Shown here one piece after another: positions 1-46,870 of a stretch of 46,870 nt of DNA. A model generated the notes under the pieces. It made no database searches, was not told the origin of the DNA, and worked only from the letters and a program-made list of their open reading frames with translations. Where the stretch lies: the NCBI GenBank assembly GCA_944326675.1, contig CALVET010000054.1, positions 1 to 46,870 of the forward strand, written 5' to 3'. The stretch is from Candidatus Gastranaerophilales bacterium. GTDB taxonomy: Bacteria > Cyanobacteriota > Vampirovibrionia > Gastranaerophilales > Gastranaerophilaceae. The position numbers and the translations under genes are program-made. Position 1 is the stretch's first letter; every line of letters starts with the position of its first letter.

Positions 1-107
1 AAGTTGAATTAATCAACCCTGTTGCAATCGAACAAGGTATGAAATTCGCTATCCGTGAAGGCGGTAGAACAGTTGGTGCCGGCGTTGTAGATAAAATTAT
101 TGAATAA
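1..107 (+). CDS. tuf: Elongation factor Tu, C-terminal fragment
   Basis: Only the last 34 or so codons are in the window; the gene begins upstream of base 1. The reading frame has codons starting at position 3 and ends in a double stop (TAA TAA) at 105-110. The peptide matches the very conserved end of EF-Tu domain 3, including [15 protein letters not shown] followed by the usual K-I-I-E terminus. EF-Tu carries aminoacyl-tRNA to the ribosomal A site. A strong hairpin follows directly, so tuf is the last gene of its transcript. The identification is secure despite the short length because this C-terminus is nearly invariant in bacteria. Confidence 0.95.
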
Positions 108-130
108 TAATTTTCAGTTTATACAAATTA

Positions 131-160
131 AGAGGGTAAAAGTAATTTTACCCTCTTTTT
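131..160 (+). terminator. Rho-independent terminator of tuf
   Basis: An 11-bp perfect stem (131-141 with 146-156, AGAGGGTAAAA/TTTTACCCTCT) with a GTAA loop is followed by a T run. It lies 24 nt after the tuf stop. The other strand could also terminate the minus-strand gene ending at 190, though its T tract is poorer. Confidence 0.9.
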
Positions 161-189
161 GTTGTTATATTTGCTTGGCTTATTGAGGA

Positions 190-528
190 TTAATTTTGGA
201 ATTTTTTTGTTATTGCAGCTGTGAAAATTTCTGTTAATGAATCTACTAAAACATCTTTAACACTTTTCTTTGGCTCTTCTTGTTCTGTTGTTGAATCTTC
301 TTCAAGCATAAAACTTAAAAAATCTACAGTTAGATTAGCTAAGTCTTCTAATTCTTTATAATCTTTATTGTTGTCATTACCGTTAAATATTAAGTCCCCC
401 AGTTCTTCGGTTCCTTTGTTGATTGTATAAAAAGTTTGTTTGCCTTTATTTAAAATATCGTTTAGTTTGTTTGGTTCGTTTTTTGGGGGTGTATAACTTC
501 CGCCAAATTCTGCTGCGTTAATGTTCAT
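190..528 (-). CDS. Small hypothetical protein, 112 aa, acidic middle
   Basis: I do not recognise this protein. It starts at an ATG preceded by a good Shine-Dalgarno (GAGGA about 6-7 nt upstream). There is no signal peptide or clear membrane segment. The N-terminus is Asn/Gly/Pro-rich (MNINAAEFGGSYTPP), the middle is rich in Asn, Asp and Glu, and the last 25 residues (from roughly VKDVLVDSL) could form an amphipathic helix. The N-terminal pattern N-A-A-E-F-G-G-S resembles N-A-V-E-L-G-S in the next gene (680-1027), which may mean a shared short N-terminal element. It is the last of four small minus-strand genes facing tuf. Codon use is like that of its neighbours, so it is probably real, but its function is unknown. 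Confidence 0.65.
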   Translation of the reverse strand: MNINAAEFGGSYTPPKNEPNKLNDILNKGKQTFYTINKGTEELGDLIFNGNDNNKDYKELEDLANLTVDFLSFMLEEDSTTEQEEPKKSVKDVLVDSLTEIFTAAITKKFQN

Positions 529-636
529 TATTATCCTCTGTTTGTAATATATCTCTACTTTTTAATAAAGTAATTTTTAAATAAAATTAGTTTTTTATGC
601 GTCCAAGTGTAAAACTATTTATAATAAACTTTGATT

Positions 637-666
637 AAAAGAGCAGAGTTAATTCTCTGCTCTTTT
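637..666 (-). terminator. Terminator after the repeat-containing small gene
   Basis: A 12-bp perfect stem, AAAAGAGCAGAG (637-648) against CTCTGCTCTTTT (655-666), with a 6-nt loop. Read on the minus strand it ends in TTTT and lies 14 nt after the stop of the gene at 680-1027. It separates that gene from the small gene starting at 528. Confidence 0.85.
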
Positions 667-679
667 AATAATACGATGT

Positions 680-1027
680 TTATTTTGAAATATTTTCTGC
701 TAATTTTTCGCCGAGTCTAGTTCCAATACCACCGGTAAGAAAATCAAGAACCCTTTGCCCTAAGGTTTTGTCTTCGTTTTCCGGTTTATCAAATAATCCT
801 TCTTTCACTTCTTCGCCAAATTCTACGCCTGTTTCAATAATACTTGGCTCATCAAATAGTATTTTTTTTGCTTCTTCAATTGCTTCCGGGGTTGTTTTAA
901 TTAAATCCGGTTTATCAAATAATCCTTCTTTCACTTCTTCGCCAAATTCTACGCCTGCTTCAACAATTCTTGTTGTACCGTGAGCTTTTGCTACTTGTGA
1001 ACCTAATTCTACCGCATTCATAAACAT
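680..1027 (-). CDS. Small repeat protein, 115 aa, three 21-residue units
   Basis: I recognise no family. The start has a clear Shine-Dalgarno (AGGAG, 8 nt upstream); a second ATG lies two codons in (MFM). Residues about 22-84 are three consecutive 21-residue units. Units 1 and 3 are nearly identical (core GVEFGEEVKEGLFDKP). Unit 2 is diverged but keeps the pattern (EAIEEAKKILFDEPSII). At DNA level units 1 and 3 share an exact 52-bp copy (780-831 and 906-957), a recent or homogenised duplication. The C-terminus (LDFLTGGIGTRLGEKL) could be an amphipathic helix. It is soluble and acidic with no signal peptide. The repeat unit looks helical, with a Phe-Asp-Lys/Glu-Pro turn. Function unknown. Confidence 0.7.
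   Translation of the reverse strand: MFMNAVELGSQVAKAHGTTRIVEAGVEFGEEVKEGLFDKPDLIKTTPEAIEEAKKILFDEPSIIETGVEFGEEVKEGLFDKPENEDKTLGQRVLDFLTGGIGTRLGEKLAENISK
780..957. repeat. Exact 52-bp direct repeat inside the small repeat gene
   Basis: Positions 780-831 and 906-957 are identical over 52 bases, offset by 126 bp (42 codons), so the reading frame is kept. The segment between them encodes a diverged third unit. Such copies allow expansion or contraction by slippage or recombination. Confidence 0.9.
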
Positions 1028-1145
1028 ATTTTTATCTCCTTATTTGTGTGTATTACTTACTTATTAATAAAAAATATGTTATATAAATTATTGATATTTT
1101 TTATATACCTTTGTTACAAAAATTAATAAAGGAATATATATAGTT

Positions 1146-1175
1146 AAAGGGTGAAGAATTATCTTCACCCTTTTT
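1146..1175 (-). terminator. Terminator after the DUF378 gene
   Basis: AAAGGGTGAAGA and its complement flank an ATTA loop (stem 1146-1157 with 1162-1173). It starts a few bases past the DUF378 stop on the minus strand. The plus-strand side has the better T run, but no plus-strand gene ends here, so I assign it to the minus strand. Confidence 0.75.
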
Positions 1176-1178
1176 GTT

Positions 1179-1406
1179 TTAACAGTTATAGTGTGAGCAT
1201 TCACCTTCTTCTCTAATTGAGAATACGAAGTAGCCGACTGCTGATAGACCGACAAGCGTGTAAATTATTCTTGCCATAGCTGTCATATCGCCAAACAAGA
1301 AGCCTACAAGGTCAAAGTTAAATGCTCCGATTAACCCCCAGTTTAGAGCCCCGATTAGTACCAGTGAATAGCATACCCATTTAAAAATACTCATAAGTGT
1401 GTTCAT
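1179..1406 (-). CDS. DUF378 (YuzA-like) small membrane protein, 75 aa
   Basis: A two-helix membrane protein of usual DUF378 length. Helix 1 spans about residues 8-33 and carries the family signature LVLIGALNWGLIGAFNFDLV. Helix 2 spans about 45-64 (IIYTLVGLSAVGYFVF). The tail ends with two cysteines in a short Cys-His stretch (ECSHYNC), which is not typical of the family core. The start is supported by AAGGAG seven bases upstream. DUF378 proteins are widespread in bacteria and have no established function. The gene stands alone with its own ribosome binding site and terminator among other small genes. Confidence 0.88.
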   Translation of the reverse strand: MNTLMSIFKWVCYSLVLIGALNWGLIGAFNFDLVGFLFGDMTAMARIIYTLVGLSAVGYFVFSIREEGECSHYNC

Positions 1407-1463
1407 GTTATTTCTCCTTTTCCTTTGATATTATTAAGGAGATTTAATTTAAAATTAATAGAC

Positions 1464-1503
1464 AAAAGTACAGTATTGTACTAATTCAATACTGTACTTT
1501 TTT
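1464..1503 (-). terminator. Terminator after the ETAGTIA-repeat gene
   Basis: A 15-bp stem, AAAAGTACAGTATTG (1464-1478) with CAATACTGTACTTTT (1487-1501), and an 8-nt loop. It lies 18 nt past the stop of the gene at 1521 and is one of the longest perfect stems in the window. Confidence 0.85.
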
Positions 1504-1520
1504 AAAATATATTTATTTTT

Positions 1521-1736
1521 TTATGCCATTGTGCTAAATGATGAGCTTCCGCCATTTGAGGCAGGTGCTGAATTCGTAGGAGCTGTATTAGCGCTTGCAA
1601 TTGTTCCTGCTGTTTCAGCTGTTTGAGTAAATAAAGGTTGAGCCTTTGCTTGAGCTATAGTGCCGGCAGTTTCAGATTTTGGCATATCTTCTTTTTGTTG
1701 TAAATTTTGCATATTCAAATTGATTGAAGTATCCAT
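1521..1736 (-). CDS. Small Ala/Thr/Ser-rich protein with repeated ETAGTIA motif, 71 aa
   Basis: I choose the ATG at 1736 because AAAGGAAAG lies about 10 nt before it. The frame extends to 1790, but that part (MWNLKNRKFFSLKGKRKK) is probably the untranslated leader. The peptide begins MDTSINLNMQNLQQ and holds two copies of E-T-A-G-T-I-A about 20 residues apart. It ends in a low-complexity Ala/Ser/Asn/Gly tail. No membrane segment or signal peptide is visible. It looks intrinsically disordered. I cannot assign a family. Its own Shine-Dalgarno and strong terminator support a real gene. It belongs with the other small genes beside tuf, which may be related in role. Confidence 0.6.
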   Translation of the reverse strand: MDTSINLNMQNLQQKEDMPKSETAGTIAQAKAQPLFTQTAETAGTIASANTAPTNSAPASNGGSSSFSTMA

Positions 1737-1806
1737 CTTTTTTCTCTTTCCTTTTAAACTAAAAAACTTTCTATTTTTTAAATTCCACAAAAAAAATATT
1801 TTAAAC

Positions 1807-2553
1807 TTATTTTGAAGTTTTCTTAATTTTTGACATTATGCCGTAATAAAATATACAAAAAATCGCCCTAAGTCCGTCTTTTGGTTTTATTTTTTTTCCT
1901 TCTTTATATCCTCTGGGATTATATTCAATGGGACATTCTTGAATTTTGAAGTTTTCTTTTGCGATATATATTGTAATTTCAGGTTCAAAGCCAAAGCGAT
2001 TTTCCTTGAGATATGGCGCTATTTTATTTATAACTTCGGCTTTAAAAAGTTTATAACAAGTTTCCATGTCTGTTAAATTCAGATTTGTAAATATATTTGT
2101 TAAAAAGGTTAAAAATTTATTTATAAAAGTATGAAATTGTTGAAATTTATAGCTTGATTTTAAATTCAAATATCTTGAGCCGTAGCATACATCTAAGTTA
2201 TTTTCCAACATTAATTTTAAAAGTTTTATATAATCAAGAGGGTTATATTCTTCATCTGCATCTTGTATAGCGATAAAATCACCTTTTGCATTTTTGAAGC
2301 CTGTTTTTAAAGCTGCGCCTTTTCCTTTATTTTTATTGTGGCAAAAAAGTTTAATATTATTGTTTTTTGAGCATAATTTTTTTGCGATTTTAACGGATGA
2401 GTCTTCGGAAAAATCATCCACGATTGTAATTTTAATTATGATATTGTTCTGAATAATATATTCTTCTTTTTCCAGTGCTAAAATTTTTTCGATTGTTTTT
2501 TCGAGCGTTTTTTCTTCATTATAAACAGGCACAATTATATTAAAAATTTTCAT
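1807..2553 (-). CDS. GT2 glycosyltransferase, dolichyl/polyprenyl-phosphate sugar transferase type
   Basis: At 248 aa this matches the usual size of soluble GT2 enzymes of the DPM1/DpgS type, which move a sugar from a nucleotide donor to a polyprenyl-phosphate carrier. The N-terminus IIVPVYNEE is the GT2 nucleotide-binding start. The metal-binding DxD is intact (IAIQDADEEYNP, about residue 98). An N-K-G-K-G-A-A motif and Y-G-S-R-Y follow, then FGFEPEIT and YNPRGYKEGKKI, which are characteristic of this subgroup. No multi-spanning membrane domain is present; only a weakly hydrophobic C-terminal end could touch the membrane. No Shine-Dalgarno is visible; a promoter-like element abuts the ATG. 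The sugar and acceptor cannot be told from sequence. Confidence 0.9.
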   Translation of the reverse strand: MKIFNIIVPVYNEEKTLEKTIEKILALEKEEYIIQNNIIIKITIVDDFSEDSSVKIAKKLCSKNNNIKLFCHNKNKGKGAALKTGFKNAKGDFIAIQDADEEYNPLDYIKLLKLMLENNLDVCYGSRYLNLKSSYKFQQFHTFINKFLTFLTNIFTNLNLTDMETCYKLFKAEVINKIAPYLKENRFGFEPEITIYIAKENFKIQECPIEYNPRGYKEGKKIKPKDGLRAIFCIFYYGIMSKIKKTSK

Positions 2554-2559
2554 AAAAAA

Positions 2560-2589
2560 ATTTTATATAATTACACCTTGGTTTGGCAA
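2560..2589 (-). promoter_or_regulatory. Promoter of the GT2 gene, possibly leaderless
   Basis: On the minus strand TTGCCA (2584-2589), an 18-nt spacer, TAAAAT (2560-2565) and then six T residues lead straight into the ATG at 2553. Transcription would begin at or within a base or two of the start codon. Confidence 0.6.
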
Positions 2590-2628
2590 AAATTAAATAT
2601 ATCGTAAAAATTATAAGAGTATATTCTA

Positions 2629-2657
2629 TTGTTTTTTATTGAAATAACTTGTATTAT
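2629..2657 (+). promoter_or_regulatory. Promoter of the FixC-like gene, possibly leaderless
   Basis: TTGTTT (2629-2634), a 17-nt spacer and TATTAT (2652-2657), followed by seven bases and the ATG at 2665. No Shine-Dalgarno lies between. It also argues against using the in-frame TTG at 2629 as the start, since that would be the -35 box. Confidence 0.55.
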
Positions 2658-2664
2658 TAATATT

Positions 2665-3981
2665 ATGGATATAAATTATAATGCAGATGTTATAGTTGTG
2701 GGGGCGGGTCCTTGCGGAATTAGTGCAGCACTCGAGGTTGCGCGTGCAGGTAAAAAAGTTGTTTTATTGGATAGAGCAAAATACGCGGGTTCAAAAAACA
2801 TGTATGGCGGGGCAATATATAAAACCGCCTTAAAAGAAGTTTTTCAGGATGATTTTGATACATTGCCTTATGAAAGAATAATCAATTCGCATAGTTGGGC
2901 TTTTTTAAATGATACCGGCTCTTTTTCTTTGACCTATCAAGACAGCTGCGAAAGTGAAGCTTATGCAGTTAAAAGATTTAATCTTGAAAAGTGGATGATA
3001 GAAATTATAAAGAAAAAAGGTGTTTATTTTGCGCCAAATACATTGGTTAAAAATTTGGTAATGCAAAATGAATATGTTGTCGGTGTTGAAACTGAGCTTG
3101 AAAAATATTATGCCCCTATTGTTATTTTGGCTGACGGTGTTAATTCTCTTTTAGCAAAAGGATTGAATTTAAGAGAAAAATATAAACCGAAAGATGTTAT
3201 TTTATCTGCAAAAGAAACAATTAAACTTGATAAAAAAATAATTGAAGAAAGATTTAATTTAAAAGAAGATTTAACAAATGGGGTTACAAAAATGTATCTC
3301 GGTAACCCCGACGGTATTAAAAATGTCTTTATGATGGGCTTTTTATATACTTTTAAAGATACAATAATGCTTGGGGTGGGTGCGAATTTATCAGATTTAG
3401 TTCAAAATAAAATAAATATAAATAAATTATTGGAATATTTAAAAAATCATAACGATATAAAACCTTTAATTAAAGACGGGCAAACGCTTGAATATAGCGC
3501 TCATTTAATTCCTGAAACAGGATATAACAAAATGCCCAAATTGACCGATAACGGTGTAATTGTTGCGGGAGATGCGGCAGGGTTTGTTAACAGTGTGCAT
3601 TTTGAAGGTACGAATTATGCCCTAATTTCAGGTAAATTAGCAGGAAAAACGGCACTATGCGCTTTAGAGAACAGTAATTTTTCTCAAGAATATTTATCTT
3701 TATATAAAAAAGAGCTTGATAAATCGTTTATTTTAAAAGATTTATATACATACAGAAATATAATAGACAGATTATATGATAGGCGCGCTTCTTTGATGAA
3801 CTATTATCCGTATAAAATGAAAGAGTTTTTCAAGATAGTAACAAGCGCAAATTGTAAGTCAAAAAGCTTGCAGTTTAGAGAATATTTTTTAAGCTTTTTT
3901 AAAGATAGAAATCTTAAAGAGCTTATAAAAGACGGCTATATGGCATTTAGGTGTGTTTTAGATATATTTTTCGGAAGATAA
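2665..3981 (+). CDS. fixC: FixC-like FAD-dependent oxidoreductase (ETF-quinone oxidoreductase family)
   Basis: At 438 aa from the chosen ATG, this has the length of FixC. The FAD-binding GxGxxG is at residues 13-18 (VVVGAGPCG), which is why I prefer this start over the upstream TTG. KNMYGG near residue 45 and the late FAD motif GVIVAGDAAGFVN followed by EGTNYALISGKLAG are typical of FixC/ETF-QO. These flavoproteins take electrons from electron-transfer flavoprotein and pass them to quinone or, in Fix systems, towards ferredoxin. The FixX-like gene follows after two bases. No fixA or fixB is nearby, so the electron donor is unclear. A geranylgeranyl-reductase-like role is a less likely alternative. 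Confidence 0.87.
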   Translation: MDINYNADVIVVGAGPCGISAALEVARAGKKVVLLDRAKYAGSKNMYGGAIYKTALKEVFQDDFDTLPYERIINSHSWAFLNDTGSFSLTYQDSCESEAYAVKRFNLEKWMIEIIKKKGVYFAPNTLVKNLVMQNEYVVGVETELEKYYAPIVILADGVNSLLAKGLNLREKYKPKDVILSAKETIKLDKKIIEERFNLKEDLTNGVTKMYLGNPDGIKNVFMMGFLYTFKDTIMLGVGANLSDLVQNKININKLLEYLKNHNDIKPLIKDGQTLEYSAHLIPETGYNKMPKLTDNGVIVAGDAAGFVNSVHFEGTNYALISGKLAGKTALCALENSNFSQEYLSLYKKELDKSFILKDLYTYRNIIDRLYDRRASLMNYYPYKMKEFFKIVTSANCKSKSLQFREYFLSFFKDRNLKELIKDGYMAFRCVLDIFFGR

Positions 3982-3983
3982 AC

Positions 3984-4280
3984 ATGGAAGATAAAGAAAA
4001 TAAAAAATCAATACAAGACAAATTAGCAACTATTAAGTATAATTGTGATAATAAAACACATTTAATTGTTGATCAAAAAAAATGTGCAAAATGTAAAGAT
4101 AAACCTTGTTTGGCGATATGCCCCGCAAATGTTTACAGTATAGATGAAAATACAAATGAAATAGTTGTGCAATATGAAAACTGCTTGGAATGCGGTGCTT
4201 GCAGATTGTTCTGTCCCAAAGGTGCTATTGATTGGAATTATCCGTCATCCGGCTGCGGAGTAGTTTTTAAAAACAGTTAA
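3984..4280 (+). CDS. fixX: FixX-like ferredoxin, 98 aa
   Basis: I use the ATG at 3984, two bases after the fixC stop, with GGAAG (3973-3977) as ribosome binding site; an in-frame start inside fixC is less likely. The protein has nine cysteines. C34, C37, C42 and C46-Pro form one group, C67, C70, C73 and C77-Pro a second, and C91 is near the end. The motifs CLECGAC and AIDWNYPSSGCGV are FixX-like. E. coli FixX keeps fewer cysteines in the first group, so this protein may carry two [4Fe-4S] clusters. It presumably serves as redox partner of the adjacent flavoprotein. Confidence 0.88.
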   Translation: MEDKENKKSIQDKLATIKYNCDNKTHLIVDQKKCAKCKDKPCLAICPANVYSIDENTNEIVVQYENCLECGACRLFCPKGAIDWNYPSSGCGVVFKNS

Positions 4281-4298
4281 TAATTACAAGGAGCAAAT

Positions 4299-4745
4299 AT
4301 GGAAAATCAATATTTTTCAAGATGGTATGATAAAGACCCTGTGTTATCAATGTCAATGAGGACACTGGCTAATTCTTCCGATGAAAGACAAATCGCAGTT
4401 GCGCTAAACTTAATTAAGGTTATTATTGAACACAATATTCAAGACAATAAATATGAAAATGTAGAAGATATTATGTCAGCAGTTGAAGACGGCAGAATTC
4501 AACGTGGTCATTCTCGTTGGTATGACATTGATTCAACCGTTAGAACAGCAATACAAATGCTCGAAAAATGCCCTGCAGACACAAAGAAAAAAGTTGCGCT
4601 TGACATGGCACAGATTGTAATTGAAAAGATTATTCAAGATGAAGATAAAGAAGAGCTTGAGCGAGAAGAAAAAGAACAGCAAGAGCTTGACGGTAAAACA
4701 ATAGATTACGATTTGGATAAAGCGCTAGAAGACGAAAATGAATGA
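4299..4745 (+). CDS. Unknown protein with internal duplication, 148 aa
   Basis: No family recognised. AAGGAG precedes the ATG. Residues 7-48 and 72-113 look like two copies of one module. Both begin S-R-W-Y-D-x-D and continue into two predicted helices ending in V-I-I-E or V-I-E-K-I-I followed by Q-D. The offset is 65 residues. After residue 113 comes a highly charged Glu/Lys/Asp tail that is probably a coil. It is soluble, with no signal peptide. The gene overlaps the TPR gene by eight bases (ATGAATGA), so the two are translationally coupled and probably work together. It heads a run ending with dprA, topA and aroE, but a link to DNA uptake is only a guess. Confidence 0.75.
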   Translation: MENQYFSRWYDKDPVLSMSMRTLANSSDERQIAVALNLIKVIIEHNIQDNKYENVEDIMSAVEDGRIQRGHSRWYDIDSTVRTAIQMLEKCPADTKKKVALDMAQIVIEKIIQDEDKEELEREEKEQQELDGKTIDYDLDKALEDENE

Positions 4746-5667
4746 TACTGAAAGATTTGATAATCTTCAAACTACAGTAAAAACTAACCCTAAAAATTTT
4801 CAAGCAAGACGTGAATTAATAATGATGTGCTTGGATTTGGGTTTTGAAAAGGCTGCATTGTCTCATATAAGATATTTGCTTGAAATTTTTCCTGATGATG
4901 CAAATTTGTATTTTAATACGGGTATTTGCTGGGAAAAATTGAAAAATGTTGATAAAGCCATTGATGCATACAAAAAGGCAGTTGAATTAAAACCCGATGA
5001 ACCTGATTTTTTATATAATTTAGCATTGTGTTATGAGCAAAAAGGTGAAGTTGATTTAGCTTTAGAAAATTTTAAAAAAGTAATATATTATAAAAATGAA
5101 GACGCAAATGCGTTTTTTTCAATCGGCATTTTGTATTCTAAGAAAAATGACCCTAAGACTGCTATTAAATGTTTTAAAAAGGCAATAGAATATAACTATA
5201 GCGATTATTTTGCGCATTTTTATCTTGCGGAAGAATATAAAAAAGTAAATGAAATAGATTTTGCTCTTGTAGAATATCGAAAGGTATTAGAACTGTCGCC
5301 TGATTATTCTTGGGCATATTACAATATAGCTCAAATTTATTGGGAATTGGGCAGGGTTGATGATTCTGTTATTATGCTTAAAAAGACGGTTGAAAAAAAC
5401 CCGAAGGATATTGAAGCATATAAGCTTTTGACTCAGATTTTAATTAAGCAAAAAAAACAAGATGAAGCTCTTGAAATTTTATCAAAAGTTAGCGAAAAGC
5501 AAGAAAATGGCGATATTTATTATTTAATGTCTAAAATATTTGAAATTGATAACGACAAAGATTCACAGCTTGACTGTTTAGAACTTGCATTGGATAATAA
5601 AAACACTCTGACTTTTAATAAATTATCCGTAGAAGGTGAATATAAAGAGCTGAAAAATGCAAGCTAA
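4738..5667 (+). CDS. Tetratricopeptide repeat protein, 309 aa
   Basis: About seven TPR units run from residue 18 to about 250. Typical repeats include NLYFNTGICWEKLKNVDKAI, FLYNLALCYEQKGEVDLAL and WAYYNIAQIYWELGRVDDSV. Each shows the W/Y-G/A-Y-A-P pattern with 34-residue spacing. No signal peptide or membrane segment is present, so it is a cytosolic scaffold. TPR domains bind peptides or partner proteins; the sequence does not reveal which. The start overlaps the upstream unknown gene by eight bases, and its end overlaps dprA by eleven. Such tight coupling suggests one transcript. No catalytic domain is attached. Confidence 0.9.
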   Translation: MNDTERFDNLQTTVKTNPKNFQARRELIMMCLDLGFEKAALSHIRYLLEIFPDDANLYFNTGICWEKLKNVDKAIDAYKKAVELKPDEPDFLYNLALCYEQKGEVDLALENFKKVIYYKNEDANAFFSIGILYSKKNDPKTAIKCFKKAIEYNYSDYFAHFYLAEEYKKVNEIDFALVEYRKVLELSPDYSWAYYNIAQIYWELGRVDDSVIMLKKTVEKNPKDIEAYKLLTQILIKQKKQDEALEILSKVSEKQENGDIYYLMSKIFEIDNDKDSQLDCLELALDNKNTLTFNKLSVEGEYKELKNAS

Positions 5668-6793
5668 AGTTAATCAATTAAAATTAAATACAGCTGATGA
5701 AATTGAAAAAAATAAATATTATTGCGCATTTAGCTATTTATTTGTAAGGCCTTTATTTAAAGCAAAGCTTTTTGAATATTTTGATTATGATATTAAAAGG
5801 GCTTTTGAGGTTAATAGTAATGATTTAAAGAATATAGCGGAATATTATGATATTTCAATTCCTTCTAATTTATTAAAAAAAATAGATGAGTTGGATTTAG
5901 ATAAATGTTACAACGAAGCTTTTTTAGATGATGAGGTAAAAATTTTAACCTATGAAGATGTTAATTATCCTAAATATCTAAAAGAAATTCCTGATTTTCC
6001 ATTGTCTTTATATTATAAGGGAAGTTTAGACGAGTTGGATTTTAATTATGCTCTTGCGGTGGTTGGTTCAAGAAATGCTTCTATGCAGGCTAAAATCGCT
6101 CTTGATAAAATTCTTTCAGGTTTTGAAGGCACAAATGTTATTATAGTTTCCGGTTTGGCATACGGAATAGATACACAGGCGCATTTAAGCGCTTTAAAAA
6201 ATAATCTAAAGACAATTGCAGTTGTAGGGTGTGGTTTAGATATAATTTATCCGTCTTCGAATAAAAAATTATTTTATGATATAGTAAATGGTAATGGGGC
6301 TGTTTTGAGTGAGTATCCTTTAAAAACAAGACCAATGGCTCAAAACTTTCCTCAAAGAAACAGAATAGTAACGGGATTGGCAAAAGGTACGCTTGTTGGT
6401 GAAGCAAGGCTTAAATCCGGGGCAATGATAAGTGCTAATTTAACTCTTGAATATAACAGAGAGTTGATGTGTATTCCGGGAAATATAACCAATCCTAATA
6501 CTCAGGGCATATATCATTTAATTAAAACAGGCGCTGCTATAGTTGTTGAAGCGCAAGATATTTTGGATCAGATGAGTTGGGAAATTAAAAAATCGGATAA
6601 AAAAGATATAATATCAGGTTTGGATAGTTTACAAAGAAAAATATTAGAAAGTATATCTCTTGACCCAAAAACATTTGATGAAATAATGGATGATATAAAT
6701 GATGATGTTTCGTTAACCATGGCAGCATTAACTCAAATGGAGTTAACGGGTATAATAAAACAATCGGCAAATAAATATTATAAATGTATATAG
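5657..6793 (+). CDS. dprA: DNA-processing protein DprA (Smf)
   Basis: DprA binds incoming single-stranded DNA and loads RecA during natural transformation, and it may also protect unpaired DNA. The central Rossmann-like domain (residues about 115-310) has the family motifs VVGSRNAS, VSGLAYGIDTQAH, VVGCGLDIIYP, FPQRNRIVTGLA and EARLKSGAMISA. A C-terminal winged-helix domain (about 315-378) is present. The roughly 110-residue N-terminal part resembles the helical (SAM-like) region of longer DprA proteins. At 378 aa it is of normal size. The ATG overlaps the TPR stop by eleven bases. No other competence gene is near, although a prepilin-like gene lies 3.3 kb downstream. Confidence 0.95.
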   Translation: MQAKVNQLKLNTADEIEKNKYYCAFSYLFVRPLFKAKLFEYFDYDIKRAFEVNSNDLKNIAEYYDISIPSNLLKKIDELDLDKCYNEAFLDDEVKILTYEDVNYPKYLKEIPDFPLSLYYKGSLDELDFNYALAVVGSRNASMQAKIALDKILSGFEGTNVIIVSGLAYGIDTQAHLSALKNNLKTIAVVGCGLDIIYPSSNKKLFYDIVNGNGAVLSEYPLKTRPMAQNFPQRNRIVTGLAKGTLVGEARLKSGAMISANLTLEYNRELMCIPGNITNPNTQGIYHLIKTGAAIVVEAQDILDQMSWEIKKSDKKDIISGLDSLQRKILESISLDPKTFDEIMDDINDDVSLTMAALTQMELTGIIKQSANKYYKCI

Positions 6794-6800
6794 GTTAATT

Positions 6801-9092
6801 ATGGCAACAACAAAAACTAAAACAAAAGAAGATAAAACCGGAAAAACTCTTGTAATAGTGGAATCTCCCGCTAAGTCTAAGACTATAGGGAAGATATTGG
6901 GTAATAATTATATAATCCAAGCTTCTATGGGTCATGTGAGAGATTTGGCGTCTAAGGGGCTTGGGTTTGATATAGAAAATAATTTTAAGCCGACTTTTGA
7001 AATTATACCTGAGAAGAAAAAGGTTATAAATGAATTAAATAAAATAGCAAAAACGGTAGATAGAATTTACCTTGCATCCGATCCGGATAGAGAAGGAGAA
7101 GCAATTGCCTGGCATGTAAAAGAGTGTCTTAAATTTCCGGAAGATAAAATTTTTAGAATAGTTTTTAATGAAATTACACCCCATGCAATTAAAGACGCTG
7201 TTGCAAATTATCATCAAATCGACATGTTAAAAGTTGAAGCTCAAAAAACAAGGCAAATTTTAGATAAGCTTGTAGGTTTTAAAATCAGCCCGATTTTATG
7301 GGAAAAAATGAAGAATTATAAGCTTTCGGCGGGCAGAGTTCAATCTGTTGCTTTAAAAATGATTTGCGAAAGAGAAGATGAAATCGAAGCATTTGTTCCT
7401 CAGGAATATTGGAGTGTGGATGCTTTATTGAATAAAAAAGAAAAAAAAGATTTTGATTTCAGTGCTCAATTATCAAGAATAATTAAAAATAATAAAGATG
7501 AAAAACTTGATATTAAAAATAAAGAAGAAGTTGACGAGATTTTAAAAAATCTTGAAAATGCAAAATATGTTGTTTCAAAAATTACTCCGAGAGATACAAC
7601 AAGAAAACCGCAAGCGCCTTTTATAACTTCAACTCTGCAAAGAGAAGCAAGTTCAAAATTGGGTTACGGCGTATCAAAAACCATGCAAATAGCGCAAAAA
7701 CTATATGAAGGTATAGATTTGGGTGATGGATCCGTTGGTTTAATAACTTACATGAGAACAGATTCAACAAGAATTTCAGATGATGCTCAAGTTGCAGCTA
7801 AAGAATATATTTTAGAAAATTACGGAGAGGAATATTATCCCAAAACTCCAAATATATATGCAAAGAAAAAGCAAAATACTCAAGATGCCCATGAAGCAAT
7901 CCGTCCTTCTTATATCGATAAGACACCTGAGAGTATTAAAAAATATTTAACAAGTGAACAATATAAACTATATAAATTAATCTGGGAAAGATTTATGGCT
8001 TCTCAGATGGCAAATGCAAAGGTTAAAAATTTAACGGTAGATATTACGGCAGATAAATACATTTTTAAAATGGGCTCTTCAAAATTTGTTTTTGATGGTT
8101 TTACAAAAATATATGCTGATACTGAAGATGTTGTAGCTCAAAAATTCCCTTCTTTAGAAGTGGGAGACGAATTAAATCTTAAAAAATTAATCCCCGAGCA
8201 GCATTTTACTCAGCCTCCATCAAGATATTCCGAAGCAAGTTTAGTAAAACAATTGGAAGAATACGGAATAGGCAGGCCCTCAACTTACGCTCCTATTATT
8301 ACAAAAATTCAACAAAGAAATTACGTTGAAAAAATAGATAATAAATCTTTAAAACCAACTCCGTTAGGTAGAGCCGTTTGTAAGCAGTTAAACGAAAATT
8401 TTGTTGATATCATGGATTATAAGTTTACTGCCAAAATGGAATCTTCTTTAGATGATATAGCAGAAGATAAACAAAATAGTATAGAATTTTTGAATAATTT
8501 TTGGAAACCTTTTTCAAAAACGCTTGATGAAGCGCAAAAAAATATGAAAAGAGTTGACGTTGAAACAGATAAAGTTTGCCCTAATTGCGGAAGAAAAATG
8601 GTTGTAAAATTATCTCGTTACGGTAAACAATTTTTAGCATGTTCAGGATATCCTGAATGTAAAACGGCGCTTCCTATGGATGGTGATAATAAGAATGTTC
8701 AAATTCCCGAGGACGAACCGACAGATAAAAAATGTGAAAAATGCGGCTCTGATATGGTTATAAAAACCGGTCCGTATGGAAAATATTATCAATGTTTAAA
8801 CGATAAGTGCAAAAAAAGATATTCAATTGTTGAATCATCAGGCGTTAAATGTCCCGAATGCGAAAAAGCAGGTAGAGATGGTGAGCTGGTTAAAAGAAAA
8901 TCAAGATACGGAACATTTTTCTGGGGTTGCTCAAAATATCCTGATTGCACTTTTGCCCTTTGGGCGGAACCTACAGGTGAAAAGTGTCCCGAATGTGGAA
9001 GTTTACTTGTTAAAAAATATTTAAAAAGAGGTAATAAAATTGCCTGCTCAAATAAAAATTGTAAATATTCAAGAGATATGGATGAAGAATAA
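6801..9092 (+). CDS. topA: DNA topoisomerase I (type IA)
   Basis: TopA relaxes negative supercoils by transient single-strand cleavage. The Toprim domain lies near residues 16-130 (VIVESPAKSKTI; DPDREGEAIAWH). The catalytic tyrosine sits in GLITYMRTDSTRI at about residue 317. A loop matching GIGRPSTYAPII follows. From about residue 593 there are four zinc-ribbon modules (CPNCGRKM, CEKCGSDM, CPECEKAG, CPECGSLL, each with a later Cys pair). The fourth ends close to the stop. At 763 aa the protein is a normal full-length TopA. It lies seven bases after dprA and overlaps aroE by one base, an order (dprA-topA) common in many bacteria. Confidence 0.97.
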   Translation: MATTKTKTKEDKTGKTLVIVESPAKSKTIGKILGNNYIIQASMGHVRDLASKGLGFDIENNFKPTFEIIPEKKKVINELNKIAKTVDRIYLASDPDREGEAIAWHVKECLKFPEDKIFRIVFNEITPHAIKDAVANYHQIDMLKVEAQKTRQILDKLVGFKISPILWEKMKNYKLSAGRVQSVALKMICEREDEIEAFVPQEYWSVDALLNKKEKKDFDFSAQLSRIIKNNKDEKLDIKNKEEVDEILKNLENAKYVVSKITPRDTTRKPQAPFITSTLQREASSKLGYGVSKTMQIAQKLYEGIDLGDGSVGLITYMRTDSTRISDDAQVAAKEYILENYGEEYYPKTPNIYAKKKQNTQDAHEAIRPSYIDKTPESIKKYLTSEQYKLYKLIWERFMASQMANAKVKNLTVDITADKYIFKMGSSKFVFDGFTKIYADTEDVVAQKFPSLEVGDELNLKKLIPEQHFTQPPSRYSEASLVKQLEEYGIGRPSTYAPIITKIQQRNYVEKIDNKSLKPTPLGRAVCKQLNENFVDIMDYKFTAKMESSLDDIAEDKQNSIEFLNNFWKPFSKTLDEAQKNMKRVDVETDKVCPNCGRKMVVKLSRYGKQFLACSGYPECKTALPMDGDNKNVQIPEDEPTDKKCEKCGSDMVIKTGPYGKYYQCLNDKCKKRYSIVESSGVKCPECEKAGRDGELVKRKSRYGTFFWGCSKYPDCTFALWAEPTGEKCPECGSLLVKKYLKRGNKIACSNKNCKYSRDMDEE

Positions 9093-9958
9093 TGGAAGAT
9101 AAACTTTATAAATTTGCTCTCATAGGTTATCCTCTGGGGCATTCTCTAAGCCCTGTTATATATAAAGCGGCTTTTAAAGATTTGGGCATAAATGGCTCAT
9201 ACGAATTATTGGCAACAGAAAGCGAAGATTTAATAAGTCAAATTAAATATTTAAGAACTAATAAATATTTTGGTTTTAATGTTACTATTCCTCACAAAGT
9301 TCCGACTACTTTATTTCTTTCGGAATTTGACGAATATGTTGATTTAGTCGGTGCGGTAAACACGGTTAAAATAAAAGATGACTTAACTTTAGCAGGATAT
9401 AATACAGACGTTTGGGGTTTTTGTGAGGCTATTCCCAAAGATATTTCTCTAAAAGGGAAAAAAGCAGCAGTTCTTGGAACCGGCGGTGCGGCAAGAGCAA
9501 TTTGCGCCGGATTATATAAAATGGGAGTTTCTGCAATTGATATTTATACAAGAAATGTCATAAATTCATCTCAAACAGTTAAAACTTTAAGAGAAAAATT
9601 TAAAACAGTAAAAATTCAATCTATTCAAAATACTTTGATGAACAGTTTGGAAGATATTGATATATTGGTTAATACCACTCCTGTAGGTATGAAAAACTAT
9701 AGCGAGGATAATTGTCCGGTAAGCGATAAAAATATAGAATCTTTATCTAAAGATGCAATAGTATATGATATTGTATATAATCCTTTAAGAACACCTCTAA
9801 TTTCAAAAGCAATCATGTATAATAAGAAATATATTTGCGGACTTGATATGTTAATATACCAAGCACAGCGTGCTGTTGAAATTTGGTTTGATAAAAAGCC
9901 GGATTTTAAAACAATTAAAATAAGTGTTTTGGAGGACATTTTAATAAATCAGAAGTAA
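9092..9958 (+). CDS. aroE: Shikimate dehydrogenase
   Basis: This enzyme reduces 3-dehydroshikimate to shikimate with NADPH in aromatic amino acid synthesis. At 288 aa it is normal length. The substrate-binding site shows GYPLGHSLSPVIY near the N-terminus, NVTIPHK with the catalytic lysine at about residue 69, and YNTDVWGF. The nucleotide-binding loop is VLGTGGAARAI, followed by NTTPVGM and a C-terminal GLDMLIYQAQRAVEIW. The ATG overlaps the topA stop by one base (TAATG), so translation is coupled. No other shikimate gene is in the window. I see no terminator between it and the following pilin-like gene. Confidence 0.96.
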   Translation: MEDKLYKFALIGYPLGHSLSPVIYKAAFKDLGINGSYELLATESEDLISQIKYLRTNKYFGFNVTIPHKVPTTLFLSEFDEYVDLVGAVNTVKIKDDLTLAGYNTDVWGFCEAIPKDISLKGKKAAVLGTGGAARAICAGLYKMGVSAIDIYTRNVINSSQTVKTLREKFKTVKIQSIQNTLMNSLEDIDILVNTTPVGMKNYSEDNCPVSDKNIESLSKDAIVYDIVYNPLRTPLISKAIMYNKKYICGLDMLIYQAQRAVEIWFDKKPDFKTIKISVLEDILINQK

Positions 9959-10043
9959 AATCTAGATAGATTGTATGATTTTTGATATTATATCTATACA
10001 GAGATATTTATTAAATGTATTATAATATTGGTTAGCATTAGTA

Positions 10044-10727
10044 ATGCAGAAGTACATAAAAAGAATGATTAGTAAAAAATACGGAAAACATAAAAGAGGT
10101 TTTACTTTGGCTGAAGCGTTAATTACGCTTGTAATAATTGGTGTAATTGCCGCTTTAACAATTCCCTCAATTCTAATTAATACTGAACAAAACGAGTATC
10201 GTTCAGCTTTAAAAAAAGCTTTATCAATATTAAATCAGGTGATAGAATTAAATATTGCGCTTGAAGGTTATGGTCCAATTGAGACAGTGGGCATGGATAC
10301 CCCCGATGATGAGGATAGCTTGTATAATTTCTTTAGAAAAAGAATGAACGTTTTATCCACCTCTACATCTTTTAATGAGGGTGGTACTGAAAATTATACA
10401 TTTTTTACTGTCGATGGTATGAGGTATGAATTTCCTGAGAGTATTACAATAAACAATGGTACTTTTTCTGCAGATAACGGTCACTGCGGAACACCCGATG
10501 AACCAAGTGAAGATACAGAAGGTGTTGAAAGAAAAGATCCTTGCGTAATAATTGTTGATGTTAACGGACAAAGAAAACCTAATCCTCAAAAAGATAAAAG
10601 TGGATACAAAGTTCCTGCTGCTACATCAAAATCAAAAATTCTTGATGTGTATCCTATAGTAATTACTGATAAATCAGCATTTCCTTTTGGAGTTGTAGGC
10701 CAACGCGCTGCATTCCAAGAAAAATAG
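10044..10727 (+). CDS. Type IV prepilin-like / pseudopilin protein, 227 aa
   Basis: The N-terminus is a classic class III signal: a basic leader ending KHKRG, then FTLAEALITLVIIGVIAALT. Gly19/Phe20 would be the prepilin peptidase site, and Glu24 is the conserved Glu5. The hydrophobic helix forms the pilus core and membrane anchor. The remaining 180 residues form an acidic globular domain with two cysteines in a late segment (HCGTPD and DPCVII). The leader is 19 residues from the first ATG and 12 from the ATG at 10065; both fit and neither has a good Shine-Dalgarno. A TATAAT at 10021 may be the promoter. No pilus assembly genes are adjacent, so it may be a minor pilin or a secretion pseudopilin. 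Confidence 0.85.
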   Translation: MQKYIKRMISKKYGKHKRGFTLAEALITLVIIGVIAALTIPSILINTEQNEYRSALKKALSILNQVIELNIALEGYGPIETVGMDTPDDEDSLYNFFRKRMNVLSTSTSFNEGGTENYTFFTVDGMRYEFPESITINNGTFSADNGHCGTPDEPSEDTEGVERKDPCVIIVDVNGQRKPNPQKDKSGYKVPAATSKSKILDVYPIVITDKSAFPFGVVGQRAAFQEK

Positions 10728-10743
10728 TTAAAAATAAATAAAA

Positions 10744-11238
10744 CTAAGGAATAGCATGCATTATGACTTTGTTTTCTTTGAGTGATTTTTGAACATCTAT
10801 TATTCTTTGATTTGAACTTCCAACCCAGTGAAGATTGTTGTCGTTTAATTCTTTTTTAAATTCTCCGTCAACAAGTACATCGATATTTTTTAAATCTATT
10901 TTATCTTTGATTTCTTCCCAAAGAAAACCTGTGTATAGCCAAACTGTTTTATTTGGGAGAGTATCTTTAACTTTTTTGGCTAATCTTAAGACTTCTTCTG
11001 TATTAAAGGGGTGCAGAGGGTCTCCTCCCGAAAATGTAATGCCTGAGATATGGTCTTTTTTAAGAGCTTCAAAAAGTTCGTCTTCTGCTGCTTTATCAAA
11101 TTCAATACCACCTGCTACATCCCAAGTTTGCGGATTTTGGCAGCCATCACAGCAGTGTGTGCAGCCTGCAGTCCATAAAACAACTCTTAAACCGTCGCCA
11201 TTAAGCATATCATCTTTTGTAATGTTGTGATAGTTCAT
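10744..11238 (-). CDS. nrdG: Anaerobic ribonucleotide reductase activating protein
   Basis: NrdG is a radical-SAM enzyme that generates the glycyl radical on NrdD. The [4Fe-4S] motif CX3CX2C is C26, C30 and C33 (CTHCCDGC). The SAM-binding GGDPLHP follows at about residue 95. Length (164 aa) is usual. GGGAGAG upstream of the ATG is the ribosome binding site. It lies 77 bases after nrdD, but a strong hairpin sits between them, so its level may be set separately. It faces the prepilin-like gene with only 16 bases between the two stops and no shared terminator visible. The product acts in the cytosol under anoxic conditions. Confidence 0.96.
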   Translation of the reverse strand: MNYHNITKDDMLNGDGLRVVLWTAGCTHCCDGCQNPQTWDVAGGIEFDKAAEDELFEALKKDHISGITFSGGDPLHPFNTEEVLRLAKKVKDTLPNKTVWLYTGFLWEEIKDKIDLKNIDVLVDGEFKKELNDNNLHWVGSSNQRIIDVQKSLKENKVIMHAIP

Positions 11239-11268
11239 TTCTCTCTCCCAATAAATAAAAATTAAAAC

Positions 11269-11307
11269 AAAAAAGCTTCCCTAAAAAATAATTAAGGAAG
11301 CTTTTTT
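11269..11307 (-). terminator. Terminator-like hairpin between nrdD and nrdG
   Basis: A 12-bp stem, AAAAAAGCTTCC (11269-11280) with GGAAGCTTTTTT (11296-11307), and a T run on the minus strand. It begins 9 bases after the nrdD stop and 31 bases before the nrdG start, so it may attenuate read-through into nrdG. Confidence 0.75.
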
Positions 11308-11315
11308 ATAATTTA

Positions 11316-13568
11316 TTACATACTTACTCTGTCTTTAATTTCTTCCATTTTGTGATCGGCAAGACGAGAGTCGCCTTTTACTCTTGAATAAGCAAGATAA
11401 CCGTTCATTCTGTCGATTTTAGTTAAGTTTTTAGAACCGCATTTAGGACATACATCCATATTTAGCTCTTGATGTCCGCAATCATCGCAGTATGATAATG
11501 AAAGATTAACTCCTTCGTAAAAACCTTTATCCATAGCACGTCTTATTAAAGTTTCAACAGCTTTTGTGTTGTATGATATGGGATATTTTACGTATTGGAT
11601 TTTTCCACCATTCATTAAGTTCCAAAATCTGCCTTCTAAATCTTGTTTTTCAATCGGGCTGATTTGTTCAGATACGTGACAGTGGAATGAGTTTGATACA
11701 TAAGGTTTATCAGAAACATTTCCTACAATACCGTATTTTTTTCTGAATTGTTTAACTTGCAAACCGCAAAGATTTTCGGCAGGTGTGCCGTATAGTGCAT
11801 ACAACCAGCCATCTTCTTTTTTGAATTCTGCCACTTTTTTGTTGATGTATTCCATAACTTCAATTGCAAAAGCTCCGTCTTCAACAAGAGATTTTCCGTT
11901 GTGAAGTTCTTGAAGTTCATTTAGGGCAGTAATACCAAATGAAGCTGTTGCAGATTTTAAAAGCGGTTTTATTTTATCATGGAAACCTAAGTGTCCGCCG
12001 TAGAAACCGCCTTCGCAATATGCGAGAGGGTTAACTGATGCTCTCATTTCTCCAAGATATTCATAAGTTCTTATATGAATTTTTCTGATTAAATTCATAT
12101 AGTAATCTAATACATCATAGAAATTTTTGCTTTCTTGTTTAGCTTTAGCATATATCATCGGAAGATTTAAGCTGATTGCACCAATATTAAAACGACCTAC
12201 GAATATGGGTTTATCGTTTTCATCAGCAGGTTCCATGCCTCCTCTTTCATACCAAGGAGATAAGAAAGCACGGCAGCCCATCGGAGAAACAACTCTTTTA
12301 TATTTTTTATACATTGAAGCAACATAACCTTCGCCTGATAAGCTTAACCAGTCGGGATACATTGTTTTTTTAGAACATTCAACCCCTGCTTTAAATAAGT
12401 TTTCAAGAGGCTTTCCTTCTCCGTGTAATTCTTCATCATATAAGAATACAATTTTAGGGAATAATACCGGTTTTTTGCATTCTTTCTTGCCTTGTCCGCC
12501 TTGACGAGTTTTTAGACATGCCATTGTTGCCATGACTTCAAATTCGTTTGTTCCTAAACCTGTTGTAACGGTAATAAAAGGATAATCTCCGCGAGATGAA
12601 GCAACTGTGTTGAATTTATATTCCCAGCCTTGGAAGCCTTGTTCGTAATCATTTTGAACATCTTTCATTGCTTCTTCTCTAGCCTTTTCAAATGAAAGAC
12701 CCATGCAAATATATCTGTCATATTGTCTTTCATAGGTTTTTTGAGCATAAGGAGCAAGAATTTTATCTACTTCAGGAACGGTAAAGCCGCCATATTGTTG
12801 ACTTGCTGCAGCCATTACAATATCACCTATAACATCAAAAGCTACATCAAGACTTCTTGGCTCGTTATACCATATATTACCCATTTCAAAACCGCCTTTT
12901 AATACGGCTGCAACATCAAACAGACAGCAGTTCATAGTGTCTCTTCTTGCTGACATATCGTGAATATAGATATAACCTTCTTTAATCGCTTGTTTGTCTT
13001 CAACAGTTAAGAAGAATTTTTTATAAAGCTCTTTATTTAATTCGTTAAAAATCAAAGAGCGTTTTGTGGAAACTAAAGCTGAATCGGCATTTGCATTTTC
13101 TTTATCGCCGATATACATGATTCTTTGTGATTCTTGATAAACTTTATCAAGCATGGAAACAAAGTCTGTTTTGTAGTTTCTGTAATTTCTGTAGCTTTCT
13201 GCTACTTTAGGGCTTAGTGCTTGAAGTGCGCTTTCAACAATGTTGTGCATTTGAATGATTTCAACTTCGTCTGTGTTCATTTCAAGAACTGATTTATTTA
13301 CAAAATTACAGATGTCTTTAATTTCTTTATCTGAAAATGTAACAAGCATTCTTGTTGCAGATTTTTTAATTGCATCTACAACTTTTTCGATGTTATATTT
13401 TTCTTTTGTACCATCTTTTTTTACAATTGTAATATTACTTAATGATCTTCTAGAAAAATTAAGAATATTTATAAGATTTTCGCTATTATTTTTGATTGCA
13501 TCAGTAACGGCAGCATGTGAATTTTGTGTTATGGGTACTGCACCTATATCGTTTGAAATCTTTTGCAT
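11316..13568 (-). CDS. nrdD: Anaerobic ribonucleoside-triphosphate reductase
   Basis: NrdD makes deoxyribonucleotides from NTPs by glycyl-radical chemistry without oxygen. I use the ATG at 13568, five bases after AGGAGG; the TTG one codon upstream is too close to it. An N-terminal ATP-cone lies near residues 42-130, for allosteric control. A zinc site (CDDCGHQ and CPKCGSK) precedes the radical site, where Gly723 lies in RMNGYLA, 27 residues from the end. The 750-aa length is usual. The glycyl radical makes the enzyme oxygen-sensitive, and no aerobic reductase is in the window, which fits an anaerobe. The long leader (13569-13750) may hold regulation, but I find no clear NrdR box. Confidence 0.96.
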   Translation of the reverse strand: MQKISNDIGAVPITQNSHAAVTDAIKNNSENLINILNFSRRSLSNITIVKKDGTKEKYNIEKVVDAIKKSATRMLVTFSDKEIKDICNFVNKSVLEMNTDEVEIIQMHNIVESALQALSPKVAESYRNYRNYKTDFVSMLDKVYQESQRIMYIGDKENANADSALVSTKRSLIFNELNKELYKKFFLTVEDKQAIKEGYIYIHDMSARRDTMNCCLFDVAAVLKGGFEMGNIWYNEPRSLDVAFDVIGDIVMAAASQQYGGFTVPEVDKILAPYAQKTYERQYDRYICMGLSFEKAREEAMKDVQNDYEQGFQGWEYKFNTVASSRGDYPFITVTTGLGTNEFEVMATMACLKTRQGGQGKKECKKPVLFPKIVFLYDEELHGEGKPLENLFKAGVECSKKTMYPDWLSLSGEGYVASMYKKYKRVVSPMGCRAFLSPWYERGGMEPADENDKPIFVGRFNIGAISLNLPMIYAKAKQESKNFYDVLDYYMNLIRKIHIRTYEYLGEMRASVNPLAYCEGGFYGGHLGFHDKIKPLLKSATASFGITALNELQELHNGKSLVEDGAFAIEVMEYINKKVAEFKKEDGWLYALYGTPAENLCGLQVKQFRKKYGIVGNVSDKPYVSNSFHCHVSEQISPIEKQDLEGRFWNLMNGGKIQYVKYPISYNTKAVETLIRRAMDKGFYEGVNLSLSYCDDCGHQELNMDVCPKCGSKNLTKIDRMNGYLAYSRVKGDSRLADHKMEEIKDRVSM

Positions 13569-13752
13569 CAATTCCTCCTAAGTAACATTTCCGTATTTGT
13601 CCAGATATTAGAAAAACCCCTTTTGCTTTGCCGATTAAAATGCTTCGGTAGTAAAATAATTTGTTTGTTTTTCTATTTAAATCATTTTACTATATTTTTT
13701 TAGCATGCGTATCATTTTAATGTATCAAATTCATAATTATTTTTTAAAAGAT

Positions 13753-13781
13753 AAAAATCACTCCGATATAGAGTGATTTTT
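13753..13781 (-). terminator. Terminator of the nadE-skp transcript
   Basis: An 11-bp stem, AAAAATCACTC (13753-13763) with GAGTGATTTTT (13771-13781), and a 7-nt loop. It lies 40 bases past the stop of the Skp-like gene and upstream of the nrdD leader. Confidence 0.8.
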
Positions 13782-13821
13782 ACACTTATTAATTTTTTTA
13801 TTAAAAATTAACTTTACAAAT

Positions 13822-14286
13822 TTATTTTACTGAGGGCAAAATTTGTGCTGTTATATCAGTACCGCCATATAAAAGTGAGTCTTTTCTGAATACCAAATCA
13901 TATCCTAAGCCTTTAGCCTTGTCTGTGATTAGCTTATCAAGTTGTACGTCAACTTCATTTATTTTTTTAGCATAGTTATCTTTAATGGTTTTTTTCTTTT
14001 GAGTAAGTTGAGCTTCGTATTTCTTGATTAATGCGTCTTTGCCTGCTTTTGTGCTTTGTTTTCTGATGTCTGCACTTGCGGTGTTGTACCATGCCAACAT
14101 GTCTTTTGTTTGTTTTGCTCTTGCATCTTCTGCTGATTTAATTGTTTTAGACGCTGCTAAAAGTTTTGAAACATCAACGTATGCAACTTTTGCTGTTTTG
14201 ATGTCTGAAAAAGCAGTGTTATTTAGCCCAAAGCCTATGCCAAAAGCTAAAGAACATAATACAAGTGTTACTAAATTTTTCTTCAT
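13822..14286 (-). CDS. skp: OmpH/Skp family periplasmic chaperone
   Basis: Skp-family proteins hold unfolded outer-membrane proteins in the periplasm. A signal peptide covers about residues 1-28 (basic MKKN, hydrophobic LVTLVLCSLAFGIGFGL). The mature part starts with KVAYVDVSKLL, the family's first strand. A long charged coiled-coil with many Lys and Ala residues follows (about 50-125), and the end returns to strand (GYDLVFRKDSLLYGGTDIT, near-diagnostic for OmpH). At 154 aa it is normal size. GGAG precedes the ATG. It lies 13 bases after nadE. Its presence indicates an outer membrane. Neither bamA nor lpxD is adjacent, which is the more common setting. Confidence 0.9.
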   Translation of the reverse strand: MKKNLVTLVLCSLAFGIGFGLNNTAFSDIKTAKVAYVDVSKLLAASKTIKSAEDARAKQTKDMLAWYNTASADIRKQSTKAGKDALIKKYEAQLTQKKKTIKDNYAKKINEVDVQLDKLITDKAKGLGYDLVFRKDSLLYGGTDITAQILPSVK

Positions 14287-14298
14287 GACTTTCTCCTT

Positions 14299-16113
14299 TT
14301 AATTTGAGTAATCTATATTTGAAATTATCGGTTGTTTATATTCCGTTTTATTTATTGACCTTCCGTCAATAATCGGTCCGGGTGGCACTATATACCACTT
14401 ATACAGTGCTGTATTTAATCTTTTAAAGAATTTGTTCAGCCAATTCAATTTGGTGTTTTTATCAATTTTATTCTTCTTTTCATATAAAAACTCTTGTTCC
14501 AGCATATTATCTTTTGATTGATTAAGATTTTCAATTCTCCAAATGACTTCATCTAAAAACTCATAAGGCATAAGGGCATCTTCAGCTAAAAGAGTTTTTC
14601 CTGTTTTGGGGTCAATTGCAAGTTCTGCGCCGGGGGGTTTGTTTATAATTGAAACAGGAATGGCATTTTTTCTTTCTCTGTTTTCATTCATCCAGCGAGC
14701 AAGTGCAAAAAGTTTTGTTTTAACAACGTCTGATATAGGTGCATATCCTCCTGACATATCTCCGTTAATTGTTGCATAACCCATGTAAAGCTCTGATTTA
14801 TCTGAGGTTGCAATGGGAAGTGCACCGAATTCGTTAGCTATTCCCCATAATATCATTGCTCTTGAGCGAGCTTGGATATTGTCGTTTGTATATGAATTAG
14901 TGTATCTGTTACACCAATTTTTAGAAATTTCATCAAACATGCCGCTAAATTTATCTTTAATTAAGTCAAACATGTCTTTAATGGGTATCTCAAGAAAATT
15001 AATTCCTAAATTGTTTGCAAGTTCTTTTGCGTCATTTTTGCTTTCATTTGAGGTAAGTTTTGAAGGCATTGAAATACCGTAGACGTTTTGAGCTCCCAGA
15101 GCGTCGGCCAATAAAACGGCACAAATTGTTGAATCAAGCCCGCCTGAGAGTCCTAATGCCGCTTGTTTAAAACCGTTTTTATTAAAATAGTCTTTTATTG
15201 CAGTAATAATTGCCTTATATGTTCGCTCTAAATCCGGTTTATGGTCCAGTGAAAATTCTTTTTGTGAATTTAGAGTTAATTCTAAGCCTTTTGGCAGAGG
15301 ATTTATTTTTCCGCCATCACAAAGGTTAACAATTGCCAAGTCCTCTTCAAAAGGCTTTGCCATGGCAGTAAGCTCGCCTTTTTCGTCATACATTCTTGAT
15401 AAGCCGTCATAAACAAGTTCGTCATTGGCGCCTACTTGGTTTACATATATATATTTTATTGAATGTTTTTTGGCGCAATGTTTCATCATGTTGTGTTTCA
15501 ATTGCTCTTTTTTTGCTCTTGTACAAGAAGCGGAAGGACAAATTAAAACATCAATATCTTCTATTATTTCTTTTATCGGGTCAACTTTATACAGGTTTTT
15601 TTCAAAGAAGTCAAAATCATTCCATCCGTCTTCGCATATTATAACGCCGTAATTAACACCATTTAGGGTAAAAATTCTACTTTCAAATTCATCAACCCAA
15701 GGTTCGAAATATCTGTAATCATTGTGTTCGCAATAAGTCGGAAGCAAAGATTTTCTGATTGATTTAATTATTTTTTCATCTTTTATTAAAGCCACGGAAT
15801 TATAATATGGTTTACCGAATTTATCTGTGTTTATTTCGGGGTATCCGATTAAAACCGCTATATCCTTGCAATGATTTGCGATTTCATCAAGAGCTTTTTT
15901 GGCTTGCTTGGCGATATACGGATATCTTGTTAAAATATCTCCAATCGGATAACCTATCAGAAATAATTCAGGAAAAACAACAAGATTTACTTTTTTTTCT
16001 TTTGCTTTTTTAATCGCTTCAATGGCTTTATTTTTATTATATTCAACATCGCCTGAAATTGGGTTTAGCTGTGCCATTAATATATTTGACAATTTTAAAT
16101 TATTGTTGTTCAT
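14299..16113 (-). CDS. nadE: Glutamine-dependent NAD+ synthase
   Basis: This enzyme amidates nicotinic acid adenine dinucleotide to NAD+ with glutamine as nitrogen source. The N-terminal nitrilase-type glutaminase (about residues 10-270) has the catalytic Glu49 (VVFPELFLIGYP), a Lys in IRKSLLPTY and a Cys in GVIICEDGWND. The C-terminal synthetase (about 295-600) has the P-loop GLSGGLDSTI and later SDKSELYMGYAT and GDMSGGYAPI. At 604 aa it is the two-domain form, shorter than the roughly 680-residue mycobacterial type. There is no Shine-Dalgarno; an extended -10 box ends six bases before the ATG. It is the first gene before the skp-like gene, and DUF4127 lies upstream on the same strand. Confidence 0.95.
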   Translation of the reverse strand: MNNNNLKLSNILMAQLNPISGDVEYNKNKAIEAIKKAKEKKVNLVVFPELFLIGYPIGDILTRYPYIAKQAKKALDEIANHCKDIAVLIGYPEINTDKFGKPYYNSVALIKDEKIIKSIRKSLLPTYCEHNDYRYFEPWVDEFESRIFTLNGVNYGVIICEDGWNDFDFFEKNLYKVDPIKEIIEDIDVLICPSASCTRAKKEQLKHNMMKHCAKKHSIKYIYVNQVGANDELVYDGLSRMYDEKGELTAMAKPFEEDLAIVNLCDGGKINPLPKGLELTLNSQKEFSLDHKPDLERTYKAIITAIKDYFNKNGFKQAALGLSGGLDSTICAVLLADALGAQNVYGISMPSKLTSNESKNDAKELANNLGINFLEIPIKDMFDLIKDKFSGMFDEISKNWCNRYTNSYTNDNIQARSRAMILWGIANEFGALPIATSDKSELYMGYATINGDMSGGYAPISDVVKTKLFALARWMNENRERKNAIPVSIINKPPGAELAIDPKTGKTLLAEDALMPYEFLDEVIWRIENLNQSKDNMLEQEFLYEKKNKIDKNTKLNWLNKFFKRLNTALYKWYIVPPGPIIDGRSINKTEYKQPIISNIDYSN

Positions 16114-16119
16114 ATCGTG

Positions 16120-16128
16120 ATTTTAGCA
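16120..16128 (-). promoter_or_regulatory. Extended -10 promoter of nadE, possibly leaderless
   Basis: On the minus strand TGC-TAAAAT (16128 down to 16120) is followed by six bases and the ATG at 16113. The -35 region is poor, but the TG dinucleotide one base before the hexamer is an extended -10 element. Confidence 0.5.
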
Positions 16129-16168
16129 CAAAATAAACCATATAGGCTAAAATAATGCATTTGTATGA

Positions 16169-17569
16169 TTATTTGGTTTCAATTCTGATTTCAAAAGAGC
16201 GGTTCCAAGGTAGTGAATAGTTTATATTTTTAGGTTGATAGCCAAGAAAATTTGAAATAATTTTTGAAAAATCGTTTAAATCCTGCTCTTTTTCTTTCAA
16301 GGCTTCATTAAATTTCGGTGCTTTTTCTCTTATAAATTTTCTTACTGACGCTTGATACGCCCAATCATCCATAAACCTTATAAACATAAGTTTTTTGAAT
16401 GCTAAGTCATTATATGAATTATGTTTAAGAGAGAGAAATTTTACTATTGCAATTAAAAGAGTGCATCCTATTGTGTTTGCGCTTGTATTGTAGGCACAAT
16501 AGCCGTATAGTTTATCTTTATTTGAAAGGTTAAAAATTTGATTAACTAAGCCTTTATCAGAGCCGTTTGCATTGTTTATATCAGCAATAGCAAAAGGAGT
16601 TTTGCTTGGAAAATTAATGTTGCGATTAAGTGTATTAATGACACTTCCAAGAACTAAATCACCTTGTTCTTTTTTAAAATTGTTTATCAATAAGGTTATA
16701 TCGTAATTTTTTGTGTCAATTGTACTTTTAGAGAGTTCAATTTGTCCTAAAACACAGTTTTTAACGGAAATATCTTCGTATTTTGAAATTAAATTTAGCG
16801 AGTTTTCTTCAATAAAAACAGGGTTAAATCTGATATTTTCGTTTAATGCTCTAGAAATTAAACCGAGAGGAATTTCATCTGCCCCTGTTTTGATTTTGAC
16901 ATTTTTTAGGCTAAGTTTTTTGATTTCATTTTCTAAATATATTGCTTCTTTAATGTTTAAACCAAATTCTGCGCAATCATCTTTAGAAAAAATTAACGTA
17001 TCAAAAAAACCTTCCTGCGCCCATTTTAAGTATAGTTGGTTGATTTTAAAATTTCTTTGTCTTGTGTTTAGGTAATCTTTTAGTATTTCTTCTGGAATGT
17101 CTGTTTCTATTTTATTATTTGTTTTTAGTATTTCATTTTTATGTGTTTCATAGGACCAAGAAAAAATTTTTTTACCGTAATCAGACCAATATTCTTTTTC
17201 TTCTTCATTAATATTATTATTTGAAATTCTCATTATAGAAGAAAAGGCGAGAATTTTTTTTGTCTTTTTTTTGGCGATTTGTTTAAAGTCTTCTATTCTT
17301 TTTTTAATATCATCAAAGCTGTCATTTGTTCTTCTTGAACTTATTAAACCGCCATAAGCAATTGTATCAAGACAAACTATTAATATGTCTGTTTGAGGAA
17401 GATTTTCAATAAAAGATAAAATCTTTTTTGTATCGGAATAACTTGTTAAACCGCCAAGATATTCTATGTCAGGCATAAAAAGTTCAATATTATTATCTAT
17501 TGATAAAATATCTTTAATTAAATCATAGCATATGGGTCTGTTATCAATCGGAATAAGTGCAATTTTCAT
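16169..17569 (-). CDS. DUF4127 family protein, 466 aa
   Basis: I choose the ATG at 17569 because the peptide then begins MKIALIPIDNRPICYD, the family's start, and a good promoter ends seven bases before it. The longer frame to 17605 would run through that promoter. Family motifs seen are PIDNRP near the N-terminus and DTIAYGGLISSRR near residue 85. Later parts (DDCAEFGLN, PFAIADINNANGSD, CAYNTSANTIGCTL) match the family's conserved blocks. DUF4127 proteins occur mostly in Firmicutes and related gut bacteria and have no proven activity. No signal peptide or membrane segment is seen. The gene is divergent from murF, with a 123-bp gap between the two starts. Confidence 0.85.
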   Translation of the reverse strand: MKIALIPIDNRPICYDLIKDILSIDNNIELFMPDIEYLGGLTSYSDTKKILSFIENLPQTDILIVCLDTIAYGGLISSRRTNDSFDDIKKRIEDFKQIAKKKTKKILAFSSIMRISNNNINEEEKEYWSDYGKKIFSWSYETHKNEILKTNNKIETDIPEEILKDYLNTRQRNFKINQLYLKWAQEGFFDTLIFSKDDCAEFGLNIKEAIYLENEIKKLSLKNVKIKTGADEIPLGLISRALNENIRFNPVFIEENSLNLISKYEDISVKNCVLGQIELSKSTIDTKNYDITLLINNFKKEQGDLVLGSVINTLNRNINFPSKTPFAIADINNANGSDKGLVNQIFNLSNKDKLYGYCAYNTSANTIGCTLLIAIVKFLSLKHNSYNDLAFKKLMFIRFMDDWAYQASVRKFIREKAPKFNEALKEKEQDLNDFSKIISNFLGYQPKNINYSLPWNRSFEIRIETK

Positions 17570-17576
17570 AATGTTT

Positions 17577-17605
17577 ATTTTAATCTTGTTTTTTATTTTA
17601 TTCAA
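17577..17605 (-). promoter_or_regulatory. Promoter of the DUF4127 gene, leaderless
   Basis: On the minus strand TTGAAT (17605-17600), an exact 17-nt spacer, TAAAAT (17582-17577), then seven bases and the ATG. The geometry of a standard vegetative promoter puts the transcript start on or next to the A of ATG. Confidence 0.65.
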
Positions 17606-17692
17606 TAAGTTTATTTTTATAAAATTTAACTTGTTGACTCTAATTTTTGATATAAAATTATTCTATAGTAAATTATTTTTCAGGAGAAAACC

Positions 17693-19030
17693 TTGCAGTT
17701 TAATTTAAAAGAAGTAATAAATTGTTTAGAGTGTGAAATTTTATATAAAAAAGACTCGGTTGATGAAAATATACTTTTTGATATTTCAACGGATACGAGA
17801 AAATTAAAGAAGGGTGATGTTTATCTTCCTTTAAGAGGCGAAAATTTTGACGGTCATAACTTTATTGATAAAGCAATAATGACAGGTGCAAGGGGTTATT
17901 TTACGCAAAATAAATTCAAGATAAATAAAGATGCGGATTTTGTGCTTTATGTTAAAAATGCGCTAAGTGCATATTTGAAATTGGCTAATTACATAAGAAA
18001 CAAAATCAACCCTAAAGTTATAGCTATAACAGGCTCTTGCGGCAAAACAACCACTAAAGAAATGCTATATAGTGTTTTTAAAACAAAATATAAAACTCAT
18101 AAAACCGCTCTTAATCACAATAATGAAATAGGCTTTTGTGAAACCATGTTTAATATGCCTTTGGATAGCGAGATTTGCATAGTTGAAATGGGTATGAGAA
18201 ATTTGGGAGAAATTGAGCTTTTATCAAAATATTCAAATCCTGATATAGGAATCATTTCAAATATAGGTTCAGCCCATGTTGAAAGATTAGGTACTTTAAA
18301 AAATATTGCAATCGCTAAATGCGAAATAGCTGCAAATTTAAAAAAAGACGGTCTTTTTATAGGTGTAGATTGTCCGCAAATTAAAGAAAATTTAAAGTAT
18401 GACGGCAGAAAAATATTTACATCGTTGGATGATGCAAAAAATATTGAAGTTAAAATTGAATCCACAAAATTTAACTACAAAGGTTTTGATTATGAAATTA
18501 ACCAATCGGGCGAATATAATGTTTCTAATGCAATATTAGTTATTGAAGCAGCTCTTTCTTGCGCTATAGACGAAGAAAATATTAAAAAGGGATTGTTAGA
18601 TTATAAACCTATAGAAAAGAGATGGGAAAAAACAGTTATAAAAGGGCTGACATTTATAAACGACAGTTATAATGCTAATCCTGAGTCTATGAATGCTGTT
18701 TTGAAAACGTTTTTGTCAATTTATCCAAGACCAATTGTTCTTGTTTTGGGGGATATGGGCGAGCTTGGAAAAGATGAAATAATGTATCATAAGCAAGTTG
18801 GAGAGTTTTTATCAAAATACAACGATGTTGAGCTTTTGACGGTCGGGGTTTTGGCTAAACATATTGCAAGAAATACAACCTTAAAAAGTGTTGAATTTGA
18901 AAACAATGAGCAATGTGCAAAATACATTGTTGAAAATGTTCCAAAGGGTACGACGATTTTATTAAAAGCTTCAAGATTTATGAAATTTGAACAAATAATT
19001 GAAATGGTGGAAAAGTATGATAATGATTAG
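17693..19030 (+). CDS. murF: UDP-MurNAc-tripeptide D-alanyl-D-alanine ligase
   Basis: MurF adds D-Ala-D-Ala to the UDP-MurNAc peptide, the last cytosolic step on the stem peptide. The start is TTG, supported by AGGAG six bases before it and by the absence of an early ATG. Motifs: N-terminal substrate domain with STDTRKLKKGDVYLPLRGENFDGH, ATP loop ITGSCGKTTTKEM at about residue 112, then NHNNEIGF, EMGMRNLGEI and the C-terminal NDSYNANPESM. Length (445 aa) is usual. It opens an operon of cell-wall genes and overlaps mraY by 14 bases. Confidence 0.96.
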   Translation: MQFNLKEVINCLECEILYKKDSVDENILFDISTDTRKLKKGDVYLPLRGENFDGHNFIDKAIMTGARGYFTQNKFKINKDADFVLYVKNALSAYLKLANYIRNKINPKVIAITGSCGKTTTKEMLYSVFKTKYKTHKTALNHNNEIGFCETMFNMPLDSEICIVEMGMRNLGEIELLSKYSNPDIGIISNIGSAHVERLGTLKNIAIAKCEIAANLKKDGLFIGVDCPQIKENLKYDGRKIFTSLDDAKNIEVKIESTKFNYKGFDYEINQSGEYNVSNAILVIEAALSCAIDEENIKKGLLDYKPIEKRWEKTVIKGLTFINDSYNANPESMNAVLKTFLSIYPRPIVLVLGDMGELGKDEIMYHKQVGEFLSKYNDVELLTVGVLAKHIARNTTLKSVEFENNEQCAKYIVENVPKGTTILLKASRFMKFEQIIEMVEKYDND

Positions 19031-19982
19031 TGTTGCGGGGCTTATTGCCTTGATTTTATGCTTGTTGTTCGGTATTCCCTACATTGATTTTATGAAAAAA
19101 AAGGCATATTCTCAATATCTTAGGGAAGAGGTTGCAAAAATGCACTCTTATAAGGAAAAAACTCCGACAACAGGCGGGGTGTTTATTGTTATTTCAATAA
19201 TTATTGCCTCTTTAATTGCTCTTTTTATGGCGCAAAAAGTAACAACAGGAGCAATGATAGTTTTGATGACATTAATCTTTTATACTTTTACCGGTTTTGA
19301 AGATGATATTAAAAAAATAAAAGCACATCAAAATTTGGGTTTATCAGCAAGAGCAAAGCTTTTATTGCAAATTGCGGTTGCTATGCTGCCTGCATTTTAT
19401 ATTATTTTTTCTCATCAAACTCAAGTAACTTTCTTGAATTTTAGTTTTGATTTAGGATGGTTTTACCCTGTTTTTGTTGTGTTTATGATGGTCGGCGCAT
19501 CAAATGCTCTGAATTTAACAGACGGCTTGGATGGTTTAGCTGCAAGTTCTTCTGTTATTGCTTTTTTAGCATGTAGTATAATTTGTTTTTTAAATAACAA
19601 CATTGATTTGGCGATAATTTCAATAGCTGCAAGTGCTGCTTGTTTTGGATTTTTATATTTTAATAAAAAACCGGCTAAAATATTTATGGGCGATACTGGT
19701 TCTTTGGCACTTGGAGGATTGTTGGCTACTATTGCGATTATGGGAAAATTTGAGTTATGGTTAATTCCTATTGCAATTGTTTTTATTTGTGAAACTTTAT
19801 CGGTTATGATTCAAGTTACAAGTTATAAATTAACAGGTAAAAGAGTTTTTAAAATGAGCCCGATACACCATCATTTTGAATTGTCAGGCTGGAGTGAGAA
19901 TAAAATTGTAGTTATATTTACTATAATTACATTTGTATTCTCATTTTTAAGTGTTTTGATTTATTTTTTATATAAGGCATAA
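19017..19982 (+). CDS. mraY: Phospho-N-acetylmuramoyl-pentapeptide transferase
   Basis: MraY moves phospho-MurNAc-pentapeptide to undecaprenyl phosphate in the inner membrane and forms lipid I. I use the ATG at 19017 with GGTGG six bases upstream; a second ATG lies two codons on, and a TTG at 18999 is less likely. About ten membrane helices are visible. Motifs are KEKTPTTGG near residue 48, NALNLTDGLDGLA with the metal-binding aspartates, FMGDTGSLALGG and the histidine cluster PIHHHFELSGWSE. The 321-aa length is usual. It overlaps murF and is followed three bases later by murD, so the operon is tightly coupled. Confidence 0.96.
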   Translation: MIMISVAGLIALILCLLFGIPYIDFMKKKAYSQYLREEVAKMHSYKEKTPTTGGVFIVISIIIASLIALFMAQKVTTGAMIVLMTLIFYTFTGFEDDIKKIKAHQNLGLSARAKLLLQIAVAMLPAFYIIFSHQTQVTFLNFSFDLGWFYPVFVVFMMVGASNALNLTDGLDGLAASSSVIAFLACSIICFLNNNIDLAIISIAASAACFGFLYFNKKPAKIFMGDTGSLALGGLLATIAIMGKFELWLIPIAIVFICETLSVMIQVTSYKLTGKRVFKMSPIHHHFELSGWSENKIVVIFTIITFVFSFLSVLIYFLYKA

Positions 19983-19985
19983 AAT

Positions 19986-21329
19986 ATGGATAACAATTTA
20001 AATAACAAAAAAGTTTTAATCTTGGGATTTTCTACAACCGGCGTTTCTGCAGCAAAATATTTTAAAACTCATGGAGCCGAAGTATATTTAAGCGAGTTTG
20101 ACGATAAAAATACTAAAAACCAAGATGAAGTAAACGAATTGTTGTCGTTAAATATTAATATAGAATTTGGCGGGCACAGTGATGAATTTATAAATGGTGC
20201 TGATTTTTGCATTGTAAGTCCTTCAATTCCGCTTGACAGCCCCATAATTAAAAAACTAAAAGAAAAAAATATAAAATATTTTTCAGATATTGAATATATT
20301 TCATTTGATGATAATGAAAAAATTGTATTAGTAACAGGCACTAACGGCAAAACAACAACAACGGCTTTAACTTCTTATATATTGTCAAAAAAATATAAAG
20401 CACCTTATTGCGGCAATATTGGCATAAGCCCTTTTGAATATAAAGATAAAAATGTTGATTATTATGTTATAGAGGCAAGTTCATATCAATTGACTTATTC
20501 TGATACATTAAAACCAAAAATCGGAATTTTTTGCAATTTGACGCCTGATCATATCCTATGGCATAAGACAATTGAAAATTATTTTGAAGCAAAGGCAAAA
20601 CCGTTTAGAAATATGGATGAAAATGATTTTGCAATATTAAATTATGATGATAATTATTTAAAACGTCTCGGCTCGGAAATAAAAGCAAGAGTTTATTATT
20701 TTTCATTAGAAAAACAGGATTTTGAAAATTGTATTTATTTACAAAACAATAAAATTATATTTAAAGGCGAAGAAATAATTGATATTAATAAAATGCAGAT
20801 AGTAGGACCGCACAATGTTCAAAATGCTATGTGTTCAATTGTTGCAGCTAAAATACTGGGGCTTGATAATAAAACAATACAAGAAGCTCTTGAAACCTTT
20901 AGAGCAATAGAACACAGATTGGAGTTTATAAGAACAATAGACGGTACAGATTATTATAATGATTCCAAGGCAACAAATCCTGAAGCAAGCATAGTTGCAA
21001 TAAATTCTTTTGAAAACAAAAGAGTCGTTTTAATTGCCGGAGGAAGAGATAAAAAAACTTCTCTGGATGAATTTATTAATGCGGTTAAGGAAAAAATATC
21101 AAAGGTAATTTTGATAGGTGAAGCTACAGGTAGATTTAAAGAAGAATTATCAAAAAACGGATATTATAGTATAGTAAACTCAAAAACATTGGAAGAAGCT
21201 ATTGATATTGCTTCTTTGGATAAACCTGATGTTGTATTGTTATCTCCTGCATGTGCAAGTTTTGACATGTTTGAAAATTACGAAAAAAGAGGAGAAGCTT
21301 TTAAAAATTATGTATTATCAAAAAAATAG
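19986..21329 (+). CDS. murD: UDP-N-acetylmuramoylalanine-D-glutamate ligase
   Basis: MurD adds D-glutamate to UDP-MurNAc-L-Ala. The N-terminal Rossmann-like domain begins KVLILGFSTTGVSAAKYF. The ATP loop is VTGTNGKTTTTAL at about residue 117, followed by GNIGISPF, EASSYQL and LTPDHILWH. The C-terminal domain has HRLEFIRTIDGTDYYNDSKATNPEA and LLSPACASFDMFENYEKRGEAF, the latter nearly diagnostic for MurD. At 447 aa it is normal length. The end overlaps the ftsW start by 20 bases. MurE, MurC and MurB are not in the window, so the cluster is split compared with the classical dcw cluster. Confidence 0.97.
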   Translation: MDNNLNNKKVLILGFSTTGVSAAKYFKTHGAEVYLSEFDDKNTKNQDEVNELLSLNINIEFGGHSDEFINGADFCIVSPSIPLDSPIIKKLKEKNIKYFSDIEYISFDDNEKIVLVTGTNGKTTTTALTSYILSKKYKAPYCGNIGISPFEYKDKNVDYYVIEASSYQLTYSDTLKPKIGIFCNLTPDHILWHKTIENYFEAKAKPFRNMDENDFAILNYDDNYLKRLGSEIKARVYYFSLEKQDFENCIYLQNNKIIFKGEEIIDINKMQIVGPHNVQNAMCSIVAAKILGLDNKTIQEALETFRAIEHRLEFIRTIDGTDYYNDSKATNPEASIVAINSFENKRVVLIAGGRDKKTSLDEFINAVKEKISKVILIGEATGRFKEELSKNGYYSIVNSKTLEEAIDIASLDKPDVVLLSPACASFDMFENYEKRGEAFKNYVLSKK

Positions 21330-22455
21330 AAGCCATATAGCCCATACAAATACTACATACACTCATACACCTCCTGATAATTTATTGGTTGTGGTTGTTG
21401 TGTTTATTGTTGTTTTTGGGATAATGGCAGTATTTTCGGCATCTGCTCCAAAGGCAATCGGGCTTGGTGAAAATCCGATTTCATTTACTTTAAAACAACT
21501 TGTGTGGCTTGTTTTGGGAGTTGGCGGCGCATGGTTTTTTTCAAAATTTGATTACAGAAGATTAAAGCCTTGGGCAGGCGCCTTGGCTTTATTTGTATTA
21601 GCAACTCTTGCGCTTGTTAAGTTTTCGCCTCTAGGAGTAACAGTTAATGAGGCAAAAAGGTGGCTTGTAATAGGTCCAATTCAATTTCAGCCTTCGGAAC
21701 TTGCAAAGCCTGCCTTGGTTTTATATTTTGCAACTTTATTTTCAAAAGACTGCTCCATATTAGATTCAAGAAAGTATCCGTTTTATATGATATTTGCAGC
21801 TATGCTGTTATTGATATACATGCAGCCTAACTTATCAATGATAATTCTTTTATTGATGACTTCTCTTGCTATGTATTATGTAGCGGGGGGTTCGACTAAA
21901 ATTATAGCAGGCTCTTTTGGTTTGGGGGTTTTAGCTGTTGCAACAACGATAAGAAGCTATCAATTGCAGCGTATTAAAGTTTGGTGGGACCCTTTTTCCG
22001 ATGCACTCGGGGCAGGGTATAACATAATTCAATCTATGGTCGCTTTTTCTTCGGGAGGATTTTTTGGTGTAGGTTTTGGTAATTCCAAACAAAAGCTTTC
22101 ATGGCTTCCTGAAGGACATACGGATTTTATTTTTGCGATTATTGGTGAAGAGTTTGGTTTTTTGGGGTGTTTTTTCTTAATTTGTTTATTTTGCGTATTT
22201 TTGCATAGAGGTTTTATAATTGCTAAAAAATGCCCCGATATGTTTGGGAAGCTTTTGGCGGTTGGTATAACCTTTTCAATATGTTTTCAAGCGTTTACCA
22301 ATATGTCCGTTGCTTCTTCTTTTGTTCCTGCAACAGGTATTCCTCTGCCATTTATCAGCTATGGCGGTTCGAGCCTGTTTGTGTCATTATGTATGATAGG
22401 AGTGTTAATTAACATCTCTAAAAAAAGAGTTCAAAGGATAGTACATTATGTCTGA
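21310..22455 (+). CDS. ftsW: Peptidoglycan glycosyltransferase FtsW (SEDS family)
   Basis: SEDS proteins polymerise glycan strands from lipid II; FtsW does so at the septum. I choose the ATG inside the end of murD (21310) because the frame before it is murD coding sequence. The protein is 381 aa with about ten membrane helices from residue 27. Motifs are FSKFDYRRLKPWA, KRWLVIGPIQFQPSELAKPALV and the C-terminal PATGIPLPFISYGGSSL. The first 25 residues are an unusual His/Thr/Asn-rich cytosolic tail. Its position between murD and murG favours FtsW over RodA. No ftsI partner is in the window. Confidence 0.94.
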   Translation: MYYQKNRSHIAHTNTTYTHTPPDNLLVVVVVFIVVFGIMAVFSASAPKAIGLGENPISFTLKQLVWLVLGVGGAWFFSKFDYRRLKPWAGALALFVLATLALVKFSPLGVTVNEAKRWLVIGPIQFQPSELAKPALVLYFATLFSKDCSILDSRKYPFYMIFAAMLLLIYMQPNLSMIILLLMTSLAMYYVAGGSTKIIAGSFGLGVLAVATTIRSYQLQRIKVWWDPFSDALGAGYNIIQSMVAFSSGGFFGVGFGNSKQKLSWLPEGHTDFIFAIIGEEFGFLGCFFLICLFCVFLHRGFIIAKKCPDMFGKLLAVGITFSICFQAFTNMSVASSFVPATGIPLPFISYGGSSLFVSLCMIGVLINISKKRVQRIVHYV

Positions 22456-23572
22456 TAAAAATAATGAGAAAACCTATTTTATAACAGGCGGAGGTACCGG
22501 AGGTCATATATACCCTGCAATATCTGTTATAAATGCACTGTTGGAAACAGGAGTTAAGAAAGAAAATATTTTTTATCTTGGAAATAGAAAAAATTTAGAA
22601 TATGAAATAGCATCTAAAAACGGATATCAATTTTTGTCTTATGGTGTTAAGGGAATGCCCAGAAAATTCGGCTTGAAGCTGATTTTTTGGACAATAGGTT
22701 TGTTTTTTGCAGTTTTAAAGGCTTCATTATATGTTTTAAAATATAAACCCGATGTTATTTTTGCAACAGGCGGTTATGTATGTGCTCCTATTTTATTTTG
22801 CGCTTTGATGTTTAATATTCCCTATGTTTTGCATGATTGCGATATTCAACCGGGGATTGTAACAAAATTCTTTGCCAAAAATGCTCACAGCGTTTCTGTT
22901 GCATTTGAAGAAGCAAAAAAATATATAAATTCTAAAAATGTTTTTGTAAACGGTAACCCCATAAGACAAGAGTTTAAAACAATATCTAAAAAACAAGCAA
23001 GAAAGGAATTGTCTTTAAAAGATGCTTTCACGATTTTAATTATGGGTGGTTCATTAGGCGCAAGAACAATTAACAATTCTTCTTTTAAAATTTTAAAAGA
23101 GTACGCCAATAGGGAAAACATAGAAATAATTTGGCAGACAGGAAAGAAAAATTTTGATGAAGTTGCAAAAAGAATTTTGGATGAGCTTGGAGAATTGCCC
23201 GATAATCTGGTTTTACAGCCTTATTTTGATAAAATGTATCTTGCTTTATTGTCTTCTGATATTGTTATATCAAGAGCCGGCTCTTTGAGTTTATCAGAGA
23301 TTTGCGCTTGTTCTTTACCTTCAGTGTTAATTCCTTATCCTTATGCGGCTCAAGATCATCAAAAGAAAAATGCCTTGAGTCTTGTGAACAATAAAATTGC
23401 TTTAATGCTAGAAGATAAAGATTGCAATAATGAATCTTTGTTTAATATCGTTGATAGTTTAATGAATAATAAAAAACTGTTATCGGATTTATCGTATAAC
23501 GCATATAAAGCAGCAAAATTAAATTCTGCACAAAAAATTGTAGAAGAAATTAAGCAGGCTATGAATAAGTAA
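22448..23572 (+). CDS. murG: UDP-GlcNAc:undecaprenyl-PP-MurNAc-pentapeptide GlcNAc transferase
   Basis: MurG turns lipid I into lipid II on the inner face of the membrane. The GT28 fold begins with TGGGTGGHIYPA, the lipid I binding loop. A second glycine-rich loop (IMGGSLGARTINN) begins the C-terminal half, and SRAGSLSLSEI with PYPYAAQDHQ holds the UDP-GlcNAc site. At 374 aa it is usual length. The ATG overlaps ftsW by eight bases, and folC follows after one base. The hydrophobic patch FWTIGLFFAVLKASLYVL near residue 80 is the expected membrane-contact segment. Confidence 0.96.
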   Translation: MSDKNNEKTYFITGGGTGGHIYPAISVINALLETGVKKENIFYLGNRKNLEYEIASKNGYQFLSYGVKGMPRKFGLKLIFWTIGLFFAVLKASLYVLKYKPDVIFATGGYVCAPILFCALMFNIPYVLHDCDIQPGIVTKFFAKNAHSVSVAFEEAKKYINSKNVFVNGNPIRQEFKTISKKQARKELSLKDAFTILIMGGSLGARTINNSSFKILKEYANRENIEIIWQTGKKNFDEVAKRILDELGELPDNLVLQPYFDKMYLALLSSDIVISRAGSLSLSEICACSLPSVLIPYPYAAQDHQKKNALSLVNNKIALMLEDKDCNNESLFNIVDSLMNNKKLLSDLSYNAYKAAKLNSAQKIVEEIKQAMNK

Positions 23573-23573
23573 A

Positions 23574-24797
23574 ATGAAAGCAGCTCAAGAAATTTTAACT
23601 TCAGTAAATAAATTTCATATCAATCTCGGCTTAAAGAGAATTAAGCTGATTTTGGCGTTGCTGGATAATCCTCAAAGAAAGTATAAAATAATTCATATAG
23701 CAGGTACAAACGGAAAAGGTTCTACTTCAAAAATAATTAATGATATTTTAATTGAGAGATTTAAAAATGAAGATAAAAAAATAGGATTATATACAAGTCC
23801 CCATTTATTTTCATATAATGAAAGAATTAAAATTAACAATACAGAAATTTCAAGATATGTTTTTGACAGATTAGTAAATGATATTAACAATTTGGCATTA
23901 AAAAGCAATATAGATTTAACAGAGTTTGAACTTTTAACAGCTGTGGCTTTTTATTATTTTTATATTAAAAAGGTTGACTATGTTATTCTTGAAACAGGGC
24001 TTGGCGGTGCGTATGACGCAACAAACGCCATTGATAAATCATTGCTTGATATTATAACAACGGTTGATTTTGACCATACCGAGCAGCTTGGTGATACAAT
24101 AAACAAGATTGCTTTGCAAAAAGCAGGAATTATTAAAGAAAATTCAAAAGTAATAGTTTCTAAAGATAACCTTGCATATGAGGTTATAAAAAAAGTGGCA
24201 AAATCTAAAAATGCAACATTAATTGAGCCTTTAGATGTTTTGGTTAAATTTGAGAATGGTGTTAATTGGGCATATATTAACGATAAAAAAGTACAATTTA
24301 ATCTTTTGGGTTCCCATCAAGCAAAAAATTTAGCCTTGGCGTTGACTGCCATAGAAAATTTAGACATAAAAACAGATGAAAAAACAATTGAAAATGCCCT
24401 AAAAAAAGTAACTTGGAAGTTTAGACTGGATTATAATAAAGAGAAAAATCTTTTAATAGATGGTGCCCATAATCCTTCGGGAATGGGTACTTTGGTTGAA
24501 TTTGTCAGGGATTATTTTAAAAATACATCTAAAACTTTTATTTTTGGATGTTTGAAAAATAAAGACTATAAAACAATGATTAAGATGCTTTTTGAAATCA
24601 AAAATCAGGATGATAAATTTTATTTTTTTGAATTTGAATATAAAAATGCTCTAAAATTCAATGACTTAGAAGATGATTTAAAGAAAAAAATGTCTAAAAT
24701 ATCATCCTTGGATGAAATAAAGAATATTATTAATACCGATAAAAATTTGAAAATTGTATGCGGTTCAATATATATGCTTGGTGAAATTTTTAAATAA
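23574..24797 (+). CDS. folC: Folylpolyglutamate / dihydrofolate synthase
   Basis: FolC is a Mur-ligase-fold enzyme that adds glutamate to folates, or makes dihydrofolate in the bifunctional form. The P-loop is HIAGTNGKGSTSKI near residue 44, followed by YTSPHLFSYNERIKIN, LETGLGGAYDATNA and TTVDFDHTEQLGDT. The C-terminal domain has LLIDGAHNPSGMG and IFGCLKNKDY. Length 407 aa is usual. The start lies one base after the murG stop, so it is probably cotranscribed with the cell-wall genes, perhaps only by position. It converges with the membrane GT2-like gene, and I see no clear terminator in the 38-base gap. Confidence 0.94.
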   Translation: MKAAQEILTSVNKFHINLGLKRIKLILALLDNPQRKYKIIHIAGTNGKGSTSKIINDILIERFKNEDKKIGLYTSPHLFSYNERIKINNTEISRYVFDRLVNDINNLALKSNIDLTEFELLTAVAFYYFYIKKVDYVILETGLGGAYDATNAIDKSLLDIITTVDFDHTEQLGDTINKIALQKAGIIKENSKVIVSKDNLAYEVIKKVAKSKNATLIEPLDVLVKFENGVNWAYINDKKVQFNLLGSHQAKNLALALTAIENLDIKTDEKTIENALKKVTWKFRLDYNKEKNLLIDGAHNPSGMGTLVEFVRDYFKNTSKTFIFGCLKNKDYKTMIKMLFEIKNQDDKFYFFEFEYKNALKFNDLEDDLKKKMSKISSLDEIKNIINTDKNLKIVCGSIYMLGEIFK

Positions 24798-24835
24798 CCA
24801 TTTTGAAGATATAGATAAAAATTAAAAGAGGTTCT

Positions 24836-26362
24836 TTACGGAGACTCGCTGTCTGACGGATGGAAAAATTGACAACCGTTCCAAATTAAAATTTCATTTT
24901 GTGAAATTTGACATTTTCCGTTTAAACAATCCAGTGTCCCATCCGGACAAAGGGTGAAATGGCTGCAATTTTGACAAGTTTTAAGAATTAAGCCTTTTGA
25001 TTTTAATTTGTATGTTATATCTTTTAATGCGTCATGCATTCTTAAAAAAGAATCTGTTGCAATAAAGCGGTTTCCTTCTCTGAAAATTACTTTTCTCATG
25101 CCGTCTTCAGAAACTAAATCAAGTTTGCAGGTATAATCTTTTTTGCCATTATTAACAACGGCATTAATCGTTGCAGAATTGATGTTTTCTTCTTCATATC
25201 TGCTATTAATAATTGAGCGCATTGTGAGGTTGTTAATTAATATTTTTAATTTTTGCCAGCTTAAGCAAATCGGATACAAAGACAACCACATAACTTCTTT
25301 TATGGTCATTCTTGATGTGTTGATTGAAATAATAAAGTTAACAAACAGGAATAAACCTAAAAATAAAAGAGGTTTTTTTGCGATATGGCTTGGCAGATAA
25401 AAAGACAATATGCATAAACCTATAAAAGTAAATAATACAAATAGTGAATTTGGTTTTAAAAGGAATAAAATAAACTCTCTAAATGCAGAATTTTTGAATA
25501 TCAAAAGAGGAAAATAATGGCTAAAGAGTGTTATTTTATTTTGAATTGAGGGAGATGAAAAATCGTAGTTTTTCACATCAACTGCAGAAATAATATAAGG
25601 CGAATATGTTGTTTTGATGTCGTTTGAGGCTAAATCAAGAGAAAATTCAAGTTCTGAATCTTTGTCTTCTATTCCGACATAGCCGATTTTTTCGAGTGCA
25701 TCTTGTGTTATTACAAAATTTTCTCCGTCTATAAAGAAAGGTAATTCAAACATAGAGCGAACTATATTGTTTGTCCTGTTTGTGTATTTTAAATAAGCTC
25801 CTATGATTGAATTTTTAATTTTTTTGGCAAGTTGATTTTTTTCATTCATAGAGACTTTGGAGCCGACAATAACACCTGATTCTCCTATTGATTTATTGAT
25901 GTTTTCGAGATATTTTTCTCCAACCATTCTGTTTGCGCCTATAAATACGTATGCGTCAAATTTTTCTTCTACAATCATTTTTTGTATTAAAAGATTAACA
26001 GCTTTGTCTTTTGAAAAATAATCAGGGTTTTGGATGTTGTGAATTCTTGCACCAAGAGCAAAATCTCTGGTTGGAGAGGTATCATTTTCGTCTTTTTGAA
26101 AGACAACATGAACTTCATAATTATCCTTTGGATATGATTGATTGTTTAAAACATTAAGAAGTCTGTCCAGATTTTTATCTTTATTTGTGGCATATATTAA
26201 AACACACAGTTTTTTCTTGTCTATGTTTAGATTTCTTGTTTTTTCTTGTATTGTGAAATATTTTTCTATGTCGTTTGCTTTAATGAAGAAAAATAATTGG
26301 TAAATACAGTATATAAATAAATAAATGGTTATAATTGCAAAAATTGTATCGAATACTATCAT
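24836..26362 (-). CDS. Membrane GT2-like protein with degenerate DxD and C-terminal Cys cluster
   Basis: 508 aa. One membrane helix lies at residues 3-28, then a GT2-like domain (about 50-275). It begins KKLCVLIYATNKDKNLDRLL and keeps the pattern DKAVNLLIQ and GIEDKDSELEFSLDLA. However, the expected DAD motif reads FIGANRMV, so the metal-binding aspartates are gone. About three to four membrane helices follow (290-375). The C-terminal 50 residues hold six cysteines, C463, C466, C472, C479, C484 and C497, which could bind zinc or an Fe-S cluster. There is no Shine-Dalgarno; TAAAAT (26369-26374) ends six bases before the ATG. It may be an inactive or regulatory glycosyltransferase. Function unknown. 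Confidence 0.75.
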   Translation of the reverse strand: MIVFDTIFAIITIYLFIYCIYQLFFFIKANDIEKYFTIQEKTRNLNIDKKKLCVLIYATNKDKNLDRLLNVLNNQSYPKDNYEVHVVFQKDENDTSPTRDFALGARIHNIQNPDYFSKDKAVNLLIQKMIVEEKFDAYVFIGANRMVGEKYLENINKSIGESGVIVGSKVSMNEKNQLAKKIKNSIIGAYLKYTNRTNNIVRSMFELPFFIDGENFVITQDALEKIGYVGIEDKDSELEFSLDLASNDIKTTYSPYIISAVDVKNYDFSSPSIQNKITLFSHYFPLLIFKNSAFREFILFLLKPNSLFVLFTFIGLCILSFYLPSHIAKKPLLFLGLFLFVNFIISINTSRMTIKEVMWLSLYPICLSWQKLKILINNLTMRSIINSRYEEENINSATINAVVNNGKKDYTCKLDLVSEDGMRKVIFREGNRFIATDSFLRMHDALKDITYKLKSKGLILKTCQNCSHFTLCPDGTLDCLNGKCQISQNEILIWNGCQFFHPSDSESP

Positions 26363-26368
26363 ATATGT

Positions 26369-26424
26369 ATTTTATAAAAAATACAAATAAAAATCTAGCT
26401 TTTTTTGTTTGATAAAGATATAAT
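26369..26424. promoter_or_regulatory. Divergent -10 boxes for the GT2-like gene and mlaE
   Basis: Minus strand: TAAAAT (26374-26369), six bases, ATG at 26362. Plus strand: TATAAT (26419-26424), six bases, GTG at 26431. The 68-bp gap holds both. The -35 regions are weak, but both genes lack a Shine-Dalgarno and have the same spacing. Confidence 0.5.
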
Positions 26425-26430
26425 CAGTTT

Positions 26431-27171
26431 GTGATTAGTTTTTTAGGACAATGTGTTCAAAATTTCTTTAAAGCCTTAAAATATACTCTGCAAGGAAATG
26501 TAAGATTAAGCGGAGTGTTTAGTCAAATGGGCGCTATCGGCTTTGATTCTTTGGGAATTTGTTTGTCGATTGTTTTTATTTCGGCTTGTGTTATAGCGCT
26601 GCAAGTTGCAGAACAGTTTTTAATGTCCGGAGGAGATAGTTATATCGGCGGTTTTTTGGCCGTTGCTCTGATTAGAGAAATCGCTCCGGGGTTTGCTGCA
26701 CTAGCCCTTGCAGCAAGGGCGGGAACAGCAATAACTGCTCAGGTGGCTAATATGCAAGTGACAAATCAAATAGATGCAATTGAAGTTTTAAAAGTTGACC
26801 CCATAGGGTATTATTTTGCGCCAAGAATAATTGCCGGTGCTCTTGGAATGTTTTGTATTGTTTTATTGGCAGAATTAACCGGAATTTTAGGCGGAGCTTT
26901 AGTTTCATACTATTCAATCGGACTTCATCCTATAAGATATTTTAATTCCGTGTGGCTTATGTTGCTTTTAAAAGATATTTATATAAGTTTATTTAAAGGT
27001 GTGGTATTTGGAGCTTTAATTGCGCTTGTTTGCGCTACTGTCGGATATAATACCAGAGGCGGCGCTAAAAATGTCGGGGAATCCACTACAAAATCAGCTA
27101 TAATATGCACTGTATATATTTTATTTGCAGATTTAATAATCGATATTTTATTTTATATGGGTGGAAGATAA
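26431..27171 (+). CDS. mlaE: MlaE-family ABC transporter permease
   Basis: MlaE permeases (DUF140) move phospholipids between inner and outer membrane in Gram-negative bacteria and chloroplasts (TGD1). The protein has 246 aa, about five membrane helices and a conserved REIAPGFAALALAARAGTAITAQVANM segment, followed by QIDAIEVLKVDP, the coupling region of this family. The late block TVGYNTRGGAKNVGESTTKS is also diagnostic. The start is GTG at 26431; no ATG fits, and the TATAAT six bases upstream would make the mRNA leaderless. The ATPase (MlaF) and MCE protein (MlaD) are not adjacent, as is common in cyanobacteria. The gene is divergent from the GT2-like gene. Confidence 0.92.
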   Translation: MISFLGQCVQNFFKALKYTLQGNVRLSGVFSQMGAIGFDSLGICLSIVFISACVIALQVAEQFLMSGGDSYIGGFLAVALIREIAPGFAALALAARAGTAITAQVANMQVTNQIDAIEVLKVDPIGYYFAPRIIAGALGMFCIVLLAELTGILGGALVSYYSIGLHPIRYFNSVWLMLLLKDIYISLFKGVVFGALIALVCATVGYNTRGGAKNVGESTTKSAIICTVYILFADLIIDILFYMGGR

Positions 27172-27220
27172 AACTAGTCTATTTAGTTTATTTTTTGGAA
27201 AAAGCATTAAAGTTTTTCAA

Positions 27221-27254
27221 CAAAATAGATGATGAATAAAAACCTCATCTTTTG
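27221..27254 (+). terminator. Possible weak terminator after mlaE
   Basis: CAAA and AGATGA pair with TCATCT and TTTG (27221-27232 with 27245-27254), with a two-base bulge and a 12-nt loop. The stem is AT-rich and the T tract short. It may separate mlaE from the hook operon. Confidence 0.35.
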
Positions 27255-27297
27255 TATCTTATCATGTGTAGATTAGATATATGGGGATAGGATTAGT

Positions 27298-27738
27298 TTG
27301 AAGAAGTTCAAGTTCACTCTTGAGAGTGTTCTGTTAGTCAGAAAACACACTCTTGAAGACGAGAGAATAAAACTTGCTTCCATAATGAATGTTTATAATA
27401 AGCAACAAGATGTTTTAAGACAGATGAAAGACGCTCTTAATCAAGTTAGAGTTGAATCTGAAAGATATCTCGGGGGGAATTTTGATGCAAATATAATTGC
27501 GAATTATGCTGCTTTTTCAAACAAGATTGCTCAAGATATTAAAACTCAAGAAAAAATCATTGAAAAAACATTTCAAGAGCTAAAATTCCAGCAGCAAATT
27601 GCAAAAGAAGCATATATAAAAGTAAAGTCTTTGGAAAATTTAAAAGAAAAACAAAAAGAAGAGTATAACAAAGAACTTTTACGCGAAGAAATTAAACAAA
27701 TTGACGATATAGTTAATTCAAAGAGAATTACAGCATAA
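27298..27738 (+). CDS. fliJ: Flagellar protein FliJ
   Basis: FliJ is the coiled-coil chaperone-escort of the flagellar export ATPase FliI and helps engage the export gate. The protein has 146 aa, as usual. It begins MKKFKFTLESVLLVRKHTLE, matching the family start, so I accept the TTG at 27298. GGGGATAGGAT lies just upstream. The rest is one long charged coiled-coil (about residues 20-140). It is the first gene of a hook block with fliK, flgD and flgE. The fliI and fliH genes often found before fliJ are absent, and mlaE lies upstream instead. Sequence identity in FliJ is low in general, so position and coil pattern carry the call. Confidence 0.88.
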   Translation: MKKFKFTLESVLLVRKHTLEDERIKLASIMNVYNKQQDVLRQMKDALNQVRVESERYLGGNFDANIIANYAAFSNKIAQDIKTQEKIIEKTFQELKFQQQIAKEAYIKVKSLENLKEKQKEEYNKELLREEIKQIDDIVNSKRITA

Positions 27739-27758
27739 GATTGGGACAATAAAGAAAT

Positions 27759-30374
27759 ATGACGGACGCTTTGGCGCAAAATACAGAAAATATTACAAGT
27801 ACAGCCGATATTTTATTAAATTTAAAGGGTGGAAATTTAGCATCAAGAAAAACAGAAGCTGATGATTCTTTTTCTAATTTAATTAGTACTTTAGATGCTA
27901 ATACAAAAAAAGTGCAGACTGATTTTGTTAAAAAAGCCGCAAAAACAAATACAAGCTCTATAAATAAGCTTGCAATAAAAAATGGTGCACAAGGAGAAAA
28001 AACAGCAAAAAATTTAAATGAAACAACATCAGGACTTAATAAAACAAATTCATCCGATAAAAATATTTCAACTGTTTCAGATGATGATAAAAATATTGAT
28101 TTCGATGTAGAAGCAGAGAAATCTTCAGAAGATGAAATTAAAAATGTAGAAGTTAACACATCTGAAAATAATGAAAAGATAACCGTTAAAGAAGATTTTA
28201 CAAATATAAAACAACAGCAAGAAGAATTGTCAGACATAAATAATAGCTCACATGTAGAGTCGTCACCGGTTTTTTCTAATACTGAAGAAACCGAAGATAT
28301 TCAGTTAGATGAACAAGATACGGAAGATATTAAAGACATTTTAGCAAATGTCTTAATATCTTTTGGTGTGGATGTTGCCCAAAATAAAGATTTAAAAAGT
28401 GAAATTGATGAGAGCTTATTAAAGGTTGAAACACTTGATGAAGTTCCAAATGCGATAGATGAAATTTTTTCTTCTTTGGATAATTTGGATCTTTCTAAAG
28501 AAAATAAAAATAATTTATTTCAAACGTTTGAACAAATTAAAGATGTTATAAATAACAGTCTAAAAAATTATAACAATGATGATGAAATTCTTCTTCAAGC
28601 AAAAGAATTTTTAAACAGTATTGCTCCAAAAGATGATTTATCTGTTAATGAAAATGATTTATCTGAAATTAAATTATCTGAAGACATAAATTTAAAAGAT
28701 GAATTAATTAATAATGATTTAACTGAAAAAACTTACGATAAAGATGATACAAAAGAAGTTTTGGAAGATATAAAAAATACAATTAAAGAAGTTAAAGACG
28801 CAATAGAAAAAAATGATTTTAAAAATCTTGATACTTTATTGAATAATTTAGACGATTTAACAAAAAACATTGAAAATTCTAATACAGATGTTGTTAGAGA
28901 TTTATCAAAAGAAATTCAAAATTTGAAAAATGAAATCACTAATGTTTTAAAACTATCAGATAGTGATGATTTTAAGTTGAATAGCGATAAAGTAGCGCAG
29001 CTTAGCAGCGATATTGAAAATATTTTAAATAAAACAGATAAATTAAGCGATACTATTCCAGATGAAAAATTTCTTGAAGTTGAATCATCAAATGAAGCTG
29101 ATGAAATATATCAAAAACAAGAAAAAAATGAATCAATGAGTGAAATATTAAAAGCATTTGAGGATTTTAAAAATACATCTGATTATGAAAAGTTATCTGA
29201 TGAAAACAAGAAAAAAATTGATGATTTTATAAATAAAATTTCAAATTTACAAACTGAAAATGTTGAAATTACAAAAAGCGAAACTGAACAAGATAAAAAA
29301 ATAACTGAAGAAATAATAAGTAAAGTTAAAGATTTTGTTAATAATATACAAAATAATGTCCAAAGCGACGATATTCAGCCTTTATTAAAAGAAGATACTC
29401 TGAATAACAGTAATTCATCTAAAAATACAATAGATTTAACTGATGTATTTAAAAAAGTAAATGATTCATTTGAAAGTGATACTTATTTAAGCCAAAATAA
29501 CAATAATAATGATTCTGCTTCTTATGATAGATCTTATAATGAAACATCACAAATAATTGAGGCGGATTTTTCAAATGATGAATTAAATGTAACTCAAGAA
29601 AACATACAAGAATCTGAAGTAAATATTCAAAAGCAAACTTTTATAGATGCATTTCAAGATGACATGCTTTTGGATATAAGCGTGCAAAATAGTGATGAAT
29701 CAGGGGCTTTATCCGTAGCTGATGAGGTTGCTAAAATGGCGCTAAATCAGCAAAATTCATCACTAAATACGCTAACTGCGGTGCATGGGGCTATTACATA
29801 CGATAATATGGCTCCTGAAATGTCAATGATTAAAAATGCGGCACAGTTAATGAAAGCTTCAAATACCTCTCAAGCACAAAGTGATATAGGAGGTGATATT
29901 TTTAATCAGATAACAAATAAAATAACTCAACTACAGCAAGAACAAGGTCAAAAATTGACAATGGTTTTAAGACCTCATAATTTAGGTCGATTATCTATTG
30001 AGCTGACTTCAAATCACCTTGGTTTAACTACAAATATTTTAGCTCAAAATGATGATGTAAGAGCTTATATTGAAAGAAATATTGATTCATTAAGACAGCA
30101 ATTATCTGATGCAGGGGTTAATGTAAATAATATTCAAATTAAAACCATGGGCCAAGAAGGTTCAACTAATTATCAGGGAAATAGTCAAAATTTTGATTTT
30201 AATGAACAAAATCAACAAAATCAAAACGCAAACGGACAAAACAACCCTAAACAAAATCATCAAAATCAAAAACAAAATCAAGAATTTTTAGCGGATATGA
30301 CTAATTATGATATGCATTTTGCTAAGGATTTTTCAAGCGTATTGAATAAGACAATAAGTTATAACTTAAATTAA
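27759..30374 (+). CDS. fliK: Flagellar hook-length control protein FliK, very long
   Basis: FliK measures hook length and switches export from hook to filament. The C-terminal Flg_hook domain is clear at about residues 720-800: KLTMVLRPHNLGRLSIEL, then IERNIDSLRQQLSDAGVNV. The tail is Gln/Asn-rich (about 805-845). The N-terminal roughly 650 residues are very acidic, rich in Asp, Glu, Asn, Ser and Lys, and largely disordered or helical. At 871 aa it is about twice the common 400-residue size, which by the ruler model may mean a long hook. The ATG is 20 bases after fliJ, with only a weak Shine-Dalgarno. The upstream GACAATAAAGAAA recurs before flgE. Confidence 0.92.
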   Translation: MTDALAQNTENITSTADILLNLKGGNLASRKTEADDSFSNLISTLDANTKKVQTDFVKKAAKTNTSSINKLAIKNGAQGEKTAKNLNETTSGLNKTNSSDKNISTVSDDDKNIDFDVEAEKSSEDEIKNVEVNTSENNEKITVKEDFTNIKQQQEELSDINNSSHVESSPVFSNTEETEDIQLDEQDTEDIKDILANVLISFGVDVAQNKDLKSEIDESLLKVETLDEVPNAIDEIFSSLDNLDLSKENKNNLFQTFEQIKDVINNSLKNYNNDDEILLQAKEFLNSIAPKDDLSVNENDLSEIKLSEDINLKDELINNDLTEKTYDKDDTKEVLEDIKNTIKEVKDAIEKNDFKNLDTLLNNLDDLTKNIENSNTDVVRDLSKEIQNLKNEITNVLKLSDSDDFKLNSDKVAQLSSDIENILNKTDKLSDTIPDEKFLEVESSNEADEIYQKQEKNESMSEILKAFEDFKNTSDYEKLSDENKKKIDDFINKISNLQTENVEITKSETEQDKKITEEIISKVKDFVNNIQNNVQSDDIQPLLKEDTLNNSNSSKNTIDLTDVFKKVNDSFESDTYLSQNNNNNDSASYDRSYNETSQIIEADFSNDELNVTQENIQESEVNIQKQTFIDAFQDDMLLDISVQNSDESGALSVADEVAKMALNQQNSSLNTLTAVHGAITYDNMAPEMSMIKNAAQLMKASNTSQAQSDIGGDIFNQITNKITQLQQEQGQKLTMVLRPHNLGRLSIELTSNHLGLTTNILAQNDDVRAYIERNIDSLRQQLSDAGVNVNNIQIKTMGQEGSTNYQGNSQNFDFNEQNQQNQNANGQNNPKQNHQNQKQNQEFLADMTNYDMHFAKDFSSVLNKTISYNLN

Positions 30375-30385
30375 TAAGGATTACT

Positions 30386-31039
30386 ATGACAGTTACAAGC
30401 AGCCAATTAGTTCAAGCACAAAATCAATCCACTGCGGCAAGAGAAGCTTCGCAGCAGACAACTGCAACAAAAACAAGCGGCTCTTCTATTAATTCGAGTG
30501 ATTTTTTGTTTCTTTTAACTCAACAATTACAATATCAGGATCCCATGAATCCGATGGATAACTCTGAAATGTTGGCTCAAGAAGCGCAATTTGCTACATT
30601 GGAACAAATGGAAGCGCTAACAAGCAGTTTTACTCAATTTTCATCTATGTACCAAGCAAATTCGCTTTTGGGACAAAAAGTTGAAGTTGTAGTTTCTGGA
30701 AAATCTACAACAGGAACGGTAGAATACATCGATTATTCTGATTCGTCAGGTGCTTCTGTAAGTATAGACGGAAAAATGTATCCTTTGAGTTCGGTTTCTA
30801 AAGTTTATCCTGAAGGTTCATCTTCAAATTCAACAAGTACATCTCAAGAAGAACATAACAATTTTGTACAAGATGCACTTTCGTATTTGGCGGTTAATTT
30901 TAAAGATTTTACCGATAAAATTACTGAGTATTTAGGAATTAAATCCGATACTTCAGGCGATTCAGGTACTTCCGGAGATTCCGGTACTTCTCAAGATAAC
31001 AGTTCAAATTCAACAGAAAATAGTACAAACACAATATAA
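30386..31039 (+). CDS. flgD: Flagellar hook assembly scaffold FlgD
   Basis: FlgD caps the growing hook and is needed for polymerising FlgE. The N-terminus has the family block DFLFLLTQQLQYQDPMNPMD followed by SEMLAQEAQFATLEQM, strong FlgD marks. The middle carries the beta-rich part (VEVVVSGKSTTGTVEYIDY). The last 40 residues are Ser/Gly/Thr/Asn-rich with a repeated GDSGTS unit, a low-complexity tail not typical of FlgD. Length is 217 aa. AAGGA stands just before the ATG. It follows fliK by 11 bases, and flgE comes 52 bases later. Confidence 0.94.
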   Translation: MTVTSSQLVQAQNQSTAAREASQQTTATKTSGSSINSSDFLFLLTQQLQYQDPMNPMDNSEMLAQEAQFATLEQMEALTSSFTQFSSMYQANSLLGQKVEVVVSGKSTTGTVEYIDYSDSSGASVSIDGKMYPLSSVSKVYPEGSSSNSTSTSQEEHNNFVQDALSYLAVNFKDFTDKITEYLGIKSDTSGDSGTSGDSGTSQDNSSNSTENSTNTI

Positions 31040-31060
31040 AAAATATCATTTGATTTACAC

Positions 31061-32525
31061 ATAAGACAATAAAGAAAGGACAACTATTTAAATGACACAA
31101 GCTTTATTTACAGCTATGACGGGTTTAAATGCAGGAACTCAGCAGCTTTCCGTTGTTTCGGATAACGTTGCAAACATGAACACAACCGCTTATAAAACTT
31201 CCCGCTTGGATTTTCAAGATATTTGGTATCAAACAAATACTACAGGAACAAATTCAAGCAGAGTTTCAGGCGGTACTAATCCTTTTCAAATTGGTGTAGG
31301 TGTTCAAAGTGCTTCAATTACAAAAGATTTTGGAGCTTCAAGCACAAATACCACAGGCCGTGACGGGGATATGGCAATCACGGGTGATGGTTGGTTTACT
31401 GTATTAAATTCGGATGGAAAAGTTTTATTAACAAGAGACGGTACTTTTTCTTTAGATGAAAACGGATATTTGTGTACAGCAGATGGTTCAAAGGTTTTGG
31501 GCATGAATGCAACTGAATCTTTAACAAGTTCTACAACTCCAATGAAGATACCTACTCAAATTAAGGTAATTGAAGGCGGAACACCTGCTGATAAGTTTGC
31601 AAATATAAAAGTAAGTGAACTAAACGGGCTTGGCGGTGACCAAGGTCAAATCAGAGGCGGAACTTTTAAAGTTATAGCTTATGATGACGCAGGAACACCG
31701 ACAGAAATTACAGTTGATCTTGGAACAATTGATGACGGGACTGATGTTCAAACATTAGTAGATAGAATTAATGATGATAACGACGGTAAATTCACAGCTA
31801 CCATTGAAGATGGTAAAATTTCATTTACGCCCGCAGGAGATGCCAAAAAACTTGCATTTGAAACAATAGATGAAAAAGACGGCGGTTCAAACTTTTTAGC
31901 TGCAACAAGTTTAGCAAGCATGCCCATGGTAGATGGTAAATATTCGACATCTGATATGAATTTATCTGCTTCAATCGGTTTTGTGGATGATGTTGCTTCT
32001 CCTTATGCAAAAAATTATGAAAGCTATTCTGTAGGAAGGGATGGGCTTGTTACCGTTACATACGGAGATGGTTCAGTGTTGACGGTTAAAGCAAATGATG
32101 ACGGCTCAACTTATTTTTCTTATCAGGATGCAAATGGTCATATAATTAATGATGATATTCAAAATTCAGGTAACGCTTCATTATATGTTGACCCCAATCT
32201 TTTGGTTACGGCAAACATGCAGCTTCAATTGGCTAAAGTTGTAAATAACGGCGGTCTTGTAGCTGAAGGAAATAACCAATATTCTGTTGGTGTAAATGCA
32301 GGACAAGTTCTTTATACTGCTGCTAATGTCAATGGTGTTGGTGGTGTCGTATCAGGAGCACTGGAATCATCAAACGTAGATTTGGCTCAACAATTCTCAA
32401 ATATGATTTTGGCTCAAAGATTAGTTCAAGCTAATTCACAAGTATTCTCGGGTGCAAATAGCATGCTTGAAACACTTGTATATTTGGGTCAATAGTTTTA
32501 ATTAATATTCTCTTTATTGTCTTAT
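31061..32525. repeat. 15-bp inverted repeat flanking flgE
   Basis: ATAAGACAATAAAGA at 31061-31075 occurs in reverse complement at 32511-32525. The first copy ends 16 bases before the flgE ATG, and the second lies 15 bases after its stop. The core GACAATAAAGAAA recurs in direct orientation at 27745-27757 before fliK. Confidence 0.75.
31092..32495 (+). CDS. flgE: Flagellar hook protein FlgE
   Basis: FlgE is the hook subunit, exported through the flagellar type III system without a cleaved signal. The N-terminal D0 block is LFTAMTGLNAGTQQLSVVSDNVANMNTTAYK, which is the usual rod/hook start. The late block SSNVDLAQQFSNMILAQRLVQANSQVF is the matching C-terminal coiled-coil. The central domains (D1-D2) hold the variable surface region. 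Length 467 aa is usual for FlgE, rather longer than FlgG. A good AAAGGA lies 12 bases before the ATG, somewhat far. It follows flgD and closes the hook block at a strong terminator. Confidence 0.95.
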   Translation: MTQALFTAMTGLNAGTQQLSVVSDNVANMNTTAYKTSRLDFQDIWYQTNTTGTNSSRVSGGTNPFQIGVGVQSASITKDFGASSTNTTGRDGDMAITGDGWFTVLNSDGKVLLTRDGTFSLDENGYLCTADGSKVLGMNATESLTSSTTPMKIPTQIKVIEGGTPADKFANIKVSELNGLGGDQGQIRGGTFKVIAYDDAGTPTEITVDLGTIDDGTDVQTLVDRINDDNDGKFTATIEDGKISFTPAGDAKKLAFETIDEKDGGSNFLAATSLASMPMVDGKYSTSDMNLSASIGFVDDVASPYAKNYESYSVGRDGLVTVTYGDGSVLTVKANDDGSTYFSYQDANGHIINDDIQNSGNASLYVDPNLLVTANMQLQLAKVVNNGGLVAEGNNQYSVGVNAGQVLYTAANVNGVGGVVSGALESSNVDLAQQFSNMILAQRLVQANSQVFSGANSMLETLVYLGQ

Positions 32526-32528
32526 TAT

Positions 32529-32552
32529 AAAAGCGCTCTAGGAGCGCTTTTT
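32529..32552 (+). terminator. Bidirectional terminator between flgE and the decarboxylase
   Basis: A 10-bp stem, AAAAGCGCTC (32529-32538) with GAGCGCTTTT (32542-32551), and a three-base loop. It can end flgE on the plus strand (T run) and the decarboxylase on the minus strand. Confidence 0.9.
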
Positions 32553-32554
32553 AT

Positions 32555-34018
32555 TTATTCTTTAATTACTTCAATTTTTTCATAAGAAAATAAATACGGA
32601 AGATGTTCTTTTTTAATTATTTCACCGGGGAGTAATATTGAAATTCCGGGAGGACAAAGCGCAACGACTTCAGAGGATATTCTTCCTATTGCATTTTCTT
32701 TTTTAACATACTCCTTAGGAGCAAAATATGCCTCTCTTAAATTCATGACTATTTCAGGGTCAATCAAAGGCATAATTTTAATATTTTTAGGCTGTAATTC
32801 GTATTTTTTAGTTGAAATTTCTTTTAAACATTTAATTAAATATTCAAATTCTTCTTTCGTGTTTCCGATATTGGACAATATTAAAATACCTTCATCTGAG
32901 GCTGATTCTACTTCAATTTTATATTCGTGCTCCAAGATATATTCCAATTGAAGTCCTGTTAAATTTTTCATTTTGATGAATAATTTTGTAATATCAATGT
33001 TAACATCATTTTCCAATACCGAAAGATTTTCAATTGATTTAGCTTCTTTTCTGAAAAACATTGCATTTTCAACTGCCCTATCTAACATTTTTTGTCCGTA
33101 TGCGCTTGAAAGATTTGCTCTTGCAGCATCAAGACTGGATAAAAGCAATAAACTCGGACTTGTTGTATGAAGAAGTTTCAGAGCGTGGCGTACTTTTTCT
33201 TCTTCAAAAATTGAATTTTTACCAAGATGAAGCATAGAAGCTTGTGTCATAGCTCCACCTGTTTTATGTAGGGAATGTACAACAGCATCAGCTCCAAGAT
33301 GAAGCGCTGAAGTTGGCAGAGTGTCATTAAAATTCCATAAACAGCCATGGGCTTCATCTACAATTAAAGCTGCCTTATATTTTTTACAAATTGCACTGAT
33401 TGTTTTAATATCAGATACAACGCCTTCATAAGTCGGGTTTGTAATCCAAACGAGTTTTATATTTCTGTTATTTTTTAATTTATTTTCAATTTCAGCCGCT
33501 TCAATATTGCCGAAAATTGCCCAATCGTCAAGTTTTTTTGGTATTACCCAGTTAACCTTGGCGCCTGAAATGATTAAACCTGTTAAAACAGACCTATGGC
33601 AATTTCTTCCGATTAATACTTCTTCAAAAGGATTTGTAAGGGCAAAAGCAAGCGCTAAATTTGCAACAGTTGAACCGCCTGTTACAAAAAAAGTTTTTTT
33701 AGAGCCATAGGCAATGCTTGCAAGCTCTTGTGCTTTTAAAATTGCACCTGTTGCAGGGTGAAGCGTTCCTAAATTATCAAATTCGTCTGTGGTGTCAATG
33801 TTTAAAACATCTTGACCGACCAATTCTTGAAATTTAGGATGAACTCCAAGACCTCTGTTATGTCCCGGAATATGAAAACCTGTCATGGGTGCTTTTTTAT
33901 AGTTCAACATAGCGTCTAATAAAGGAGTTTCGTTGCTTTTGTTGAATTTTTCGCTGATTGTATTTTTTATTGATTTAAAAGTTATCTTGTTTTCTAATGT
34001 ATTTGTCATAGAAAACAT
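32555..34018 (-). CDS. Orn/Lys/Arg decarboxylase family protein
   Basis: A fold-type I PLP decarboxylase (SpeA/CadA-like), which turns ornithine, lysine or arginine into a polyamine precursor. Motifs seen are GFHIPGHNRG near residue 47, ATGAILKAQELASIAYGS, FVTGGSTVANLAL, DEAHGCLWNF and SLHKTGGAMTQASMLHLG. The lysine in SLHK is the PLP Schiff-base site. The domain order and 487-aa length fit the short Gram-positive/cyanobacterial form without the N-terminal wing domain. The first ATG (34018) or the one three codons later may start it. The substrate cannot be told from sequence. It stands alone, converging with the hook block. Confidence 0.92.
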   Translation of the reverse strand: MFSMTNTLENKITFKSIKNTISEKFNKSNETPLLDAMLNYKKAPMTGFHIPGHNRGLGVHPKFQELVGQDVLNIDTTDEFDNLGTLHPATGAILKAQELASIAYGSKKTFFVTGGSTVANLALAFALTNPFEEVLIGRNCHRSVLTGLIISGAKVNWVIPKKLDDWAIFGNIEAAEIENKLKNNRNIKLVWITNPTYEGVVSDIKTISAICKKYKAALIVDEAHGCLWNFNDTLPTSALHLGADAVVHSLHKTGGAMTQASMLHLGKNSIFEEEKVRHALKLLHTTSPSLLLLSSLDAARANLSSAYGQKMLDRAVENAMFFRKEAKSIENLSVLENDVNIDITKLFIKMKNLTGLQLEYILEHEYKIEVESASDEGILILSNIGNTKEEFEYLIKCLKEISTKKYELQPKNIKIMPLIDPEIVMNLREAYFAPKEYVKKENAIGRISSEVVALCPPGISILLPGEIIKKEHLPYLFSYEKIEVIKE

Positions 34019-34071
34019 TATTACACGTTAAATATTTTTTTAAATATAATAAGGTGTTTTTTTAAGATATA

Positions 34072-34743
34072 TTACGCTAAATTTAGAAATTTATGTGTTT
34101 GCGGAATTAGAAAAATATTGTGATAATATGAGTAAAATTTTTCAAAAATTTCTTCAATATCTAAATTTTTACTTATGGGCATTTTGGGTTGCAAAATAAG
34201 CTTTAAATTGTATTTTTTTGCTAAATTTGCGGTTTCTTTTATTTCTTCATTTGATATATTTTCATCAAATACTATTTTTATAAAAAGTTCTTTTTTAAGG
34301 GCGGTTTTAATAAAGGCTTCGTTTATTGAGAAGTTGTTTTCCTCTTCTGTTGCGCTTTTTAGCTTAATATCCATAGCGATAATATCAATATAATCTATAA
34401 TTTTTTCTAATTCTTTATAACATGTGCCGTTTGTTTCAAGGTATATTTTTTTGTTTAGTTTATTTTTATATTTTTTTAAAAATTCTTTTAAAAATTCCCA
34501 ATCCAACAAAGGTTCTCCACCCGTAAAACTAACCACATCCGCATCTAAAGATTTAAGTTTTTCACTAAGTTCATCAATAGAATATTTTTTGGCGTTTTTA
34601 ATATTAAAATCAGTATCACAAAATTTGCAATTTAAATTACATTTACAAAAGCGCACAAAAATATGTTTTTGACCGACATAAAGTCCTTCACCTTGTATTG
34701 ATGAAAAAATTTCTTTAATATATGTATTAAATGTATTTTGCAT
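34072..34743 (-). CDS. queE: 7-carboxy-7-deazaguanine synthase
   Basis: QueE is a radical-SAM enzyme that turns 6-carboxytetrahydropterin into 7-carboxy-7-deazaguanine on the way to preQ0 and queuosine. The family start EIFSSIQGEGLYVGQKHIFVRF is present. The cluster motif is CX3CX2C in FCKCNLNCKFCDTDF. VSFTGGEPLLDWEF and YLETNGT follow, as in QueE. At 223 aa it has normal size. The ATG lies inside the end of the DnaJ-like gene, a 17-base overlap. QueA is 4 kb away on the other strand, so two steps of the same pathway lie in the window. Confidence 0.95.
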   Translation of the reverse strand: MQNTFNTYIKEIFSSIQGEGLYVGQKHIFVRFCKCNLNCKFCDTDFNIKNAKKYSIDELSEKLKSLDADVVSFTGGEPLLDWEFLKEFLKKYKNKLNKKIYLETNGTCYKELEKIIDYIDIIAMDIKLKSATEEENNFSINEAFIKTALKKELFIKIVFDENISNEEIKETANLAKKYNLKLILQPKMPISKNLDIEEIFEKFYSYYHNIFLIPQTHKFLNLA

Positions 34744-35674
34744 TTTTCTTTTTTAAATTAATTTCTTTTAATTGTTCATATAAACGGTATTCCTCTGAGG
34801 TTATTTTAGAAGGTATTTGAATTAATATTTTTACTATTTCATCTCCTTTTTTGTTTGTTTTTTCATTTAAAATACCGACATCAATCAGTTTAAAGCTTTG
34901 GTTTGTTTTTGTCAAAGGCGGAATTTTAATTATTGCTTCTCCCCAAAGAGTCGGAACAGTTATGTTTCCTCCTAAAATTGCCATATAGGGACTAATATAG
35001 GCGTTATAATAGACTGTGCCGTTTTCTATTTTTAAATCTTTTTCATTAATAATATTGACAACTACGTATAAATTGCCGTTTTTCCCTCCGTTTCTGCCTT
35101 TTTGTCCTTCTTCTTTAAGTCTTAATTTTGATTTATTTTTGATGGACGGAGGAATTTTTACGGTAATTTTTTTGTTTTCGGTTTTTTCTCCTAAGCCGTT
35201 GCAGTAAGGACATTTTTGTCCGTTGGCAAATTTGTGTCCTTCGCATTTGGGACAGATTGTTGAATGTGCGATATTTATCGTTCTTGTGGTGCCTAAAATT
35301 GCTTCTTGATAATTGATTTCAACATTAACGGTTATGTCTTTGCCGTTAATAATTTCTTTTTTCTTTTCTTTGGGTTTTTCTTTTTTAGAAAATAAATCCG
35401 AAAAAGTATAATTTGAAGAAGCATAGTTTTTATAAACTTTTTGAGATTTATATATTTCCTTATTTACGTTTCTTAAGGCGTCATAGTTTTTTCTTTTTTC
35501 ATCGTCCAAAAGAATTTGTGCTGCTTTATTTATTTGTTTAAATATTTCTTCTGCTTCAAAAGATGAATTAATATCAGGATGATACATTTTAGCCAATTTT
35601 TTAAATTGTTTTTTTATTTCGTCTTTTGTGGCGTCAGGGGTTAAATTTAAAATTTCATAGTAACTTTTTAACAT
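34727..35674 (-). CDS. DnaJ-like co-chaperone with a single zinc site
   Basis: J-domain proteins stimulate DnaK's ATPase and deliver clients. The J domain spans residues 1-68, with H32-P33-D34. The glycine-rich linker is poor; residues 70-110 are Lys/Ser-rich instead. The zinc region has only two of DnaJ's four CXXCXGXG motifs, C141/C144 and C155/C158, so one zinc site. The C-terminal peptide-binding domains follow (about 165-305), with KVPP-like KIPPSIKNKSKLRLKEEG. At 315 aa it is shorter than DnaJ (about 375), close to CbpA length, but CbpA has no zinc. GGTGA precedes the ATG. The queE gene overlaps its end by 17 bases. Confidence 0.9.
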   Translation of the reverse strand: MLKSYYEILNLTPDATKDEIKKQFKKLAKMYHPDINSSFEAEEIFKQINKAAQILLDDEKRKNYDALRNVNKEIYKSQKVYKNYASSNYTFSDLFSKKEKPKEKKKEIINGKDITVNVEINYQEAILGTTRTINIAHSTICPKCEGHKFANGQKCPYCNGLGEKTENKKITVKIPPSIKNKSKLRLKEEGQKGRNGGKNGNLYVVVNIINEKDLKIENGTVYYNAYISPYMAILGGNITVPTLWGEAIIKIPPLTKTNQSFKLIDVGILNEKTNKKGDEIVKILIQIPSKITSEEYRLYEQLKEINLKKKNAKYI

Positions 35675-35784
35675 ATTTCACCAAATTTATATATTAATTT
35701 AATGATTATTTTAAAAAAATCCAATATCAACTTTGATAGGAAAAATGTGCAAAAAATTTTTTTTAGGAGCATTATTAAATTGGA

Positions 35785-36504
35785 ATGAAAAATTTAAACG
35801 AAGCAGTGGATAAGATAATTACTCGTCTCGGAACATCAAATGATTCCGAGATTTGTACGGCTGCTTTGGCTGCTTTTAAGCTTATTTTTATTCCTTTTGC
35901 AACAATGTCTGATAAAAAATCAACTAAAGAACAAAAAAATTATGCTCTGACGAGAGATTTTTTAACTGAAGGAGTTGCTCTATTGGGTTATATCGGAATA
36001 ACAAGGGTTGTAAAGAATAATTTATCAGCTCCTATTTGCGCAAAATATTATAAAGACAAAGCGTTCGGTTTATTAAAAGAAAATAAACTTGATATTAATA
36101 GTGAAGATTATAAAATCTTATCTAATATTGATAAAGTTGCAATAAAAAATCACGCTATGAATGAATTTTTGGAAGAGGGTGCTAAAAAGTATACAAAAAA
36201 CCAAGAGCAATACATTAAAAAGCTTGAAGGCATAGTTGCTAAGTTTCCGATTTTGCAAAATCCGAAAGATTTATATTTAAATACTAAGAAAACTATTTCT
36301 CATGTGTCTGTTTGTTTATTGGCATTAACTTTAATTCCTTATATTACAAATAAATTAATTTATGTTCTATCTAAAGTTAAATCTCAAGATAATAAACCTG
36401 CAGTTTTAAATAAAGCATCAACGCAAACTACTTTAAAGCCTTATACTATGACTCAATACATGGATAAAACAAGAATGGGAGTGTTAAATGTCTTTAATCG
36501 TTAA
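35785..36504 (+). CDS. Unknown membrane-associated protein A of a paralogous pair, 239 aa
   Basis: No family recognised. The start ATG is followed by a short helix and then a hydrophobic part (residues about 25-65) containing IFIPFATMSDKKSTKEQKNY and a membrane-like stretch EGVALLGYIGITRVV. A middle segment (90-155) is charged and helical. A second hydrophobic segment lies near 175-195 (VSVCLLALTLIPYITNKL). The last 30 residues are polar. The block D-K-K-S-T-K-E-Q-K-N-Y-A-L-T-R-D-x-L matches D-K-T-A-T-L-E-E-R-K-Y-S-A-T-K-E-L-L in the next gene. AGGAG lies 15 bases before the ATG, rather far. The end overlaps the second gene by 17 bases. Confidence 0.75.
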   Translation: MKNLNEAVDKIITRLGTSNDSEICTAALAAFKLIFIPFATMSDKKSTKEQKNYALTRDFLTEGVALLGYIGITRVVKNNLSAPICAKYYKDKAFGLLKENKLDINSEDYKILSNIDKVAIKNHAMNEFLEEGAKKYTKNQEQYIKKLEGIVAKFPILQNPKDLYLNTKKTISHVSVCLLALTLIPYITNKLIYVLSKVKSQDNKPAVLNKASTQTTLKPYTMTQYMDKTRMGVLNVFNR

Positions 36505-36991
36505 TTTTTTAACTAATCCTGCTGCTGCTGATTTTGTTCAAAATTCTACCTGTCAAGTTTTATCCGAAGGCTGTCTTAAGGCTGTTGGAAGACCTACTTT
36601 TACTTTGCTGGATAAAACAGCTACATTGGAAGAAAGAAAATACTCTGCTACAAAAGAATTATTATATCAATCTTTTTCCATGGCAGCATTTTTTGCTTTG
36701 ATTTTTCCGATTAAGAAAAACACGTTCAGATTATTAAAGTTTTTTCCTCAATTAAAAGATTGCGATGTTATAAATGCAAAAACAATAAAAGAATATCAGG
36801 AAAAATTGAAACAAGTAACCGATAAAAAAATGTTAACAAAAATAAAAGGTGCAAATGAATTGATGTCAATAATTGCATCAGGTATAATTTTAGCGGTTAT
36901 TACCCCCCAAATAGTTACAAGACTTGTTCATCCTATTATGAATAAATTAAGCGATGACGGGCAGAAAAATAAATTAGATAAAAAAGCGTAA
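36488..36991 (+). CDS. Unknown membrane-associated protein B of a paralogous pair, 167 aa
   Basis: No family recognised. It overlaps gene A by 17 bases. The layout repeats gene A in shorter form: a short start, a block FTLLDKTATLEERKYSATKE (residues about 38-57), a hydrophobic segment (QSFSMAAFFALIFPI), a charged middle and a second hydrophobic segment (ELMSIIASGIILAVITPQIV) ending TRLVHPIMNKL. Gene A ends its second helix with ITNKLIYVL in the same position. The two are probably diverged duplicates that form a membrane complex. The next feature downstream is tRNA-Arg, 23 bases after the stop. Function unknown. Confidence 0.75.
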   Translation: MSLIVNFLTNPAAADFVQNSTCQVLSEGCLKAVGRPTFTLLDKTATLEERKYSATKELLYQSFSMAAFFALIFPIKKNTFRLLKFFPQLKDCDVINAKTIKEYQEKLKQVTDKKMLTKIKGANELMSIIASGIILAVITPQIVTRLVHPIMNKLSDDGQKNKLDKKA

Positions 36992-37014
36992 ATTTGATAG
37001 AATTAATGTATTAT

Positions 37015-37088
37015 GCGCCCATAGCTTAATCGAATAAAGCATTGGTCTCCGAAGCCAAAGACTGTGGGTTTGAATCCCATTGGGCGTA
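37015..37088 (+). tRNA. tRNA-Arg (anticodon CCG)
   Basis: The whole cloverleaf can be drawn: acceptor 37015-37021 with 37081-37087 (one G-U), D stem 37024-37027 with 37037-37040, anticodon stem 37042-37046 with 37054-37058, anticodon CCG at 37049-37051, five-base variable loop, T stem 37064-37068 with 37076-37080, discriminator A at 37088. CCA is not encoded. It reads CGG codons. A20 and the A discriminator fit arginine identity. The D loop has G18 then A19, and the T loop has U at position 56 where C is nearly universal. Confidence 0.93.
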
Positions 37089-37101
37089 TTTATATAATAA
37101 A

Positions 37102-37126
37102 AAACCTCTTAATAATTAAGAGGTTT
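37102..37126 (+). terminator. Terminator after tRNA-Arg
   Basis: An 11-bp stem, AAACCTCTTAA (37102-37112) with TTAAGAGGTTT (37116-37126), and a three-base loop. The T run is weak after it, but it lies 14 bases past the tRNA. Confidence 0.75.
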
Positions 37127-37348
37127 GAAAATCTTGTTTTTCTTGATTCTCGTGATGAAAGGTTAGTGTGTGATTAGTGTGTTTAAACTTTTTTAGGGGT
37201 TATTTATGTCTTACATATATATAAAGTATATACTGAAATAATAATTGCTTAATTTGTTTTATTTGTTACATTTCTTAATATAATCAAAAACTTAATAAAA
37301 ATTTTATTGTATAATTGTAAAAAAGTCTTTGTGAGATGGGGTATTAAA
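37127..37348. promoter_or_regulatory. Intergenic region upstream of gcvPB
   Basis: This 222-base gap holds a 9-bp direct repeat TTAGTGTGT at 37163-37171 and 37174-37182, spaced one helical turn (11 bp), a possible operator. A TATAAT at 37310-37315 is a likely -10 box for gcvPB; no good -35 box stands in front. I see no glycine riboswitch. Confidence 0.45.
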
Positions 37349-38686
37349 ATGGAAAAGAGAACCACTGAAATTAATTTAAAGGATAAAACAGAATTAGAAG
37401 TTATGAGGCATTTCAAAGAGCTTTCGGATAAAAATTTCTGTATAGAAAAAGGTTTTTATCCTCTTGGTTCTTGTACTATGAAATACAACCCAAGGATTAA
37501 CGAATGGGCAAGTGCTCAGGAAGGTTTTGTTTCGCTTCATCCTAATCAAAATGATGAAGATTGCCAAGGTGCGCTAAAGTTGATGTATGAATTGCAAAAT
37601 TTTCTTAAAATCATAACAGGCATGGATGAATTTACTCTTCAACCTTGTGCCGGTGCCCATGGTGAATTTTGCGGAATGATGGTTATAAAAAAATATTTTG
37701 AAGATATAAATGAAATAAGAAAAAAAGTTATAATTCCCGATAATGCCCATGGGACAAATCCTGCAAGTGCTTCAATGTGTGGGTTTGAAGTTGTTGAAGT
37801 AAAATCGGACAAAAAAGGTCATGTGGATATAGAAGAACTAAAAAAGATTGTTGAAGAATATAATTCCGATATTGCAGCAATCATGATGACCAACCCCAAT
37901 ACTTTAGGGCTTTTTGATAACGGAGTCCTTGAAATATCTGAAATTATGCACAAAAACGGTTCTTTATTGTATTATGACGGTGCTAATTTTAATGCAATTA
38001 TGGGCTATACAAATCCTAAATTAATGGGTTTTGACGTAGTACATTTGAATTTGCATAAAACTTTTTCAACTCCGCACGCAGGAGGCGGCCCCGGCGCAGG
38101 CCCTGTTGGCGTTGTTGAAAAATTAAAAGATTATTTGCCTTCTCCAAAGATTGAATTTGATGGCACAAAGTATGTAAGAAATTATGATAATCCAAAATCA
38201 ATCGGAAAAGTCAGTGCATTTTTCGGTAATTTTTCGGTTTTAGTAAAGGCATATACATATATTTATATGATGGGTAAATCTTTAAAAGATGTTTCATCTG
38301 ATGCAGTATTGGCTGCAAATTATTTAAAATCAAAGTTAAAAGATTACTACCATATTGCATTTGATGAATATTGCGCGCATGAATTTGTTATAGATAATTC
38401 CGATAAAAAGGAAAAAGGTGTTTCTACTCTTGATATTGCTAAAAGGTTAATGGACAGCAATATTCACCCTGCAACTATTTATTTTCCTTTGATAGTACAT
38501 GAAGCCTTCATGGTTGAACCGACTGAATCTGAAACAAAAGAAGTGCTGGACAATTTTATTAATGTTATGATTGAAATTTCAAAAGAAATTAACGATGGAG
38601 TGGATTTCCATGAGTTTCCTAAAACCACACCTGTTTCAAGGGTAGATGAAGTTTATGCTGCAAGACATTTGGATTTAAAAGAATAA
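37349..38686 (+). CDS. gcvPB: Glycine dehydrogenase (decarboxylating) subunit 2
   Basis: GcvPB is half of the two-subunit P-protein of the glycine cleavage system. I use the ATG at 37349 with GATGGGG upstream; the frame runs back to 37307 but starts inside the -10 region. Motifs: GFYPLGSCTMKYNPRIN, QPCAGAHGEF, PDNAHGTNPASASMCGF and HLNLHKTFSTPHAGGGPGAG, where the lysine binds PLP. At 445 aa it lacks the usual 35-40 N-terminal residues seen before EVMRHF-type starts. Neither gcvPA, gcvT nor gcvH is nearby. The stop overlaps the queA ATG by one base. Confidence 0.93.
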   Translation: MEKRTTEINLKDKTELEVMRHFKELSDKNFCIEKGFYPLGSCTMKYNPRINEWASAQEGFVSLHPNQNDEDCQGALKLMYELQNFLKIITGMDEFTLQPCAGAHGEFCGMMVIKKYFEDINEIRKKVIIPDNAHGTNPASASMCGFEVVEVKSDKKGHVDIEELKKIVEEYNSDIAAIMMTNPNTLGLFDNGVLEISEIMHKNGSLLYYDGANFNAIMGYTNPKLMGFDVVHLNLHKTFSTPHAGGGPGAGPVGVVEKLKDYLPSPKIEFDGTKYVRNYDNPKSIGKVSAFFGNFSVLVKAYTYIYMMGKSLKDVSSDAVLAANYLKSKLKDYYHIAFDEYCAHEFVIDNSDKKEKGVSTLDIAKRLMDSNIHPATIYFPLIVHEAFMVEPTESETKEVLDNFINVMIEISKEINDGVDFHEFPKTTPVSRVDEVYAARHLDLKE

Positions 38687-39735
38687 TGAAATTAAAGACA
38701 TCGGATTTTGATTATAATTTACCACAAGAATTGATTGCTCAAAGCCCTTTGGCTGATAGAGAGTCTTGCAAAATGCTTTATTTAAACAGGACAACAGGGC
38801 AAATAAAAGATGAACACTTTTACAATATTCTTGACTATTTAAATAAAGACGATGTGCTTGTTTTAAATGATACAAAAGTTTATCCGGCCAGAATTATTGC
38901 AAAAAGGCAAACCGGTGCTGAAGTGGAGGTTTTTTTATTAAATCCTTATGATAATTCAAATAAATGGGAGGCTTTGACAAAAAATTTTAAAAGGGTAAAA
39001 CAAGGTGAAATTCTTGATGTATCGTCTGATTTTAAAATTAAATTAATTGAAAAAAAAGAGGCAAATAACGAAAATGAAATTCCTAAATATATTGTAGAAT
39101 TGATATATGAAAATGAAAATGTATATGATTTATTAAATAAATACGGTTCTGTTCCTCTGCCTCCATATATTACAAGAAATGCAACAGAAGATGACAAAGA
39201 AACATATCAAACGGTTTTTGCAAAAAACATAGGTTCTGTTGCTTGTCCAACTGCAGGATTACATTTTAGCGAAGATTTACTTGAAAAAATCAGATTAAAA
39301 GGGGTAAAAATAGCCTATATTACATTGAATGTCGGCTTGGGAACGTTTATGCCCGTTAAGGTTGATAATATCGAAGAACACACAATGCATTATGAAAGCT
39401 TTGTTATTCCCGAGGAAACGCAAGATTTAATAGAAAATAAAAAAGGCTCGGTTGTTGCTGTTGGAACAACGGTGTTAAGATGTCTTGAAGCAACATATCA
39501 AAAATATGGAAAAATAAAGGCGTGTAGCGATAAAACCAATATTTTTATCTACCCTCCTTATAAAATAAAATCAATTGATAAATTAATAACCAATTTTCAT
39601 TTGCCGAAATCAACTCTAATTATGCTTGTCAGTGCATTTGCAGGCAAGGATTTGATTTTTGAAGCTTATGGGCGGGCTGTAGCGGAAAAATATCGTTTTT
39701 TCAGCTATGGTGATTGTATGTTTATAGATAAATAA
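38686..39735 (+). CDS. queA: S-adenosylmethionine:tRNA ribosyltransferase-isomerase
   Basis: QueA builds epoxyqueuosine on tRNA that already carries preQ1, using the ribosyl part of SAM. The N-terminus FDYNLPQELIAQSPLADRESCKML is a family signature, and VLVLNDTKVYPARI, PLPPYITRNATEDDKETYQTVFA, VACPTAGLHFSEDLL, VGLGTFMPVKV and TNFHLPKSTLIMLVSAFAG all match. At 349 aa it is normal. The ATG overlaps the gcvPB stop (TAATG). Together with queE it shows a queuosine pathway made from GTP. Confidence 0.97.
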   Translation: MKLKTSDFDYNLPQELIAQSPLADRESCKMLYLNRTTGQIKDEHFYNILDYLNKDDVLVLNDTKVYPARIIAKRQTGAEVEVFLLNPYDNSNKWEALTKNFKRVKQGEILDVSSDFKIKLIEKKEANNENEIPKYIVELIYENENVYDLLNKYGSVPLPPYITRNATEDDKETYQTVFAKNIGSVACPTAGLHFSEDLLEKIRLKGVKIAYITLNVGLGTFMPVKVDNIEEHTMHYESFVIPEETQDLIENKKGSVVAVGTTVLRCLEATYQKYGKIKACSDKTNIFIYPPYKIKSIDKLITNFHLPKSTLIMLVSAFAGKDLIFEAYGRAVAEKYRFFSYGDCMFIDK

Positions 39736-39772
39736 TAATGTGTTGTAGCGTATATAAAAGGAGGATAGTATT

Positions 39773-40498
39773 ATGCAAAAATTGGAAAAATTTCAGCTTG
39801 TTTTGTCGGCAACTATTATTAGCGTCGGTGTTTTGTTTTCATCTTTGGTTTTTGCTTCAAAAATGCAAAAGAATGAAAGCATAACAGTAACCGGTTCTGC
39901 TTCTAAGGTTGTTAAATCTGATAGTGCAAGAATGAGCTTTTCTTTGCAAGCAAATGCAAAAACCCAAAAAGAAGCTTTTAACAGATTAAAAGCTCAAAGC
40001 CCTGAGGTTGTGAGTTATTTAAATTCAAAAGGGATAGACAAAAATTCAATAGAGATTAAACCCGTTAGCGGATATAACGTATATAAAACAGTTGGTAACG
40101 GATATAGTACAAATGAAATAATAGGATATAATGCAAGTCAAAGTTATGAAATTACATCGAAAGATGTTGATAAAATAAAAGAAATTTCTTCCGATATTCA
40201 AAATCTTGTTGATAAGGGAATAGCTTTAGAAATATACAGACCTGAGTTTTTCTATTCGGATTTAGCTTCCATAAAAGTTGACTTATTAAAAGAGGCAACT
40301 CAAGACGCAAAACAAAGAGCAACTTCAATGTTGAGCGCTGCAAACAGCAGGGTTGGTAAGGTAAGACAAATGAGAATGGGAGTTTTTCAAATTACTCCGC
40401 CTGATTCAACAATGGTTTCTGATATGGGTGTTAACGACACATCTACTGTTGATAAAAAAGTTACTGCGGTTGCAAATGTTGTATTTAGTGTTAAATAA
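39773..40498 (+). CDS. SIMPL domain (DUF541) protein, probably periplasmic
   Basis: SIMPL proteins are oligomeric periplasmic or membrane-anchored proteins (E. coli YggE type), of poorly known function, linked to oxidative stress and signalling. Residues 1-30 form an uncleaved or cleaved signal segment (LVLSATIISVGVLFSSLVFA). The family start ESITVTGSASKVVKSDSARMSFSLQ follows near residue 37. The C-terminus VTAVANVVFSVK is the usual last strand. Length 241 aa is usual. The ATG has AGGAGG upstream. It is last in the plus-strand run, before a strong terminator. Confidence 0.9.
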   Translation: MQKLEKFQLVLSATIISVGVLFSSLVFASKMQKNESITVTGSASKVVKSDSARMSFSLQANAKTQKEAFNRLKAQSPEVVSYLNSKGIDKNSIEIKPVSGYNVYKTVGNGYSTNEIIGYNASQSYEITSKDVDKIKEISSDIQNLVDKGIALEIYRPEFFYSDLASIKVDLLKEATQDAKQRATSMLSAANSRVGKVRQMRMGVFQITPPDSTMVSDMGVNDTSTVDKKVTAVANVVFSVK

Positions 40499-40500
40499 TT

Positions 40501-40526
40501 AAAAAGCCCTTATTTAAGGGCTTTTT
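40501..40526 (+). terminator. Bidirectional terminator between SIMPL gene and PBP1A
   Basis: A 12-bp stem, AAAAAGCCCTTA (40501-40512) with TAAGGGCTTTTT (40515-40526). It can end both converging genes (SIMPL gene stop 40498, PBP1A stop 40541). Confidence 0.9.
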
Positions 40527-40540
40527 AATTGGATTATTTT

Positions 40541-42643
40541 TTATGCTCCCGGCAGAGGGGCAGATGTTTTTGTTGATTTTTCATCATCATATTCAATTAA
40601 TCCTGAGTTTGAGTTTTCAAATACAGGTTTTTGTTTTGGTTGTGTTGGAGAGGTTTGTTTTGAAGTATTTTGTTCATTGTAATAGGTATTTGTTGTTTCT
40701 TTTTCAACAGCTTTTTTGTCTGCTGTTTTTTCTTCTGTTTCATCTACTGTTTCATCAACATCATCCATTTTAATCGGGCTTTGTGAGTTTGTGCCGTTCA
40801 TTTTAGGATAATCAAATACACTTAGAGGGAAGTTTTTAATTGCTGTTTTCATGTAGTTTGCAAATACTCGAGCAGGCATAGCACCGCCTGTAATTCCCGG
40901 AAGTTTAGAGTTGTTGTCATTACCAACCCATACACCGGTTACAATATCAGGAGTAAAACCAACAAACCAAGCATCTCTGTAATCGTTTGTTGTACCTGTT
41001 TTACCTGCAACGTTTTGAGCAATGTTGGCAGCCTTTCCCGTTCCTATTTCAACAACTTTTCTTAGCATATAAGTCATTCCTGCCGCTGTTTCAAAGTTAA
41101 TAACTTTGACAATTTTCGGGCCTGAATTTTCATATATTGTGACGCCTCTTGAGTTTTCAACTCTTTCAACGGAATAAGGGCGCACCCTGTAGCCGCCGTT
41201 TGCAAAAGCTCCGTATGCTACAACCATATCATATAATTTAACGCCGTTTGAGCCTAGTGCAATAGTCATATCGCTTGCCAGCGGAGTTGTAATACCCATT
41301 TCTCTTGCTGTTTGAATTACAGCCTCAACCCCTGTTTTTTTGATTAATCTCACGGCTGCTACATTGGATGAAATTGCTAAAGCTTGCCATATTGCAATTT
41401 TTCCTCTGTATTTTTTGCCGTAGTTCTTAGGTGACCAATCTTTTATTGTTAAAGGAGTGTCTTCTATTGTGTCATATACGCTGACACCTTGTTGTAAGGC
41501 AGTAGCATAAACAAACGGTTTAAATGATGAACCTGAAGGTCTTACTGCTTTTGAAACTCTGTCATATTGGCTTTGTTCGTAATTTTTACCGCCAATATAC
41601 GCATACACTCTTCCTGTTGTCGGAGAAAATGAAAATAGCGCAATTTGGTTTGCGGGTTTAGTTAATTTAGCTGCATTTAGTGCAGAAACAGCCGCATTTT
41701 GTGCTGCATTTTGAGATTTATAGTCAAGAGTTGTATAAATCTTTAAACCGCCTTGCGAAATCTCTTGTTCTTCAAAGCCTATGTTTTTAAGTTCGTTTAA
41801 TACAAAATCTATAAAATAAGGAGCTTTGTTATAGGAATAAATTCTGGGCTTATTTGATAGATGGAGTCCCTCCTTTTGAGCAGCTTCCATCTGCTCAAGT
41901 GTGATATATTTATTCCTGTACATTCTTCTTAAAACTTGGTTTCTTCTTTTTAAGCCTGCTTTTTTATTGGCAAAAGGAGAATAAATAGAAGGTGCTTGCG
42001 GTAAACCTGCAATTAAAGCTTGCTCTGCTAAAGTCAGTTGTGATAAATCTTTATCAAAGAAAGTTCTTGCAGCACTTGATACACCATATACTCCTGAACC
42101 CAAATAAACAGAATTTAAGTACATTTCGAGAATCTCATCTTTAGAAATAGTTTTTTCAATTCTGTGTGCTATGATTAACTCTTTAATTTTTCTATCAAAA
42201 GTTCTTTCGTTTGATAAGAATAAAATTCTTGCCAATTGTTGTGTGATTGTTGAAGCACCCTGTTTAACTTCACCTGAGGCAATATTTGTGATGGTTGAGC
42301 GCACCATACCCATGGTGTCAAAGCCTCTGTGTCTGTAGAAGTTTTTGTCTTCTGTTGCAATGACTGCTTCTTTTAAATATTTTGGAATTTTATCTATGGA
42401 TACTTTTTCGAATTTAAAAGCAGTAAACGTTTTAATTACTTCACCGTCAGATGAGTATATTGTAGTTACGGGGTTTGGCTTAATATCTTCAAAGTTTGAA
42501 ATAGGCGGCAAGCTCGCAAGATAAATATTAAATGCTGCAATTGCGGCTAAACCTGCTGAAACACCCATTGAAAATAAACATAGAAATATGTTTCTTTTTT
42601 TGGGACCTCTTTTTACAATCCGTTTTCTTCTAACATTATTCAT
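40541..42643 (-). CDS. mrcA: Penicillin-binding protein 1A (bifunctional class A PBP)
   Basis: The enzyme polymerises glycan strands and cross-links peptides in the periplasm. A membrane helix lies near residues 18-44. The GT51 transglycosylase has E98 in ATEDKNFYRHRGFD, then GASTITQQLARIL and KIKELIIAHRIEK. The transpeptidase has SGSSFKPF at about residue 370, SSN and KTGTTNDYRDAWFVG at about 548. A roughly 100-residue C-terminal tail is low-complexity (Glu/Asp/Thr/Lys/Gln), absent in short forms. At 700 aa it is normal. No Shine-Dalgarno: TATAAT ends eight bases before the ATG. The ponA/mrcA names are both in use. Confidence 0.95.
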   Translation of the reverse strand: MNNVRRKRIVKRGPKKRNIFLCLFSMGVSAGLAAIAAFNIYLASLPPISNFEDIKPNPVTTIYSSDGEVIKTFTAFKFEKVSIDKIPKYLKEAVIATEDKNFYRHRGFDTMGMVRSTITNIASGEVKQGASTITQQLARILFLSNERTFDRKIKELIIAHRIEKTISKDEILEMYLNSVYLGSGVYGVSSAARTFFDKDLSQLTLAEQALIAGLPQAPSIYSPFANKKAGLKRRNQVLRRMYRNKYITLEQMEAAQKEGLHLSNKPRIYSYNKAPYFIDFVLNELKNIGFEEQEISQGGLKIYTTLDYKSQNAAQNAAVSALNAAKLTKPANQIALFSFSPTTGRVYAYIGGKNYEQSQYDRVSKAVRPSGSSFKPFVYATALQQGVSVYDTIEDTPLTIKDWSPKNYGKKYRGKIAIWQALAISSNVAAVRLIKKTGVEAVIQTAREMGITTPLASDMTIALGSNGVKLYDMVVAYGAFANGGYRVRPYSVERVENSRGVTIYENSGPKIVKVINFETAAGMTYMLRKVVEIGTGKAANIAQNVAGKTGTTNDYRDAWFVGFTPDIVTGVWVGNDNNSKLPGITGGAMPARVFANYMKTAIKNFPLSVFDYPKMNGTNSQSPIKMDDVDETVDETEEKTADKKAVEKETTNTYYNEQNTSKQTSPTQPKQKPVFENSNSGLIEYDDEKSTKTSAPLPGA

Positions 42644-42651
42644 AGGTACAT

Positions 42652-42660
42652 ATTATAGCA
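42652..42660 (-). promoter_or_regulatory. Extended -10 promoter of PBP1A, near-leaderless
   Basis: On the minus strand TGC-TATAAT (42660 down to 42652), then eight bases and the ATG at 42643. The -35 region is weak; the TG makes it an extended -10 box. Confidence 0.55.
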
Positions 42661-42722
42661 TAAAATTTAACTTTCAAGAAGATAGCCCCGTCGGATAATT
42701 AAAATTTACATACGTTTATAAT

Positions 42723-42758
42723 AAAATAAGACCCGCGAGCAATCGCAGGTCTTATTTT
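42723..42758 (-). terminator. Terminator of the SLH gene
   Basis: AAAATAAGACC (42723-42733) pairs with GGTCTTATTTT (42748-42758), extended past one mismatch by GCGA/TCGC with a GCAA tetraloop on the plus strand. It lies 17 bases past the stop at 42775. Confidence 0.85.
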
Positions 42759-42774
42759 GTATATTTTCAAATAA

Positions 42775-44196
42775 TTAGAAAATAATTGTTAGCTCTTCAT
42801 TAGGATTTAGAGCTGCTGAATTTGAAACTGAAGGAACGATAGTGTAAACCAATTCATCGCCAATTTCATAGATTATACCGAATGTACCTGATATAGCAGT
42901 TTTAACAATTCCGTATACGCCTTTTCCAAGTGTAACAAATGAATTTCCGAAGCTTGCAACGCCGCGTCCAAGGTGTCCTGTGAATGTTTCAACAAATGTA
43001 TCTGATAATCTGTCGCCATATTCTTCTAAGCCGTTTGCCGAGATGTTAACAACTTGACCTACTGAACGACCTGCAACACCAACTGTTCTTGCAGCTGCTG
43101 TGAATGGAAGTCCTAAAATTCTTGCGAAAATGTTAGGATTTTTTAGGCAATCAGCAGTAGTTGAAGTCATTTCTTTCGGGAATTCAACAGTGCAATCGCC
43201 GTTTTTGATTTTTGTAAATTTAACAGTGATTGAACCGGGGTGGTGTCCTAAGCCGGGTCTTTGAACAGTAACAACTTTACCGTACACAATTGAACCTGCC
43301 GGGAATGTTTGACCGCCAACGCTAACTTCTTGTGTTGTTTTAGCTTGGAAAACATCGCCGATGTTTGAATGTTTAGCGTCGATTCTATCCAGCATTTTAA
43401 CTTTGATTGCAACAGGTGTACCTGCACCTTTAAATGCGTCTCCAACAAGTTGTCCGTTATATTTTAATCTTAATTCGCTGATTAAAGTTGCAACTTGGTG
43501 TCTTGACAAATATGGAGCTTCAAGAAGTGTTTTTTCATCAGGAAGATTGTCAATTAAGCCTGAAGCAACAACTTCTTTTGTACATCCGTATGCCCAAGTT
43601 GGAATGTTTTCAATGGTTTTTCCGTTAAGAACAGGAGCTGAGCCGTCATTAATATATTTAACGTCAATTAATTTTGCAACTGTGGCAAAAACTTCTGCTT
43701 TTGTGATGGCTTGGTCAGGTTTAAATGTTTTGTCGGGATAACCAATCATAACGTCAGCTGCTGTAGCAGTTTTGATTTCTTCGTTTGCCCAATATGAGTT
43801 TGTGATATCTGTGTAGTTTTTGTTAACTCCAACATTTTTCATATTTAGGCCCTGAGATAACATAAATGCTAATTCAGCTCTTGAGATAGGCATCTTGATA
43901 TTGAAATCTCTGTCACCTTTTCTTACACTCATGGTATTTAAAAGGTCTTTAGAGAATGCATTCACATAGGTATTGTCTTTATTTGTGAAGCCTAGTCTGT
44001 TTTTTTGTTTTAATACTTTTCCGCCGATTCTATAAACGTAATCTGCGTCTTTTACTTCGGTGGCATCAGCATTCATTAATGAAGGGTGGGCGTAAATTTC
44101 AACCTTTTCTTGTTTGCAGCAATCTTTAGCTAAAACATTAGAACAAGTCAAAAACAAGGCTAATGTAATAGACAATGCTTGTGTTGTTTTTCTCAT
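42775..44196 (-). CDS. S-layer homology domain protein, 473 aa
   Basis: A signal peptide lies at about residues 1-23 (LSITLALFLTCSNVLA). SLH modules occupy about residues 95-240: ISRAELAFMLSQGL, then TDITNSYWANEEIKTATAADVMIGYPDKTFKPDQAITKAE and IENIPTWAYGCTKEVVASGLI. SLH domains bind pyruvylated or other cell-wall polymers, and in diderms often tether an outer-membrane protein to peptidoglycan. The second half has a beta-rich stretch (250-350), then hydrophobic segments (about 365-455) that could reach the membrane. Unusually, SLH modules come first. AGGAG lies six bases before the ATG. Function beyond wall attachment is unknown. Confidence 0.85.
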   Translation of the reverse strand: MRKTTQALSITLALFLTCSNVLAKDCCKQEKVEIYAHPSLMNADATEVKDADYVYRIGGKVLKQKNRLGFTNKDNTYVNAFSKDLLNTMSVRKGDRDFNIKMPISRAELAFMLSQGLNMKNVGVNKNYTDITNSYWANEEIKTATAADVMIGYPDKTFKPDQAITKAEVFATVAKLIDVKYINDGSAPVLNGKTIENIPTWAYGCTKEVVASGLIDNLPDEKTLLEAPYLSRHQVATLISELRLKYNGQLVGDAFKGAGTPVAIKVKMLDRIDAKHSNIGDVFQAKTTQEVSVGGQTFPAGSIVYGKVVTVQRPGLGHHPGSITVKFTKIKNGDCTVEFPKEMTSTTADCLKNPNIFARILGLPFTAAARTVGVAGRSVGQVVNISANGLEEYGDRLSDTFVETFTGHLGRGVASFGNSFVTLGKGVYGIVKTAISGTFGIIYEIGDELVYTIVPSVSNSAALNPNEELTIIF

Positions 44197-44283
44197 AGTT
44201 CACTCCTATTCTTTTTACCTAAACCAGTCACACAATAAACCAAGCTAATTATCCTATAAGCGCAAAAACTAGTCAAGTAAAAA

Positions 44284-45462
44284 CTACAAAGATTTTACAT
44301 CATTGTAAATAATTAAAGACGCATCTTGGATTAGATTTCTTGCGCTATAGTCGTTAAACGGACGTTTCGCCAAAATTGTAATAATGTATTTTTTGCCGTT
44401 ATCTGTATATACTATACCGCTGTCACCCAACATTGTGCCTATATCTCCGGTTTTGTGTAAAATCATTGCACTTTGCGGAAGTTTTTCTTTTAAAAGGTGT
44501 GTATTTCTTGTATTACCTAAGTATTCTTTTAAAACATTTTTATATTTGTTATTGATATAGTTTGGATTATCTATGTTATATAAGATTGTTGACATTTCCC
44601 TTGCGGTTGTTTTGTTGTAGCCTTCTATATCCGGAAGCCAGCCGCCCATTGAAGTAACTTTTAAGCCGAGATTTCTCATTGCTCTGTTGAAACCGTCAAT
44701 TCCCCCTATTTCATATAAAAGCATATTGGTAGCGGAATTATCGGAATTTGCTATCATTATGTTTGCAAGATAATCAATGCTGTATTCGACGTTTGCGCTT
44801 GTATACTGCAAATCTCCGGAACCAAGCGTTCTGAATTGTTCGCTGAATGTTCTTTTGTCTTCTAAATTTATCGGGTTATCCGTATTTTCGGATCTGTCAA
44901 TTAATCTCATCAATTCAAAGGCAATCGGGATTTTGATAATGCTCGCGCTTGGAAATACTTCATCCGCATTTATTTCAAAACCGTTACCTGTTGAATATTC
45001 CCAAACAAAAACAGATGGGTGAATATTCGGGTATTTTTTGAATAAATCAAGAAGTTTATTTTTGGTTTGAGTTAATTCTTTGTTGATATTAATTTCTGTC
45101 ATTTCTTTTGTTTTTTGTGCCTTTGAAACAAAAAGACGTTCATTAATTAAACTTGAGTTATATAAATATTCCCAAGTTGGTGAAATGTAAGGGCTAATAT
45201 CAGGTTTTAAATTTCTGTTTAATATATGGTTTAATACAAGCGGTCTGAAATAATGCTTGTAGTTATACGGGCACACATAGAAACCGTATAGAGCTAATAT
45301 CGTAAGAGCAAAAATTGAGGCTATAAGATTTTTCTTTGCTTTTTTTCTTGTTTTTATTCTTGAAGCTTTGTTTTTTGGCTTTATTTCTCTTAATTTGTAA
45401 CTATTACCATAAGTATAGTCTCTATTATGATATGGATTTTGTTTTCTGATTGGACTTGACAA
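44284..45462 (-). CDS. Class A beta-lactamase-fold serine hydrolase, membrane-anchored
   Basis: 392 aa. A basic cytosolic start (about 1-44) precedes one membrane helix (45-63), so the catalytic domain faces the periplasm. The fold's motifs are S174-x-x-K177 (PSASIIKIP), S240-D-N242 and K337-T-G339. The omega-loop Glu166 motif is not clear: the region reads PDIEGYNKTTARE, where E280 and N283 are three apart rather than four. It may be a penicillin-binding or wall-editing enzyme rather than a real beta-lactamase. The start is TTG (45462); no ATG occurs before residue 121. A weak GG lies ten bases upstream. Confidence 0.83.
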   Translation of the reverse strand: MSSPIRKQNPYHNRDYTYGNSYKLREIKPKNKASRIKTRKKAKKNLIASIFALTILALYGFYVCPYNYKHYFRPLVLNHILNRNLKPDISPYISPTWEYLYNSSLINERLFVSKAQKTKEMTEININKELTQTKNKLLDLFKKYPNIHPSVFVWEYSTGNGFEINADEVFPSASIIKIPIAFELMRLIDRSENTDNPINLEDKRTFSEQFRTLGSGDLQYTSANVEYSIDYLANIMIANSDNSATNMLLYEIGGIDGFNRAMRNLGLKVTSMGGWLPDIEGYNKTTAREMSTILYNIDNPNYINNKYKNVLKEYLGNTRNTHLLKEKLPQSAMILHKTGDIGTMLGDSGIVYTDNGKKYIITILAKRPFNDYSARNLIQDASLIIYNDVKSL

Positions 45463-45601
45463 TACGATACGCCTATATAATCACTACTTTTTTAAGTTTA
45501 GTACCTATTTAATTAAAGTACATAATATATATGTATGAATTAAGATTTTTATATTTTAAAACATGATATACTAAAAAGTAGTATTAAGGAGTATTGTTAT
45601 T

Positions 45602-46477
45602 ATGAATATAATTATATATAGTGAAAGCGGTTCATCAGAAATAGCAAATTTAATAAATGTTGATGATGAAGTTCAAATTAGGGAATTTGATTTAAGCGAG
45701 TTGGAAAATTATAAACAGTACAATCCGAGCGTTTTGATTTTAGATTTTGATATTGATAAAATAAGAGAATTTTGTGCAGTTAGAAAATTGGAGCCGTCTG
45801 TTTTAATTCCGGTTGATAATATTCCGGATAATTTAACAGTAAGAGCGCTTACTTATGATTATATTTTAAGACCTTTAAATAAAATTGAATTAAATGTCAG
45901 AGTTAAAGCATTATTAAAAACTTATGAAACTAAAAAAAGCCTTGTTAAATCAGCAATTTGTGATGAATTAACCGGTTTATATAATAGAAAATATCTTCAT
46001 CACAGACTGGATGCCGAAATATCTCGTTCAAAAAGATACGGTACACCCGTTTCTTGTCTTTTAATTGATATTGATTATTTTAAAATTGTAAATGATATGT
46101 ACGGTTATGATTGGGGCGATGTTTTGTTGAAAAAAATTGCCCAAATGTTGAGTGCCTTGGTTAGAAAAGAAGACGTTTTAACAAGATATGGTGATGAAGA
46201 ATTTATAGTTATTTTACCTGAAACAACGGAACAACAAGCCAGAATTTTTGCGGAACGCTTTAGAAGCGATGTAGAAAAGATGGAATTTATTCCCGCAAAC
46301 GAAGAAGAACGTCATCAAATTACAATTTCAGGCGGTGTTTCTTGTTATCCTTGCATGGAAGATGTGGATGAAGATGCTAATACTTTAATCAGATATGCTG
46401 AACACGCACTTTATAATGCTAAGCAATCAGGCAAAAATAAAATTGTTGAATTTTCAAAAATGAACCTAGGCTGTTAA
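45602..46477 (+). CDS. Diguanylate cyclase-like protein with degenerate receiver domain
   Basis: 291 aa. Residues 1-108 fold like a response-regulator receiver (VLILDFDID with D48/D50; the end [21 protein letters not shown] is receiver-like), but the acidic pocket is incomplete. The GGDEF domain spans about 118-290. The start [17 protein letters not shown] and [12 protein letters not shown] are good. The signature itself is G197-D-E-E-F201, so the second Gly is Asp. An inhibitory RxxD site (R188-D191) sits five residues before. AAGGAG lies ten bases before the ATG, and TATACT (45567) may be the -10 box. It could make c-di-GMP or act as a receptor. The hisF start is one base after its stop. 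Confidence 0.88.
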
Positions 46478-46478
46478 A

Positions 46479-46870
46479 ATGAATAATTTAACAAAAAGGA
46501 TAATCCCTTGTCTTGATGTTAAAGACGGAAAAACCGTAAAAGGGGTTAATTTTGAGAATTTAAAAGAAGTTGGTTCGCCTGTTGAATTGGCTAAAAAATA
46601 TTCTAAATCTGGCGCAGATGAGCTTGTTTTTCTTGATATTACAGCTACAAATGAAAAAAGAAAAACAATATTAGAGCTTGTTGAAAAGGTTGCAAAAGAG
46701 GTCTTTATTCCTTTTACTGTAGGCGGCGGAATAAGTTCTCTTGATGATATCAGAGCAATTTTAGAGGCAGGTGCGGATAAAATCTCTTTTAATTCTGCTA
46801 TTGTCAGAAACCCTGAACTTATAAGTACGTGTGCTGAATATTTTGGTTCGCAATGTATTGTAGCGGCACT
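46479..46870 (+). CDS. hisF: Imidazole glycerol phosphate synthase cyclase subunit, N-terminal part
   Basis: The first 130 codons are present; the gene runs out of the window at 46870. HisF closes the imidazole ring in histidine synthesis, joining with His[21 protein letters not shown] is the family start with the catalytic Asp (D14 region). [13 protein letters not shown] and [14 protein letters not shown] with the first phosphate-binding loop follow, and [16 protein letters not shown] matches. The ATG lies one base after the diguanylate cyclase stop and has no separate Shine-Dalgarno of note, so it is probably coupled. No other his gene is in the window. Confidence 0.95.

Follow-up and report, generated by a model that had tools for sequence, protein, structure and literature searches.

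What do two adjacent, overlapping genes of a Candidatus Gastranaerophilales bacterium encode, and do their products act together? The Gastranaerophilales are common gut bacteria, non-photosynthetic relatives of the cyanobacteria ("Melainabacteria"), for which there is almost no genetics. The window, that is, the whole stretch of 46,870 nucleotides analysed here, is contig C54 of an incomplete genome of 1.7 Mb.

Two overlapping genes of common origin

A preliminary description of this DNA had reported two genes, hereafter referred to as A and B, that overlap by 17 bases. The open reading frames confirm this, and place both genes on the + strand, as listed below.

35675..35784: divergent intergenic region of 110 bases, between a DnaJ-like gene (- strand) and A
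35765..35769, + strand: AGGAG, possible Shine-Dalgarno sequence of A, with a long spacing of 15
35785..36504, + strand: gene A, 239 amino acids (open reading frame, family, AlphaFold2 model); helix 21–42, a DK..T.E.K.YA.TRD loop, long helix 48–99, a charged, genus-specific middle, helix 160–199 and a tail
36477..36481, + strand: GGGAG, probable Shine-Dalgarno sequence of B, within the end of A and 6 bases 5' of the B start
36488..36991, + strand: gene B, 167 amino acids (open reading frame, alignment A5, AlphaFold2 model); layout as in A, with invariant RP, D, K-Y-x-A-x-KE-x-x-YQ, G..E and P...HP
36488..36504, + strand: A/B overlap of 17 bases, the two genes being in different frames
37014–37089, same strand as B: tRNA-Arg (CCG), ∼22 bases past the end of B

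Shine-Dalgarno sites comparable to the GGGAG of B are present in many A-B pairs. Upstream of A, a single promoter-like match is found on the + strand (35668–35695), which is not above chance. Upstream of A, the neighbouring genes in the window encode a DnaJ-like protein, a radical SAM protein and a decarboxylase; downstream of B lie the tRNA-Arg(CCG) gene, gcvPB and queA. The tRNA gene is followed by a hairpin (37102–37126).

The two genes had also been proposed to be a duplicated pair, on the basis of a shared D-K-x-x-T-x-E motif. This motif is present letter for letter in both proteins, as DKKSTKEQKNYALTRDFL in A and DKTATLEERKYSATKELL in B. Direct comparison of the two by BLASTP is weak (24% over 114 amino acids, E 0.012, for this one comparison), and the score of their alignment was reached by 1 of 2000 shuffles of B. 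Profile-profile comparison, to which the preliminary description had pointed as a check, did find similarity, at E ∼1e-14 (7e-15 to 1e-13 with relatives included, probability 98%, over ∼135–150 columns). When each A was compared to its own B, the score was above the 95th percentile of shuffles in all of the 186 pairs described below. In a phylogenetic tree, A and B form two clades with a support of 0.97, with which 185 of the 186 pairs are consistent. The proposed duplication is thus supported by both the profile comparison and the tree, and on this sequence evidence A and B can be regarded as true paralogues.

Conservation and spread of the pair

In a scan of genome contigs, B is directly preceded by A in 80/80 loci. 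Over all loci, 186 distinct A-B pairs were gathered, and every typical B has an A immediately upstream. The gap between the two genes is −4 (an ATGA overlap) in 103 of these pairs and, apart from two pairs with gaps of 66 and 129, lies between −34 and +4; the overlap of 17 bases occurs in 10, and those shown belong to the genus of the window. Eight members are unpaired, namely two A genes (L120 and L274, whose B reaches the edge of the stretch or contig), four divergent single-gene relatives (L028, L049, L052 and L059) and two fused proteins (L018 and L053). Among the loci gathered, no typical A or B was found away from its partner.

The profile built from B proteins (A3) matches 163 of the 286 genomes of the order, and most of the relatives that carry a name come from Candidatus Gastranaerophilales metagenome-assembled genomes. 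Outside the order, a single match is listed for the samples of the class and the phylum, in G342, a genome from another family of the class, and here too A lies directly 5' of B, with an ATGA overlap (L172). The pair is near-absent outside the order. Since the tree separates A from B, the duplication must have occurred before the family spread, and the two clades together with the pair of G342 show a single old duplication, followed by obligate retention in tandem, with conserved order and overlap. A sugar-kinase-like gene adjoins the G342 pair (L172:1236–2533), and one also follows the pair of G035 (L026). Searches of IMG/VR, GenBank phages and PLSDB plasmids yielded no relatives.

Within the genus of the window, the pair is present in 11 of 28 genomes, and in one of these, G004, B is broken across two frames (G004:C1:90970–91460; L042, L061) while A is intact; this reflects either gene decay or an assembly error. 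Both observations show the pair to be dispensable, and many members of the order can do without the complex that it would form. Where it is present, both genes are under purifying selection, B most strongly: compared to the two nearest species, dN/dS is ∼0.03 for B and 0.08–0.17 for A, and compared to two more distant species it is 0.14–0.30, with synonymous sites near saturation.

Predicted structure and comparison with known families

AlphaFold2 models were obtained with moderate confidence for A (74 sequences; pLDDT 78, pTM 0.60; helices 21–42, 48–99 and 160–199) and for B (81 sequences; pLDDT 81, pTM 0.64; helices 20–40, 47–77 and 113–158). Both models possess the same topology of three long helices, with a variable charged region between helices 2 and 3. 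The layout described previously, a hydrophobic segment, a charged middle and a second hydrophobic segment, holds, to which a helix preceding the DK motif (helix 1) can be added. In A, helix 1 is hydrophobic, whereas that of B is amphipathic and does not clearly span the membrane; as the hydrophobic stretches are short and contain conserved charges, helix 1 may lie on the membrane instead of crossing it.

The invariant residues gather where helix 1 turns into helix 2, in the first part of helix 2, and in helix 3. For the first two places, these are R35, P36, D42, K56, E57, Y60 and Q61 in B, and P37, T40, M41, K51, Y53, R57, T61 and E62 in A; for helix 3, they are P140, H148 and P149 in B, and P185 in A. 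The C-terminal GMKVGG of A is also conserved, but overlaps the ribosome-binding site of B, with GGA or GGT as its first glycine codon in 123 of 148 sequences. Its conservation can therefore not be credited to the protein alone, and it was rejected as a protein signal. Across the family, the K+R bias is positive for A in 94% of pairs and negative for B in 96%, a contrast that is confounded with the greater length of B's middle loop. The window's own pair does not show it (∼16 versus 18 in A, and 12 versus 13 in B).

The preliminary description had assigned the pair to no known family, and this is supported by the searches: no relative above background was found in Pfam, NCBIfam, PHROGs, PADLOC, PDB sequences or PDB folds, nor any strong hit to a characterised family in these databases. 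Among the PADLOC models of anti-phage defence, the best match was JetB1, which aligned along a charged stretch with E 0.02 and 11.9 bits, and A had none. Literature searches returned no description of the A-B pair. The top structural matches, BAR-domain and VirB5/VirB6-like helical bundles, share only long helices with the models, and their best Z scores (6.4–6.8, with an rmsd of ∼5–11 Å) are under the level that the tool considers meaningful for helical models.

Paired small membrane transporters and channels that are heterodimers of paralogues are known, such as EbrAB/YkkCD of the SMR family and the two-gene CrcB/Fluc. Like A and B, they are encoded by two small, adjacent, paralogous membrane genes, and the A-B family average has an opposite charge bias, which is confounded with loop length and not seen in the pair of the window. 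However, no similarity in sequence or fold was found to either: the Pfam Multi_Drug_Res profile matches neither protein of the window (P0001 and P0002) nor any of the 155 aligned family members, the CRCB profile gave no match, and A and B are longer, with large charged middles. The claim that the locus encodes an undescribed system is fair only in the sense that the protein family is undescribed; the A and B proteins are new, while their arrangement, as paralogous subunits from overlapping genes, is of a known kind.

Possible roles of the pair

Two functional readings are suggested by the neighbouring genes. In 74/80 loci, an operon encoding an anti-sigma-like protein, an ECF sigma factor and an LTXXQ (CpxP-like) protein is found divergent from the pair, within three genes upstream, with Sigma70_r2/r4 and LTXXQ identified by Pfam. 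This would fit a sigma-controlled membrane-repair pair, belonging to an envelope-stress regulon, but such a role is improbable. The linkage is part of a larger syntenic block, in which trmFO lies downstream of the pair in 60/80 loci (trmFO and the anti-sigma role were named from the sequences, with no profile above its cut-off). In G034, G032 and G043 the pair and the anti-sigma gene are on different contigs, G038, G040 and G045 have anti-sigma genes without the pair, and the genome of the window has the pair but gave no anti-sigma match. As the two units are on split contigs or occur alone in these genomes, the sigma linkage, strong as it is locally, is explained by local synteny only. In loci L062–L141 (e.g. 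L062:7847–9299), the anti-sigma-like protein of the operon is short, with one helix and a C-terminal EDYGFPVDSYGLIMV motif; its gene is widespread in the order, independently of the pair. A link to the flagellum, to which the genes for FlgD, FlgE and FliK located 3–8 kb upstream in the window could point, as could FlgD on the same contig within ∼8 kb or less in several members of the genus, is contradicted by co-occurrence: G028, G033 and G034 possess the pair and no FlgD, and many members of the genus possess FlgD and no pair. I consider this link highly implausible.

The question that remains is whether A and B act together or separately. They could be co-expressed paralogues with related roles, forming two homo-oligomers or acting as monomers, the overlap between their genes merely reflecting a compact genome. 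Overlapping genes are indeed common in small AT-rich genomes, and the divergent relatives L049, L052 and L059 are single genes. The coevolution signal between A and B, which bears on this question, is weak: couplings between the two proteins exceed those of 8/8 restricted permutations, and two of the top ten join equivalent positions (A K32–B K31 and A I187–B I142), but with ∼95 effective sequences, and permuted pairings that keep part of the equivalent-position signal, it is suggestive only. Against separate action, the gene order of the pair is retained in different families of the class, and in several genomic contexts, while the neighbours change, and typical A or B genes were not encountered unlinked. 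Separate action is rather unlikely. I regard it as reasonably probable that A and B form an obligate hetero-oligomer in the cytoplasmic membrane, with their translation coupled. The preliminary description had suggested that the pair makes a membrane complex, and this is the best reading of the 186 tandem pairs, the overlapping frames and the common helix topology, although the complex itself remains inferred. It is also favoured by the ribosome-binding site of B within A and by the purifying selection on both genes, and more weakly by the couplings between the two proteins and the opposite K+R bias of the family averages.

In the mechanism that I propose, the one duplication took place in a single-module ancestor, before the families of the order split, and its products A and B would be the two subunits of the obligate hetero-oligomer, most simply in a 1:1 ratio. 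The overlap would couple their translation on one mRNA, and with B's ribosome-binding site located in the last part of A, the two chains would be made together, in a fixed ratio, and assemble during insertion. Each subunit would contribute a short helix, two membrane helices of greater length and, lying at the surface of the membrane, a charged turn (RP...DK......K-Y-A..(R/K)E), with the conserved turn likely serving as a functional or docking site. Membrane insertion, the heterodimer and co-translational assembly are inferred here from genes and models; more tentatively, the A and B chains might have opposite (antiparallel) orientations.

A further family of the order is related to the pair. 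It consists of fused, two-module proteins of ∼340 amino acids (range ∼300–380; L302–L331 and others), termed FxG, is undescribed, and was detected in 183 of 192 genomes from the order; the member in the genome of the window is 569 amino acids long (contig C21, L332:1393–3102). Its first half is homologous to A (hhalign E 1.9e-7) and to B (E 3.4e-7) over the whole module, while column-shuffled controls gave a probability below 1%. Profile comparison detected no likeness of the second half to A or B, and the family is therefore not a simple A-B fusion. It shares the order with A and B, but comprises one chain with a second module, where A and B have a single module each. An F-x-G motif precedes the modules, at the N-terminus in 18/30 sequences and in the middle in 29/30. 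In G044, G047 and G039, each half of the FxG profile matches a stretch of its own, the two lying side by side and apparently forming separate open reading frames. Proteins of 640–720 amino acids (c6), assigned to no family and usually encoded shortly downstream of the pair and trmFO (e.g. L066:12833–14965 and L068:12932–14863), also have F-x-G motifs, at the N-terminus in 36/56 and in the middle in 56/56, but their homology to a double A/B module was not supported by profile comparison. N-terminal F-x-G enrichment in neighbouring proteins was not significant (7 clusters versus 4.7 expected).

The homology of the first FxG half to A and B shows that this module works beside a second helical module in one chain. 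A and B thus belong, each with a single module, to a wider lineage-specific superfamily of membrane proteins. A bolder version, in which the pair forms the centre of a membrane machine found only in the Vampirovibrionia, is unlikely; in it, A and B would be an antiparallel pair with a new fold, perhaps forming a membrane structure particular to the class, and belonging to a larger, lineage-specific superfamily of "RP-DK-KYA" membrane modules, which also occur fused and with F-x-G linkers.

For the Gastranaerophilales, this analysis adds a conserved, uncharacterised protein family, together with a testable prediction, namely that A and B form one complex. If their opposite orientation is true, the pair would be another case of paralogous subunits into which a dual-topology ancestor has been divided. 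Since 95% of the genomes sampled from the order carry the fused relative, the answer for this pair may also inform on a near-universal protein.
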